IMG/VR virus record: IMGVR_UViG_3300031658_000010
Coordinates: 1 to 53,415 of that record
Length of the DNA stretch: 53,415 nt
Strand: one strand, 5' to 3'
Source: a virus
Each line of letters opens with the position of its first letter. Position 1 is the stretch's first letter. The notes beneath the pieces were generated by a model. The model ran no database searches. It was given only the letters and a program-made list of their open reading frames with translations, and was not told where the DNA came from. The position numbers were made by a program, and so were the translations under genes. Of the stretch, positions 1 through 53,415 are shown in pieces.

Positions 1-1271
1 TATCTAACTCGGTTGCAACTACTAAAGTTATCGGTACAAATATTTCGCTAGATAATAAAACAAGTTTACTTATTAATGTTGGTCAAGCTATTGCCTTTAC
101 TGGTAGTGGGACTAACCCACAGAGAGTTGGTTTATATTCCAATGTAATAGATACACAAGCAGTATCTGATGGTGAAAGTATACTAACAGATTTAACTACT
201 GATAGTGGAACATGGGCTGGTTATTTTGTAGGCTGTGTAAATATTGATCAAGGCGGATTAGTCCTACCCTCTTCAACTTTTGCTAATAGGCCATTATGTA
301 ATGATATAAGCGGAGGAACTACAGCAGAAAGAACGTTATGGATTAATTCTGCTAACGGTCATTTATATAGAGGAACTACAGATATTGAAACAGGAACTCC
401 TAGTAATACACTGAATGGTTTAGATGATGTAACAATAAGTGGGTTAGCTGATGATAATTTATTAGTATATAATAGCTCAACATCAATGTGGGAGAATGCT
501 GCATTAGCTGCTTATAATTTAGATGCTATCGGTTTAACTAATGGTGGTGTAAGTATTCAATTAAGTGACGGTACTGCGAGTAGTGATATAGATTTACTAC
601 CGGGTACAGGTATAACATTTGCTGTGGATGAAGCTACTGATGAAATAACAATTACAGCAACCGGCGGAGTTGGGGCAACAGGTCCAACTGGTCCAACTGG
701 TCTAACTGGAGCTACTGGCTTAGGTGCAACAGGACCAACTGGCGCCACTGGTCCAACTGGAGCCACTGGTTTAGGTGCAACCGGACCAACTGGCGCAAAT
801 GGAGCGACTGGACCAAATGGAGCGACTGGAGCAAATGGAGCGACTGGACCAAATGGAGCGACTGGAGCAAATGGAGCGACTGGAGCAAATGGAGCGACTG
901 GAGCAGGGGCAACAGGTCCAACTGGAGCAACCGGCCCAACTGGAACTACCGGCCCAACTGGAGCTACTGGGTTTGTTGGAACTGCAACTGCTAACACTGT
1001 CTCAGGTACATTTATTTTAGATCTCAATAATGTTGTAGGTAATTATTATAATATGGGAAGTGTATACACTGGAGCTAATACATTTTCATTAGAAACACCA
1101 ACAGTGTTAGGTGGTTTTGCTAGAGTGTTATTAAATAATGCGACTCAACCAACTATCACGGGTGCAACCCTAATTAAAGGTGATTCATTTGCACCAAGCA
1201 TTGATATGTATATGACTGTTCAGTGGAACGGTTATGTATCGCAATATTGGTTAGAGCAAATTGCACCTTAA
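1..1271 (+). CDS. Collagen-like tail fibre protein, 5'-partial
   Basis: The frame is open from the left edge (first full codon at position 3), so the ATG at 486 is an internal methionine and the true start lies outside the window. The visible part is 422 residues. It has a beta-rich N-terminal part with a fibre-type segment ([20 protein letters not shown]) common in phage fibres. A Gly-X-Y collagen-like stretch follows at about visible residues 222-325, mostly GAT, GPT and GAN triplets. A globular C-terminal part of about 95 residues ends in YWLEQIAP. Collagen-like triplets form trimeric shafts in phage fibres, so a trimeric host-recognition fibre is the likely role. A BspA-like adhesin follows. 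The fibre class is secure; the receptor is unknown. Confidence 0.85.
801..908 (+). repeat. Tandem repeat encoding collagen-like Gly-Ala-Thr/Gly-X-Asn triplets
   Basis: Near-perfect 18-nt units of the form GGAGCGACTGGACCAAAT, with C or G alternating at one position, repeat about six times inside the collagen-like fibre gene. The near-identity at DNA level, compared with the more diverged GPTGAT triplets on both sides, suggests recent expansion or contraction by slippage or recombination. That would change shaft length in 6-residue steps. Confidence 0.85.
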
Positions 1272-1289
1272 TAAGATATAAACAACAAT

Positions 1290-2561
1290 ATGAGAAAGAT
1301 AATTTCAGGAAGACGTGGGAGCGGTTCATTAGGTAGTTTTGTTTTTACAATTAATACTGCAATAGCCGGTGACTCTGGTGTAAATTTCTTTAGGATTCCA
1401 ATAGCAAGTGCATTTCCTGGTGGTGGTGGTACTTTTTCATTCATAGCGAATTGGGGGGATGGGACTCCATCAACTATCATCAATGCGTCTAACTACACCA
1501 CAGCAACATTGCATAATTATGGCTCGGCTTCAACATGGACAGTTAAGCTTACTGGTCTTGTACGTGGTTTTGGTTTTGGTAACATGCCAGCGGGTGGTAA
1601 TGATGATGTTAAGATAACAGAAGTCACTCAATGGGGAGATTACATAGGAACACAAAACAGAGTATTCAAGGACTGTACTAACCTATCACTAGTGAGTGCA
1701 GCTGATGCGCCACTATTAGAGCATCAATCTACAGCATTTGAAATGTTTTATAGATGTGCTAATTTAATTGCAATTAATAATATAGCTAACTGGGATACTT
1801 CTAGACTTACCACAATGCAACGGATGTTCAATTTATGTACTAAATTTCAGTTTGGTGATGCACCCGGGAGTACCAACCCAGATTTATCCGCATGGGATGT
1901 TAATAATGTTTCTAACTTCCAAAACATGTTTTATGCAGCTCAGGCATTTAATGGTAAAATGTTTGATGTAACAAGTACAGCTACAGGTTCATCATTAGAC
2001 TATATGTTTTTTAGGGCATATGCATTTAATAATAACGGATCTCCAGATATTGACAACTGGGATGTGAGTAATACGACACAACTGTCAAATGTATTTTTTG
2101 GTGCTAAAGATTTTAATCAGCCACTTAATAACTGGAATGTAAGTAGTGTTACAAGGATGGAGAATTTGTTTAGTGGGTGGAATAATGTAATGACATTTAA
2201 TCAACCGCTTAGTAATTGGGATACTGCTAATGTTACAAGAATGAATGGTATGTTTTTTGATAATCCTGCGTTTGACCAAGACCTAAGAAACTGGAATGTT
2301 AACGCATGGAACAATCCTAATTCTGGTTCGTATGTTAATATAACTGGAAGTGGCACTGGTAACGACTTAACTTTGTCTACTACTAATTATAATGCTTTAT
2401 TAATTGCATGGGACCAATACGCATTCCCATCATGGCCAGGTGGAACCGTTGATTTTGGAAATAGTCAATATTCATTAGTATCACCAGGTGGAGCAGTCGT
2501 AACTGCAAGAAATAGTTTAATTGCTAAATGGGGTGCTATTAGTGATGGTGGTGGAATATAA
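1290..2561 (+). CDS. BspA-like leucine-rich repeat (DUF285) surface protein
   Basis: This 423-residue protein has the layout of BspA/DUF285 proteins. Residues 1-125 are beta-rich with the characteristic WGDG segment (NWGDGTPS). Residues 130-370 hold repeats with the signature NWDVSN..MF...FNQPL.NWNVSSVT.M, seen clearly around 255-335. The family is known from Bacteroides, Treponema and Mycoplasma surface adhesins. No signal peptide or cell-wall anchor is visible, so this copy is likely a virion protein rather than a secreted one. It follows the collagen-like fibre after 18 nt, which suggests a fibre tip or other host-binding part. Family assignment is strong; the role is inferred. Confidence 0.8.
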   Translation: MRKIISGRRGSGSLGSFVFTINTAIAGDSGVNFFRIPIASAFPGGGGTFSFIANWGDGTPSTIINASNYTTATLHNYGSASTWTVKLTGLVRGFGFGNMPAGGNDDVKITEVTQWGDYIGTQNRVFKDCTNLSLVSAADAPLLEHQSTAFEMFYRCANLIAINNIANWDTSRLTTMQRMFNLCTKFQFGDAPGSTNPDLSAWDVNNVSNFQNMFYAAQAFNGKMFDVTSTATGSSLDYMFFRAYAFNNNGSPDIDNWDVSNTTQLSNVFFGAKDFNQPLNNWNVSSVTRMENLFSGWNNVMTFNQPLSNWDTANVTRMNGMFFDNPAFDQDLRNWNVNAWNNPNSGSYVNITGSGTGNDLTLSTTNYNALLIAWDQYAFPSWPGGTVDFGNSQYSLVSPGGAVVTARNSLIAKWGAISDGGGI

Positions 2562-2574
2562 AATATAACAAAAA

Positions 2575-2814
2575 ATGGCAATAGTTAATTACACAATAAC
2601 CGAAAATACTTTTTTTATTAGTTACCTTGATGGAGAAAAAACTATATATAGATTCTCATCTTTCCCAAGTGGTACTACTGAAAGGCCATGTACACTAAGT
2701 ATTGACAATGGTTTACAGAATACGTATAGTACACTGGAATTATATAATACAGAAATGATTTTACTAGGGCAGCCTCCGTTAGCAGTTGACCCTTTTGGTC
2801 CAGTTCAAATATAG
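2575..2814 (+). CDS. Small hypothetical protein of the fibre cluster
   Basis: This 79-residue protein starts 13 nt after the BspA-like gene, behind an A-rich leader with no Shine-Dalgarno sequence. It is predicted beta-rich, starting MAIVNYTITEN and ending DPFGPVQI, without membrane segment or known motif. Position suggests a small fibre-associated or fibre-assembly protein. I do not recognise a family. Confidence 0.6.
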   Translation: MAIVNYTITENTFFISYLDGEKTIYRFSSFPSGTTERPCTLSIDNGLQNTYSTLELYNTEMILLGQPPLAVDPFGPVQI

Positions 2815-2883
2815 CCTACGCGCTAATTACAAAGATACTTAAACAATTATTATATTTAAGGTATAATAATAAATAGATACCAA

Positions 2884-3423
2884 ATGCAACAAGAAAATAC
2901 AACTAATGATTCTGATGAAGTAATAGAGTCTAAACATTGGCAATGGATAAAGGGTGATTTGATTGGTGATGTAGTTACATTCAAAGACACTGATGACCAG
3001 TGGATTAACTTTAATGAAGGTGGTAGGATTGCAATAGGTTTAAAAGATGAATTTTTAATAAGCCTTGATACTGATATTGCAGGGGCACTAATGCCAAACA
3101 CTGCAATTGGAATTGATCCCTTGGGAATAAGTAAACAATCAAGCATAGCGCCACCACTCAAAATTGCTACCATAACTAAATCCCCAATTAGATTATTGTT
3201 TGATAAGCAGAAAAAGAATGACACAACAAATCTTGTATTAGAATTTCCCGTAAATATTCCACCAAAAGGAATGTATGGCTTGATGAGTACATCCTTTGAT
3301 GAAACTGAAGTAATTACCGAACTCAAAAAATTTATATTAGACCAACTATCAAAAGATGATATATCAGAGTGTTTAACTAAAGGTATAGAATCATTAATCG
3401 AGAGTAAATACAAAGAAGAATAG
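2884..3423 (+). CDS. Hypothetical protein, 179 aa
   Basis: First gene of a five-gene block of unknowns, after a 69-nt AT-rich gap containing TATAATAATAAATA (2862-2875), a plausible promoter-like element. The protein begins with an acidic, polar tail, then a segment with HWQWIKGDLIGD and QWINFNEGGRIAIGL that reads like a small beta-barrel. It ends with a helical C terminus (ELKKFILDQLSKDD...). No catalytic motif, signal peptide or membrane segment is visible. I do not recognise it. Confidence 0.65.
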   Translation: MQQENTTNDSDEVIESKHWQWIKGDLIGDVVTFKDTDDQWINFNEGGRIAIGLKDEFLISLDTDIAGALMPNTAIGIDPLGISKQSSIAPPLKIATITKSPIRLLFDKQKKNDTTNLVLEFPVNIPPKGMYGLMSTSFDETEVITELKKFILDQLSKDDISECLTKGIESLIESKYKEE

Positions 3424-3440
3424 CACACTTTATAACTAGT

Positions 3441-3450
3441 AATATATAAT
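3441..3450 (+). promoter_or_regulatory. AATATATAA promoter-like element
   Basis: AATATATAA followed by TAAAA, 13 nt before the ATG at 3463. It matches the element seen before many genes here and resembles the T4 late promoter core TATAAATA. Confidence 0.5.
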
Positions 3451-3462
3451 AAAATCAATCAC

Positions 3463-3852
3463 ATGAACGAAGCAAATAACAAAACATCTGGAATTCCTAA
3501 TCGTAGCCAAAGAAGAATGGCAATGAAACACCAAGGGTTATTAAAACAAAAAAGAAACCTTTCATTATCTGACTGGTCTAAGTTATGTACAGAGATCAGG
3601 ATCAAGGGAAACGAAATACACCAAGCAAATGTTGAACGAAATGAAAACGCTATGTTTGCAAGATTAGAGGAAATTGAAGCTAAGAAGATTTCACAATGGA
3701 AAGAAGAAGGTTATAACGATAAAGAAATAGAACAATTAAGAGAAGCTCATGCTCTTACTGCAATCAAAGATAAAAATACTTGGAAAGCTGATAAGAAAAA
3801 AGCTATTGATATAATTAAAGAAACTAGAACAAACCTACAACAAAGATCATAA
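3463..3852 (+). CDS. Hypothetical basic helical protein, 129 aa
   Basis: A charged, almost wholly helical protein rich in Lys, Glu and Arg. The N terminus contains NRSQRRMAMKHQGLLKQKRN, and two long amphipathic helices follow. It has the promoter-like element directly upstream, and its stop codon abuts the ATG of the next gene at 3853. The composition suits a small nucleic-acid- or protein-binding factor or a scaffold-type protein, but nothing seen fixes a function. Confidence 0.65.
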   Translation: MNEANNKTSGIPNRSQRRMAMKHQGLLKQKRNLSLSDWSKLCTEIRIKGNEIHQANVERNENAMFARLEEIEAKKISQWKEEGYNDKEIEQLREAHALTAIKDKNTWKADKKKAIDIIKETRTNLQQRS

Positions 3853-4188
3853 ATGGTAAAGATAATTTTAGAATCTGCTAGAAATGGCGTAATCAAAAAA
3901 GTCACTGATGATAACTATGGTGGTGGTAAAGAGTACTTTACTTCTACTGATGTTTATGAATCTGCTGACGAGCTTGATAAAAACAAAAAAAGTTATATAA
4001 AAAGATTCTTTTTTGATCTATGTGACGATCTAGGTTTAGAGATTGGTAGCAAGTTCGATAATAATATATTGGATATTACTTCAATATGGGGATCTCATTA
4101 TGAACCTACTGTTAAAGAAATTGAGTCTAAAATAAAAAAGCTTAAAACCGAGCTTATAGAATTAGAAGAATGGAAGAAGAACATATAG
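3853..4188 (+). CDS. Hypothetical protein with C-terminal coiled coil, 111 aa
   Basis: It starts immediately after the previous stop codon, suggesting coupled translation. Residues 1-80 look like a mixed alpha/beta domain with aromatic residues (KEYFTSTDVYES, KRFFFDLCDDLGLEIG). Residues 85-111 form a heptad-like helix (EIESKIKKLKTELIELEEW). It overlaps the next gene by 19 nt. No family recognised. Confidence 0.6.
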   Translation: MVKIILESARNGVIKKVTDDNYGGGKEYFTSTDVYESADELDKNKKSYIKRFFFDLCDDLGLEIGSKFDNNILDITSIWGSHYEPTVKEIESKIKKLKTELIELEEWKKNI

Positions 4189-4562
4189 AATTTAATTTCA
4201 TATACTCAGAAGATGCTAGACGTGTCAAAACATTTTTGGGTAATGTACCTAGGAGTATTGAGTGTATAAATTATATGGATATATTTAACAAGCTTACAAA
4301 AAACGATTATTACCAATTTGAGCCATCTGATGCAGTAGTGTCATCTTATCTAATGAGGCAATTACAAAACGCAATAAGTCGTAATATCTCTACTACAATA
4401 TTTTATGTATTAGGAAATCTTGATAAAGATACTGTTAATGGAATACAAGAATATGTAGAATCATTATCCAAAAAACCTATTACATATAAAATCTATCATT
4501 CACCTGATATTATGGTCAATGGCACAGCTGAGCTATTCGATGACATAATAGAATTTGAATGA
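4170..4562 (+). CDS. Hypothetical protein, 130 aa
   Basis: The gene overlaps its upstream neighbour by 19 nt and its downstream neighbour by 4 nt (ATGA), so it belongs to a translationally coupled run. The sequence is acidic, with an alternating strand/helix pattern and no visible catalytic motif, zinc motif or membrane segment. The region ISTTIFYVLGNLDKDTVNGI looks like a buried strand followed by a turn and helix. I do not recognise it. Confidence 0.6.
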   Translation: MEEEHIEFNFIYSEDARRVKTFLGNVPRSIECINYMDIFNKLTKNDYYQFEPSDAVVSSYLMRQLQNAISRNISTTIFYVLGNLDKDTVNGIQEYVESLSKKPITYKIYHSPDIMVNGTAELFDDIIEFE

Positions 4563-5122
4563 AAACCCACAGAATATTTAATAAAGGACAAACTGTATAT
4601 TGCTTATTAGCATCTCATACAAATCCAAATATACTTTTACCTGTTAAGGGTATTATTCTAGATTCCAAATGGGATCCAGTAAACCCACTCTATCAAATTC
4701 GTCTTGTTAAGTTTTATGATAATATGAAATTCTTAAAACAGCACTTCTTTGATATGAATTTCAGACATGTGTTTCAACACCGAGCAAGGAAGATGATCCT
4801 AAAAGCAGACGACTTTAAAACTACTAGTGTATTAGAGGCTAGGCTAAATGATATAGACCGTGAGAGGTTTTATGTCGTTATAGAATCTGTGATGTGTACT
4901 AAAACTAAAGTTAGTTTATCTGAATTATTTGAAAAGGTTCAATTTTATATGATTTCTAAAAATCTAAAAGAAATACGTGACATTTCAACAAGACCATTCT
5001 TTAAAGGTCCATTGTCACTAGATAGTGTAAAAGAGTTCGATGCTAAGTATAAAAAAGGCTGGTCTGATAAATTCGATAAGAGTAGTTTAAACATTGATAA
5101 GTATCTTAATAGCTTAGGTTAA
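4559..5122 (+). CDS. Hypothetical protein with SH3-like N terminus, 187 aa
   Basis: It starts inside the previous stop codon (ATGA). Residues 5-55 (KGQTVYCLL..., KGIILDSKWD, YQIRLVKFYD) show the strand pattern and GQxV start typical of small SH3-like beta-barrels. The C-terminal 130 residues are mostly helical and basic. It is the last gene before the tail block, from which it is separated by a promoter-like element. The SH3-like reading is from pattern only. Confidence 0.6.
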   Translation: MKTHRIFNKGQTVYCLLASHTNPNILLPVKGIILDSKWDPVNPLYQIRLVKFYDNMKFLKQHFFDMNFRHVFQHRARKMILKADDFKTTSVLEARLNDIDRERFYVVIESVMCTKTKVSLSELFEKVQFYMISKNLKEIRDISTRPFFKGPLSLDSVKEFDAKYKKGWSDKFDKSSLNIDKYLNSLG

Positions 5123-5131
5123 ATATATAAT
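5122..5131 (+). promoter_or_regulatory. AATATATAA promoter-like element
   Basis: AATATATAATAAAA lies 18 nt before the start codon at 5149, at the head of the tube/hub block. Confidence 0.5.
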
Positions 5132-5148
5132 AAAAATAACCTTACTCT

Positions 5149-6942
5149 ATGGGATTTAATCTAAGTGATAGTATACAAAATTTAAATGATGCAATGTTCC
5201 CTGGTCCTAATAAGGCTACGAACAGTATGATTAGTAGTTTTGGTGGCCAGTCAAACGGGTTTGCTAAAGGTATGACAGATAAAACTAGTGATTTGTTTTA
5301 TGTAGAGCGAGCTAAAGCATCAGCAGGTACTGTTGCTATGGGTATTGCAAACCAAGAAATACCACGTTCCATTGCAAATAAATATGCACTGTTTAACTTC
5401 CAGGGCTTTCATGGAAATTTAGCAACACCACAGGGCGATCATTTTATAGATAAAGCAAACAACCCTCTTATGGGTGGTGACGTTGGAGCTAAAACAGTTT
5501 CTATTTCAAAAATTATAAATTATTTTGAGGACAAGTATCCAAAAATAAGTTATAGACCAGCTGATTTTTTATATGGTAAATATTATAAAAAAATACCAGT
5601 TAATCATTTAATTACATTAAGAAGGTTTGCTACTCCTATTGCAGATAACATTTATAATTACAATATCAGACCAAAGGGTGGTGCTAAAGCAGACTCTGTT
5701 GATGCATCGCATGTAGCTGGTGTTACTGCCGTTACTTATCTAGGTGATACTGCTGGTAATAAATTATCGGAGTTGCTTAAATTTTCGTTCGGTTTAAACT
5801 GGAAGAAATTAGAAGCTGAAATGGAAGCAGTTGATACTGGTGGTGCTGGTGGTGGATATACACAGCAGCCATTTTATAGTAAGTTAGGTGGTATTGGGAA
5901 GGCAACTGCTGATGCTGCAAAGGGTGTTAGTTCTGGTGCAAAGTTCAGAGCACAAAATGGATCAGGTTCTTCTACCGCAGATCAATTAGGTACTACTTAT
6001 GCAAATTTTGTACTAGGGCCAATAAATGTAGTAGACGAAACTACAATAAGGGATCGTGGTATAAATTTTGCAAATGACATGAGTCTTACTTTTGAATATG
6101 AATTAAAATCATTAAGTTATGTCAATCCTAAAATAGCAATGATTGATATTATAAGTAACATGCTAGCAATGACTACAAACAATGCCCAATTCTTCGGAGG
6201 TGGTCATAGGTATTATGGTAGTGCAGGTTTTGTCGCTAGTCAATTTGGTGACCCTAGTAAATTAAGAAACGGTGATTTTGCTGGTTATATGGGAAGTGTA
6301 GTTACTGATGTTGAGACTGGTATGAAAGGTTTGTTTGGTGATTCGAGTGGAAACTTTGATGCAAACAGTATTGTAGATGGATTAAAAACTGTAGGAAAAA
6401 CTATGCTAGGTAATATGCTAGGTGGATTTTTAGGTAGCCAAGTAGGTGGACAAACCGGTACACAGGCGACCAAAGCCTTTATTAGTGGTGAACCTACTGG
6501 AGATTGGCATGTAACTGTTGGTAACCCACTTAACCCTATTGTTATGATGGGTAACATGGTTTGTGATAAAGCTACAATGACACTAGGTGCAGGTTTAGGT
6601 TATGACGATTTCCCAATGGAGGTAAAGTTTGATATAGATATGAAACATGGTAAGCCGAGAGATAAAGGTGATATAGAAAATATGTTTAATGCTGGTAACG
6701 GTAGAATATATGCTACAGTACAAGGAGCTGAAGATCTTCTACCAGCAGAAACGCCTTACTTAGGTGGAACTTTTGGTGGAAAGAAAACAAATGGTACTAC
6801 TCACATAGAAGAGTCGACCAATGCACCATCAACTAAAGAAGTAAAAGGAAATGAAGGTTCTAAGAAATCAACAGCTGCCGCGAATACTTCGGTGTCAGGA
6901 GAATATATTAGTAACCTAACCCAGATGTTAATCGACTCATAA
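5149..6942 (+). CDS. Tail/baseplate structural protein, tube- or hub-associated
   Basis: The 597-residue product is Gly/Ala-rich with no membrane segment or enzyme motif. The C-terminal third contains NPIVMMGNMVCDKATMTLG, DDFPMEVKFDIDMKHGKPRD and IENMFNAGNGRIYA. From memory this pattern occurs near the C terminus of large tail structural proteins in big myoviruses, where it reads as a tube- or baseplate-type domain. The N-terminal part (KIPVNHLITLRRFATPIADN) looks like an added arm. It opens a run of five baseplate genes (LysM-like, gp27-like, tube-like, gp5-like), so a role in the tail tube/baseplate centre is likely. Exact T4 equivalence is uncertain (gp54/gp48-type tube-initiation proteins are candidates). 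Confidence 0.65.
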   Translation: MGFNLSDSIQNLNDAMFPGPNKATNSMISSFGGQSNGFAKGMTDKTSDLFYVERAKASAGTVAMGIANQEIPRSIANKYALFNFQGFHGNLATPQGDHFIDKANNPLMGGDVGAKTVSISKIINYFEDKYPKISYRPADFLYGKYYKKIPVNHLITLRRFATPIADNIYNYNIRPKGGAKADSVDASHVAGVTAVTYLGDTAGNKLSELLKFSFGLNWKKLEAEMEAVDTGGAGGGYTQQPFYSKLGGIGKATADAAKGVSSGAKFRAQNGSGSSTADQLGTTYANFVLGPINVVDETTIRDRGINFANDMSLTFEYELKSLSYVNPKIAMIDIISNMLAMTTNNAQFFGGGHRYYGSAGFVASQFGDPSKLRNGDFAGYMGSVVTDVETGMKGLFGDSSGNFDANSIVDGLKTVGKTMLGNMLGGFLGSQVGGQTGTQATKAFISGEPTGDWHVTVGNPLNPIVMMGNMVCDKATMTLGAGLGYDDFPMEVKFDIDMKHGKPRDKGDIENMFNAGNGRIYATVQGAEDLLPAETPYLGGTFGGKKTNGTTHIEESTNAPSTKEVKGNEGSKKSTAAANTSVSGEYISNLTQMLIDS

Positions 6943-6957
6943 AATAATATAAAGAAA

Positions 6958-7497
6958 ATGAATATTAGGTCTTTAGAATTAAAAAATAAATTAAGCATAG
7001 AAGAAACTGGCGAACAGTACTATGACTTATCAGCCCCGTCTTTTAGTTATAAAAGAGAACTTGGTGTCAAAGCTTTACATTATGTTACTGTAGATCAGGC
7101 TGGTCGTGTTGATAAGATATCCGAGCAGTATTTTGGAACAGGTGCTTATATAGACGCGATATGTATTGTAAACAATATTTTTAATCCATTTTCAGTTTCT
7201 GAAGGTGATATATTAGCAATACCGCAACTCAAGAACGAAGGGCTAGTATATGCAAGACCTAATGCTGCATCACGTCCTAGCGAAACTTTAGCACAATATA
7301 CTAACACAGATAGACAAAGTGCACCTGATCAATCAAGAATACAGAGACTAGCACAATTAGCTAAATCCAAAAAGAATGGTGTTAAATCACCAATCCCACC
7401 AAATATGCTACAACAAGGACAAGAGGCTAAAACATACGCGGGTGGTAAAATTTTATTAGGAGCGAATTTACCAACTAGGACTAAAACAAAAAAATAA
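6958..7497 (+). CDS. LysM-like baseplate protein (gp53-type candidate)
   Basis: This 179-residue protein has a LysM-like stretch at about residues 45-95: YVTVDQAGRVDKISEQYFGT, then DAICIVNNIFNPFSVSEGDILAIP. The order (start-up strand, short helix, a hydrophobic NN-containing turn, then a GD-IL-IP ending) is that of LysM domains. In T4, baseplate wedge protein gp53 carries a LysM-like fold, and comparable small proteins sit beside hub genes in many contractile tails. The C-terminal 80 residues are polar and Gln/Lys-rich, likely extended. It lies 15 nt after the preceding structural gene and 3 nt before the hub gene. The baseplate role is likely; the gp53 assignment is tentative. Confidence 0.6.
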   Translation: MNIRSLELKNKLSIEETGEQYYDLSAPSFSYKRELGVKALHYVTVDQAGRVDKISEQYFGTGAYIDAICIVNNIFNPFSVSEGDILAIPQLKNEGLVYARPNAASRPSETLAQYTNTDRQSAPDQSRIQRLAQLAKSKKNGVKSPIPPNMLQQGQEAKTYAGGKILLGANLPTRTKTKK

Positions 7498-7500
7498 GAT

Positions 7501-8982
7501 ATGTCAGAAAGTATAGTTGAAAGAAACATATTAACAATTATAGAACCGTCTATTGAATTGGATCCATTAGAAATATTGGATGCAGAAAGTGGTAGTGATA
7601 ATTCTGATGGATCAACAATGGAACAAAAACCATCGCTGTTTTCTCAAGTAGTTCCTGAGATAAGAGTAAATGGCTACGATGTTCAGATGGATAGATTAAA
7701 TCTATTCTCATTAATGAATGATAAATTCTACCCAACTTGTAAATTACAATTTGCAGATGTTGACGGGTTATTCACTGCAAGGTTTTATCCTAAAGATGGT
7801 GATCTTATGCAAGTTAATATTAGGTCACAGGGTGATGAAACTACATTCAAGCCAATTCGAATAGATTTTACTATCATTGAATGCAAGCCTATTGGTGGAG
7901 GTGGAGAAGCCGCTAACGAATATCTCATAAGAGGTAGAATGTTTGTTCCTAAACTATTTACAGAATCTGTTGATTACGAAGAAGACGTTACTAGCTTTAC
8001 TGCGTTGTCAAATATCGCAGAACGAATGCAATTAGGATTTGCATCTAATGTAGAAGATACTGCAGATGCAATGACCTGGACAAACCCTAATGATACTACT
8101 GAAACTTGGGTACAAGATATTGTAGCAAATAGTTATTTGAATGAAGAAACTTTTTTTACAAGTTACATTGACCCTTACTATTATTTGACTTTAGTAGATG
8201 TTAATAGATTCTTTAGCCAAGAAGGTGCAATCGAAGCTAGTCAAAGTTTTACCACAAATGCTGGTGATACTATGGGGGCAGATGGCGCAGAGGGCCAAAC
8301 TGACGGTATTCCAAACTACTTAAGTAACATGTTACAGTTGCAGGGAACTGCTAGGTATATTGTAAAACACCAAATGGTTAACAAGAGTGGTGCAATAAGC
8401 AAAGCTAATGGCTATAAAAGATATACTCAGTATTGGGACTTAGAATCTAAGGAATGGGTGAGTGAATTTGTCGATCCGTTGACTAACGATACACCTGGTA
8501 TGATACCTGCGACAAAAGGAAGATTGATAGACGGTGAAGTAGAAGGCCCAAGAAATGATCAAGTTAAATATAAGTATCTAGGGACACAGGGTGATAATGT
8601 CCATGCGCAATATCAATACAGTACAGTACTTAATTATCAAAATATAACTGAGATTAATAAGATGGGAATGGTCATATCACTAGATACAATCAATCCTGCT
8701 CTCATGAGATATACTAGAATATATTGCCAGATCTTAGAATTTGCAAGTCCAATAAAAAGTGTTTTACTTGCACCGTCACAAGATGAAATAGAAGGGGATG
8801 AAGCTCCACAGACTAGAGAAGGTGGTCCTGATGAAAATGATAAAGCATCAGAGAGCGGTGTAGTAAACGAATACTTAACTGGGTTTTATGTTATCTCTGG
8901 TGTGGAATGGATATATGCAAAACCTGGACCAATAGGAATGAAATTAACATTACAGCGTAGAGAGTTCACGCCAACAACATAA
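7501..8982 (+). CDS. Baseplate hub protein, gp27/gpD-like
   Basis: 493 residues. After a disordered acidic leader of about 45 residues, a beta-rich domain (VPEIRVNGYDV, PTCKLQFADVDGLF) is followed by the segment around residues 165-230. That segment holds TSFTALSNIAERMQLGFASN, MTWTNPN and SYIDPYYYLTLVDVNRFF, the pattern of phage hub proteins related to T4 gp27 and P2 gpD. These proteins form the trimeric torus joining the tube to the spike. The downstream spike gene (10474) encodes the expected partner. A low-complexity acidic insert (around 430-450) precedes the final strands. Confident as a hub; the exact family name is inferred from pattern and context. Confidence 0.75.
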   Translation: MSESIVERNILTIIEPSIELDPLEILDAESGSDNSDGSTMEQKPSLFSQVVPEIRVNGYDVQMDRLNLFSLMNDKFYPTCKLQFADVDGLFTARFYPKDGDLMQVNIRSQGDETTFKPIRIDFTIIECKPIGGGGEAANEYLIRGRMFVPKLFTESVDYEEDVTSFTALSNIAERMQLGFASNVEDTADAMTWTNPNDTTETWVQDIVANSYLNEETFFTSYIDPYYYLTLVDVNRFFSQEGAIEASQSFTTNAGDTMGADGAEGQTDGIPNYLSNMLQLQGTARYIVKHQMVNKSGAISKANGYKRYTQYWDLESKEWVSEFVDPLTNDTPGMIPATKGRLIDGEVEGPRNDQVKYKYLGTQGDNVHAQYQYSTVLNYQNITEINKMGMVISLDTINPALMRYTRIYCQILEFASPIKSVLLAPSQDEIEGDEAPQTREGGPDENDKASESGVVNEYLTGFYVISGVEWIYAKPGPIGMKLTLQRREFTPTT

Positions 8983-9007
8983 TAAATATAAAAACAATTA
9001 AAAAGAT

Positions 9008-10474
9008 ATGGCAGATTTTTCAAGTATAGCTGGACCGTTTAGTGGTGCATTAGGTGGTAAGTCATTCCCAGCAAGTTATCCATTTGCAAAAAGATTTGTA
9101 CAAAATGCAACATCTGCACAAGGAAGTGGAAATAACGGTGTTACTGCATTAGATGACCCAACTTATTTAGGATTCGGTTTGATGTTTGATATTACGTCTC
9201 CATTATTTAATGCTGCATGGATTGGTGATGTACCACCTGGTGAGGTAGCACCTGAACCAGCAGCAACTAAATTAGATACCTTAGCAGGGAATGTTACTGA
9301 TGGTATTAATGGATTGAAAGATAAGATAGGAGGAGCACTAGGTATAGAAAACTTCGGTGGAGCCAAACCTCTAGAGGCTGGTAATACTGCACCTGCATCA
9401 TTTCCAGCTGAAGCATCAGCAGTAGGCTACTTGCATAAAATTGGGGAAGTTCAGCGAATGAAGTATCTGAAAGCATTTATACAAGGACTATTAGAAGTTA
9501 CTAATACTAGACCATACTACTTCCAAACTATTGCAGGTTTGTTAGAAGCCTGGAGTAAAAGCACCGAATTCACAGAGGATCCTTATACTGGTGTTGACGC
9601 TAAAGATGGTGTTACTATCGGTTGCCTAGAGGCTATAGATTTAAAAATGACTGGGTTGTTTAATTTATATAGAATGGCAGTATATGACGAGAGATACAAA
9701 AGATTTGTCTTGCCAAAAAATTTAATGCGGTTTGATGTATATGTAGACGTTCATGAGATAAGAAGATTTAAAGCAGTGAGAAACTGGCTAAAGGCATTAA
9801 ACCCTAGTGATACAACTAAAGATACTAAAGATTTTGTAAATGAAAATAGTTCACGAATTAGATTTAAATTTACAGAGTGTACATTTGACCCTGCTGCAAG
9901 TGGTAAAGTTTTTGATGGTGTAACTAATGTTGGTGGAAACGTAGCAGCAACCGAAATTAAATTTGGGTATGGGTCACTTGAACTAATGTCGCAGTATTCT
10001 GGGTTTGATGATAGTTTAGATGTTAGTAAACAACAAATTAGTTCTAACCCATCGTTCACAGATAAAATTAAGCAGTTTGGAAAGGCTCAGCTTGACAACG
10101 CAGTGCAGGGTGTTGCTAATAAATTAACATCGGCTGTGAATAGTACAATACAAGGTCTTACTTTGGGAAATGTATTTGGTTTAAGAAATGAATTATTAGG
10201 AACTTTAGCAAACCCGCAAGGTTTACTAAACGCAGCGCTAGGTGCGGCTGGCCAAAGTGGATCATTAGATACATTTGGGCAACCTAATAGAAATAATAAT
10301 CTTGGAGATAATCCATTGAGCGATGCAGTTGCCCCATTACAAACTATTAATTCAAATAGAGCATTTGACGATTCTACGGATAGTCATGGTGGACTAAAAA
10401 CAATTAACGCGTTTGGTGCACCTGGACCTGCGCAAGATAACGGAGGTTTAGCCTCATCAAATATTTTTGAATAA
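9008..10474 (+). CDS. Tail tube/baseplate-tube structural protein
   Basis: The 488-residue product contains, at about residues 150-330, a conserved-looking core: VTNTRPYYFQTIAGLLEAW, CLEAIDLKMTGLFNLYRMAV, VLPKNLMRFDVYVDVHEIRR, then strands ending KFGYGSLELMSQ. The second half is strand-rich with a long hairpin character, like tube-fold proteins. The C-terminal 150 residues are low-complexity Asn/Gly/Ser/Ala-rich. It sits between hub and spike genes and overlaps the spike gene by 1 nt (stop TAATG). A role as a tube-fold baseplate component similar in position to T4 gp48/gp54 is plausible, but the homology cannot be proven by eye. Confidence 0.65.
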   Translation: MADFSSIAGPFSGALGGKSFPASYPFAKRFVQNATSAQGSGNNGVTALDDPTYLGFGLMFDITSPLFNAAWIGDVPPGEVAPEPAATKLDTLAGNVTDGINGLKDKIGGALGIENFGGAKPLEAGNTAPASFPAEASAVGYLHKIGEVQRMKYLKAFIQGLLEVTNTRPYYFQTIAGLLEAWSKSTEFTEDPYTGVDAKDGVTIGCLEAIDLKMTGLFNLYRMAVYDERYKRFVLPKNLMRFDVYVDVHEIRRFKAVRNWLKALNPSDTTKDTKDFVNENSSRIRFKFTECTFDPAASGKVFDGVTNVGGNVAATEIKFGYGSLELMSQYSGFDDSLDVSKQQISSNPSFTDKIKQFGKAQLDNAVQGVANKLTSAVNSTIQGLTLGNVFGLRNELLGTLANPQGLLNAALGAAGQSGSLDTFGQPNRNNNLGDNPLSDAVAPLQTINSNRAFDDSTDSHGGLKTINAFGAPGPAQDNGGLASSNIFE

Positions 10475-11331
10475 TGAAAGTAAACCCAAGAAATTTCAAT
10501 GCAGACGATTTAAGAACTACTCAATGGGTAGGTATAGTCGAAGATACTGCTGATGATATCTTCGAAGGAAGGTGTAGGATTAGAGTGTATGGTAAAATGG
10601 ATGACAGAGTAGATCCTGAAGATCCTGATAGTGCATACAAAATTCCAACAGCAGCATTACCGTGGTCAAGACCTCATCAACTAATGTATGGCGGTAGTAA
10701 TACTGGTAGTGGTAAATTTGAAATTCCAAAATTAGGATCTATTGTTAGGATGACTTTTGATAATGGAAATCTTTACCAACCAATATATCATGAGAACATA
10801 TATCCATCTGACGAAACGAAGGCTGAGATTGAAGCTTCATATCAAAATTCACATGTACTTATCTATGATACTGCTTTTGGTTTAACAGGTGGTGAAAATG
10901 GTACAGAAGTTACAAATGATAGGGAGGGGGAACATGTTAAAGTTTTCTTCACTGAGGAGAAAGGTGTAATGATTGATTATACGACAACAGAAGGACCTAC
11001 TTCAATTAACATTAAACCAGATAATTCTGTAGAAATACTAAATGCAAATGGTGATTCTATTGTAATGTTAAATGATGGAAATATTACAATGACTCACTCT
11101 GCTGATGTTAATATAAATTGTGTAAATGCTACTGTTACTGCAACTGGAGAAACTCATATTAATTCACCTAGAATTAAATTAGGAGAAGCAGCAGCTGAGG
11201 CAGTTATTAAAGGTGATACTTTTGCAGGGATATTTGATGCACATACACACATTGGAAATTTGGGAGCACCAACAAGCCCACCGACATCAGTCACTGCACC
11301 ATCACTAAGTGCAAAGAATACTACCGACTAA
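10474..11331 (+). CDS. Baseplate central spike, gp5/gpV-type without lysozyme
   Basis: 285 residues. Residues 12-115 form an OB-fold of the gp5 N-terminal type (WVGIVEDTADDIFEGRCRIR, LPWSRPHQ, PKLGSIVRMTFDNGNLYQPI). Residues 130-235 are repeated short strands (NINIKP-, VMLNDGNITMTHSADVNI-like), a spike beta-helix. The C terminus has DAHTHIGNLGAPTSPP, where HTH is the HxH metal-binding apex motif known in phage spikes such as P2 gpV. T4 gp5 has a lysozyme domain between OB-fold and helix; there is none here and no room for it. It is the trimeric membrane-piercing tip, expected to bind the hub encoded at 7501. Confidence 0.85.
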   Translation: MKVNPRNFNADDLRTTQWVGIVEDTADDIFEGRCRIRVYGKMDDRVDPEDPDSAYKIPTAALPWSRPHQLMYGGSNTGSGKFEIPKLGSIVRMTFDNGNLYQPIYHENIYPSDETKAEIEASYQNSHVLIYDTAFGLTGGENGTEVTNDREGEHVKVFFTEEKGVMIDYTTTEGPTSINIKPDNSVEILNANGDSIVMLNDGNITMTHSADVNINCVNATVTATGETHINSPRIKLGEAAAEAVIKGDTFAGIFDAHTHIGNLGAPTSPPTSVTAPSLSAKNTTD

Positions 11332-11339
11332 TATATAAA
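11330..11339 (+). promoter_or_regulatory. AATATATAA promoter-like element
   Basis: AATATATAAAC directly overlaps the stop codon of the spike gene and lies 19 nt before the ATG at 11358. Confidence 0.5.
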
Positions 11340-11357
11340 CTATAAAACAATTTAACT

Positions 11358-11723
11358 ATGCCACTATTAACAGACTTATTAGCAACACAACTGGACACTG
11401 CATTTAAAGATGCTTTAGAGATAGGTTTACATGATGCATTTAGAGAATTTCTAAATTTTCAACAAACTGCAACTGATGGGTCAAGCCAGGACCAGTTCGA
11501 GGCCGCTGTTGATTCAGCTGCTAGTGTTGGTGGGGCAATTGGTGGTTCTACATTCAAAGATGCGGCTGCTGATGCAATCGAAGCATTCGTAAAATCTGGT
11601 ACAGTTACAACAGTTGTAGCAACAGCCGTTGTGGTAGCGACAACAGGAACGGCAGTCGCACAAGCAGGTAGTGGGACTGGTGTTGGTTCAGGAACAGGTG
11701 CACCTTTTTCTGGAATATCATAA
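11358..11723 (+). CDS. Small Ala/Gly-rich protein next to the spike
   Basis: 121 residues. Residues 1-60 are an amphipathic helical part (LLTDLLATQLDTAFKDALEI). Residues 75-105 are Ala/Val/Thr-rich (TTVVATAVVVATTGTAVA), hydrophobic enough for one membrane-inserting or tightly packed helix. It ends in a Gly/Ser tail. Small proteins of this composition often follow phage spike genes, from memory of such loci. It may be a spike-associated or tape-like accessory. No recognised domain. Confidence 0.6.
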   Translation: MPLLTDLLATQLDTAFKDALEIGLHDAFREFLNFQQTATDGSSQDQFEAAVDSAASVGGAIGGSTFKDAAADAIEAFVKSGTVTTVVATAVVVATTGTAVAQAGSGTGVGSGTGAPFSGIS

Positions 11724-11792
11724 TACTTAATTTAATAATGAAACAAATCTATAAGTGGTGTGTACAATAATAAATACATCCAGTAGATACCT

Positions 11793-11802
11793 AATATATA
11801 AT
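11793..11802 (+). promoter_or_regulatory. AATATATAA promoter-like element
   Basis: AATATATAATA lies 30 nt before the S1-like gene start, inside a 108-nt AT-rich gap that otherwise holds nothing I can name. Confidence 0.5.
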
Positions 11803-11831
11803 ACAGATAACAACCTTTAAAAATAAAAAAA

Positions 11832-12971
11832 ATGACTGAGCAAGAAATCACAATTCAATTAAGTGATGATCCATTTGATACTAAAGTAATTAAAGTACAA
11901 GTTCCAAAGGGGACAAAACTAATGAGTACTGAATCTTATGCTGCTGATGTTTTAGCAATGTATGAACTTTCAGATTCTGCTATTCAAAAAACTCAATTAA
12001 CAGAAGACAATATATCTTACACTACATCTGGTGAAATTACTTATATCTCGCCTGATAGATCAAGAGCAACTATTGATACAAACTCTAAATATACAGCAAG
12101 TTGCTTTTTAACAAAAGAACCTGAGTATATTGTTGAGCAGATGCAAGTTGGTATGGAGATCGATGTAAAGATCAAAACTTCAAAAAATGGTGATGTTATA
12201 GCTTCCATTAATGATGCGTTGATGGATATTAAGTTAAAAGAAATTAAGGATGCTATAGGTAATAAAACGGTTGGTTTTACTGCCATTGTTAAAGAACTTA
12301 TACATGGTGGTTATTGGGTTGATGTTGCAGGTATTAATTGCTTCATGCCAGGATCTCTTGGTGGTTTAAATAAATTACACGACTTTAATTCTTTAGTAGG
12401 TAAAGAAATTATTGTAATGCCAATAACATATTCACAAGACAAAGCTACAATTGTAGTATCTCACAGAGAATATCTAAGAACAATGATACCAACCAGGATT
12501 CATGAATTGGATGAAAATATAAAAGAAGCTAGAACTGGGTTTGTAACTGGTATAACTAAATTTGGTGTATTTGCCCAATTTGATGATTGTTTAACTGGTT
12601 TAATTCCTAGAGCTGAATTAACTGATAAAATGAAAGAGGCATTAGATAATAGAGATATTAAAGCTGGTGATGAAATAGAATTCTGGGCTAAAGAAATAAT
12701 TTCAGATAAGAAGATTATATTAAGTCAATTAGGTCCTAAGGTTGATCTATGGGATGGGATAGATGAAAAATATAAACCTATGATGATTGTTGAAGGTACC
12801 GTTACTAAGATAACTTCATATGGTGCATTTGTCGAACTTGAAAAAGGTATTAGTGGTTTAATCCACAAATCTAAACTAAAAACTGCTGACTTGACCAAGG
12901 GCGATGTTATCAATGTTAAAATTGGTAGTGTTAATGTTAGTGATCGTAAGATTACTATGAACGTGGCATAA
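11832..12971 (+). CDS. Ribosomal protein S1-like RNA-binding protein (four S1 domains)
   Basis: 379 residues. After about 60 non-S1 residues, four S1-type OB domains can be read at about 62-128, 145-218, 234-300 and 315-379. The last two are textbook: GFVTGITKFGVFAQFDDCL..GLIPRAEL and GTVTKITSYGAFVELEKGIS followed by GLIHKSKL. The second has the S1-protein pattern GGYWVDVAGINCFMPGS. Cellular S1 brings mRNA to the 30S subunit and matters most where Shine-Dalgarno sequences are absent, as in most genes here. The protein could compete with or replace host S1, or act in RNA stability or autoregulation. The gene has its own promoter-like element. Domain calls are strong; the translational role is inferred. 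Confidence 0.88.
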   Translation: MTEQEITIQLSDDPFDTKVIKVQVPKGTKLMSTESYAADVLAMYELSDSAIQKTQLTEDNISYTTSGEITYISPDRSRATIDTNSKYTASCFLTKEPEYIVEQMQVGMEIDVKIKTSKNGDVIASINDALMDIKLKEIKDAIGNKTVGFTAIVKELIHGGYWVDVAGINCFMPGSLGGLNKLHDFNSLVGKEIIVMPITYSQDKATIVVSHREYLRTMIPTRIHELDENIKEARTGFVTGITKFGVFAQFDDCLTGLIPRAELTDKMKEALDNRDIKAGDEIEFWAKEIISDKKIILSQLGPKVDLWDGIDEKYKPMMIVEGTVTKITSYGAFVELEKGISGLIHKSKLKTADLTKGDVINVKIGSVNVSDRKITMNVA

Positions 12972-12977
12972 CCGCAA

Positions 12978-13008
12978 TCCTGGTTTAGAATATATAAACA
13001 AATCAGGA
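12978..13008 (+). promoter_or_regulatory. Promoter-like element inside a short stem-loop
   Basis: AATATATAA at 12989-12997 lies 16 nt before the amidoligase start. The surrounding bases can fold: TCCTG (12978-12982) with CAGGA (13004-13008) and GTTTA (12983-12987) with TAAAC (12995-12999), with a 4-nt bulge on the 3' side. Confidence 0.45.
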
Positions 13009-13013
13009 AATAC

Positions 13014-14306
13014 ATGTACACTAACGAACAGCTAAATGCTATATATGCATCAAAGATTGGTTTAGAATTTGAATTCTTTGCTAATGAAGGAATGGATGAA
13101 GTTAAACGAAGCCTTTCCCAGACTCTAAATAAACAAATACGAGTCGAGGAAAAGGCACACAGCGACTTTAAACCTAGTGATGAAATCTTTAAACTAGAGC
13201 CAGATAATTCTGGTGGATCTGGGATGATCGAATTAGTAACAGGCCCAATGCCTTTTGTTGAATCAAAGTTAATCATTGCAAAAACTCTAAAATGGATCAG
13301 GGAGAATGGATCTACTAATGACAGATGCTCTATTCACATTAACATTGCATTCGATGGACACAAACTTGGAACCGCTACTAATGTATCATCTTTGGATATT
13401 GGTAAGTTCGTTCTTAACTTCAACGAAAATGCGGTATACGAAGCATTCCCTGATAGAAAGGATTCTGTTTATGCCAAATCTATAAAATTTATTGTACCAT
13501 TAAGTGGAATGACACAACCGTCTCCTGAGAGAATTTCATGGAAGAATTATATGTTTGTGTCTGAGAAATACTATGGAGTAAACTTTTCTAAAATACCACA
13601 GAACTATATTGAATTTAGATATCTAGGTGGTAAAGATTACGAAAAGAAATATAACACTATAATGAATATGACAGAACATTTTGTTGTATCTTTATATGAA
13701 AGTTTAGTTGACCCTGTTTATAATGCAGAAGATATTAAAAAATTAGATGTTATATTAGAAAAGCATAAAGGTATCGTAGAATCTTACAAAGCATACCGAA
13801 CATTCAAAAGAAATTTTCCTAAAGTCAAATTAATGGTTGATTTACAAACCTATGACCAGATAGTCGAAACTTACTTCCCAAAAATGAGGGAAAAGATATT
13901 TGAACTATTAACAAAAGCAGGACTTACTGAAGGTTTAGTTAATTATGATTCTGATACTGGTAGGATGCAGTTAAAAAATGCTGAATTAATGAAATGCTTT
14001 GAAATACGAGGAATTGATATTGTCGATTCTAAGATTCAAGGAAACCTCATAGGGTGTGATATATTTAGTACTGAATTAATAAATTCCTCAATGATGGAAT
14101 GTAACTTATTCGGTTCGACTGAAGTTGCTGATTCTAAATTAGAAGATTCTTACGTTAGTAAAAATGTATTGTGTAAAGATTCTTATGTATTTGGTATAAG
14201 AGGTGTATTCAGTGGTGAAATGGATGGTGGTATATTTAGAAAAGGTAGAGCAACGAAACTTGCAAGATTTGAAAATACTGAAATTATTGAAATAGAAAAA
14301 ATATAA
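13014..14306 (+). CDS. Amidoligase-family enzyme with C-terminal repeat domain
   Basis: 430 residues. The N-terminal part carries the marks of the amidoligase family, a glutamine-synthetase/carboxylate-amine-ligase-like fold: GLEFEF (16-21), KLEPDNSGG...MIELVTGPM (60-79) and CSIHINI (105-111, matching the family's cGxHvH). Such enzymes use ATP to join an amine to a carboxylate, often peptide-like substrates; the substrate here is unknown. Residues about 335-420 look like short parallel beta-helix or pentapeptide-like rungs (DSKIQGNLIGCDIFSTELIN and similar). The gene sits between an S1-like gene and baseplate genes and has its own promoter-like element. It might modify a virion or host protein. 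Family call good, role open. Confidence 0.75.
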   Translation: MYTNEQLNAIYASKIGLEFEFFANEGMDEVKRSLSQTLNKQIRVEEKAHSDFKPSDEIFKLEPDNSGGSGMIELVTGPMPFVESKLIIAKTLKWIRENGSTNDRCSIHINIAFDGHKLGTATNVSSLDIGKFVLNFNENAVYEAFPDRKDSVYAKSIKFIVPLSGMTQPSPERISWKNYMFVSEKYYGVNFSKIPQNYIEFRYLGGKDYEKKYNTIMNMTEHFVVSLYESLVDPVYNAEDIKKLDVILEKHKGIVESYKAYRTFKRNFPKVKLMVDLQTYDQIVETYFPKMREKIFELLTKAGLTEGLVNYDSDTGRMQLKNAELMKCFEIRGIDIVDSKIQGNLIGCDIFSTELINSSMMECNLFGSTEVADSKLEDSYVSKNVLCKDSYVFGIRGVFSGEMDGGIFRKGRATKLARFENTEIIEIEKI

Positions 14307-14312
14307 AATAAC

Positions 14313-15176
14313 ATGGCGAATACAAATACTTATTGTAATGATCCTGATGAAGCAGCATGCTTAGATGCATTGATCAAAGAAATTAACGAGGAGCTAACTA
14401 TTGCTTGTCAAATACCCTTCACAGTTCCTAAAAAAGAATTGGCTAATATCATCAAAAGAGCAAAAGGTTACTTCTACAAAATATATGAAGATAGTGTTGA
14501 ACAGATGTATATTGCATTACCAGCTGGCGCATTAGCTAAACAGACATTTAACCAAGGTGTACCGTTTGGGACTGGTGAAGCTAATGAAGTGATAACTAAC
14601 AAAAACCAAATATCAAACCCAAGAGGAGTTGTACAAATGCCGTCAAGGGTATATTCAGTTAATGCTGTATTTGAAATTGGTGGATTCTCTGGAGAAGATG
14701 GTGGTTTTGGTAGTGATGGATTTAATGCAGGTGATGTAGATTTTTCAGTTGATAAGTTTATCTATAATGATGTATATGGCGCAGGTTTAGGAAGTGAAAA
14801 TTTAATGTACTATGTAGTAAATTCATTATTTATGGATAATGCTAGACAAGTACTATTACCACAAATATCATTCACATATAATAGGTTAACTAAAAAGTTT
14901 AGATTCCAAGGAGAATTACCAAAACAGGCAGTTATATTTGAAATCTTTTCAACCGTTCCTGATTGCGCGCTATTCCAAGATGAAGCTTTTATTAGATACT
15001 GTATAGGTCAAGCAAAAATTCAATTAGCTAGAATACTAGGAACCTTCTCATTTAATCTACCAGGTAATATTACTATTAACTATGATATGATTTCAACTGA
15101 GGGTAGAGAAGAAGTAGATAGAATAGTTGAAGAAATTAAAAACGATGAAGGTGTTGATTATTTTTTCACTGGATAA
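14313..15176 (+). CDS. Tail/baseplate structural protein, 287 aa
   Basis: It starts 6 nt after the amidoligase gene. Residues 15-70 are helical with CQIPFTVPKKELANIIKRAK followed by an aromatic, acidic stretch (YFYKIYEDSVEQMY). The middle is Gly-rich (FSGEDGGFGSDGFNAGD). The C-terminal half alternates strands and helices (QVLLPQISFTYNRLTKKF). No enzyme motif. The position directly before gp25-like and gp6-like genes suggests a virion protein of the wedge/tail region. No named family recognised. Confidence 0.6.
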   Translation: MANTNTYCNDPDEAACLDALIKEINEELTIACQIPFTVPKKELANIIKRAKGYFYKIYEDSVEQMYIALPAGALAKQTFNQGVPFGTGEANEVITNKNQISNPRGVVQMPSRVYSVNAVFEIGGFSGEDGGFGSDGFNAGDVDFSVDKFIYNDVYGAGLGSENLMYYVVNSLFMDNARQVLLPQISFTYNRLTKKFRFQGELPKQAVIFEIFSTVPDCALFQDEAFIRYCIGQAKIQLARILGTFSFNLPGNITINYDMISTEGREEVDRIVEEIKNDEGVDYFFTG

Positions 15177-15207
15177 TTATAATCTGAAAGCTATTAATTA
15201 AAAAGAG

Positions 15208-15217
15208 AATATATAAT
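15208..15217 (+). promoter_or_regulatory. AATATATAA promoter-like element
   Basis: AATATATAATAAAA lies 20 nt before the gp25-like start codon at 15237. Confidence 0.5.
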
Positions 15218-15236
15218 AAAAAATTAGTGTTAAAGT

Positions 15237-15599
15237 ATGATAAGAGATATGTACAGCCGAAGTCCGGACACCGCTAATTATAGTGATGATACATTAGAAG
15301 TAAGTGATACTTTATCTCAGTTAATTCTAAAAATAGAAAATTGTCTTTTTACAAGAAAGGGCGATGTACTAGGAGCACCTGGTATGGGTGCCAATTTAGA
15401 TGAACTAATATTTTCATTAGTTTTAAATGAATCTAGTATACAGAATAATATTAATGGACAAATTGCAGCATACTGTTTACCGATTAGTAATGGCTTTACA
15501 GTAAATACTAGAGTAACCTTCTTTTCAACAGTAGAACGAAATGGTGCACTAGTCGATATTTTTGTTAATGAACAACGAGTATTGGGAGCACTTTTTTAA
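15237..15599 (+). CDS. Baseplate wedge protein, gp25-like
   Basis: 120 residues, close to the usual size of T4 gp25 and its relatives (about 130). Diagnostic segment: LILKIENCLFTRKGDVLGAP followed by GMGANLDELIFSL and a helix with SIQNNINGQIAAYC, matching the gp25/GPW family core of helix, loop and strands. The family's Glu-Pro-Arg motif is not evident. In contractile tails this protein nucleates the sheath on the wedge. The gp6-like gene follows after 13 nt, the same order as T4 genes 25-6. Confidence 0.8.
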   Translation: MIRDMYSRSPDTANYSDDTLEVSDTLSQLILKIENCLFTRKGDVLGAPGMGANLDELIFSLVLNESSIQNNINGQIAAYCLPISNGFTVNTRVTFFSTVERNGALVDIFVNEQRVLGALF

Positions 15600-15612
15600 A
15601 AAAATAAATTGA

Positions 15613-17469
15613 ATGTCATTTTTTAGCAAAACAAGAATAAAAGCAACTGAGCTATTCGAGGATTCATTTGAATACCTTGCACGTACCTATGATCAAGCGA
15701 TTGAGGTATTTACCCCCGCGTCACCATTCGGTCAGATCTTAACAGTAGTATCAAACTTAGGTGAAATGATTTTCTTCTATATTGAGGCTGCTCTTACGGA
15801 ATTAAATATCTCAAGGGCCAGAAATCTAGAGTCCATATACGGTTTGTCTAGATTAACTGGACATGACCCTACACGAGGTATATCTTCAAGAGGTATTATT
15901 GGATTACGACTTAACACGAGTGCATCTAGCCTTCTTAATGGGGATTATGTACAAATTATAAATGGAGCAAGCCTTGAGATTGGTCAGAACGGATTAACAT
16001 ATTTCCTGAAATTTAATAGCGACTTTATCCGATTAGATAAAACTACAAAAACATTTGTTAATGTTGAAATAGTACAAGGCGAAAAAGATGAGCAGAGTTT
16101 TACAGGATCAGGCTTAGCATTACAGAGTTATAATTTAACTACAAAAGATCCTACTGACCAATATTTAGTAGACGTTTTTGTGGATGGTGAATTATGGAAA
16201 AAAGTAGATTCATTATACGATATGAATAATGGCGAAAAAACTGCAATGGTTAAAACTAGTGTAAATGGTGGTCTTAGTGTATTCTTTGGAAACAATCAAT
16301 TTGGTAGGCCTCCTGCATTAGGTTCACGTATCCGAGTTACATATATAAAAACTAGAGGTAATGCTGGTAATATTGGAGGTAAGCAATTAGATATTAAATT
16401 TTCTACACCAGGTACTGATTCATCAGGAGAGCAAGTAGACTTAAACGAAATCTTATCACTTAACATTACAAGAAACCCAATGTTTGGTTCTGACAGCGAA
16501 GACCCTGCATTCACTAGGTTAATTGCACCATACCAAAGTAATTCATTCGTTTTAGCTAATCCTAATAATTATATTTACTATTTAAGTAAGTATGATTTCT
16601 GGTCATTCATAGATGCTTATAATACAAAGAATGACGAGTACTTAGATGATGATAATATTATTTACTTGTTTTTAATTCCTGATGTAAAAAAGAAACTGAC
16701 TAGTGACTTAGATTATTTCAGTGTACCTGAAGTTGAATTTACTATGACTGCTGATGAAAAGGAAATGACATATGAAATTATAAACAAAAGTGGTCGACAA
16801 GTAGTAACGGCTGAAACTAGAATAGTTGATCCAGTATTGCAAAAATACGCATTGAATATTGTTATAAGATATTTCGAGGATAACGATAAAGATGGGATAA
16901 GGATTGAAATAAGAAAAAACTTGGATGAATATTTCCTAAATGTAAATAGGAGAGATAGGATTCCAAGATCAGATATTATTTCTATAGTTGAAAATGTGGA
17001 AGGTATCGACTCTGTAAATGTATTCTTTATATCTGAGCGAAATGAACAGGCTATTAAAGATGGATTTTATTTCATTCCTGTTTATGGAACAGATCCTATA
17101 ACAGATCAACGTGTATTAATAGAAAACAAAAAAATAGTACTTAAACCTGGTGAAGATCCACAGTTAGGATTAGATAGTTTTGGTGATGTAGTTATAGAGA
17201 ATAATGAATTAGCAATAATCAGAGGTGGCTGGGAAGATAGGAATGGTACATATTATGAAACTATACCAGAGGCTAATAAGATTAGTTCTCTTAACGTGTT
17301 CTACAAAGAAGCTATAGCAAATAATCTTTATAATAAAATACAACAAGAGAAGTATAATAGTACACAAAGGAATAGGGGTACTACTATTGCGACTGGGGCG
17401 AACTCTGCCGGTTTAAATACTGGAAGACTACAGAGTACACCAACACTTAAAACAATGAAAGAACAATAA
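15613..17469 (+). CDS. Baseplate wedge protein, gp6/J-like
   Basis: 618 residues, close to T4 gp6 (660). It begins with a helical N terminus (residues 5-75, TRIKATELFEDSFEYLART). A middle beta-domain carries LSVFFGNNQFGRPPALGSRI then VTYIKTRGNAGNIGG, the segment seen in baseplate J/gp6 proteins (FGNxxFGxxPxxG). A C-terminal part has VNRRDRIPRSDIISIVENVE, another typical J-like feature. In T4, gp6 dimers make the inner ring of the baseplate that holds the wedges together. Position after gp25-like supports the call. The last 50 residues are low-complexity Thr/Gly/Asn and probably flexible. Confidence 0.85.
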   Translation: MSFFSKTRIKATELFEDSFEYLARTYDQAIEVFTPASPFGQILTVVSNLGEMIFFYIEAALTELNISRARNLESIYGLSRLTGHDPTRGISSRGIIGLRLNTSASSLLNGDYVQIINGASLEIGQNGLTYFLKFNSDFIRLDKTTKTFVNVEIVQGEKDEQSFTGSGLALQSYNLTTKDPTDQYLVDVFVDGELWKKVDSLYDMNNGEKTAMVKTSVNGGLSVFFGNNQFGRPPALGSRIRVTYIKTRGNAGNIGGKQLDIKFSTPGTDSSGEQVDLNEILSLNITRNPMFGSDSEDPAFTRLIAPYQSNSFVLANPNNYIYYLSKYDFWSFIDAYNTKNDEYLDDDNIIYLFLIPDVKKKLTSDLDYFSVPEVEFTMTADEKEMTYEIINKSGRQVVTAETRIVDPVLQKYALNIVIRYFEDNDKDGIRIEIRKNLDEYFLNVNRRDRIPRSDIISIVENVEGIDSVNVFFISERNEQAIKDGFYFIPVYGTDPITDQRVLIENKKIVLKPGEDPQLGLDSFGDVVIENNELAIIRGGWEDRNGTYYETIPEANKISSLNVFYKEAIANNLYNKIQQEKYNSTQRNRGTTIATGANSAGLNTGRLQSTPTLKTMKEQ

Positions 17470-17470
17470 T

Positions 17471-17740
17471 ATGGCGACAGTTAAAGATAGGAGAACAGGC
17501 TACCCTAGTTTATATAGGGCAACCTATGAGGAGGGCTGGGTATTGAAAAATACTGGATTTGACTATACCAAAAACTTATTAAATAATACAATGTCAAAAT
17601 ATATGTTTAAGAATCCACAGATCAAGATATTCCTTGAGGACTACTTAACACCTATTATGGTATTCTATATTAATAAAGTTAAGTATGTGAGAATATTTTA
17701 CAACTTTGCAGTACCTAAATGGTATCAAAAAATAAATTAA
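17471..17740 (+). CDS. Small hypothetical protein between gp6- and gp7-like genes
   Basis: 89 residues, starting 1 nt after the gp6-like stop. Basic and aromatic-rich (YRATYEEGWVLKNTGFDYTK, VFYINKVKYVRIFYNFAVPK), with no membrane segment or recognised domain. The following large gene lacks an ATG near its conserved-looking start and begins only 7 nt later, so translation of the two is probably coupled. It may be a small wedge component. Confidence 0.6.
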   Translation: MATVKDRRTGYPSLYRATYEEGWVLKNTGFDYTKNLLNNTMSKYMFKNPQIKIFLEDYLTPIMVFYINKVKYVRIFYNFAVPKWYQKIN

Positions 17741-17747
17741 CAAGACT

Positions 17748-20700
17748 TTGAATCGCTGGCAACATTTACACTTCTTTGATAAAGAAGGACAGAATTATAA
17801 TATGAACTATGACAGTACTACTGACATGTGGACTGGTGACATATTTTTACCGCAAGTATCGATTGATTTATTTGAAGTAGGACAACTATTCATTTTACAA
17901 AAAATGGTTGATTCTACTAATAATTCTTTTCAGTTTGGATATCCTCATGATTATATAGATGGCTCTACTGGAGATCCTACTGGGACTGGTGGTTGTGGTT
18001 GGGATGCTGAATGGAAAACAATTGACCCAAAGGAAGTATTTCTATTTCAATTCGATAAAGATTTTAATACAGGTACACAATCTGCATTAGTACAAGAACC
18101 TGATGGCCCGCCATTAGTAAAATATGATAAGCTCAATATACCATTAGACTATGATGATAGCCAAACAATAAATGATGAGGGTTTTATCGTTACTGATGAC
18201 ATTAGATCTATTGCATTACAAATTAATATAGCATTTTCTTCTAGTGATGAAAATACATACAAGAGAACTTTACAGATTACTGATAAATGTACTAATAATA
18301 TAATTGCAGAATTTACAGTATGGGCTGAGAGTATAGAGGAAGATGAAAGACTTAAGGTTATGACCCAAAACATGGGGTATAATGTTATTGCTGCTGATAG
18401 TACAATTTTTAGAGATACTAACTTAAAAGAAGCATTACCTGATTTTGTTGAAATAAATCTTAAGCGTAAAGAAATAATGATGGAGGGTAATAATATTTAC
18501 CCATACATCGGGTCATACAAAGGTTTGATAAATGCTATTAAGTTTTTTGGGTATGACAATTTAAAGATTAAAGAATTTTGGAAAAATGTAAATGCAAATT
18601 CTCCTACATTTGGAAAGTATATACAGAGTAGCGCAGTTGATATGTTTTCACCTACTGTTAAGTTTGACGATAAGAGCATAACATTACCAAATAAGAATTT
18701 TAGAAAGACTAGTATGTTTAGTCTTATTTATAGAATTAATAAAATAAACCCAGATAAATTCACAAGCGAAGACTTACCTGTGACTGAAGAGGTTCAAGAT
18801 TTTACTATCGAAGAGGTATTACTAAAACTATTTGGCCTAAAGAGAAAATTAGAAAGGGAGTATCTCCCATTAAATGCCCATATCAAAGATATCACAGCTG
18901 AGGCTGATTATTTTGGGTTATTGGAAGTAACTAATACTATCAGTAGGAATGATACAAACACAGTTAAGGTTGGTATCAATACAGATTTTAAAGTATCACC
19001 GAGTTCATGTAGCTATTTGGAAGATCTTAGAACATTCAACTCATTCTGTTTAGAAGAGGCTGCTGTTGTTGGACCAGCTATTATTAATTTTTGTAATGCA
19101 TATATTGCACCACTTGCTGGTGGATCTGCTGCCGTTGGTGCCAACATGATAGCAGGACCATATACCCCAGGGCAAACCCTACCACCGCCACCAATTGGAC
19201 CAGATACAAACAGTGTATTAGGTACATTACAAGATGGTGGTGATGTTTCAATTAAATCAGTAGCTGGAGTATATGCAGCGTATTTTGCAAGATATGCCCC
19301 TAATTTAAATAGAACACTTGCTGAGTTTGTACCAGGGGAATCATCTAGAAGTTTACCTGACCAGCCTGGTGTTAAGTCAGGCGCATTAGTTACACTAACA
19401 AATGATAGCTTTAATAATGTCACTTGGGATAATGTTAGTAGTACATGGAACGATTTAAATAACGCTAATGATTTCTTTACGTTTGATTTTAACGTGCAAG
19501 GTGCAAACATTGGAGATATATTTAACATATCGGATCCAGCAACATCAACAAGTGTTACTCATACTGTTGCGGTTGGTGATACTATACAAAGTATTACTAC
19601 TTCACTGTATAATCAAGTTGCTTTACTAAAGACAAACCAAACAGACCCATGGTTGTGGTTTGATTGGTCGCAAGTAACAAATGATATCGGGCCGTGTATT
19701 AGATCTTATGGTAATGACGTTAACAGATTTGTCCCATCTGTGATACTAGCAAACAGTGGAAGCGGTGGTGCATACACAGAAACTCAACTACCTGGGGAGA
19801 CTCTATTTACATGGGATGGTATAGGCTCTGGTAATTTTACAGAAATAGAATGGACTGTTTATAAAGATGCATCAGAAGTTTCACCAGCGTACTATTATAA
19901 CATAAGAGGGGAAATAGGAACATACGGAACATTACCAATAACATTACCCTACGTTGGACACTATAATGTTGAAATGAAATTATTTGACGTATATAATAAT
20001 ATTTCTTCATCAGTAAAAACTTCAGCAATTTGTGTAGACGAAAGGCAAGTAGAATACTCAGGGTGGTATCAAGGAAGGAAACTAGACTACAACTGGAATA
20101 ATGAAGGTAAATATATTTGGAATGATTACGGTTCTTTATGGGATCTGCCAATTGCACCATCAACTACATGGGATGAAGAAACACCAAGTTTATATGATTC
20201 CCTTGATAGAGTTAATGCAATTTTAAATACATTTGGAATTGGGACTAGTACTGATTTTCAATTAATGAATTACCAAGATAATGGAAAGGCTAGTTTTAGT
20301 GGACCTTATCAATGGAACAACTTAAATACTAAACATACTGATTGGGATAATGCTTATCACCTATGGTGGGACATGACAGCAACAACAGGTGATAGCCCTG
20401 GGTTTTTTCAATTTAATGAAATACAACCTAACAGTTATTTAAAGATAGTAGATAAAAACGGTATAGCAGGTACAGAATATTTTGATTTTACTGTTGACAC
20501 TTTAGGAGAGGCTGTTAATTTACTTAACGTAAGTACAGATCCAGTAATTAATAAGTATGTTTATAATTTAGTGATGAACGCACAGAGTAATCAAATTTTT
20601 GTACAGGCAGTAGCTAGATATTATGGTGCTCATGGTGATTTTACTTCAGTTGATATGGTAAATGTAAACGGTCTTAGGATTTGTAGCGATGCAACTGGTG

Positions 20701-21053
20701 CAGTAGGCTGTGAAAGTATAATTTATAAATCAGGACAAAGTAGAACTAGTAATCCTACATGGAGTACTGCGAAGTTTATTAATAATGGAAAAACACTTCC
20801 GCCGATGACGTGGGCTATGTTTGTCTATGATAAATGTAGGATAGTTGGAAAGGCTGATCCTAAATGGACCATCTCCAATACTACTAACTCGTCAGTGGCT
20901 GATATATATTTTGAAAGCAAATATCTAACATATCTTTTTAAAGACCCAGGAAAGTATATGATAACTTTAGAACTTACTGATACGAATGGGAATAAATATA
21001 AAAAAAGTAGAAATATTTTAAATATAAAACAAACAAAACAAAATGGCAATTAG
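17748..21053 (+). CDS. Large baseplate wedge protein, gp7-like candidate
   Basis: 1101 residues from a TTG start at 17748; the first ATG is at 17802 (residue 19). I prefer TTG because the residues before the ATG (NRWQHLHFFDKEGQNYN) look like part of the folded protein, and because the frame is closed by a stop at 17733. The size is close to T4 gp7 (1032 aa) and the gene follows gp25- and gp6-like genes as gene 7 does in T4, so a gp7-like wedge role is inferred from order and length. Trp/Asp-rich repeated segments (TWDNVSSTWNDLNN, KYIWNDYGSLWDLP, HTDWDNAYHLWWDM) recur in the second half. It overlaps the next gene by 11 nt. Confidence 0.65.
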   Translation: MNRWQHLHFFDKEGQNYNMNYDSTTDMWTGDIFLPQVSIDLFEVGQLFILQKMVDSTNNSFQFGYPHDYIDGSTGDPTGTGGCGWDAEWKTIDPKEVFLFQFDKDFNTGTQSALVQEPDGPPLVKYDKLNIPLDYDDSQTINDEGFIVTDDIRSIALQINIAFSSSDENTYKRTLQITDKCTNNIIAEFTVWAESIEEDERLKVMTQNMGYNVIAADSTIFRDTNLKEALPDFVEINLKRKEIMMEGNNIYPYIGSYKGLINAIKFFGYDNLKIKEFWKNVNANSPTFGKYIQSSAVDMFSPTVKFDDKSITLPNKNFRKTSMFSLIYRINKINPDKFTSEDLPVTEEVQDFTIEEVLLKLFGLKRKLEREYLPLNAHIKDITAEADYFGLLEVTNTISRNDTNTVKVGINTDFKVSPSSCSYLEDLRTFNSFCLEEAAVVGPAIINFCNAYIAPLAGGSAAVGANMIAGPYTPGQTLPPPPIGPDTNSVLGTLQDGGDVSIKSVAGVYAAYFARYAPNLNRTLAEFVPGESSRSLPDQPGVKSGALVTLTNDSFNNVTWDNVSSTWNDLNNANDFFTFDFNVQGANIGDIFNISDPATSTSVTHTVAVGDTIQSITTSLYNQVALLKTNQTDPWLWFDWSQVTNDIGPCIRSYGNDVNRFVPSVILANSGSGGAYTETQLPGETLFTWDGIGSGNFTEIEWTVYKDASEVSPAYYYNIRGEIGTYGTLPITLPYVGHYNVEMKLFDVYNNISSSVKTSAICVDERQVEYSGWYQGRKLDYNWNNEGKYIWNDYGSLWDLPIAPSTTWDEETPSLYDSLDRVNAILNTFGIGTSTDFQLMNYQDNGKASFSGPYQWNNLNTKHTDWDNAYHLWWDMTATTGDSPGFFQFNEIQPNSYLKIVDKNGIAGTEYFDFTVDTLGEAVNLLNVSTDPVINKYVYNLVMNAQSNQIFVQAVARYYGAHGDFTSVDMVNVNGLRICSDATGAVGCESIIYKSGQSRTSNPTWSTAKFINNGKTLPPMTWAMFVYDKCRIVGKADPKWTISNTTNSSVADIYFESKYLTYLFKDPGKYMITLELTDTNGNKYKKSRNILNIKQTKQNGN

Positions 21054-21696
21054 CATAACAGAAATTTTAGGAACGGATTCTTTATCCGGATCGAGGTTGG
21101 TAATAAATGATAACTTTAATGTTATCACGAGTGAGATCAATTCGATGGAGGTATATTTTGCCCCAGCAGCAGGTACTATCACTAACTTAACTAATGTTTC
21201 TACTGAGGCATTGAGAGTTGGTTTGAGTACAATATTACTAGATATTAACGCTAGTACTTTTGATATTTTAACAAACGTTAGAATGACTGGTAATCTTACT
21301 ATGTCAGGTGGCGGTGTATTCAGAAATGATACTAGCCCAACTACATTAGATGACGTAGGTCAAGGAATGCCTGCAGTAATACAAGTTGGGACGTCTACAG
21401 CAATACCAAATTATACTATGTATAGGGTTGGTAATTCAGATCCAACAGTTGGAGCAGGTGGTCTTTTAACATTACAATTAAATACTGGAAGTATTGGACA
21501 AGAAATTTTCTTTACATATAGTATTGGATCAAATATTGTAAATATAATAGGTAATGCTAATATGGTATTATCAGGTGGTGGTACGAAGATTACAATGAAT
21601 GAACTAGGCCAAACTGTACATCTTTTAGCTATAGATAATGGCGGAGGATTACCGATTTGGTATGTAGTAGGCGGTAACGGATATACAATAGCATAA
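21043..21696 (+). CDS. Short fibre-like protein with shared N-terminal module
   Basis: 217 residues. The N terminus (MAISITEILGTDSLSGSRLV, then INDNFNVI) closely resembles the start of the 839-aa fibre-like protein at 32765 (ITIQEI..SDTIS..., NFNF), suggesting a common virion-attachment module. The rest is strand-rich, Gly/Thr/Asn-rich, and ends with LLAIDNGGGLPIWYVVGGNG, a typical tip-like ending of fibre proteins. No enzyme motif. Likely a short tail fibre or wedge-attached spike. Confidence 0.65.
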   Translation: MAISITEILGTDSLSGSRLVINDNFNVITSEINSMEVYFAPAAGTITNLTNVSTEALRVGLSTILLDINASTFDILTNVRMTGNLTMSGGGVFRNDTSPTTLDDVGQGMPAVIQVGTSTAIPNYTMYRVGNSDPTVGAGGLLTLQLNTGSIGQEIFFTYSIGSNIVNIIGNANMVLSGGGTKITMNELGQTVHLLAIDNGGGLPIWYVVGGNGYTIA

Positions 21697-21717
21697 TAAC
21701 AAAAGATAAAACGACAC

Positions 21718-23832
21718 ATGGCAACAACGCCCTTAATTAAAACACCGCAAGCAGATGGTGGAACATTTTACACATTCTCATCTTCTGCCAAAGACTTATC
21801 TAGGACCCTCAATAATGACGATCTTAAATTAGTCTTTTCTAAATTCGTGCTTCTTAATCTACCAGATATGGATAGGTTGGACCCAACGACATTTAGTCAA
21901 TATCAAAACTATATGCAGTTTGATACTATTGATGGTGCTATTTTTGCAGGCGGCTTAAAGGGTGATCCTAATGTTAACTTTACCGAGAGCCTTCAGAATT
22001 ATGCATTAAATTTAGAAGAACTCATTATAAGTGATGTAGGGTATGATAACACTACAAATTTAACTGTTACTGAGCGAGTATTCTTTAAGTGGTTAAAGGA
22101 AACTGGTGCTATGAGGTTTAGAGAGGCTACTGTATTAGAGCAAGTAGGTGGTTTAACAACGCCAAGATTTTGTGAGGAGAATGAGGTTACAACAGGAACA
22201 CGACAATATAGACCAGTTGTAAAGTATATCGGTGCTATAGATATTGTAAACAATGTAGATAAAGCAGGAGAAGCTTATACTGAGTTGTATATTAATGTCC
22301 CTACAGAGGTAGGTAAGACACCTACAATACTCTTTGATTCTATATCTGACACGAACTATCAACCATCACTAAAAATACAAGGAACAAGTGAATGGATTCT
22401 AGGTAGAAATTCAGCTACTATACACCCACAAGGATTAGATATTTTAGCTTGGTACGATTATGACCAACCTTTACAAGGCCCTAACTCTGCAGGTTATACA
22501 GATCCTAATGCAAATTGGATGGAGGAATCAACACCACCAAATACAATAGATGCGTACTTCACAGAGCCAACATCGTTTACTAGCGTATTAAATGCTAATA
22601 TTAGAAAATACCCTGCTGATTATGGTAACCCATCTGGTTACAATGGATCTGCATATGTAAGAAGTGAACTAGATGGAATTAGTATAGATTTTAATCCTGC
22701 TGATTACCAACAGATTGCTATAGATTCTGCAATAAGCACAATACCACAGTTTAATGGTAGTGATTTAGCACAGTCGTTTGAATTTAATGCAGTGTTAGTT
22801 TATTATGATATGGTCGACTTGAGTGATTCGTCTAAGACAACTACTAACTTATATGGTATTTTATTATTAGATAATGTAACGCCTACAACAGATGGTGGAT
22901 ATATTCAAAGATACCCAAAATATAAACCTAACACAACTACTGGACAAAACGGTAATAGTTATGGCTTCAAAATAAATTTAAGATTCGATGCTTCACCAGG
23001 ATCTGCTGGGATTGATACAATCGTAAATGATTATAATACTTTCTCAATGGGGCTTTTCTCTGATGCATCTGCTCAGTTACAAGCATCTGCTCAAATATTC
23101 CAAAGACAACAGCTAGAAATTGCTGATATGGAAATTAGATTAGCTGCAATGGAAAATACTTTAAATTCTGTTAGTACTTCAGCATTCTTACAATCACAGA
23201 TCACTGCACTAAATACTAAAGTTGATAATGCATCACTTGCCTTTGCGAGTAGTACTACACTGTTGGATCTTATTGCTAAAAACTCTGATGAGATTCAAGC
23301 ATTAGCTAACGGTGACGTTTCAACTAAATTACAATACAATACTTCAGTAGTACAACAAGGAACTGGTATTACTATTAATACTAACACACCAAACCAAATA
23401 CAAGTATCAAGTAATGTGCAGGCATACAACTTAATGGTTCCAGTAAATAATAATGATATACAAATAACTACAGCTAACCCATTAAACTTAAATGTTGTAA
23501 CACCACAAGTATTCACTGAATTAGATACTTATACTAATATGCTAAGATTAGACACCATTAACGAAGCTGGTGGCGATCTTAATATCTATATAAATGATAC
23601 AGGTACTCAGTGGAGAACCGGGCAAACTTTAAGATTAACATTCAACAATGCTTTGTTAATAGGATCAAGAAATATAAGATTATACACTGATGCACCTAGT
23701 AGGCTAAATAGTGGATCATACGGTAAGTTAGCTGCAAATATACCAAATACAGATTTAAGTAATATTCCAATCATTGATTTAATTTGCACAGAGCAAGGAG
23801 TATTAACTTTTGTCTATGACATAGTCAAATAA
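21718..23832 (+). CDS. Tail structural protein with coiled-coil stalk
   Basis: 704 residues. The N-terminal 440 residues are globular and strand-rich. Residues about 445-545 form a long coiled coil (QIFQRQQLEIADMEIRLAAM, FLQSQITALNTKVDNASLAF), which typically trimerises. A beta-rich C-terminal part of about 150 residues follows. This head-stalk-tip plan suits a trimeric wedge-attached or fibre protein, comparable in position to T4 gp8-gp10. I do not recognise a named family. Confidence 0.6.
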   Translation: MATTPLIKTPQADGGTFYTFSSSAKDLSRTLNNDDLKLVFSKFVLLNLPDMDRLDPTTFSQYQNYMQFDTIDGAIFAGGLKGDPNVNFTESLQNYALNLEELIISDVGYDNTTNLTVTERVFFKWLKETGAMRFREATVLEQVGGLTTPRFCEENEVTTGTRQYRPVVKYIGAIDIVNNVDKAGEAYTELYINVPTEVGKTPTILFDSISDTNYQPSLKIQGTSEWILGRNSATIHPQGLDILAWYDYDQPLQGPNSAGYTDPNANWMEESTPPNTIDAYFTEPTSFTSVLNANIRKYPADYGNPSGYNGSAYVRSELDGISIDFNPADYQQIAIDSAISTIPQFNGSDLAQSFEFNAVLVYYDMVDLSDSSKTTTNLYGILLLDNVTPTTDGGYIQRYPKYKPNTTTGQNGNSYGFKINLRFDASPGSAGIDTIVNDYNTFSMGLFSDASAQLQASAQIFQRQQLEIADMEIRLAAMENTLNSVSTSAFLQSQITALNTKVDNASLAFASSTTLLDLIAKNSDEIQALANGDVSTKLQYNTSVVQQGTGITINTNTPNQIQVSSNVQAYNLMVPVNNNDIQITTANPLNLNVVTPQVFTELDTYTNMLRLDTINEAGGDLNIYINDTGTQWRTGQTLRLTFNNALLIGSRNIRLYTDAPSRLNSGSYGKLAANIPNTDLSNIPIIDLICTEQGVLTFVYDIVK

Positions 23833-23855
23833 ATAATAAAATTGAAACTTATATA

Positions 23856-26800
23856 ATGGCTGCAACACCTAAACCAACTGGAACAAGTAAAGGAACTAAC
23901 AATTCAATACAGACGATGCTTCCTGAATTGTTAAGACTTTTTAACAATTCACTTGAGAGCTTTGAAAAAGTTAATCAAGCAATCACATCAAGTAGAGATT
24001 CTGTAACTGTTAATATACAGAACAACGACGGGACTAATTCTAGAATTACTATCCCAAGCTTTGGTTTCCTTAAAAATTCAGTTGACAGATTAAATACAAA
24101 CATCAACACTATTACTAATTTTAATGATGCTAATAGTTCTATAAGATTACCTGATGGTACCTTTAGGAAATTAGTATTAGCAAAGTTACCAACTGAGGCG
24201 TTCGATGTAACTGCAATGAATTCAGTAAATGAATTCAATGTTAAACCTAACTGGTTTTTTGAAGAACTAATTAATCCTTTACTTTATATTTCTTTTGATA
24301 TTACAGGACAAGCACCAATTGATACCGAAAGAGCAATTGTACAGAGATATATCCTAGATACTAATTCACAAAGTAAGATTAACTATTTTATTAATCAGTA
24401 TAATGGAAATGCTAACATCTCGTATGATACATTCCTACAAGAGATTGTTGAAAAGAATATATCATATGTTTTAGATGAAGCAGTTGTAGACTTACCACCA
24501 AGAGACAAGAGGTACTCTGGTGAATTTAGTGTAATCCGAATTGGTGAAGAAAGTATTACTGAGACTGTTAATGGTGTTTCACAAACAGTAGTTCAAAAAT
24601 TATATAAACTTAATAAAGTATTCTATACAGATTCAGAAGCTGATTTTGCTGACACTATACAGCTTAAGGTTGGTGATAGTCTAGAGGTCGTATCGACGCC
24701 GATTGATACTAGATATACAGTAACCCAAATAGACACCAGTACAAACTCAGTAACAGTAAGATTACAAGAAGGTTCGCGTACAATAAGTATTGGGGCTGGT
24801 GTATTAAAGATAGGATCAAGCTTAAATGATCTTTTAGAAGTTGACGTTACTGTTGGTTTTAATGAAAGATGTGTAACCTTTATCAAACCAATTGATCCAG
24901 ATTCTAAAATACCAGCAGTTAACTGGTCGCCTGGTAGTGGTTTTTATACTAATGACTTAACTACTATTGATACAAATGGTACACAACAGAACTTAGCTGA
25001 TTATTATCAGAGAAATGCAGTTGATTTTGGTAGATATCTTTTGTCATTTGCAGAAGATAAGATACCTACGAGTAGAGAAGGATTAAAACCTAACGCTCCG
25101 GTGCTGTCACCTGATGATTTTACAGTATCACTGATAAATGGACAAGTTAGTAACTCAGATGCTATTGTACAACTTAAAGATTTAAACAATCAGAAAAATA
25201 CGATTCAGTCTACATTAACTGAGTTAGATGTTGCAATTGCACAGAGTAGAGAAAAAATACAATCAACGAATTATTCTACTGAAGTTGAAAGAGATGCTGA
25301 TAAGAATGCATTACAAGGTCTTATTACCGAACGTGCATCACAGGCAAAATTATATTCATCAGTAGTTACCGAGATAGATGCATCTGCTAGTGACAATTCA
25401 GTAAGTAGTGTATCTCCTAAATATAGAGTAAGAGGGTTCTGGTCAATGCCAGAAGAAAAGTCAGCACCTGAAACAGGCGTACAGGATATAATAAAATTTA
25501 CATACCGTTACAGGTATCTGTCTGCTGATGGTGCAGCCAATCCAGTAAATCAGTTTACTTATACTGACGGTAGTGGAACTAGCCAAGGTGCATTTTCAAA
25601 TTATGTTATTATTGACAGTGTATTAAGACCTAGGACTAAGAATAGCATTACAGGTTTATATGAATGGGTTGCTATTGATGATGATAATGCAGACTCGGTT
25701 AATATTAACCAATTAGATATACCAATTAGAAAAGGTGAGCAAGTAGAAATACAAGTAACATCTATATCAGAGGCTGGTTGGCCATCAAATCCACTAAAAA
25801 GTGATTGGAGTACAGCAGTAAGAGTTGAATTTCCAGCCGATCTAGGATCTGATAGCGCGATAGATTCTATATTAGCACAGAACAAAGAAGACTTATCATT
25901 AGTTGCATTAAATCAAAACTTAGAATCTATTGGACTACCAACACATCTAAGTAGTTCTTTTACTGCAAACGAAACATACTTTGCTCATTCAACACCAGTA
26001 ATAGCATCAGGATTTTTATCAGAAAATCAAACACCTATTGATCTATTTACTAAGTTGAATGAAATGCAAAATCAGATAGATTTATTTGCTGAGATATTAA
26101 ATAGTACACAGGGTGAATTAACTACAACATTAGTTGATGATACTGGAAATACTTTTAATTTAAGAAGGAATGCAGTTACTAAAGTGTTCGCAGGTTTTTA
26201 TTCACAAGAAATAAAAGACTTAGACGACCCAAGAGGTGCAATCATCTCAAAAACATATTTCATTAATATTGCAAATTCTTCACAGACTGCATTACAATTA
26301 ATAGCTAGAATTACTGGTAACAGATCAAGAATGGTTAAACAATCAGAAAACGCTGGATCTTATTCAACAACAAATACAACCGCAGTAAGTAGTGGTGCTA
26401 CGATACTACCAGCAACATATGCATGGCTAGATAATAGCGCAGCTAACCAATCAAATAGTAGAGCTACGTACAGATCTGATGATGTAGATTATAACACAAT
26501 TAGAAAATATGATCTTACACCGATTCTATTGACTAACCCTTCAGTAACGGCTACAACAAAATATGGACAGACTGTTTCACTAGCACCGTTCCAATCAACA
26601 CAGAACAAGAATCAGTACATTTATAGTAGGTTTAGTGATGTTTCTGCTGAGGGTAATTTTTATAGTTATATTAATCCAAACGACGAATTCACAGTAAACT
26701 TAGATACTGTAGAAAATATTTATAGTGCAACTACCGATACTGGTGTTGCATTACCAGGTACTGAGTTTATATGGGGTGGTGGATTTACTGCAGGTGGCTT

Positions 26801-27734
26801 ACCAACAACAACACCGAGTTATCCTACTACTGATGAAGTAGTACAAGTTTCTATTGCTCATCCGTGGTTAAAAAGTTATAAAGCATACACTAACGCATAC
26901 AAAGCACTAACTGGTGATCTTGTAACATTACCAGCATTTGGTACAGCAGTAAACTGTACATCAGGCGCTGGTGGGAATGGTACAGCAGCAGTTATGTTTA
27001 GGCAATCTAAATTTGCACCACTTAAAATTGATGATACTTATGGAAAAGAACAAGCAATATATTTAAATGAGAATGTTGCTGATCTTACTGCATTAGCTAC
27101 ATCATTAGGAAATGTTGCGTTTGATAACGGTATACAAACTCTGCAGGCTAGCCCATCATTAGTTAATATTGCTAACTTATCTATTATTGATTATAGCAGA
27201 AATGCAAAAACATCATTTGAGGGGTTTGATCAATATACACTAGGTAAACAATCATGCGGATCTTATCTATTCGTTTCATCTGATAACCATCAGAATATAC
27301 AAGTTGATGGTGATGCAATACAGTCCTATGAAGTAGTTGCATTCGGCCAACAGAATGCTATAAGTATTCCATTAGTATTCCAGTATAGGATGTCTGATTA
27401 CTTTGGTGTTACATCTGGTAGTGGATTAGGAAATGTTGCAGGTGATTCATCAGGTAACACAGTTAATCTTGCTTATGCTAAAAGGGTTGGTATCGACATA
27501 TACCCAAACAACAGCGATGTTGTACAATTTGATATTGAAATCTCTGCTAACTATAGATCTGATAGGTTAAGTATTAAACAATTTCCACAGGCAACTGTAA
27601 CAAAAGGACTGAATGATTTAGAAAAAGTTGTAAGAGGATTAAGACCTTCATTAAATCAAGCAGCCATATCAAGAAACACTGCTCATAATGGAACGTCATG
27701 GGGTGGTAATACTGGTATCGGTGGCGTGATGTAA
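23856..27734 (+). CDS. Large tail/baseplate structural protein, 1292 aa
   Basis: The N terminus is helical (IQTMLPELLRLFNNSLESFE). A coiled-coil hairpin lies at about residues 430-505 (DLNNQKNTIQSTLTELDVAI, LQGLITERASQAKLYSSV). An Fn3-like segment follows at about 510-660 (KFTYRYRYLSADGAAN, GEQVEIQVTSISEAGWPSNP), then further beta-rich domains. The C terminus contains RPSLNQAAISRNTAHNGTSW and a Gly tail. It lies among baseplate/fibre genes and has no catalytic motif. Probably a distal baseplate or fibre-base protein. Confidence 0.6.
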   Translation: MAATPKPTGTSKGTNNSIQTMLPELLRLFNNSLESFEKVNQAITSSRDSVTVNIQNNDGTNSRITIPSFGFLKNSVDRLNTNINTITNFNDANSSIRLPDGTFRKLVLAKLPTEAFDVTAMNSVNEFNVKPNWFFEELINPLLYISFDITGQAPIDTERAIVQRYILDTNSQSKINYFINQYNGNANISYDTFLQEIVEKNISYVLDEAVVDLPPRDKRYSGEFSVIRIGEESITETVNGVSQTVVQKLYKLNKVFYTDSEADFADTIQLKVGDSLEVVSTPIDTRYTVTQIDTSTNSVTVRLQEGSRTISIGAGVLKIGSSLNDLLEVDVTVGFNERCVTFIKPIDPDSKIPAVNWSPGSGFYTNDLTTIDTNGTQQNLADYYQRNAVDFGRYLLSFAEDKIPTSREGLKPNAPVLSPDDFTVSLINGQVSNSDAIVQLKDLNNQKNTIQSTLTELDVAIAQSREKIQSTNYSTEVERDADKNALQGLITERASQAKLYSSVVTEIDASASDNSVSSVSPKYRVRGFWSMPEEKSAPETGVQDIIKFTYRYRYLSADGAANPVNQFTYTDGSGTSQGAFSNYVIIDSVLRPRTKNSITGLYEWVAIDDDNADSVNINQLDIPIRKGEQVEIQVTSISEAGWPSNPLKSDWSTAVRVEFPADLGSDSAIDSILAQNKEDLSLVALNQNLESIGLPTHLSSSFTANETYFAHSTPVIASGFLSENQTPIDLFTKLNEMQNQIDLFAEILNSTQGELTTTLVDDTGNTFNLRRNAVTKVFAGFYSQEIKDLDDPRGAIISKTYFINIANSSQTALQLIARITGNRSRMVKQSENAGSYSTTNTTAVSSGATILPATYAWLDNSAANQSNSRATYRSDDVDYNTIRKYDLTPILLTNPSVTATTKYGQTVSLAPFQSTQNKNQYIYSRFSDVSAEGNFYSYINPNDEFTVNLDTVENIYSATTDTGVALPGTEFIWGGGFTAGGLPTTTPSYPTTDEVVQVSIAHPWLKSYKAYTNAYKALTGDLVTLPAFGTAVNCTSGAGGNGTAAVMFRQSKFAPLKIDDTYGKEQAIYLNENVADLTALATSLGNVAFDNGIQTLQASPSLVNIANLSIIDYSRNAKTSFEGFDQYTLGKQSCGSYLFVSSDNHQNIQVDGDAIQSYEVVAFGQQNAISIPLVFQYRMSDYFGVTSGSGLGNVAGDSSGNTVNLAYAKRVGIDIYPNNSDVVQFDIEISANYRSDRLSIKQFPQATVTKGLNDLEKVVRGLRPSLNQAAISRNTAHNGTSWGGNTGIGGVM

Positions 27735-27772
27735 TTTAAACGTTGCCTAATTATTAACTTTATCTTTTGGTG

Positions 27773-27782
27773 AATATATAAA
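27773..27782 (+). promoter_or_regulatory. AATATATAA promoter-like element
   Basis: AATATATAAAAAAAG lies 18 nt before the ATG at 27800, within a 65-nt gap. Confidence 0.5.
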
Positions 27783-27799
27783 AAAAGTAAAAGATAAAT

Positions 27800-30700
27800 A
27801 TGGCTGAAAAACTGCTCGACCAAGCATCATACAGTATTGCAAGAACTAATCCTAAATTAACAGCTAATGTTAAGATAGTATCTGATGGAACGGATATTTA
27901 CTTAGAGTCGTTCAGTGCAAACACTAGATTAGCTTCCCAAAAATTTAAGGCCTTTAAGGTTGATGGAACTAGTACATATGACCAAGATGTATTTAGATTC
28001 TTTGATAGCGGAAAATTCCCAATAGAGTCAGCTTACGAAATTCATCAAGAATATGAAGATACTGCAATCTTATCTGATTATGGTAACCAATATGAAATGT
28101 TTTATTCAGCAGGTACTAGATCTATTGCATCAGAATCATATACACAAAGCCTAGGGACGTTAGCACCGCTATGGCTAAATGAACAGATACCTAGCTCGTT
28201 TGTAATTTTTAGATTAGACAATCCAGTTGGAGTTAACAATCTAAATGCAAAGGGTGAGAATGACGGGACGGTAGACGCGCAAACATCAGCTAACTTCACA
28301 AAGCAAGTATTAGAAAATTGCACAGCAATCAAAACGTTTGATCTAACAGAAGGTACTTTATTAGGTGCTTATATTAGAAACTATAGAAACCAAGAAGAGT
28401 TTCCAACAGTACCACTTAACATGACATGGAGAAAGGATGAGCCAATCTTATGGAATGGTATATCCTATAAAAATGGTGGATTTACTAGCAGTGGTAATTT
28501 TGCATATGATGATATGGTGGTTAAAGATTCAACTATTATACAAGACGAGTATTTATTTACACAAGGTTTCCAGAATAATGGAATACTTTTAGCAAATCTT
28601 TTAAATTTAGAATTCTTATTCGATGACCCAACTGCTGATGACTATACTATTAATAGATACTTTGGTATGTATGTTAATGAAATAGAAGAAGGTAGGTTTG
28701 ATTTGTCCGGTGAAGCATTTTATAAAAATACAGAAAAAACTCAGTTACCTAAAATAAAAACTATAACAGAAGTATCTCAATATTTAAATACTCCATTTGA
28801 AATTACAAACGAGGATGGTATTTTATTATTTTTAGATCCTGTTAAAACTACGACAGTTACAGGCCTACCTACACCGACTCGAGTAAATGAAGTTGAATCG
28901 GTATTTTATGTTAAAGATAAAGAAGACGACTACCATACAGTTAAAAAGGGTGGTACCTGGGGTAAAGATCAGATTAGATTATTTGATACTAAAGTAGACG
29001 TTTCATTATTTACTGGCTATAAACAACCTGATACCTTTGCAAATGCAAGTATTATAAACCACGAAGGTTTTGCACAAATGTACTTGAAAATTGTTGGAAA
29101 TACAGTACAACCTGTACCATACCCAACAGTGACAGCTGTTGTTAATGGGCAACAAATTAATGTAGCTGCTGGTGATACTATAAATATTAATAGTATTAGT
29201 AATACCATTGCAGTGGGCCGAGTTGTAACGTCTACACATAGCAGTGTTAAAATACCACAAGGTACTACAGTGACAACAATAGGATCGTCTACAATGACGC
29301 TAAGTAACAAAGTATCATTACTTGATAATGCGTTACTATTCTTTACACCAGCAGCAGTTCCTGATAACCAAGTACAGGAAGGTTCTAAAATATCTTTCTA
29401 TGACGGTGACCCTAGTATTGCATCAAACTTGACTGGTGAAATTTTTGCTGATAGTACATTAGCACCAATTCCTGGTAAGTCTTTTGAAAAATTCTTTAAT
29501 CCCAACGGTACTACACAAGAAGTTGCACAGGCTATAACATCAGCAATCAACACAGGTATATCTGAAAATGTTAGATTCTTTACAGCTACGTTTAATGATA
29601 GTACTGTTTACATAAAGTCAAGATTTAGTGGTTCAAGATTTAATCAACTTAGTTTTGGTTTGGACGTAACATACCCAGAACAGCTTACACAAATACAGTC
29701 ATACCCAACAACAGTAGTAGCTACCCCAATCAAAAACTTTGTTGGTGGTAATGATGTTACTCGTAGTTTACTTAAAGTAGAGAATAGTGACCAAGATAGA
29801 TTTATTAATGGAAACTTTGTACAGACTACTGGTGGCTATACTAATATTGGAGACTGGGTTCCATACACAGAAGAACCTATATACAATGGCTTAAATCAAA
29901 TTATAGGATATACTGATATTAATAAATATGTAGTCATAACTTGCAATGATAACCAGATAATGGTTACAAGATCTAATCAAGTAGCACTATACTCAGATTA
30001 TAAACCATCTTTTGGTAGATTTTCATTCTTTGATGTTAAAGATTTTGATTTTGATTTTTATAGTACGCTGTATAGCGAACAGGGTGAATTGGATTACGAG
30101 ACTACTGAATACAACCAACAATCAGTGACATTATCAGGTTCGGTATATGAAGGAGTTAGCATGAACCCACAAATAAGGAGTTTTTATGACAATGGTGGAT
30201 TTTATAATCTTATCGGTTTATTGGGTGATGCTGAGGATGAGAACCCAACCAACGAGTATATTAAAAGTGAATATAATAGACTTGAAGAAAATTACCTGAC
30301 ATCACAAGCTAACATATCAAGAATTGCTCCATACATTAATAAATGGGCATGGGTTAATGATGGTAGAGATGTGAGAAACCACCCGTATCGATTAGATATA
30401 AACCAAGCATTTGGTCTTAACAATTTTGCTCCATCCAGATGGGACTTAGTACAAGAAGCCAGTGGCTTCACCCATGAATGGTATTACCTATCAGAGTTTC
30501 CTAATTATTTTACACAAGACGCTATAAAAAGTTCATGGAGTTATATTGACACTGCACCGACAGATAATACACCAGCAAATATTATGACAGGTGCAGCGCT
30601 TATACCTGGTACATTCCAAGATGTTACAACAGATAACTTCAACGATTATTTTATTGTGCAGCGATTTACTACTAATGGAATTACCGAGATTGATAGGCAA

Positions 30701-32755
30701 CTAAGATATGGTAGGTTTGATTGTGGTAATAAAAACAACTATGCGCAAACATTCCTACGGGGAGTAAGAATTACAGTGAAGGAGAAAGCAGTAGGACAGC
30801 AAAAATCTGATTTTAACGCAAGGGCACTATCTTACGTAGAAGGCTGTTCGTTTGACGATTATCGATTCTCTGTTATATTAGTTCCAAATTTGCCAAATAA
30901 ACCAGAGAGCCAAGTTAAGTTTATAAAGAACGAAAAGTGGAAGACTATAGTAATGCTAATTTCTTTAGATTATGCTGATGATTGCTTAAATGGTAGTGTA
31001 AACTCTATCATAGATAGGACAACGTTATATTCTTTAAATAGTTCGTTTGATGTAAATACTGCATGTGAACCTAATCTTGACCCAGATGGTAATTATGAAT
31101 ACACCAACGGTGTTTTAAGAGGGGCCATAAATTTAGCATCATCAACTTATAATTCTACAACTGGATTATTAACAATTAATGGTATGCAAAGTGATAGTGG
31201 TGTCCAGCCTGATTTTGTGAATGATATTAGAGTATTACAGGATGGGAGGTATTCACCTATTGAATTTACTATATCTGGTAGTCTTTATAGAATATTTGGT
31301 ATAAAGAATATAGTATCGGCTAATCAACTTATATGTACTGAATTAACAAGGAATGGTATTGCAATATACCCACCAATATCTACACCAAGTCTACCAGCAC
31401 TAAGATCTGCTGTCTATAGTATTAAAAATAATGGATATCTACAATTTGAAAATAGATTAAATTCAATTAGCTTTGGTGAAATTTTCAATGCTGTTAATAT
31501 AGGTAACCCTAATGTTATTTATGAAACTATCAGCGAGGACGGTAGTCAGGTTAAAAATCTTGATGGTACATTAGCACAAACATTCTCAGTAAATCTGAGA
31601 GCACAGGCTGATATTCTTAAATCTGTGTATATTGGAATTTTACCAGACCCAGCCAAGCCTACTGCGTTTAATTTAACAGATGTTGTTGGTTATGATTTAT
31701 CTCTACGCAAGATACCTAACATAACACCGATTGCGAGACATTCAGGGCATTACGCGCCATATGCTTTACCTACACTATTTTTCAGAGACCCATATATGAA
31801 TTTAGACTTTAATGACCCACAGCAAGATTCTGTGTATAAATTAAAAGTATTAGAACTATGTAAATATAAAAATTCACAGTTTAATAGTAGTGATCCTAAA
31901 TTTGGACAAGTACAAAATTTCTTTTATCATAAAGTAAATGAACAAGATCCATCAACGGTGTTGGAGTTATCTAGAGAAAGCGCATTCCCTAGTCTATACC
32001 CGTTGATCAATGAGATTGGTATTGCTTATAAAGATTTCTATATGTTTTCTTCTAATTGGGAACCTTCTTATTTTACAAAAAGTATTGATAAGTCAGTAAC
32101 AGAAAAAATTATTGGAACAAGGTCAATGAAAGAAAGAAAGTCATTCTTTGGATCTAAATATTTAAAAGTTCCTGAGACTATAATTCTAGAAACATTTGAA
32201 CCAGATCCATTTGTTAGAGCAGCAATTAAACAAACTGAATTAATAAAGGGAACTTTTATGCACCAAGAAACACCGTCGGTTACAATTAATAAAAAATTGA
32301 TTAAGACTAAGGGTAATACAACAACCAGGTCTATTAAGAAAGTACCATCTTCACCAACACTTGAGTTCTACTTGCTAAACCAAAAAAGGTTGATGGAATA
32401 TCTGTTTGCCCCAATAAAGGCTCAATTTGAACTGTATATAAATAAACTATATGGGTGGGGTGACCTGGAGACCTTGGATGATGATGTAAATCAATATATC
32501 AAAGAAAACATATTAAAACTATATAAAATAGAAAAAGTAGATTTTTATACATTAGCTAGTCGTACAAAGAGTGGATCTGATTATGATACTGCTACACTTA
32601 CTGATGTTGAAAAAAGTAGTGCTGGATTAACTATTAATAATAATGTAGCTTCCAAAACTTTAAATACAAACCCATTTGATTTAAGACTAATATATAATAA
32701 AAGAACAGGTTTCTCAGAATCGTTTGGATTCAGTGTTACTATAGTTAAAAAATAA
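27800..32755 (+). CDS. Very large tail structural protein, 1651 aa
   Basis: The largest gene in the window. The N terminus (MAEKLLDQASYSIARTNPKL, then TANVKIVSDGTDIYLESFSA) is followed by alternating globular beta-rich domains without coiled coil, collagen repeats, signal peptide or enzyme motif. The C-terminal quarter is more helical and basic (TRSIKKVPSSPTLEFYLLNQ). It has its own promoter-like element. Gene position between a 1292-aa structural protein and a collagen-containing fibre suggests a distal tail or fibre-network component. It is too long for any T4 wedge protein I know. Confidence 0.6.
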   Translation: MAEKLLDQASYSIARTNPKLTANVKIVSDGTDIYLESFSANTRLASQKFKAFKVDGTSTYDQDVFRFFDSGKFPIESAYEIHQEYEDTAILSDYGNQYEMFYSAGTRSIASESYTQSLGTLAPLWLNEQIPSSFVIFRLDNPVGVNNLNAKGENDGTVDAQTSANFTKQVLENCTAIKTFDLTEGTLLGAYIRNYRNQEEFPTVPLNMTWRKDEPILWNGISYKNGGFTSSGNFAYDDMVVKDSTIIQDEYLFTQGFQNNGILLANLLNLEFLFDDPTADDYTINRYFGMYVNEIEEGRFDLSGEAFYKNTEKTQLPKIKTITEVSQYLNTPFEITNEDGILLFLDPVKTTTVTGLPTPTRVNEVESVFYVKDKEDDYHTVKKGGTWGKDQIRLFDTKVDVSLFTGYKQPDTFANASIINHEGFAQMYLKIVGNTVQPVPYPTVTAVVNGQQINVAAGDTININSISNTIAVGRVVTSTHSSVKIPQGTTVTTIGSSTMTLSNKVSLLDNALLFFTPAAVPDNQVQEGSKISFYDGDPSIASNLTGEIFADSTLAPIPGKSFEKFFNPNGTTQEVAQAITSAINTGISENVRFFTATFNDSTVYIKSRFSGSRFNQLSFGLDVTYPEQLTQIQSYPTTVVATPIKNFVGGNDVTRSLLKVENSDQDRFINGNFVQTTGGYTNIGDWVPYTEEPIYNGLNQIIGYTDINKYVVITCNDNQIMVTRSNQVALYSDYKPSFGRFSFFDVKDFDFDFYSTLYSEQGELDYETTEYNQQSVTLSGSVYEGVSMNPQIRSFYDNGGFYNLIGLLGDAEDENPTNEYIKSEYNRLEENYLTSQANISRIAPYINKWAWVNDGRDVRNHPYRLDINQAFGLNNFAPSRWDLVQEASGFTHEWYYLSEFPNYFTQDAIKSSWSYIDTAPTDNTPANIMTGAALIPGTFQDVTTDNFNDYFIVQRFTTNGITEIDRQLRYGRFDCGNKNNYAQTFLRGVRITVKEKAVGQQKSDFNARALSYVEGCSFDDYRFSVILVPNLPNKPESQVKFIKNEKWKTIVMLISLDYADDCLNGSVNSIIDRTTLYSLNSSFDVNTACEPNLDPDGNYEYTNGVLRGAINLASSTYNSTTGLLTINGMQSDSGVQPDFVNDIRVLQDGRYSPIEFTISGSLYRIFGIKNIVSANQLICTELTRNGIAIYPPISTPSLPALRSAVYSIKNNGYLQFENRLNSISFGEIFNAVNIGNPNVIYETISEDGSQVKNLDGTLAQTFSVNLRAQADILKSVYIGILPDPAKPTAFNLTDVVGYDLSLRKIPNITPIARHSGHYAPYALPTLFFRDPYMNLDFNDPQQDSVYKLKVLELCKYKNSQFNSSDPKFGQVQNFFYHKVNEQDPSTVLELSRESAFPSLYPLINEIGIAYKDFYMFSSNWEPSYFTKSIDKSVTEKIIGTRSMKERKSFFGSKYLKVPETIILETFEPDPFVRAAIKQTELIKGTFMHQETPSVTINKKLIKTKGNTTTRSIKKVPSSPTLEFYLLNQKRLMEYLFAPIKAQFELYINKLYGWGDLETLDDDVNQYIKENILKLYKIEKVDFYTLASRTKSGSDYDTATLTDVEKSSAGLTINNNVASKTLNTNPFDLRLIYNKRTGFSESFGFSVTIVKK
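32689..32698 (+). promoter_or_regulatory. AATATATAA element inside the end of the 1651-aa gene
   Basis: AATATATAATAAAAG, identical to the intergenic elements, lies within codons near the end of the preceding gene and 67 nt before the 839-aa fibre gene, which lacks an element in its own 9-nt gap. It may serve that gene. Confidence 0.35.
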
Positions 32756-32764
32756 CAGAAAGAA

Positions 32765-35284
32765 ATGCCAATCACTATACAAGAAATAATAGCATCAGAT
32801 ACTATTTCACAACTTGTCGATAAGACTAACTTTAATTTTGACCAGTTGCTACTTAACGGTGGTGGTCCTGCTGGTCCTATTGGTGGATCCGGGCCAACTG
32901 GTCCTGCTGGTGGAAGAGGCCCTAAAGGGAGTACATGGTACGAGGATACTGCAACAGTATTACCAGGTACATTACCAAACGCTGCATATCCAACAGCTAC
33001 ACCAAGGATTAGCGATTATTACTTGCAATTAAATGGTGAGGTTTGGGAGTATGATGGTTTATCATGGTTGATAACTACTGTTGATTTAATGGGGCCAATT
33101 GGCCCTGCTGGTGCCGGTGGTGGATTTGGTGGAACTTTTGGTTCACCGTATGTAAATCAAGGAAAAAATACTAGATATAATCAACCCTTTGGATATGAAC
33201 CTGGGGTAAACGGTGGTGCAACTACTGATAATGAAGGTGTACCATCTATCGTAATAGGTGGGGTGCCAACAACAGCAGACGAAGTAGATCCTAGTATACC
33301 ACTAACTGCAAAATATATTATACCTGATGCAATAGCAGGTAGCATATCATCAGATGTTTCTTCATTGTTCATTCATCAAAAAGATACAGCTGGGACTTCA
33401 ATCACGTTTCAAGGTGGTGGGTTTCAACCAACAGATAAGTATAATCAGACAAGCATAGGCTCGTTGAGTAACATTCACCTAGGAGTTGATGACAGATTAG
33501 TAATGAGAGTACCAAAGGCACCTACTTCACCAACATCACAGGCAGATTTGATAGGATTCCAAGTTCTTACTGATATGCGTTCGCAGAGTTATGAAGCAGG
33601 TAGATCAATTAGATTAGTAACTGGGCAAGATAATGATCAGCACTGGCCAGGGCAAAATTCAAACTTTGAAATAGAAGTTGGAACAGGTAACACTGCTACT
33701 AATAAATTTAAAGTAGCAACGCTAGGGGCTACCGTTACAACAACAATTGAATCAGGTGGTAGCATCGATGTCACACCTGTAACTGGAGGACAAATCACAA
33801 ACGTTGGAACATTTCAAGTTCTAGCAGGTAATACTAATTTTGTTACTTCACCAGGTGGTCAATTTAGAGTTACTGCAGGTAGTGATATCAGATTACAAAC
33901 TAACCTAGGTACGTCTATAGGTGGAAATATTGGTTTATATTCTGCTGCTGGTGGTATTACTGCAACTAGCGCTGGTGGTACTATATCAATAGCACAAACT
34001 GAAACTACAACAGTCGGTAATATACAAATAGACCAACACTCAACAGAAGGTGAATTATTAATACGAGCTAATTCCAGTATAGTACTTGGTAAATATACAA
34101 GTCCGTCTGCATTAGCGCAGCCTAGTATCACTTTAGATTATGCTGCGATAACTGGTGGTAGTACACCAAACCCTCATATTAGAACTGTGGGAAGGTTAAC
34201 CTGGGCAGCTACACAAGCTGGAAGTACTATAACACAGCCATATTCAAATGTCTCCCAATCAAACAGTATGGATACTGTATTGGGTAGTGATCTATCAATA
34301 TTTAGACAAACTGGAACGGAAAGTGATACTGCGTATGTACCTGCTGCAACTATGGAAAGTTGGGTTGGTGGCTTACAGGCTACAACCGGTATAAACGCAG
34401 GTTTAATAAAAATAGTGATGGGTAATGAATCCGTATCGTTACCTGTCCCTAGTGATGAATTCATGTATGATAATTCATTAGAGTTAGCAGTTAGAGACAC
34501 TGATGGGATGGAAGAATATATTTCATTAAGTAAAAGTAAACTCGGTTTAGCAACACCATTAGTATTAAAAAGAGTCAGAGAGTTAAACTCCCTAAGTAAT
34601 TCACGACCTAATTCCCTCAATTTTAGTTGGACTAGTTCTGGTGGGAGCGGTAAGCCAACTACGAAATGGGGTTGGAATACTACAGGCGCGCAATCCCCAG
34701 GATCAACAGCAGGCATGCCAACTACTGCAGATTTAAATGTACCACTTATATACTTATCATATGGGATAGGTCAGTCTATCACAGGATTCACTGGTCAGAC
34801 ACAAAGTAATACAAATTATGATTATACTTTTAATTTCCCAGAAGGAGCATATCCAGGTCAAAAATTAACACTTAAGGTATATCACCAAGCAGCAAAATAT
34901 CTGTGGCAAGCAAATCAGTCTTCAAACTTTATTGAAAGTTGGGGAATGATCCAAATTAGGCTACCAAAATATAGGAATTCAATTCCACAAGGAGCAGCAT
35001 GGTCTAGTTGGTACAGACCGGCAGGAACAAATGGTGGACAGACTTATTCTGCAGGATACACAACATTGTACTCTGGTTTCAGTTCTTCAGATATGCTACA
35101 AGGTGAGGGTAAAATACAAACATACGATCTAATATGGGACGGTCTTGAAATATCACAGTGGGGAATGAATACGAGTGGTACAGGTCACTCTGCCTATAAT
35201 AGAGAATCATCAACAGTACAATTTGGATGGTCTATAATGGGTACAAGCTATGATGTAATTAATATCGGAGGCCCACCAACGTAA
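32765..35284 (+). CDS. Tail fibre-like protein with short collagen-like segments
   Basis: 839 residues. The N terminus (MPITIQEIIASDTISQLVDK) shares its pattern with the 217-aa protein at 21043. Two short Gly-X-Y segments follow (GGGPAGPIGGSGPTGPAGGR at about 32-51; GPIGPAGAGGG at about 110-120). A long beta-helix-like middle (about 300-480) has repeated short strands such as GGSIDVTPVTGG and AGSDIRLQTNLG. A globular C-terminal domain of about 180 residues is Trp/Tyr/Gly-rich. This is the usual plan of a trimeric receptor-binding fibre. Confidence 0.7.
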   Translation: MPITIQEIIASDTISQLVDKTNFNFDQLLLNGGGPAGPIGGSGPTGPAGGRGPKGSTWYEDTATVLPGTLPNAAYPTATPRISDYYLQLNGEVWEYDGLSWLITTVDLMGPIGPAGAGGGFGGTFGSPYVNQGKNTRYNQPFGYEPGVNGGATTDNEGVPSIVIGGVPTTADEVDPSIPLTAKYIIPDAIAGSISSDVSSLFIHQKDTAGTSITFQGGGFQPTDKYNQTSIGSLSNIHLGVDDRLVMRVPKAPTSPTSQADLIGFQVLTDMRSQSYEAGRSIRLVTGQDNDQHWPGQNSNFEIEVGTGNTATNKFKVATLGATVTTTIESGGSIDVTPVTGGQITNVGTFQVLAGNTNFVTSPGGQFRVTAGSDIRLQTNLGTSIGGNIGLYSAAGGITATSAGGTISIAQTETTTVGNIQIDQHSTEGELLIRANSSIVLGKYTSPSALAQPSITLDYAAITGGSTPNPHIRTVGRLTWAATQAGSTITQPYSNVSQSNSMDTVLGSDLSIFRQTGTESDTAYVPAATMESWVGGLQATTGINAGLIKIVMGNESVSLPVPSDEFMYDNSLELAVRDTDGMEEYISLSKSKLGLATPLVLKRVRELNSLSNSRPNSLNFSWTSSGGSGKPTTKWGWNTTGAQSPGSTAGMPTTADLNVPLIYLSYGIGQSITGFTGQTQSNTNYDYTFNFPEGAYPGQKLTLKVYHQAAKYLWQANQSSNFIESWGMIQIRLPKYRNSIPQGAAWSSWYRPAGTNGGQTYSAGYTTLYSGFSSSDMLQGEGKIQTYDLIWDGLEISQWGMNTSGTGHSAYNRESSTVQFGWSIMGTSYDVINIGGPPT

Positions 35285-35287
35285 TAG

Positions 35288-35307
35288 TATAAATTAATAT
35301 AAATTAA
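35288..35307 (+). repeat. Two direct copies of TATAAATTAA before the 77-aa gene
   Basis: Perfect 10-nt tandem duplication in the 27-nt gap between the fibre gene and the next start. Each copy begins with TATAAAT, close to the T4 late core TATAAATA, so it may be a doubled promoter-like element. Confidence 0.45.
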
Positions 35308-35311
35308 TAAA

Positions 35312-35545
35312 ATGACAAAGAAAGAAATAACAGATTTAAACGGTTTTGTAAATAGATATAGGGAAATACAACTTTCTCTTGATCTAATGCAAAAGAGTAT
35401 CACTAGCTTAGGTAAGAAAAGAGACGAACTTTTTACTGAAGTAGATACAATGAAAGGAAAGGAAACTAAGTTTATTGAAAAAATAGCAAAAAAATACGGG
35501 GCTGCTGAAGTAACACCACATAAGCTTCTTAAGTATATAGGATGA
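35312..35545 (+). CDS. Small coiled-coil protein, 77 aa
   Basis: Almost entirely helical and charged, with heptad-like spacing over residues 10-60 (FVNRYREIQLSLDLMQKSIT). No membrane segment. It overlaps the next gene by 4 nt (ATGA), so it is probably made together with the membrane-anchored protein that follows, and could be its partner. Function unknown. Confidence 0.6.
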   Translation: MTKKEITDLNGFVNRYREIQLSLDLMQKSITSLGKKRDELFTEVDTMKGKETKFIEKIAKKYGAAEVTPHKLLKYIG

Positions 35546-36327
35546 TATTAATTATTAAAAATATTCTTGGTATTATAACAGACCCAAAAAACACAAGGAT
35601 GTTTTTATTAGGTGGTATGGTGGTGCTTTTCTTTTTGCTTCTTAGACAATGCAATGAAACTGAAAATGCAAAAGGTGAAGTTGTTAGATTTCAAAATAAT
35701 CTAGTAGCTGCAAATGATACTATTAAAAATTATGTTAATATAAATGGCGAGTCAGTTGGGGAAATTAAAGGTTTGAGTTTATCATTAGAAGAATTGAAAG
35801 ATAGTTTGGAATATGAAAAAGGCAGGCCCCCCGTTACTATTATTAAATACAAAACTATAATAAAAGAAAAAATAGTGGAAGTACCAGTTATAACTAAAGA
35901 TACTATAACAGTTCAAGGTAATGCTAGTTTCAATTCAATATTGAGTTTTAGCTCTGATAGTAATTGGGCTAAAAGCTCAAGATCTATCAATGTTAAGTTG
36001 CCTTATAGTACAATAGATAGTTTAACCTTCGGTACTGCAACAATTGGACTAAAACAAAATATTTGGTTAGACGCTACACTGTCACAAGATGTAAAAACTA
36101 AAGAAATATTTATTAAATTAACTTCTGACTATCCAGGAACTATATTTAATAATACAGAAGGGATAATGATTGATAGAAAAAGCAAAGCGTTTAAAAGCTT
36201 ACAGATGCAAAACAGAAAACAATTTGGATTAGGTCTAAGTATGGGAATGGGAGTAACTGGTAACGGTACATTCGCACCTTATATTGGAATTGGTCTTTCG
36301 TGGAATCCAAAGCTTTTGCAGTGGTAA
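35542..36327 (+). CDS. Membrane-anchored coiled-coil protein, 261 aa
   Basis: One N-terminal transmembrane helix at about residues 18-35 (MFLLGGMVVLFFLLLRQC), then a helical segment (about 40-90), a strand-rich linker (PPVTIIKYKTIIKEKIVEVP) and a beta-rich C terminus of about 130 residues. No lipobox is evident. The anchor-plus-coiled-coil plan recalls inner-membrane spanins or phage membrane proteins found in Bacteroidota phages, but the large beta domain and the absence of an adjacent lysozyme or holin argue against a simple spanin. Role unknown; inner-membrane location likely. Confidence 0.6.
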   Translation: MILIIKNILGIITDPKNTRMFLLGGMVVLFFLLLRQCNETENAKGEVVRFQNNLVAANDTIKNYVNINGESVGEIKGLSLSLEELKDSLEYEKGRPPVTIIKYKTIIKEKIVEVPVITKDTITVQGNASFNSILSFSSDSNWAKSSRSINVKLPYSTIDSLTFGTATIGLKQNIWLDATLSQDVKTKEIFIKLTSDYPGTIFNNTEGIMIDRKSKAFKSLQMQNRKQFGLGLSMGMGVTGNGTFAPYIGIGLSWNPKLLQW

Positions 36328-36341
36328 ATAAATAGAATAGA

Positions 36342-37766
36342 ATGGAATCATCAAGGTTTATACAATTATCGGATCAAATACTTATAGAGTATATCTATAC
36401 TAGTCAGTCCGCACCAACAGAGTTTGATACTACTGATTACCCGATTGAGCTCATGAGGGATGCAAATACTAAAGGAACTTATTTCTTTAATACTGACACT
36501 GTCAATGCTACTATGGGAAATGACAGAGATGGTGCTGCCGTTTCAAACAATAAAACTAAAACACAATATGTCTCGCTAGATACGAGTATAGGAATCCCAT
36601 ACAACGATTATAGTCCTGAGTTGACAGATAGCACAAATCTTTTACAGACATTTAGTCCTAATATAGATGTTGCATATGATAAAGTTAAAGTTCATTTTGT
36701 AGCAGGATTTAGCTTTGAGGGATTTGATGGTATTGTATTTGAAACTTTAGCACCAAGAAGAGACGGTGTTATGATGAATCTTGCATCTATTAACTTTCTT
36801 AAAACTGATACACCACAATTTGCAGCAGAGCCTTTATTACTAGCAGACAAGTTATATGCTACTTATATTGAATGGAGAGTACCTGCATTGTTCTTTATGA
36901 ATAATTCGTTTGACGTAAATGTATCAAACGGTGTGGCATACAAAATAACAGAAGGGCAAGGCTTTCTAGGAACACCACCAATTACACTGAAGGCTAGTGG
37001 AATTTACCAAACAACAACAGAGAATGCATATAGCTTCTATGAGATGCAAGAAATTAATTCTACATCTATATTAAATAGGGATATTTATGACAATCTATAT
37101 GCACAAGTAATACAATCAACTAATGGAGATTATTTTGAATTATCAGGACAGGTTGCTGGATCTTCATTCAGTAATCTTATTGCGCAGCTAAATTCATCAG
37201 GTGGTAATTATGTAGTTTTCCATGAAGTTAGTGTTACTGAACAAGTAGGAACTGTTTTTTCACAGACAAGTTTCCAAGTATATACACAAACTAGTGATTT
37301 TGACGATCCTATTTTATTTAGGCCAATTATAAAAAATGCAAATACTGCAGTTTCATTCTCGATTAATTATGTATTAAGATTATATAATAAGGCTGATGCT
37401 ACGCAGATAATTAAAAATGCAAAGTTAACTTCGTTTGCTACTCAGAAATATGGCAGGCAAATGTTACAGATTAATTTAGGAGTAGTACCAACAGTTGCGA
37501 ATGTTTATAATCAAATTAATAATGACACAGGGAAGCAATTAGTAATAGGCACTGGTGCACCTGTTGATACTGGTGCAAATACATCGGAACAGATTGCCGA
37601 ACAGTTAGTAGTAAAAACAAAATATGTAACTACATTTAGAGATAGGCTAAAAGTTAAAGCAGCCATATCACCAGTTAAAGTACAAACAATAACAGAAGAA
37701 AACCAAGAATCGGCTAGCTTTGGAACAGCAGTTAACACTGCGACAAGCGAACCAAAAATAAGTTAA
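36342..37766 (+). CDS. Tail structural protein, 474 aa
   Basis: Strand-rich with segments such as VKVHFVAGFSFEGFDGIVFE and YATYIEWRVPALFFMNNSFD. The C-terminal 70 residues are polar and probably extended. No catalytic motif or membrane segment. The next gene follows after 3 nt. Placement among distal tail genes suggests a virion protein, possibly wedge-linked. No recognised family. Confidence 0.6.
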   Translation: MESSRFIQLSDQILIEYIYTSQSAPTEFDTTDYPIELMRDANTKGTYFFNTDTVNATMGNDRDGAAVSNNKTKTQYVSLDTSIGIPYNDYSPELTDSTNLLQTFSPNIDVAYDKVKVHFVAGFSFEGFDGIVFETLAPRRDGVMMNLASINFLKTDTPQFAAEPLLLADKLYATYIEWRVPALFFMNNSFDVNVSNGVAYKITEGQGFLGTPPITLKASGIYQTTTENAYSFYEMQEINSTSILNRDIYDNLYAQVIQSTNGDYFELSGQVAGSSFSNLIAQLNSSGGNYVVFHEVSVTEQVGTVFSQTSFQVYTQTSDFDDPILFRPIIKNANTAVSFSINYVLRLYNKADATQIIKNAKLTSFATQKYGRQMLQINLGVVPTVANVYNQINNDTGKQLVIGTGAPVDTGANTSEQIAEQLVVKTKYVTTFRDRLKVKAAISPVKVQTITEENQESASFGTAVNTATSEPKIS

Positions 37767-37769
37767 CCC

Positions 37770-38675
37770 ATGGCAATACAGACTAATATATCTTTAACTG
37801 CAACAGAGAAAGAGTACTTCCAGCGATTTGTTAACCTAGCGGTTAATGAAACTCCATTACCGCAAGGGGATGGTACAATACGAATATCTCCATTTGATGA
37901 TTATTTTCTATTTACTTTATTTGATGAAGTAGATGGTGAAGATACTCCAATTGATTTAAGTAATGTTGGTAATGTTTATATTAATTTCATTGGATCTTCT
38001 GATGAAATAGCAGTAAAAAATCATACCCAAGTACAAGAGGTTGATATGTCAAGAGGAGAGGTATTGTTTAGAATTACTAAGTCTGATAGTAAAAAGATTT
38101 TGGCTTTAGATAATAATAATTTTTATATCTCTACTAAGATGATCGACGAGGGTGACGGTTCTATCTCAGATGAATCGGTATTATATCAAGGTATGTGGTT
38201 GGCTTACAAGGATGCTAATAGGATAACTTTAACTTCTCAAATGGAGGATGAAAGATTAGAGTACAGTAGAATACTTGCAAGAATAGAGGGGTTATTGGTT
38301 AGTGCTAATACTAGGGGCAACAAATACAAACAGTTGTATGAGGAAGGCATAGTAACAATACAGGCATTAAACACTAGTAATGAAGAATTGACAAATCTTA
38401 ATACAGAACTGGCAGGAGATCTTAAATCATCGCAAGTTGAAGAAATTGCAAGAAGAGCAAAAGCTGCCCAGAATCTAGCACAAGCACAACTTATAATACG
38501 ACAACAGAAACAGGCATTACGACACAGTGGTACACAAAATAAAGCCAGAAAGAAAAGTTTCTTCAGGCAAGCCGCTAAGAATTTACAACAATACTCTGTT
38601 GGTAAGAATAGTGTATCTATGCCTAGCGATGCTAATGGAGGTAATTTTGACAACTTTAACAATAAAATGATATGA
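37770..38675 (+). CDS. Structural protein with beta N-terminus and coiled coil, 301 aa
   Basis: Residues 30-150 are strand-rich (DDYFLFTLFDEVDGEDTPID, VGNVYINFIGSSDE), resembling the N-terminal Ig-like fold of baseplate upper proteins, though only in pattern. Residues 160-270 are helical with long heptads (NTSNEELTNLNTELAGDLKS, AQAQLIIRQQKQALRHSG). The tail is basic then Gly/Asn-rich. It overlaps the next gene by 4 nt (ATGATA). Likely a trimeric connector or fibre-base protein. Confidence 0.6.
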   Translation: MAIQTNISLTATEKEYFQRFVNLAVNETPLPQGDGTIRISPFDDYFLFTLFDEVDGEDTPIDLSNVGNVYINFIGSSDEIAVKNHTQVQEVDMSRGEVLFRITKSDSKKILALDNNNFYISTKMIDEGDGSISDESVLYQGMWLAYKDANRITLTSQMEDERLEYSRILARIEGLLVSANTRGNKYKQLYEEGIVTIQALNTSNEELTNLNTELAGDLKSSQVEEIARRAKAAQNLAQAQLIIRQQKQALRHSGTQNKARKKSFFRQAAKNLQQYSVGKNSVSMPSDANGGNFDNFNNKMI

Positions 38676-39226
38676 TATTAAGTGCTAGAAATAACCAGTT
38701 TAAATTTGATTTCCCAAGGAACTTTATTCCTAAGGAAATTGCTAAGAAGTATAAGCCATTCTTAACAAGAATACCTGGTGGGTTAATAAAAGAACCTATT
38801 GATTATTGGAATTATGGAATACAGTCTATTAATTTACCTGGACCTTCATTTGATCCTGTACAACAGACAGACTACCCAGGTAATACACGATCATTTAGAA
38901 CAAGTATACCTACGCAGCAATTATTTGATAAATCACTAACTGTTACAATGCAAGCATTTGATGGATATGTTAATTATTGGATGGCTGTTGAAATGTTTGA
39001 CTACTATTATAAACTAAGTGGAAAGCATCCATATTTACCTGAGGGTGTTGGTGTACAGATGTTAGATGCAGAGGGAAATGTATTTGTAACTGTACAATTA
39101 AAAGATATGTTTATAAGAAATATAGGTGCATTAGATCTAAACTTCTCAAGTAACACTGTTGAATTCCAAACTTTTGAGATGGAGTTTACTTACAACATCT
39201 TAGATGTCGTAGTCAATGTCACCTAA
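38672..39226 (+). CDS. Tube-fold tail protein, gp19-like candidate
   Basis: 184 residues, similar in length to T4 tail tube gp19 (163). Segments include PRNFIPKEIAKKYKPFLTRI, YWNYGIQSINLPGPSFDP, LTVTMQAFDGYVNYWMAVEM and, near the end, GALDLNFSSNTVEFQTFEME. The last is a strand pattern of tube-fold proteins, where two long strands pair to form the ring. Starting inside the previous stop codon, it closes the tail block. Whether it is the main tube protein or a tube-like baseplate/terminator protein cannot be decided here. Confidence 0.55.
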   Translation: MILSARNNQFKFDFPRNFIPKEIAKKYKPFLTRIPGGLIKEPIDYWNYGIQSINLPGPSFDPVQQTDYPGNTRSFRTSIPTQQLFDKSLTVTMQAFDGYVNYWMAVEMFDYYYKLSGKHPYLPEGVGVQMLDAEGNVFVTVQLKDMFIRNIGALDLNFSSNTVEFQTFEMEFTYNILDVVVNVT

Positions 39227-39234
39227 TATATAAA
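39225..39234 (+). promoter_or_regulatory. AATATATAA promoter-like element
   Basis: AATATATAAAC overlaps the stop of the tube-like gene and lies 18 nt before the ATG at 39252. Confidence 0.5.
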
Positions 39235-39251
39235 CAAATAAAGAACTCAAA

Positions 39252-39608
39252 ATGAAAACCTTTAAAGACTATTTAACAGAATCACATGATGATGGTGTAG
39301 ATATCCAAAAACTACTAAATGAATCACATACTTTAACCGAGGAACAGGATGCAGCTATTGATATGGCAGTAGACAGAATTATGGAAGAGCATAAGAACGG
39401 GAAGGATTTAGAAACTGTAGTAGATGAAATTGTAAGCGAAGGTATATTGGGAAGTATATTTGGTGGACTTACTGGTTTTGCTTTAGGTAAAACTATAGGA
39501 AAGGCAATTGCTAAAGTTCTAGGTATCCAAAAGGGTGCTTTGTATGATTTAATGACTTCACGTCTTGTTGGTGCTGCGCTAGGTGCAGTTCTCGGTAAGA
39601 GAATATAA
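39252..39608 (+). CDS. Glycine-zipper protein with capsid-targeting-like N terminus
   Basis: 118 residues. The start MKTFKDYLTESHDD closely resembles the T4 internal-protein capsid-targeting sequence (MKTYQEFIAEA), with a possible prohead-protease site LTE/S; a second site, LNE/S, follows. The middle is acidic and helical. Residues 68-118 are hydrophobic and rich in small-xxx-small spacing (GSIFGGLTGFALGKTIGKAI, LVGAALGAVLGKRI), a glycine-zipper pattern seen in membrane-inserting proteins. It may be a packaged protein that acts at the host membrane on DNA entry; this is inference. Confidence 0.65.
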   Translation: MKTFKDYLTESHDDGVDIQKLLNESHTLTEEQDAAIDMAVDRIMEEHKNGKDLETVVDEIVSEGILGSIFGGLTGFALGKTIGKAIAKVLGIQKGALYDLMTSRLVGAALGAVLGKRI

Positions 39609-39613
39609 ACAAT

Positions 39614-40273
39614 ATGATTAATATAGGAATTGACTTTTCACTTAATAGCCCAGGAGTATGTATTGAAACTGCTGATGGTAAATACCACTTTATAACTTTT
39701 TTTAATTATGGGAATCGTATATGGGATGAAGAGGGTAAAAAGATACCCAAATCATTTAGTGTACATAAAGAACTCATGGATGATTCTGCTATGCTAGGAT
39801 TTCCATATAATAGAGAGGTAACAAGCAAAGAGTTTTTACCCAGGGAGCGTCAGAAATTAGAAGATGCTGGTAATATTAGTTCATTAATGGTCAACATTTT
39901 TTCTACACTATTTGAAGGCGACGAGGTATCAGTTGCACTTGAAGGTTTCTCGTACGGATCCAAAGGGAATTCATTTATAGACATTATTCAATATAATACA
40001 TTTTTAAGAAAGGAACTAATAGAAAAGTATACAATTGAGAATCTATCTATATTTCAACCATCTCATGTAAAGAAGTTAGCTGGTAAAGGAAATGCAAACA
40101 AACATTATATGGCTAAAGCATTCCAAGATGATGTCCTAAACGATAAGAACTTAAGATCAACTAAACTTTGGAAATGGACTCAAGGTAAAGACTTTAGCAT
40201 TAAAATACCAAAACCTATAGACGATATCATTGATGCCTACTTTATACTTAAAGCATTAAAAGCAAATAACTAG
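39614..40273 (+). CDS. RuvC-like (RNase H-fold) Holliday-junction nuclease
   Basis: 219 residues. Acidic residues of the RuvC active site can be placed: D7 in NIGIDFSLNSPGVCI, E110 in SVALEGFSYGSKGNSF, and D203/D204 with D207 in KPIDDIIDAYFIL. AGKGNANK (156-163) matches the conserved GKGxAxK-type loop of RuvC-like proteins. It probably cleaves branched DNA during recombination or before packaging, in place of T4 gp49 (endonuclease VII). The neighbours are GroES, gp32, primase and UvsW genes. Confidence 0.75.
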   Translation: MINIGIDFSLNSPGVCIETADGKYHFITFFNYGNRIWDEEGKKIPKSFSVHKELMDDSAMLGFPYNREVTSKEFLPRERQKLEDAGNISSLMVNIFSTLFEGDEVSVALEGFSYGSKGNSFIDIIQYNTFLRKELIEKYTIENLSIFQPSHVKKLAGKGNANKHYMAKAFQDDVLNDKNLRSTKLWKWTQGKDFSIKIPKPIDDIIDAYFILKALKANN

Positions 40274-40327
40274 CAATTAGATACTATTCTTCAATTCAAT
40301 AGTTAAAAATTATATTGCAACTAGTGG

Positions 40328-40659
40328 AGTTTGTTTCAGCTTTACACTAATTAAATTTAAAATAATATGTTAAAACCTCTAGGGAATAGAATATTTTTAA
40401 AAAAGGACGAACAACCAGATAGAAAAGGTAGTATACTTTTAGTCAAACAAGACGGTATGTATGCTCCGCCATATTCAGGAATGATCATTGGTGTTGGTGA
40501 TGGTGTAGAAGATGCAGAATATCAAATTGGTATAAAGGTTCTTTTTCATGATTTAGCAGGTACTGAATTTAAATATGATGGCAATACTGTATTTAGTTTA
40601 CGAGAAAACGATATAACTGCAATAATAGATAAAAATATTCATGTAGTCTGAAACAAACT
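40328..40659. repeat. 12-nt perfect inverted repeat flanking the groES-like gene
   Basis: AGTTTGTTTCAG at 40328-40339 and its exact reverse complement CTGAAACAAACT at 40648-40659, which overlaps the groES-like stop codon. Arms are 308 nt apart. It may be coincidental. Confidence 0.4.
40367..40651 (+). CDS. GroES-like co-chaperonin
   Basis: 94 residues, the usual Cpn10 length. Family segments: LKPLGNRIFLKKDEQ at the N terminus, a mobile-loop region (about 19-32), YSGMIIGVGDGV (the dome/VVAVG region), and VLFHDLAGTEFKYDG...FSLRENDITAII at the C terminus. Co-chaperonins cap GroEL. T4 encodes the functional analogue gp31, needed with host GroEL to fold the major capsid protein, so a similar duty is likely. 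It lies in a 553-nt interval between the RuvC-like and gp32 genes. Confidence 0.9.
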   Translation: MLKPLGNRIFLKKDEQPDRKGSILLVKQDGMYAPPYSGMIIGVGDGVEDAEYQIGIKVLFHDLAGTEFKYDGNTVFSLRENDITAIIDKNIHVV

Positions 40660-40668
40660 GACTTAGTG

Positions 40669-40678
40669 AATATATAAT
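40669..40678 (+). promoter_or_regulatory. AATATATAA promoter-like element of gene 32
   Basis: AATATATAATAAAC lies 149 nt before the gp32 start, the one instance with a long leader. Confidence 0.5.
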
Positions 40679-40700
40679 AAACAAAGGAATCAATAATTAA

Positions 40701-40782
40701 ATGGTTACTTTTTAAACAGGCGATAACACGGCAAAGTAAATAGGCAAATTAAATAATAGTTTAGGCACAGAGCTTTGTTATC
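40701..40782 (+). promoter_or_regulatory. Structured 5' leader of the gp32 gene
   Basis: The leader holds a stem of GATAAC (40722-40727) with GTTATC (40777-40782), continued after a 5-nt bulge by AAAG (40733-40736) with CTTT (40773-40776). An inner hairpin pairs AAATTA (40746-40751) with TAGTTT (40757-40762, one G-U). A 4-codon reading frame (ATGGTTACTTTTTAA, 40701-40715) precedes the stem. About 44 nt of unpaired A-rich sequence separates it from the start codon. T4 gene 32 mRNA is autoregulated through a structured leader plus an unstructured A-rich operator, so this is a candidate equivalent. Confidence 0.5.
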
Positions 40783-40826
40783 AATTATAAACAATTAATA
40801 ATAATAACAAAAAAAAGGCAATTAAC

Positions 40827-41753
40827 ATGGCAAACGAATTCGACATTTTTAATGTAAGTGTAAAAGATTTAGACACTGGTGAAAGACCTTCCACAGGAGG
40901 AAGCGATTTATACACACCTAAACCAGATCAAGGACAAGACGGTATCTACCGATCTTTAATTAGGTTTCTACCTAATGCAAAAAACCCAAGAAAACCATTC
41001 GAACGTAAATATGTCTACTGGCTAGAAGACAGAGAAGGAAACGGCTTTTATGCTGATTCCCCTTCAACAGTTGGAGAAAAATGTCCAGTACAGGATATGT
41101 TCTTTAAACTAAGAAACTCTGAATCTGCAGTAGATAAAAAGATGTCAGAAGGTTTAAAGCGTAGAGAAGTATTCTATGCATTGGTACAAATCGTAAAAGA
41201 TCCACAAAATAGAGACTTAGAAGGACAAGTTAAAATTATGAAATTCGGTTATAAAATCAAAACTAAAATTGATGAAGAACTGAATCCACAATTCGACGAG
41301 CCAACTCAAGTGTTTGATCCATTCGAAGGAAAAAACTTTGAATTAGTAATTTCTAAGAAGGGTGGTTTTCCAAATTATGACTCAAGTAAATTCCATGGAA
41401 ATAAATCTCCAATGACAATCGGCGGTGAACCGGTTACTAATGATGATGCAAGCCGTAAAGCAATTTTAGAATTGTTAGGTACAGCACCAGATTTAAATGG
41501 TTGGGGTTACAAGGCATGGGATGATACTGTTAGAGGAAAGGTAATGGGAGTATTATCTCAGTTCCATTCTCCAGGTGATTCAATACAAAACATCACAAGA
41601 TCAAAACCAGCACCGGTTAATACAAAGGTAACTGAAGCCGCTGCAACTAAAGTAACGACTGAAACAAAAACTGAAACTCAAGCTGCTCCAACATCGGGCG
41701 GTACTGAGAAAAAAGAAGATTTTGATGAATTCATTAATGGGTTAGATCTTTAA
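40827..41753 (+). CDS. 32: Single-stranded DNA-binding protein, gp32-like
   Basis: 308 residues (T4 gp32 is 301). Recognisable features: an N-terminal segment, the core starting LYTPKPDQGQDGIYRSLIRF with KPFERKYVYWLED and GEKCPVQDMFFKL, a Thr/Ala/Pro-rich linker, and the acidic tail EKKEDFDEFINGLDL typical of gp32 C termini that contact replication partners. Only one cysteine (C86) remains of the region that in T4 gives Cys ligands to zinc, so the zinc site appears lost. Next in line are primase and recombination genes. Probably autoregulated through its leader. Confidence 0.88.
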   Translation: MANEFDIFNVSVKDLDTGERPSTGGSDLYTPKPDQGQDGIYRSLIRFLPNAKNPRKPFERKYVYWLEDREGNGFYADSPSTVGEKCPVQDMFFKLRNSESAVDKKMSEGLKRREVFYALVQIVKDPQNRDLEGQVKIMKFGYKIKTKIDEELNPQFDEPTQVFDPFEGKNFELVISKKGGFPNYDSSKFHGNKSPMTIGGEPVTNDDASRKAILELLGTAPDLNGWGYKAWDDTVRGKVMGVLSQFHSPGDSIQNITRSKPAPVNTKVTEAAATKVTTETKTETQAAPTSGGTEKKEDFDEFINGLDL

Positions 41754-41758
41754 TAAAT

Positions 41759-42835
41759 ATGGCAGCAGAAGTAATAATATCTTCTGAAATGAAAGCTCGG
41801 ATCATCGACAAGGTGGTCCGAGTTCTTCATAATAACCACTCCCATCCGGAGAAAAGAAGAATTTTAGAAAGTAAAGGAAGACTAAATATGGCATGCCCAT
41901 ATTGTGGAGATTCAACATCAACACCTAGGAAAAAACGAGGTAACTTATATTGGAACGATTTATACTTCCATTGTTATAACTGCTCCGCACATTCCTCTCT
42001 AGATGTTTTCTTAGCAGACCATCATGAAAACTTTGAAGGTGATGATAGGATTGATGTAATAAATTATATAAAGGAAAACCGAAAACATTTCTCATTAGGT
42101 GAAAGTTTAGATTTCCATCTATTTGATAAAATTAAATCTATAGCATTAACTTTTGATGAAGTAGCTTTAGGATTTAATGTATATCCAATTAATAGTTTAA
42201 CGTATCAGGCATATCCTTATTTGAAGAGTAGGTTACTCCATCATAAAACTGAAAGGTTTGCATTTGATCCACGACGTAGAGAACTATATGTTTTTAATTT
42301 AACACCAACTGGTAATATTGTAGGGTTTCAAACAAGAGCATTAGGTGCTGATAATGTTGGCCCTAAATATAAGACTTGGAACATCGAAAGGATATATGAT
42401 AGATTAAAAAGACCACTAGAAGTAGATGAAGAAGAGTTAGACAACTTAAATAAAATATCAATGTTATTCGGTATTTTAAATGTAGATATGTCTAGAGATT
42501 TTTCTATCTTTGAAGGTCCAATCGATGCAATGTTTATGAATAACTCAATCGGTTTAACTGGAGTTAAGAAGCAGATAATTGAATTTAACGAAATACCTAC
42601 AGCAAGATATTTCTTTGATAACGATATGGAGGGTAAAACTCGAATGATAGAGAAATTAAAAGGTGGTCAAACTGTATTTATGTGGGAAAAGTTTTTAAAG
42701 GACTTTGATATCCCAAAAAGAAAAGTAAAAGATTTAAATGATCTAGTGAAATATGAATTTGCTAATCGAACCGGTTGTTTAGGTGACCTAGATAAATATT
42801 TTACAAATAACTCATTAGATATTATTTTTATATAA
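41759..42835 (+). CDS. 61: DNA primase (gp61/DnaG-like)
   Basis: 358 residues (T4 gp61 is 342). Zinc ribbon at the N terminus: C46-x2-C49 (CPYCGD) and C72-x2-C75 (CYNC). TOPRIM domain: FEGPIDAMF (E and D of the EGxxDA motif) and FFDNDMEGK (DxD). It lays RNA primers on the lagging strand in association with the replicative helicase, which is not in this window. The start follows gp32 by 5 nt and the end overlaps the next gene by 1 nt. Confidence 0.85.
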   Translation: MAAEVIISSEMKARIIDKVVRVLHNNHSHPEKRRILESKGRLNMACPYCGDSTSTPRKKRGNLYWNDLYFHCYNCSAHSSLDVFLADHHENFEGDDRIDVINYIKENRKHFSLGESLDFHLFDKIKSIALTFDEVALGFNVYPINSLTYQAYPYLKSRLLHHKTERFAFDPRRRELYVFNLTPTGNIVGFQTRALGADNVGPKYKTWNIERIYDRLKRPLEVDEEELDNLNKISMLFGILNVDMSRDFSIFEGPIDAMFMNNSIGLTGVKKQIIEFNEIPTARYFFDNDMEGKTRMIEKLKGGQTVFMWEKFLKDFDIPKRKVKDLNDLVKYEFANRTGCLGDLDKYFTNNSLDIIFI

Positions 42836-43053
42836 TGAGTATACAAAAATATAATAATTTCGTGAGCGAAGAACTAGATGATTTTTATAAAGATGCAGAA
42901 GAGGATGGTAAAAAACTTAGGTTATTTTCTAAATTTAGTAAATCAGTATTAGGAGAAGTTAAAACTAAGTTCTCAATACCTGAACCTAAAAAGAAGTTTC
43001 AACCCAAAGTAAAGAGCTACAAGAAGATTAATAATGATAAAGGTATATTCTAA
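42835..43053 (+). CDS. Small basic hypothetical protein, 72 aa
   Basis: It overlaps the primase stop by 1 nt and the next start by 1 nt, so it is translationally embedded in the replication run. The start (MSIQKYNNFVSEELDDFYKD) resembles the capsid-targeting-like N termini elsewhere, but the putative site VSE/E is off consensus. The C-terminal half is very basic (KTKFSIPEPKKKFQPKVKSY). Unknown role. Confidence 0.6.
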   Translation: MSIQKYNNFVSEELDDFYKDAEEDGKKLRLFSKFSKSVLGEVKTKFSIPEPKKKFQPKVKSYKKINNDKGIF

Positions 43054-43502
43054 TGGAGTACAATGATACATCAACAGGTGAGGCTAATGAGGTTCTAGCA
43101 ACTAGATTAGCTACTGACCGATCTAACTGGAAAGAAAAGATAACTAACCTTGTTGGTTTGTTAAAAGAAATGAGCAACTTGGCTGAATGTCAAGTACTTA
43201 TGTTATCTTACAGGCAAATCTTGTTAGATAAAATTACAGATTTTAAAACGACTAAACATAAAAGGCAAGCAGCATATGATCGCTATTATAAAATTAAATA
43301 TCGGGAGTATTCATTAGAATATGATATTAAATTAACAAGCGGCGAAAAGGTTGCTTTCATCAAAGCTGATTTGAGTCATTTAAGAACTCAGATGGAAATG
43401 CTACAATCCCACATGGACTATTACCAAGAATGTATAAAGACTTGCGATAATCTAGCATTCGCTATTCGTAACAGAATAAACCTGGACGATAAAGAATATT
43501 AA
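43053..43502 (+). CDS. Helical protein, UvsY-like recombination mediator candidate
   Basis: 149 residues, nearly all helix: MSNLAECQVLMLSYRQILLD, then HKRQAAYDRYYKIKYREYSL, LTSGEKVAFIKADLSHLRTQ and KTCDNLAFAIRNRINLD. T4 UvsY (137 aa) is a small helical mediator with a similar order: helix, a K/R-rich segment with aromatic YY, a DK-containing helix, a C-terminal R-x-F/I-x-I-type helix. It lies immediately before the UvsW-like helicase, and uvsY and uvsW are neighbours in T4. The call rests on order, size and helix pattern, so it is tentative. Confidence 0.5.
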   Translation: MEYNDTSTGEANEVLATRLATDRSNWKEKITNLVGLLKEMSNLAECQVLMLSYRQILLDKITDFKTTKHKRQAAYDRYYKIKYREYSLEYDIKLTSGEKVAFIKADLSHLRTQMEMLQSHMDYYQECIKTCDNLAFAIRNRINLDDKEY

Positions 43503-43505
43503 TTA

Positions 43506-45011
43506 ATGGAACTATCCCTATCAGAAAATAAAAAGTTTTTGGTCATCGATGCATGTACTGAATTAGAGTACGAGCAGTTGAAGAGCAGTTTAACTAAAAA
43601 GATTGAAGGGTGGAGATTTCATCCTTTAGTTAAAAAGAAAGTATGGGACGGTAACGTCTCCTTTGTAAAAAGAAATAAAATACCAGCTGGTTTATGGAAA
43701 GAGATATTAGATATCTGTAAAGATTATGATTTCCAATGTTCTTTAAATGGTATCACTGATATTTTTGATACTGACATCAACGAAGAATCATTTAGGTTAT
43801 GGGTAACAAGTATTTTTGAAAAACACCCTAATTTCAAACCTAGAGAATATCAAATAGATGCAGCATTTAAAATATTAAAATATAGAAGGTGTTTAGCTGA
43901 GCTTGCAACATCTGCAGGTAAAACTCTAATATCCTTTATGGTAGTTGCATATATGATGGATAAGTTAGGAAAGAAAAAAATCTTAATGATTGTTCCTAAT
44001 GTAAATTTAGTATTACAAGCTACTGGTGATTTCGATGAATATAACAGGTGTGGCGTTCCATTAAAGACTCAGCAAGTATATGCAGGTGCAGAGATTAGAA
44101 AAAGTTCTAACTTAGTAATAGGTACATACCAATCGCTAGTTAAAAAAGATGAGGAATACTTTAGTCAATTTGATGCTGTGTTTGTCGATGAAACTCATAA
44201 AGCAAAAGCTGCATCTATTCAAAAGATAATGGATAAATGTTGGCACTGTGATTTTAGGTTTGGTTTAAGTGGAACAATACCTAAGAAAGGAACTGTTAAT
44301 AGACTAAGCTTAATGTCGGCAATGGGACCTTTGGTTACTCAAGTAAAGGCAAGCCAATTACAACAGCAAGGATTTATTGCTTCATGTAAAGTTATGCAGC
44401 TCCACATGGATTATGCAACTGATGCTCAGAAAGAATCATTCTCGTTTCTTTCAAAGAACCCACAAGATAGACAGAAATTATTTGGATTAGAACAAAACTT
44501 TATTAATCAAAGTGAAAAAAGATTAGATTTTGTTTGCCAAGTAATTAAAAAATCAACATCAAATTCATTAGTACTATTTCATAAAATAGCATACGGCGAA
44601 AAGGTGTATCAAAAACTAAGACAAATAACTGACAAGAAAGTTTACTATGTAGATGGTTCAGTTAATGTAGATATAAGAGAAGAGTTTAAAGCCAGGATGG
44701 AAAAAAACGATGATGTTATTATTGTAGCATCATATGGAACATTCTCAACCGGTATATCTATAAAAAATATACATAACATATTCTTCACTGAAAGTTTTAA
44801 ATCAGAAGTGATCATTAGACAAAGTATAGGTAGGGGATTAAGAAAACATGAATCAAAGGATGTAGTGAAAATCTATGACTTTATTGATGATTTTAGATAT
44901 AAAGCCGAGGAACATGACTGGGTTAATTACGTTTATAGACATGGTATTGCTAGGCGAACAATATATAAAGAAGAAAAGTTTCCGTTTGATGTACAAAACA
45001 TCAGATTCTAA
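43506..45011 (+). CDS. uvsW: UvsW-like superfamily 2 helicase
   Basis: 501 residues, T4 UvsW being 503. An N-terminal small domain (about 1-100) precedes the helicase core: Q-motif-like PREYQIDAA (112-120), Walker A ATSAGKT (134-140), motif II VDETH (227-231), motif III GLSGT (253-257) and motif VI IIRQSIGRGLRKH near residue 440. UvsW unwinds R-loops, stalled forks and branched structures, and switches T4 from origin- to recombination-dependent replication. It follows the UvsY candidate by 3 nt. Confidence 0.92.
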   Translation: MELSLSENKKFLVIDACTELEYEQLKSSLTKKIEGWRFHPLVKKKVWDGNVSFVKRNKIPAGLWKEILDICKDYDFQCSLNGITDIFDTDINEESFRLWVTSIFEKHPNFKPREYQIDAAFKILKYRRCLAELATSAGKTLISFMVVAYMMDKLGKKKILMIVPNVNLVLQATGDFDEYNRCGVPLKTQQVYAGAEIRKSSNLVIGTYQSLVKKDEEYFSQFDAVFVDETHKAKAASIQKIMDKCWHCDFRFGLSGTIPKKGTVNRLSLMSAMGPLVTQVKASQLQQQGFIASCKVMQLHMDYATDAQKESFSFLSKNPQDRQKLFGLEQNFINQSEKRLDFVCQVIKKSTSNSLVLFHKIAYGEKVYQKLRQITDKKVYYVDGSVNVDIREEFKARMEKNDDVIIVASYGTFSTGISIKNIHNIFFTESFKSEVIIRQSIGRGLRKHESKDVVKIYDFIDDFRYKAEEHDWVNYVYRHGIARRTIYKEEKFPFDVQNIRF

Positions 45012-45039
45012 TATAGAATATCTTTTAAGTAAGACATGG

Positions 45040-45048
45040 ATATATAAA
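45040..45048 (+). promoter_or_regulatory. ATATATAA promoter-like element
   Basis: GATATATAAAAAA, one base off the usual element, lies 19 nt before the start at 45067, opening the capsid-targeting-like gene cluster. Confidence 0.45.
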
Positions 45049-45066
45049 AAAAATAAAACAACTAAC

Positions 45067-46818
45067 ATGAAATCAGTCAAAAAGTTTTCTGCAATGTCTG
45101 CTAAGGATCAACCGATCACAGAATCTGCAAAAGTAAGCCAAGAAGCTGTCGAAGAATTGATCAAAAAGATTGGTTTTAACAGTATAGATGAATTAAAGAA
45201 AGAGAAAGATCTTCTTTCTAAACTAGAAGCACTATCCAAAAGCTTTGCTAATAAAGATGATATATCTGAAGAAGAGATCGAAGAAGATCGTACAGAAGAT
45301 ATTGAAGATGAAGTAAATGCAAAAGGTAAACCTAAATCTGCTGAAGGCGAAGGTGATGCTAAACAGGGCGATGAAGAAGTCGTAGCTGCTGAAGAGGTAG
45401 AAGAAGTAGAGGAAGATGCTACTGAAGAAGAAATAGTATCTGACGAAGAAGCTGTTCCTGCTGAAGAAGAAGTAGAAGATGAAACTGAAGTAGAAGTACC
45501 AGTCGCAGATGAAGAAGTTGAAACACCTAAAGCTACAAAAAGAATTATGGCTTTTGAAGATTTCATTAAAGAAAAAGAAGAAACTATTAATAAGAACGTT
45601 AATTATCGTGATGATAATGAAGAAGAAGAAGACTATGCTGTTCCTGTTGCTGCTTCTGCTGATCCCCTTTCAGAGTCCGATGAGTCAAAAGGAAAGGACG
45701 ATGAAAAAGATGGTGATGAGTTAGAAGACAAAGGAGATAAGAAAGTTGATTCTGAGGATGATAAAGAAAAAGCAGACCATTATAAAGGAGCTGTTAAATC
45801 TGATGATGCTCAAATCAAATCTTTAAAGAAAGATGCTAAGTTTGATAAAGAGGAAGAGGAAGATGCTGAAAAGAATGAATCTGCTATTATGTCTTTTTCT
45901 AATTTTGTAAATGAAGCCTATGACAAAGTTGTTTGGGGTGGAAATAAAGGTGATGATTCTGAGTCTGAAGAAGATGAAGAAGATTATGAAGATGATGATA
46001 AAACTGATGAAGGTTTTGATGAAGTAACACTTGGTGGAAATAAAGGTGATAAATCTAAAACCAAAAAAGGTGAAGAAGATTATGAAGATGAGGTTGATGA
46101 AGATCGCGCCGAGGATATCGAAGATGAAGTAAACGCAAAGGGTAAACCTAAAGCAGTTAAAGAAGCTAAACAACAAAGTAACTTATTAGATTGGTTTAAT
46201 GATTTAACTGATAAGGATCTAAAATCAAAAGGATCATTTTTGAAACTCGGTAAATCTGCTGGGTATGATAAAAAAGATTTAGAGACTATTATATCTGATT
46301 TTGAACAAGGTGATGAGAGTTATATTCAGTGGGCTAAAGACGTGCATGTTAAAGAAGGTGTTGCTGAAGTAATTGCTAAAGTTGAAAAAGCTGAAGTAAA
46401 AGATCAAGTAGCTGGAGCTGACGGTATTGCTATTCCAACAATTAAAGGTGATGGTTCAGAAACTGCAGCTGGTATTGCTGGTGATATAATGAATAAGGGT
46501 AAAGTTAAAAACTTATCTGCATTAGCTGGTAAATTAGTTACAACAGATCAAAAGGTTACTGAAGTAATTCCTGATGAGGCAAACGATGTATCTGAAGATG
46601 GCATTGAAATTCCATTAGTAAAAGAAGCTAAGATTAATGAGGAAGATATTACTTCTGATGATCAATTCAAAGAATACGCAACTGCAGTGTTGAAAAAAGC
46701 ATTCGGTGATGATTATGATGAAGCTAAAGCAACTGAAGTAATTGACGGTTTAATTTCTAAACATGATGGAGACTATGGTGCAATGGTTGGAGCTTTACAA
46801 TCTACTATGGGATCATAA
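45067..46818 (+). CDS. Extremely acidic repeat protein, candidate prohead core/internal protein
   Basis: 583 residues from the ATG at 45067. An in-frame ATG at 44875 would overlap the helicase by 137 nt and give a non-matching start. The 45067 start gives MKSVKKFSAMSAKDQPITES, like other capsid-targeting starts here, with a site ITE/S, and sits 19 nt after a promoter-like element. Long Glu/Asp-rich tracts fill residues 65-370, with two internal targeting-like segments at 161 (MAFEDFIKE) and 275 (MSFSNFVNEA) and duplicated motifs EDxxEDIEDEVNAKGKPK and GGNKGD. The C-terminal part (about 375-583) is more structured (NLLDWFNDLTDKDLKSKG). Acidic composition recalls T4 core proteins gp67/gp68. Confidence 0.7.
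   Translation: MKSVKKFSAMSAKDQPITESAKVSQEAVEELIKKIGFNSIDELKKEKDLLSKLEALSKSFANKDDISEEEIEEDRTEDIEDEVNAKGKPKSAEGEGDAKQGDEEVVAAEEVEEVEEDATEEEIVSDEEAVPAEEEVEDETEVEVPVADEEVETPKATKRIMAFEDFIKEKEETINKNVNYRDDNEEEEDYAVPVAASADPLSESDESKGKDDEKDGDELEDKGDKKVDSEDDKEKADHYKGAVKSDDAQIKSLKKDAKFDKEEEEDAEKNESAIMSFSNFVNEAYDKVVWGGNKGDDSESEEDEEDYEDDDKTDEGFDEVTLGGNKGDKSKTKKGEEDYEDEVDEDRAEDIEDEVNAKGKPKAVKEAKQQSNLLDWFNDLTDKDLKSKGSFLKLGKSAGYDKKDLETIISDFEQGDESYIQWAKDVHVKEGVAEVIAKVEKAEVKDQVAGADGIAIPTIKGDGSETAAGIAGDIMNKGKVKNLSALAGKLVTTDQKVTEVIPDEANDVSEDGIEIPLVKEAKINEEDITSDDQFKEYATAVLKKAFGDDYDEAKATEVIDGLISKHDGDYGAMVGALQSTMGS
45283..46152 (+). repeat. Duplicated 54-nt coding module in the acidic protein
   Basis: Copies at 45283-45336 and 46099-46152. 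They encode the same 18 residues except one (EDRTEDIEDEVNAKGKPK against EDRA...). Seven bases differ, five of them silent single-codon changes, so the protein has been kept while the DNA drifted. Confidence 0.85.
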
Positions 46819-46836
46819 TAAAACTAAACTAAAGAT

Positions 46837-47292
46837 ATGAATAATATAAAAAAGTTTGCAGAATTTGTAAATGAATCAATTAATGAAGCCGAATTACCAT
46901 CTTGGGTTCAGAGCGGTCCTTACAACACTCTTTCTACCGTTTTACGCGATGGGGATGGTTATGATGATAATGGGAAAGAATTAACACTGGCTGATGTTAA
47001 TAAAAATTATAAACCAGCTTTAAAATATCTAGGAGTAAGATCTGTTGCTGATATGGTAATGGTTGCATCTACTAATGATGATGCAAAATTTGACCCTAAA
47101 GATAAAAAAGCTGACTTACTTGGAAATGATAATAGTATCTCCGGGCAACGTGCAACAGGAATGTGGCCAGCCCCATATACAGCAGCATATAAAGGAATGC
47201 TAGGAGATGTAAAAGTGATTATTGTTGCTGATGAAGGTGGTGAAGGTAGATATGCATATGCTGCAGGTGATTCTAAAGGAAACCTTAAATAA
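46837..47292 (+). CDS. Putative capsid-targeted internal protein, 151 aa
   Basis: The N terminus MNNIKKFAEFVNESINEAEL has the targeting-like pattern and possible sites VNE/S and INE/A. The remaining 130 residues form a mixed alpha/beta domain (LADVNKNYKPALKYLGVRSV, GDVKVIIVADEGGEGRYAYA) with no catalytic motif. It starts 18 nt after the acidic protein and likely shares its fate. Role unknown. Confidence 0.6.
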   Translation: MNNIKKFAEFVNESINEAELPSWVQSGPYNTLSTVLRDGDGYDDNGKELTLADVNKNYKPALKYLGVRSVADMVMVASTNDDAKFDPKDKKADLLGNDNSISGQRATGMWPAPYTAAYKGMLGDVKVIIVADEGGEGRYAYAAGDSKGNLK

Positions 47293-47295
47293 TTT

Positions 47296-47329
47296 CTAAA
47301 GTAAAATATAAACTAAAGTAAAATATAAA
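47296..47329 (+). repeat. Tandem 17-nt repeat before the nucleotidyltransferase gene
   Basis: Two perfect copies of CTAAAGTAAAATATAAA at 47296-47312 and 47313-47329, ending 4 nt before the ATG at 47334. Each copy contains an AAATATAAA box similar to the promoter-like element. Confidence 0.75.
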
Positions 47330-47333
47330 CTAA

Positions 47334-48605
47334 ATGAAACATATAAAACTGTTTGAACAATGGCTGACTGACAAAAGTCAGCCATTGTTGTTAGAAGGTG
47401 GAGCTGCTGGTCATATGAAGCATCCATTTGATAATAAGAACTTAACATTTAGAGACTTTAAAAATCTCATTAATTCTGGTTTAAGTGGTGAATTGAATTT
47501 CGAGGAAGCACCTACAGAAAAAACAGATGGCCAAAACTTATTTGCTACAATACAAGACGGTGAAGTTAAATTCGCAAGAAATCAAGGTGAAATGAGATCA
47601 CCTTTAGATTTACAAGGAATTAATCAAAAGTTTGACGGTCATGCTAGTAAATTAGTGCAGGATACTTTTCAGTTTGCCGCCGCTGATTTAGCAAACTTAT
47701 TAATAAAGCTTCCAGTTAAAACACAGGATGAAGTATTTGATAATGGTAAGAACTTCATGAATATGGAATTAATATACTCAAAGAATCCTAATGTTATCCA
47801 TTATGATATTGATGTTATACAATTTCATGGTATTAAAAAGACAGACGGTGATGGTAAAATTATTGGAGATGATCCATCTGCTGCTAAAAAAATAGCCGGA
47901 GTTCTTAAGAAGCTTAAATCGGATATCGGTAAAACTTTTACGATAATCCCTCCAAAGGTTCTAGCATTAAGAAAGGATATTAACTTTGATGAAAATGTAG
48001 CTAAATTTATTAAAAAGGTTGAAGACTTGAAGAATGTATATAATTTATCAGACGACGATGAGGTTTCAAAATATCACGAAATGTGGTGGAGAGATCAAAT
48101 CGAAGCAAACTTCCCTGAACTATCACAACAGCAAAAAGAAGGTTTATTATTAAGATGGGCATATGCTGATAAAAAGACACTTAATCTAAGATCTCTTGAT
48201 AAAGATCTAGGTAAAGAAAAGGCAGCAATCATTAAGAAGTTTGATAAAGAAGATGTTAAAAAGAAACAAAAAGAAAACATTAGACCGTTTGAAGATCTGT
48301 TCTTAGAGTTAGGGAGTGTTATATTAAAGAATGCAAGTAACTTCGTAGCAGCTAATCCTACTAAAGAAATGCAAAGACTTCACAAGCAAATCAAAGCAGC
48401 AGCAGAAGGTATTAAAAAGAGTGGTAGTTTAGACCAGATTGAAAAGGTAACTAAAGAACTTGAAAGATTAGATAGGATTGGTGGAGTAGAATCAATCATA
48501 CCAACAGAAGGTCTTGTATTTAAGTACAAAGGTACTACTTATAAATTAACTGGAACTTTTGCTGCAATTAATCAGTTGATGGGTATTATGAGGTACGGTA
48601 GATAG
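47334..48605 (+). CDS. KxxG nucleotidyltransferase (RNA/DNA-ligase-like), capsid-targeted candidate
   Basis: 423 residues. Covalent nucleotidyltransferase motifs: motif I EKTDGQN with lysine K63 (KxxG), a motif III-like MNMELIY, motif IV EGLVFK (392-397) and motif V YKLTG (403-407). A long helical insert lies between motifs III and IV. The N terminus MKHIKLFEQWLTDKSQPLLL ends in LLE/GG at residue 21, a possible prohead-protease site that would leave the enzyme domain intact. Such enzymes activate and join nucleic-acid ends; substrate here unknown. A polynucleotide ligase or RNA-repair role is inferred from motifs only. Confidence 0.7.
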   Translation: MKHIKLFEQWLTDKSQPLLLEGGAAGHMKHPFDNKNLTFRDFKNLINSGLSGELNFEEAPTEKTDGQNLFATIQDGEVKFARNQGEMRSPLDLQGINQKFDGHASKLVQDTFQFAAADLANLLIKLPVKTQDEVFDNGKNFMNMELIYSKNPNVIHYDIDVIQFHGIKKTDGDGKIIGDDPSAAKKIAGVLKKLKSDIGKTFTIIPPKVLALRKDINFDENVAKFIKKVEDLKNVYNLSDDDEVSKYHEMWWRDQIEANFPELSQQQKEGLLLRWAYADKKTLNLRSLDKDLGKEKAAIIKKFDKEDVKKKQKENIRPFEDLFLELGSVILKNASNFVAANPTKEMQRLHKQIKAAAEGIKKSGSLDQIEKVTKELERLDRIGGVESIIPTEGLVFKYKGTTYKLTGTFAAINQLMGIMRYGR

Positions 48606-48705
48606 TTTTAAGATTGTTAATAACTTTCCAAAACAAAACAAGAGTTTATAGTACGAAACTAAACAAAATTGATTATATTTATAATATAATAAAAATACAA
48701 AAGAT

Positions 48706-49065
48706 ATGAAACATATGCATAGCTACGATTCTCTAAATGAATCAAACGAATTGGAAACAATCAAAAAACAAGTTTTGGATTTTGCTGAAAAGAAAGGTAA
48801 ATCTAAATGGGGAGACTTGCAGAAATTTATTTTAACTTTAAAAGGTTTAGATCCAGATGACAGAGATAATCGTGGTCAGTTTTCATCTTATTTTTCAGGC
48901 GGTTCTTCATGGAGAAAAAACACAATGAAACAAGGTGATCATGGTAGAAATGCAAATTCTGCTGGATTATTAATGAGACCGACTAAAAAAGATCCTAGGT
49001 ACTTAGAAAAAGATGGTAAAGATTATACTGTTAAAGTATGGGATGGTAAATCTAAATTAGACTAA
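48706..49065 (+). CDS. Putative capsid-targeted protein, basic, 119 aa
   Basis: The start MKHMHSYDSLNESNELETIK gives a site LNE/S. The rest is basic and Gly/Ser-rich in the middle (FSSYFSGGSSWRKNTMKQGD), with conserved-looking PTKKDPRYLEKDGKDYTVKV at the end, as if nucleic-acid-binding. The 100-nt gap before it holds AT-rich sequence with TATAATATAATAAAAATA, a promoter-like run. The next gene follows after 1 nt. No family recognised. Confidence 0.6.
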   Translation: MKHMHSYDSLNESNELETIKKQVLDFAEKKGKSKWGDLQKFILTLKGLDPDDRDNRGQFSSYFSGGSSWRKNTMKQGDHGRNANSAGLLMRPTKKDPRYLEKDGKDYTVKVWDGKSKLD

Positions 49066-49066
49066 T

Positions 49067-49393
49067 ATGAAAAACTTTAATGAATTTATAACTGAGGCTA
49101 TTAAATACAAAGATCGAAGTGGTAAAGGCTTTAGCATCAAGGGAATTGATTTTGTTTATACTGAACAGGGTGGTAAATTTTATGGAACATCTTTATATGA
49201 TGTTGCTAAAACTGCAAATGTTAGTAAAAAATCTAAAATTAGTTTAGATGCAACTAATGAATTATTAAAGTCTATTGGTATCAAAGATGAAGTACCAAGT
49301 AGATACGAAACGGATGAACTTGATAAGATTTGTAAACAACTAAAGAAAAAGGGTATAGTATGTGACTACGGTGACCACATGGACATATCATAA
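49067..49393 (+). CDS. Putative capsid-targeted protein, 108 aa
   Basis: The start MKNFNEFITEAIKYKD is the closest match in the window to the T4 capsid-targeting sequence MKTYQEFIAEA, including ITE/A at the expected distance. The mature part would be about 98 residues, basic and small, with strands (KGFSIKGIDFVYTEQGGKFY) and helices. It precedes a strong terminator. Likely an internal head protein; activity unknown. Confidence 0.6.
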   Translation: MKNFNEFITEAIKYKDRSGKGFSIKGIDFVYTEQGGKFYGTSLYDVAKTANVSKKSKISLDATNELLKSIGIKDEVPSRYETDELDKICKQLKKKGIVCDYGDHMDIS

Positions 49394-49433
49394 TGCTAAT
49401 GTAATAATATATTAAAATCACGTTAAGTGTATT

Positions 49434-49462
49434 AAAGGTGAGTTAAATGTCTCACCTTTTTT
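49434..49462 (+). terminator. Rho-independent terminator
   Basis: Perfect 9-bp stem AAAGGTGAG (49434-49442) with CTCACCTTT (49451-49459), 8-nt loop, followed by T residues to 49462. It closes the transcript of the preceding genes. The next gene has its own promoter-like element. Confidence 0.85.
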
Positions 49463-49477
49463 GTTCTTAAACAATCA

Positions 49478-49487
49478 AATATATAAA
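49478..49487 (+). promoter_or_regulatory. AATATATAA promoter-like element
   Basis: AATATATAAAAGG lies 15 nt after the terminator and 22 nt before the ATG at 49509, a clear transcription-unit boundary. Confidence 0.6.
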
Positions 49488-49508
49488 AGGTATAACTAAA
49501 AACTAATA

Positions 49509-52352
49509 ATGAAAGAGTTAACAAACATATATAAAGAAACCGGGCAGCAATTCATAGATGATCTATTTAAAGATTACTTATTGGTGACTGAGAAATTATC
49601 AGGATCGTCATTCTCGTTTGAGAGACATGGCGATGAACTACGATTTTTTAAAGGTAGCAATAAGCAACCAATCAATTTAGTGGACAGGACACTAATGATG
49701 TATTATGAACAAGCAATTCAATACATTCTAAATAAAACCGAAGGTCATATAAAAGACTTGCCAGAATATTGGAGATTCTGTTTCCAATATTTTGTTAACA
49801 ACCAGCCTGGTGCAATCAAGTATGATAACTTACCAACTAATAATTTATTACTTACACATATACAAGTAAGAAACCCAAAGGGAAAGATTGCCAAAGTAAT
49901 CGAAGATCCTAGGGTACTTAGAGATTGGTCCTCTGCTTTTGACGTAACTCCACTTATTCCAATTTTTAGTGGTTATTTAAAAGAAGCACAAAAGAAAAAG
50001 ATTAGAGAATTCCTTGAAACACCAAAGGAAGATCAGTTAGAGGTATTTGGAACTAGTTCATTTGCTAAATATCTAATTGATGCATTAAATCCAACGATCA
50101 AACAAACAACGCTACAAAACGATTTAGACAAACCGATAGATTCTATAATCTTTAAGTTTTTTAAACAAGGCACTAATCAAATATTTACTGCAAAAATGAT
50201 TGATCCTTATACACAAGGATTAATGAAAGATAAAGAACCTATTGATTTAAGAAGAGCTCCTGCTGATATTAATGAAATCTTATTATTAGATATCTTAGCA
50301 TTCGTCGAAGAGCGAGGATTGCGTGGCGGTGAACTATTGACATCAGTACCTGAAGAAAGATACTTAGAATTAATGTCAAATCTGTTTAATGATTATATAG
50401 CCAAGAGAGGTGTTGATCTTCAAAAATTAGATATTGAAAAGGCAAAGTTTGCAAAAGGCCCAGAGTTTAATTTAAATTTAGACTTAATTAAAAATAATAG
50501 AACCAGGGAAATATTACAAAAATCTGAATCTTTACAAAACTTATATAAAATAATGGTTGGATCTTTAAGGAAGAAAAGAAATCCTGAGAGAGTAGGTTCG
50601 ATCATGACAAAATCAGTAGTAGAAGATTTTAACAAGATGGTTGATAAAATCACAGATGCAATTAATAAAGAAACTGATGGTGAATTCAAAACATTCGGGG
50701 ATTACTTAAATACTAAAGTTACAGAGACTATAAACTACAAAGATTTAGAGGAACTTGTAGTAGAAGAAAAAGTTCTTAATTATAATAACTTTATTCATTT
50801 AGGTAAGATTGATATTAATGAAGACAATATAAATGAAGCAAAGAAAATTACAAAGGGTGATGTTGAGAAGTTTTGGATAAAGGCATATAAGCAATATACT
50901 ACCAAGATGAAAATGATAACTGATTTTGTTAAAGTTTCAAATAGAACTGGCGATCATGGTGAAGTACTTAGGGGTAACTTTGGTCCTAATGATGGGACAG
51001 CAGAAGCTGCTATCGAAAAATTTCTTATATCAAATGTAGTAGGTTTAAAGAAAAGATCGTTTAAGATCGAAGAATTACCAGTTGGTTATCTTTCTAGTGA
51101 TTATGCTGCATATAAAATAATTATACAAAAAGCAACTGATAATAAACTAAGACAATCTTACGGCATTAGTGATTTCTTTATTATAACAAATCGTTATAAG
51201 ATCTCTAAGAAAACCGGGGAAGCTGCTATTGTAGGTAAGAAAGATTTAACACCAGCTAAATTAGGTATGGGTAATACTAACTATAAAAATTGGGCAAGTT
51301 TACTTTCACCTGTAGAAAAATTCTTGAATGATTCACACTATCCAGAAAATTATAAAAACTTTATGCTCGAGGCGGCTAAAGAAATTAGTAGTAATACTAA
51401 AAATGCTGGTAAATTTGAAGATTTTACTGAATATGCAAACGCACCAGTTCACACTATAACATACCCTATTACAAAATCTTTATTTGATGGTATTGATCAA
51501 TTATCAATTCAGAATATCAGAAATGACTACGGTGAAGTTTTAGGTGGCTTTATGCTACTTAACATACTAAGAAACCCTGGTGATGGTGTAAGCTATCCAC
51601 CAGGTGAAAGTGAACCTTTAGTAGATTTCTATTTTGATACATACAGTATATCATCAAAGGGTGGTAAAAAAGGCGGTACACCAACTGGCGATACTATCAT
51701 ACAAAGAATCTATAAAATGGCTAATGACAAAAAACGAGTACCAGGCCCATTGAGTTTTGAAACTGCAGGTGAGCAGGATTTTTATAATAATGTAATAGAT
51801 ACTTGGGTTAATCCTATGAAGTTAGCACGAAGTAAGATTTATGGCAGGATTATGTCTCTATGCAGTGTAAACCTTAATGATCATAACAAATCTGCATACT
51901 GGTATCTTTTGAAAGAAGCAGAGCTACAGCCTAGCAATGCAACACAAGATGCAGTTGAAGAATTCTTAGACAATTTATATACTGATAAAGCTGAATTTAC
52001 TAAGTTCTTACGTACCTTTTGGGAAAAATCAACTTATGAATGGAATGAGGCAAAATTAAAAACAAACGTTGATGGTTTTGAAAAGTTCAAAGGCAACCAC
52101 AAATTAGGTGTTGTGTTTTATCCATTAATGGTTGAGTTAACTCATGCTCTTAACCAAAAGTATACTAAAGAATTAACAAAGTATTCACAGATAGTTACAG
52201 ATGTCAAGCAATTGTATTTAGATGTAAAGACTAAGAATGGTAATTTTGAATTTAAAACAGTACCCTTTAGCACAGCAGATTTTGTGTTTGAGCAAAAAGC
52301 TAGTATACCAATGCCATTTAATGCTAATATGGGAATTGCAATACAAAAGTAA
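49509..52352 (+). CDS. Large KxxG nucleotidyltransferase fused to an unknown C-terminal half
   Basis: 947 residues. The N-terminal half has ligase-like motifs: VTEKLSGSSFSF with K29 (KxxG), RFCFQYF (89-95, motif III-like), IDSIIFKF (210-217, IV-like) and FTAKMIDP (226-233, V-like). After a helical stretch, residues 425-444 (YNNFIHLGKIDINEDNINEA) look like an internal capsid-targeting/cleavage linker with sites INE/D and INE/A. The C-terminal 500 residues are alpha/beta without known motifs (TGDHGEVLRGNFGPNDGTAE, SYPPGESEPLVDFYFD). Cleavage would yield two proteins of about 443 and 504 residues. Nucleotidyl transfer is likely; everything on the second half is open. Confidence 0.65.
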   Translation: MKELTNIYKETGQQFIDDLFKDYLLVTEKLSGSSFSFERHGDELRFFKGSNKQPINLVDRTLMMYYEQAIQYILNKTEGHIKDLPEYWRFCFQYFVNNQPGAIKYDNLPTNNLLLTHIQVRNPKGKIAKVIEDPRVLRDWSSAFDVTPLIPIFSGYLKEAQKKKIREFLETPKEDQLEVFGTSSFAKYLIDALNPTIKQTTLQNDLDKPIDSIIFKFFKQGTNQIFTAKMIDPYTQGLMKDKEPIDLRRAPADINEILLLDILAFVEERGLRGGELLTSVPEERYLELMSNLFNDYIAKRGVDLQKLDIEKAKFAKGPEFNLNLDLIKNNRTREILQKSESLQNLYKIMVGSLRKKRNPERVGSIMTKSVVEDFNKMVDKITDAINKETDGEFKTFGDYLNTKVTETINYKDLEELVVEEKVLNYNNFIHLGKIDINEDNINEAKKITKGDVEKFWIKAYKQYTTKMKMITDFVKVSNRTGDHGEVLRGNFGPNDGTAEAAIEKFLISNVVGLKKRSFKIEELPVGYLSSDYAAYKIIIQKATDNKLRQSYGISDFFIITNRYKISKKTGEAAIVGKKDLTPAKLGMGNTNYKNWASLLSPVEKFLNDSHYPENYKNFMLEAAKEISSNTKNAGKFEDFTEYANAPVHTITYPITKSLFDGIDQLSIQNIRNDYGEVLGGFMLLNILRNPGDGVSYPPGESEPLVDFYFDTYSISSKGGKKGGTPTGDTIIQRIYKMANDKKRVPGPLSFETAGEQDFYNNVIDTWVNPMKLARSKIYGRIMSLCSVNLNDHNKSAYWYLLKEAELQPSNATQDAVEEFLDNLYTDKAEFTKFLRTFWEKSTYEWNEAKLKTNVDGFEKFKGNHKLGVVFYPLMVELTHALNQKYTKELTKYSQIVTDVKQLYLDVKTKNGNFEFKTVPFSTADFVFEQKASIPMPFNANMGIAIQK

Positions 52353-52367
52353 ATATATAGATTATAA

Positions 52368-53415
52368 ATGGACAACTTAAAAGACATAAACAATTTCTTA
52401 ACAGAAAAGAAAGTAACAGTTAAAAGACGGTATACTGAATCTCACCCTGCAAAAAATGTATCAACATCTGCAAGAATAAGATCTAGTATAATAGAAGCTA
52501 TAGCTGATGGTCATATTACTGAAGACGAAATGGCTAAAATATTAACAGAGCTTAAAGCTCATAAGAGATGGTTAAATAGAAACAAAACTTTGTTTAACAT
52601 AAGCGAAGATCAAGAAGGGGTAAAAACATTTTCATTATCACCATACGGACAAAGAGTTATGAATGCAACAAAGACAACTATCATCAATGAAGCTTTATCA
52701 GTTCCTCATAAAGAACAAGGTAAAAAACCAGTAAACATGTTTGTTGGTAGATTTCAACCTTTTACATTAGGTCATGTTAAGGTATTTGAAAAAATGCATA
52801 AAGAAAACGGTTTGCCTGTTGTGGTTTATATGGTGAGAGGTAGAAAGCCTGATCCAGAGAAAAGACCATTTGATGAAGATACACAACAAGCAATGTTTGC
52901 TAAAATGAAAAAGCAATATCCATTTTTAGAAGCAAGTTTCGTAGTTCCTAATGGAGCAATTGATACAATGTTTGCAGCAGCAAGACCAGCATATGAACCA
53001 ATGATGTGGGGATTTGGTACTGATAGAAAAAAAGATTATGGTAATATGATTGATAAGCAAGCATACCGAGATCAACTTGGAGTTCATCCAGATTTTAAAG
53101 GTTTTGAAATTCCTAGAACAGGTGAAAACATCTCAGCATCTAAAGTAAGAAATGCTCTTAAGATAGATGATGAAAAAACATTCAAACAACTAACACCGAA
53201 AAGTATACACAGTTTTTATAAAGCTTTGCAAAATACTCTAAGTCCAATAAAAGAAAATAACAATATTATGAAAAATTTAAAATCAATTAATGAATTCTGT
53301 ATAAACGAATCAGTAATTAATGAAAACGACGCTAAGACAATAGTTAAAGCGTTTATGAAAGCTTATAATAAGGGAGACGAAGTTACTACCGATGATTGGA
53401 ACCAATTCATATATG
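52368..53415 (+). CDS. NMNAT/cytidylyltransferase-like enzyme, 3'-partial, with targeting-like linkers
   Basis: The frame is open from the ATG at 52368 to the right edge (349 codons). N terminus MDNLKDINNFLTEKKVTV gives LTE/K. A helical part of about 85 residues ends at I106-N-E/A109, just before the catalytic domain. That domain has GRFQPFTLGH (127-136, the HxGH-type nucleotide-binding motif, first His replaced by Thr) and ISASKVRNAL (255-264, the ISxTxxR-like motif). At 301, MKNLKSINEFCINES starts another targeting-like segment, so at least one more module follows outside the window. NAD or nucleotide-sugar type substrates are possible; not determined. Confidence 0.75.
   Translation, partial: MDNLKDINNFLTEKKVTVKRRYTESHPAKNVSTSARIRSSIIEAIADGHITEDEMAKILTELKAHKRWLNRNKTLFNISEDQEGVKTFSLSPYGQRVMNATKTTIINEALSVPHKEQGKKPVNMFVGRFQPFTLGHVKVFEKMHKENGLPVVVYMVRGRKPDPEKRPFDEDTQQAMFAKMKKQYPFLEASFVVPNGAIDTMFAAARPAYEPMMWGFGTDRKKDYGNMIDKQAYRDQLGVHPDFKGFEIPRTGENISASKVRNALKIDDEKTFKQLTPKSIHSFYKALQNTLSPIKENNNIMKNLKSINEFCINESVINENDAKTIVKAFMKAYNKGDEVTTDDWNQFIY

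Follow-up and report, generated by a model that had tools for sequence, protein, structure and literature searches.

Analysis of the 53,415-nucleotide viral DNA studied here (IMG/VR record IMGVR_UViG_3300031658_000010, hereafter the window) revealed, next to genes for baseplate and head-tail adaptor proteins, an intact ORF running from ATG to TAA and encoding a protein of 379 aa with four S1 domains (Table 1). Pfam assigned the protein to the S1 family with an E value of 1.2e-19, and two of the domains passed independently, the remaining two being recognised through bS1 profiles, through alignment to bacterial bS1 and in an AlphaFold2 model. This model, built from an input of 29 sequences (mean pLDDT 76.8), showed four beta-barrel units at the residue ranges listed in Table 1, with pLDDT values mostly between 75 and 88, together with a short beta hairpin (residues 1-24) and two helices (37-43 and 48-59). 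Its pTM of 0.47 is presumably the consequence of loose linkage between domains, and since such flexibility keeps whole-model TM-scores low, only domain-level matches were trusted. Residues 1-30, listed in Table 1 as phage-specific, are near-identical across the close clade.

Table 1. Features of the S1 gene and its surroundings, with positions in the window.
Feature	Coordinates	Strand	Basis
Baseplate hub / tail lysozyme-like, conserved upstream neighbour	10474..11331	+	Neighbourhood comparison
Element AATATATAA resembling a late promoter, 39 nt before the S1 start codon	11793..11801	+	Motif count
Phage bS1-like protein, four S1 (OB) domains	11832..12971	+	Sequence searches, profiles, alignment, AlphaFold2 model, Foldseek
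Phage-specific N terminus (residues 1-30), predicted to form a beta hairpin, low pLDDT	11832..11921	+	Alignment and model
Helical segment resembling the anchor (residues 32-59), in which Tyr44 lines up with E. coli bS1 Phe9	11925..12008	+	Model, alignment; contacts from PMC10123108
S1 domain 1, residues ~61-127, Lys86 aligned to uS2-contacting Lys43	12012..12212	+	Alignment and model
S1 domain 2, residues ~146-211, with the signature FMPGSLxGxNKL of the phage family	12267..12464	+	Alignment and model
S1 domain 3, residues ~231-299	12522..12728	+	Pfam and model
S1 domain 4, residues ~317-379, protein terminates in domain 4	12780..12968	+	Pfam and model
Conserved downstream neighbour, 430 aa, function not assigned	13014..14306	+	Neighbourhood comparison
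Head-tail adaptor Ad2-like, conserved downstream neighbour	14313..15176	+	Neighbourhood comparison

Profile searches against NCBIfam placed the protein with ribosomal S1. The bS1 models aligned it from residue 55-65 to residue 376, with E values from 5.5e-42 to 1e-22, against 6e-15 for the next non-bS1 family and about 1e-14 for CvfD/GSP13. The CvfD/GSP13, PNPase and RNase R models gave far weaker scores and matched one or two domains, so that none of these generic S1 RNA-binding families was the best profile match. The best PDB sequence matches found by phmmer were all bS1, colinear with residues 58-320 of the E. coli protein, and the top PDB matches of Foldseek were bS1 in 30S mRNA delivery complexes (9gut_B, 2.2e-24; 9guv_B, 1.8e-20), with the bS1 of the 30S pre-initiation complex 9guq_B also matched (TM on the target, 0.69); profiles, sequence matches and fold matches were thus specific to bS1, beyond the generic S1 domain. 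Identity to Bacteroidota bS1 was about 22-25%, colinear from the anchor through domains 1-4, after which the window protein stops, in contrast to the six domains of its Bacteroidota counterparts. However, the NCBIfam equivalog cut-offs of every bS1 model were missed (143.8 of 624 bits, 128.7 of 577 and 127.4 of 368), and the protein was therefore filed as a bS1 homologue and not as bS1 itself. Among viral proteins, the best Foldseek match was the S1 motif protein A0A7S9STL2 of Virus NIOZ-UU157 (380 aa, 78% identical), for which no functional study was found in the library searched and which is known by database annotation alone.

In E. coli, bS1 is held on uS2 by Phe5, Phe9 and Lys43, among other residues, and the mRNA pocket of its domain 2 is lined by Lys117, Phe120 and Phe130 (PMC10123108). 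In the alignment, Phe9, Lys43, Phe120 and Phe130 correspond to Tyr44, Lys86, Tyr161 and Phe171 of the window protein, and Phe5 and Lys117 are substituted by Val40 and His158. As read from the alignment, the uS2 anchor appears to be kept in part, with Tyr44 and Lys86 (the latter in loop 2 of domain 1) present and Phe5 absent. When aligned with Bacteroidota bS1, Tyr44, Lys86 and Phe171 did not vary, nor did G245, F247, Y330, G331, F333 and H345 in domains 3 and 4, and position 86 is Lys or Arg across most of the phage family. In addition, divergent phage relatives (L212, L213, L229, L248 and Lak) begin with FDWD or FNW segments like those of Bacteroidota bS1, a feature that connects the N terminus with the Bacteroidota lineage. 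Taken as a whole, these data agree with a preliminary description of the locus that had read four S1 domains, a distinct N terminus (which holds for residues 1-35) and homology to S1-type ribosomal proteins, and the window protein is, judged from its sequence, a specific bS1 homologue and not a loose S1-domain protein. The further remark that four domains make it unlike bacterial S1 is correct with respect to the six-domain Bacteroidota proteins but not in general, as four domains are common in Firmicutes and Actinobacteria and are found in 33% of bacterial bS1 (PMC6705787).

A scan of IMG/VR with the window protein recovered 38 loci with identities of 59-96%, and a scan with the family alignment showed that at least 532 loci encode a relative; the family is also present in phages of 462-735 kb. 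In the tree, all phage copies formed a single group apart from bacterial bS1 with 100/100 support, joined to the latter by a very long branch (2.4 changes per site), and this long branch, together with the few outgroups, is compatible with a placement of the phage group either inside or beside Bacteroidota bS1. The phage copies have in common the signature FMP[GN][ST]LxGxN in domain 2, which, along with the fully supported group, points to common ancestry with the rpS1 copies of huge phages. Thus, the copy of LR756500 (462 kb) is 45% identical to the window protein over 96% and lies in the same gene neighbourhood, and those of LR745206, LR756501, LR756502, LR756504 and Lak carry the domain-2 signature. 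We take these six sets of sequences to be genomes of Al-Shayeb et al. Between close copies, dN/dS ranged from 0.07 to 0.17, and the phage S1 gene is under purifying selection. Recent capture from a host was rejected in view of the long branch and of a search, of low reach, in which peptides taken from the window protein revealed no encoded relative among 84,980 genomes of bacteria and archaea.

Several tblastn matches from the phage collection that resembled bacterial DNA were left out of this analysis, namely an Acinetobacter "phage", Listeria/Enterococcus wastewater clones and human faecal clones. Records CAKLQH020000011, OR846962, OR846668, MT835478 and similar ones, labelled as phage, apparently carry bacterial chromosomal rpsA, and the Acinetobacter record shows the order cmk-rpsA-himD. 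Separately, a second ORF of 601-646 aa with one S1 domain was seen in phages of 634-642 kb (W04:195391-195630, W05:449287-449496 and W06:71423-71671).

Comparison of the gene neighbourhoods revealed, in nearly all examined IMG/VR loci, an S1 gene with the baseplate hub gene on one side and the 13014 and Ad2-like genes on the other, and the same hub-S1-Ad2 arrangement in the 462 kb LR756500 and in contigs of 246-294 kb. In LR745206, LR756501, LR756502, LR756504 and Lak, the stretch of about 10 kb around S1 did not reveal these neighbours. A small ORF just 5' of S1 (11,358-11,723) is fast-evolving or replaced in relatives, with both of its flanks conserved. The element AATATATAA was found 12 times on the plus strand of the window and never on the minus strand, and 9 of 45 genes, S1 among them, carry it 22-39 nt before the start, compared with 0.8% of random positions; the S1 genes of relatives are preceded by similar elements. 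On these counts, it is likely a late-promoter element of the phage group, and it is similar to the late promoters known from T4-like phages. Given the position in a tail/baseplate cassette and this late-promoter-like element of its own, S1 is probably made alongside the structural proteins. A scan of the window for sigma-70-like promoters performed no better than chance, and neither tRNA genes nor Rfam families were found in it. Elsewhere in the window, a helicase ORF (43,506-45,011) and the ORF at 44,875-46,818 share 137 nt, and the latter of the two probably begins further downstream; a 423 aa protein (47,334-48,605) showed a sub-threshold match to the N-terminal domain of EF-G-binding protein (E 0.008).

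The preliminary description had also stated that gene starts in the window lack Shine-Dalgarno (SD) sites and have A-rich leaders, as in Bacteroidota, and had linked this to the function of S1. The first statement was confirmed, as AGGAG, GGAGG or GAGGT sites were present at 0 of 39 gene starts, the leaders are 57-58% A, and their mean anti-SD pairing energy was -0.27, against 0.04 for shuffled leaders (in phage T4, the positive control, 73% SD-like 4-mers and -5.1 kcal/mol were obtained). The assignment to Bacteroidota was supported too, the host phylum being probably this one because of the baseplate relatives in Flavobacteriia phages, the bS21 motif described below, the leader type and the bS1 N terminus. 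The link to S1 function, in contrast, did not hold. Six cultivated Bacteroidota phages in which no S1 domain was found at E<=1 (Tenacibaculum PTm1 and pT24, Flavobacterium MaF61 and FCL-2, Chryseobacterium MA9V-2 and Cellulophaga phi14:2) were equally SD-less and showed the same A enrichment at positions -13/-12 and -3, which are among those important in F. johnsoniae (PMC6847099). The absence of SD sites was therefore rejected as evidence for S1 function and is best read as a trait of the host group; that the genome rarely has such sites is true but not diagnostic. Likewise, no leader signature peculiar to S1-bearing phages was found in comparison with S1-lacking ones, and hence no mark of selective recruitment. 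The correlation between phage rpS1 and SD-poor genomes given by Al-Shayeb et al. (PMC7162821) is not specific according to these S1-less controls and may be confounded by host group.

A gene for bS21 was found in seven of the eight window-clade contigs that reach more than 20 kb upstream of S1, about 20-36 kb upstream of it and on the same strand; as the window begins 11.8 kb upstream of S1, the lack of bS21 in it is uninformative. Carriers include the 181 kb contig G003, contigs G063 and G069-G073, and four huge phages. Contig G068 lacked bS21 despite 39 kb of upstream sequence, and no bS21 match was found in G066, G067, LR756500 or Lak, all of which have S1. The phage bS21 keeps the motif KAIYQQ/KAIYVQ with Tyr54, and the tyrosine of this motif helps to sequester the anti-SD in Flavobacterium. 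In E. coli ribosomes, domain 1 of bS1 is connected to the 16S rRNA through bS21 (PMC10123108), so the phage S1 and the phage bS21 would be neighbours. In the one case inspected, the phage bS21 gene lies near a ligase and a tail-fibre gene. The bS21 genes of relatives (L162:1621-1812 and L163), with the Tyr54-type motif, have an SD-less leader containing TATAAATA, and so might not be subject to the SD-dependent autoregulation that acts on rpsU of the host. In the 735 kb phage LR756501, where SD-like sites are above chance, unlike in the other phages compared, the bS21 gene is preceded by a strong SD-like site, AAAGGAGGATAA (L164:878-930).

The presence of rpS1 in huge phages, a proposal of ribosome hijacking and the lack of SD sites are described by Al-Shayeb et al. 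2020 (PMC7162821), and that rpS1 very likely belongs to the same family as the window protein. The general idea of a host ribosome re-equipped by phages had been published before; the marine clade, domain mapping, cassette position and anchor residues given here do not appear in the part of its main text consulted. What this work adds is the pairing of bS1 with bS21, the constant position of the gene within the tail cassette and the negative outcome of the SD control. The bS21 of Bacteroidota myoviruses follows the same strategy, in that a host-type protein belonging to the 30S platform is tied to late genes, and is expressed late, with S1 not mentioned (Chen et al. 2022, PMC9723584); its gene lies within the TerL/MCP block and on the reverse strand, unlike the bS21 of the window clade, upstream of S1 and on its strand. 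The bS1 of the jumbo cyanophage PhiMa05, likened here by description, is also phage-encoded, but is Vampirovibrio-derived and accompanied by five further ribosomal proteins (PMC13157829).

The homology to bS1, the Bacteroidota type of the phage and the partial retention of the anchor make a ribosomal role the likeliest, and with modest confidence we favour a phage-specific bS1 homologue that would act late in infection and on the 30S subunit of the host. We infer that such a paralogue, consisting of an N-terminal ribosome anchor and S1 domains 1-4 without the Bacteroidota-type domains 5-6, would be made with the structural proteins from the tail/baseplate cassette, would dock on the host 30S at uS2 near the mRNA exit, where it would replace the loosely bound bS1 of the host or compete with it, and would hand A-rich unstructured leaders to the ribosome with a preference for phage mRNAs; together with the phage bS21, it may remodel the same ribosomal site. 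Counting against this reading are the missed cut-offs, the very long branch, the replacement of Phe5 and Lys117, the likeness of leaders in phages with and without S1, and the cultivated relatives PTm1, pT24, MaF61 and MA9V-2, which have similar baseplates but neither S1 nor bS21; moreover, Salah et al. (as quoted in PMC3155529) predicted that bS1 with four domains, as in Firmicutes, is non-functional in initiation.

The long divergence from bS1 would also suit an RNA chaperone working off the ribosome, which would coat or unfold late phage mRNAs or tune an RNase without binding stably to ribosomes. The choice between "on or off the ribosome" is left open by Al-Shayeb et al. (PMC7162821), and host S1 has extra roles in T4 (RNase RegB) and Q-beta (PMC13157829). 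However, the anchor segment and domains 1-2, responsible for ribosome binding in E. coli, keep bS1-specific features, and bS21 co-occurs with the phage S1, so that we regard such a chaperone as unlikely. The truncation after domain 4, compared with six-domain Bacteroidota bS1, and the retained part of the anchor could alternatively denote a dominant competitor that fills the bS1 site and, being a poor recruiter of host mRNAs without domains 5-6, damps host translation; yet the mRNA-binding domains 3 and 4 keep aromatic and His residues that a mere blocker would not need, and a late cassette is late for host shut-off, which makes this role quite unlikely. Finally, a packaged protein or tail-assembly helper would explain why, in very diverse phages, the gene invariably sits between those for the baseplate hub and Ad2/wedge, but seems very improbable, as the AlphaFold2 model has no assembly-type extra domain, no hub or Ad2 gene was found next to S1 in LR745206, LR756501, LR756502, LR756504 and Lak, and the cultivated relatives PTm1, pT24, MaF61 and MA9V-2 build similar baseplates without S1, and without bS21 as well.

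In conclusion, with a late-acting bS1 homologue as the preferred reading, the co-occurrence of S1 and bS21 in most relatives suggests that, at a late stage of infection, these phages refit the ribosome of their host. More tentatively, and with considerable doubt, a co-adapted pair of bS1-like protein and bS21 might take the place of the two host counterparts at the mRNA exit site, so that a host without usable SD pairing would acquire a 30S initiation platform specific to the phage; if true, this pair would amount to a virus-made specialised ribosome. For the question of how Bacteroidota ribosomes choose start codons without SD pairing, the minimal phage bS1 and bS21 would represent a natural tool to probe the contribution of bS1.
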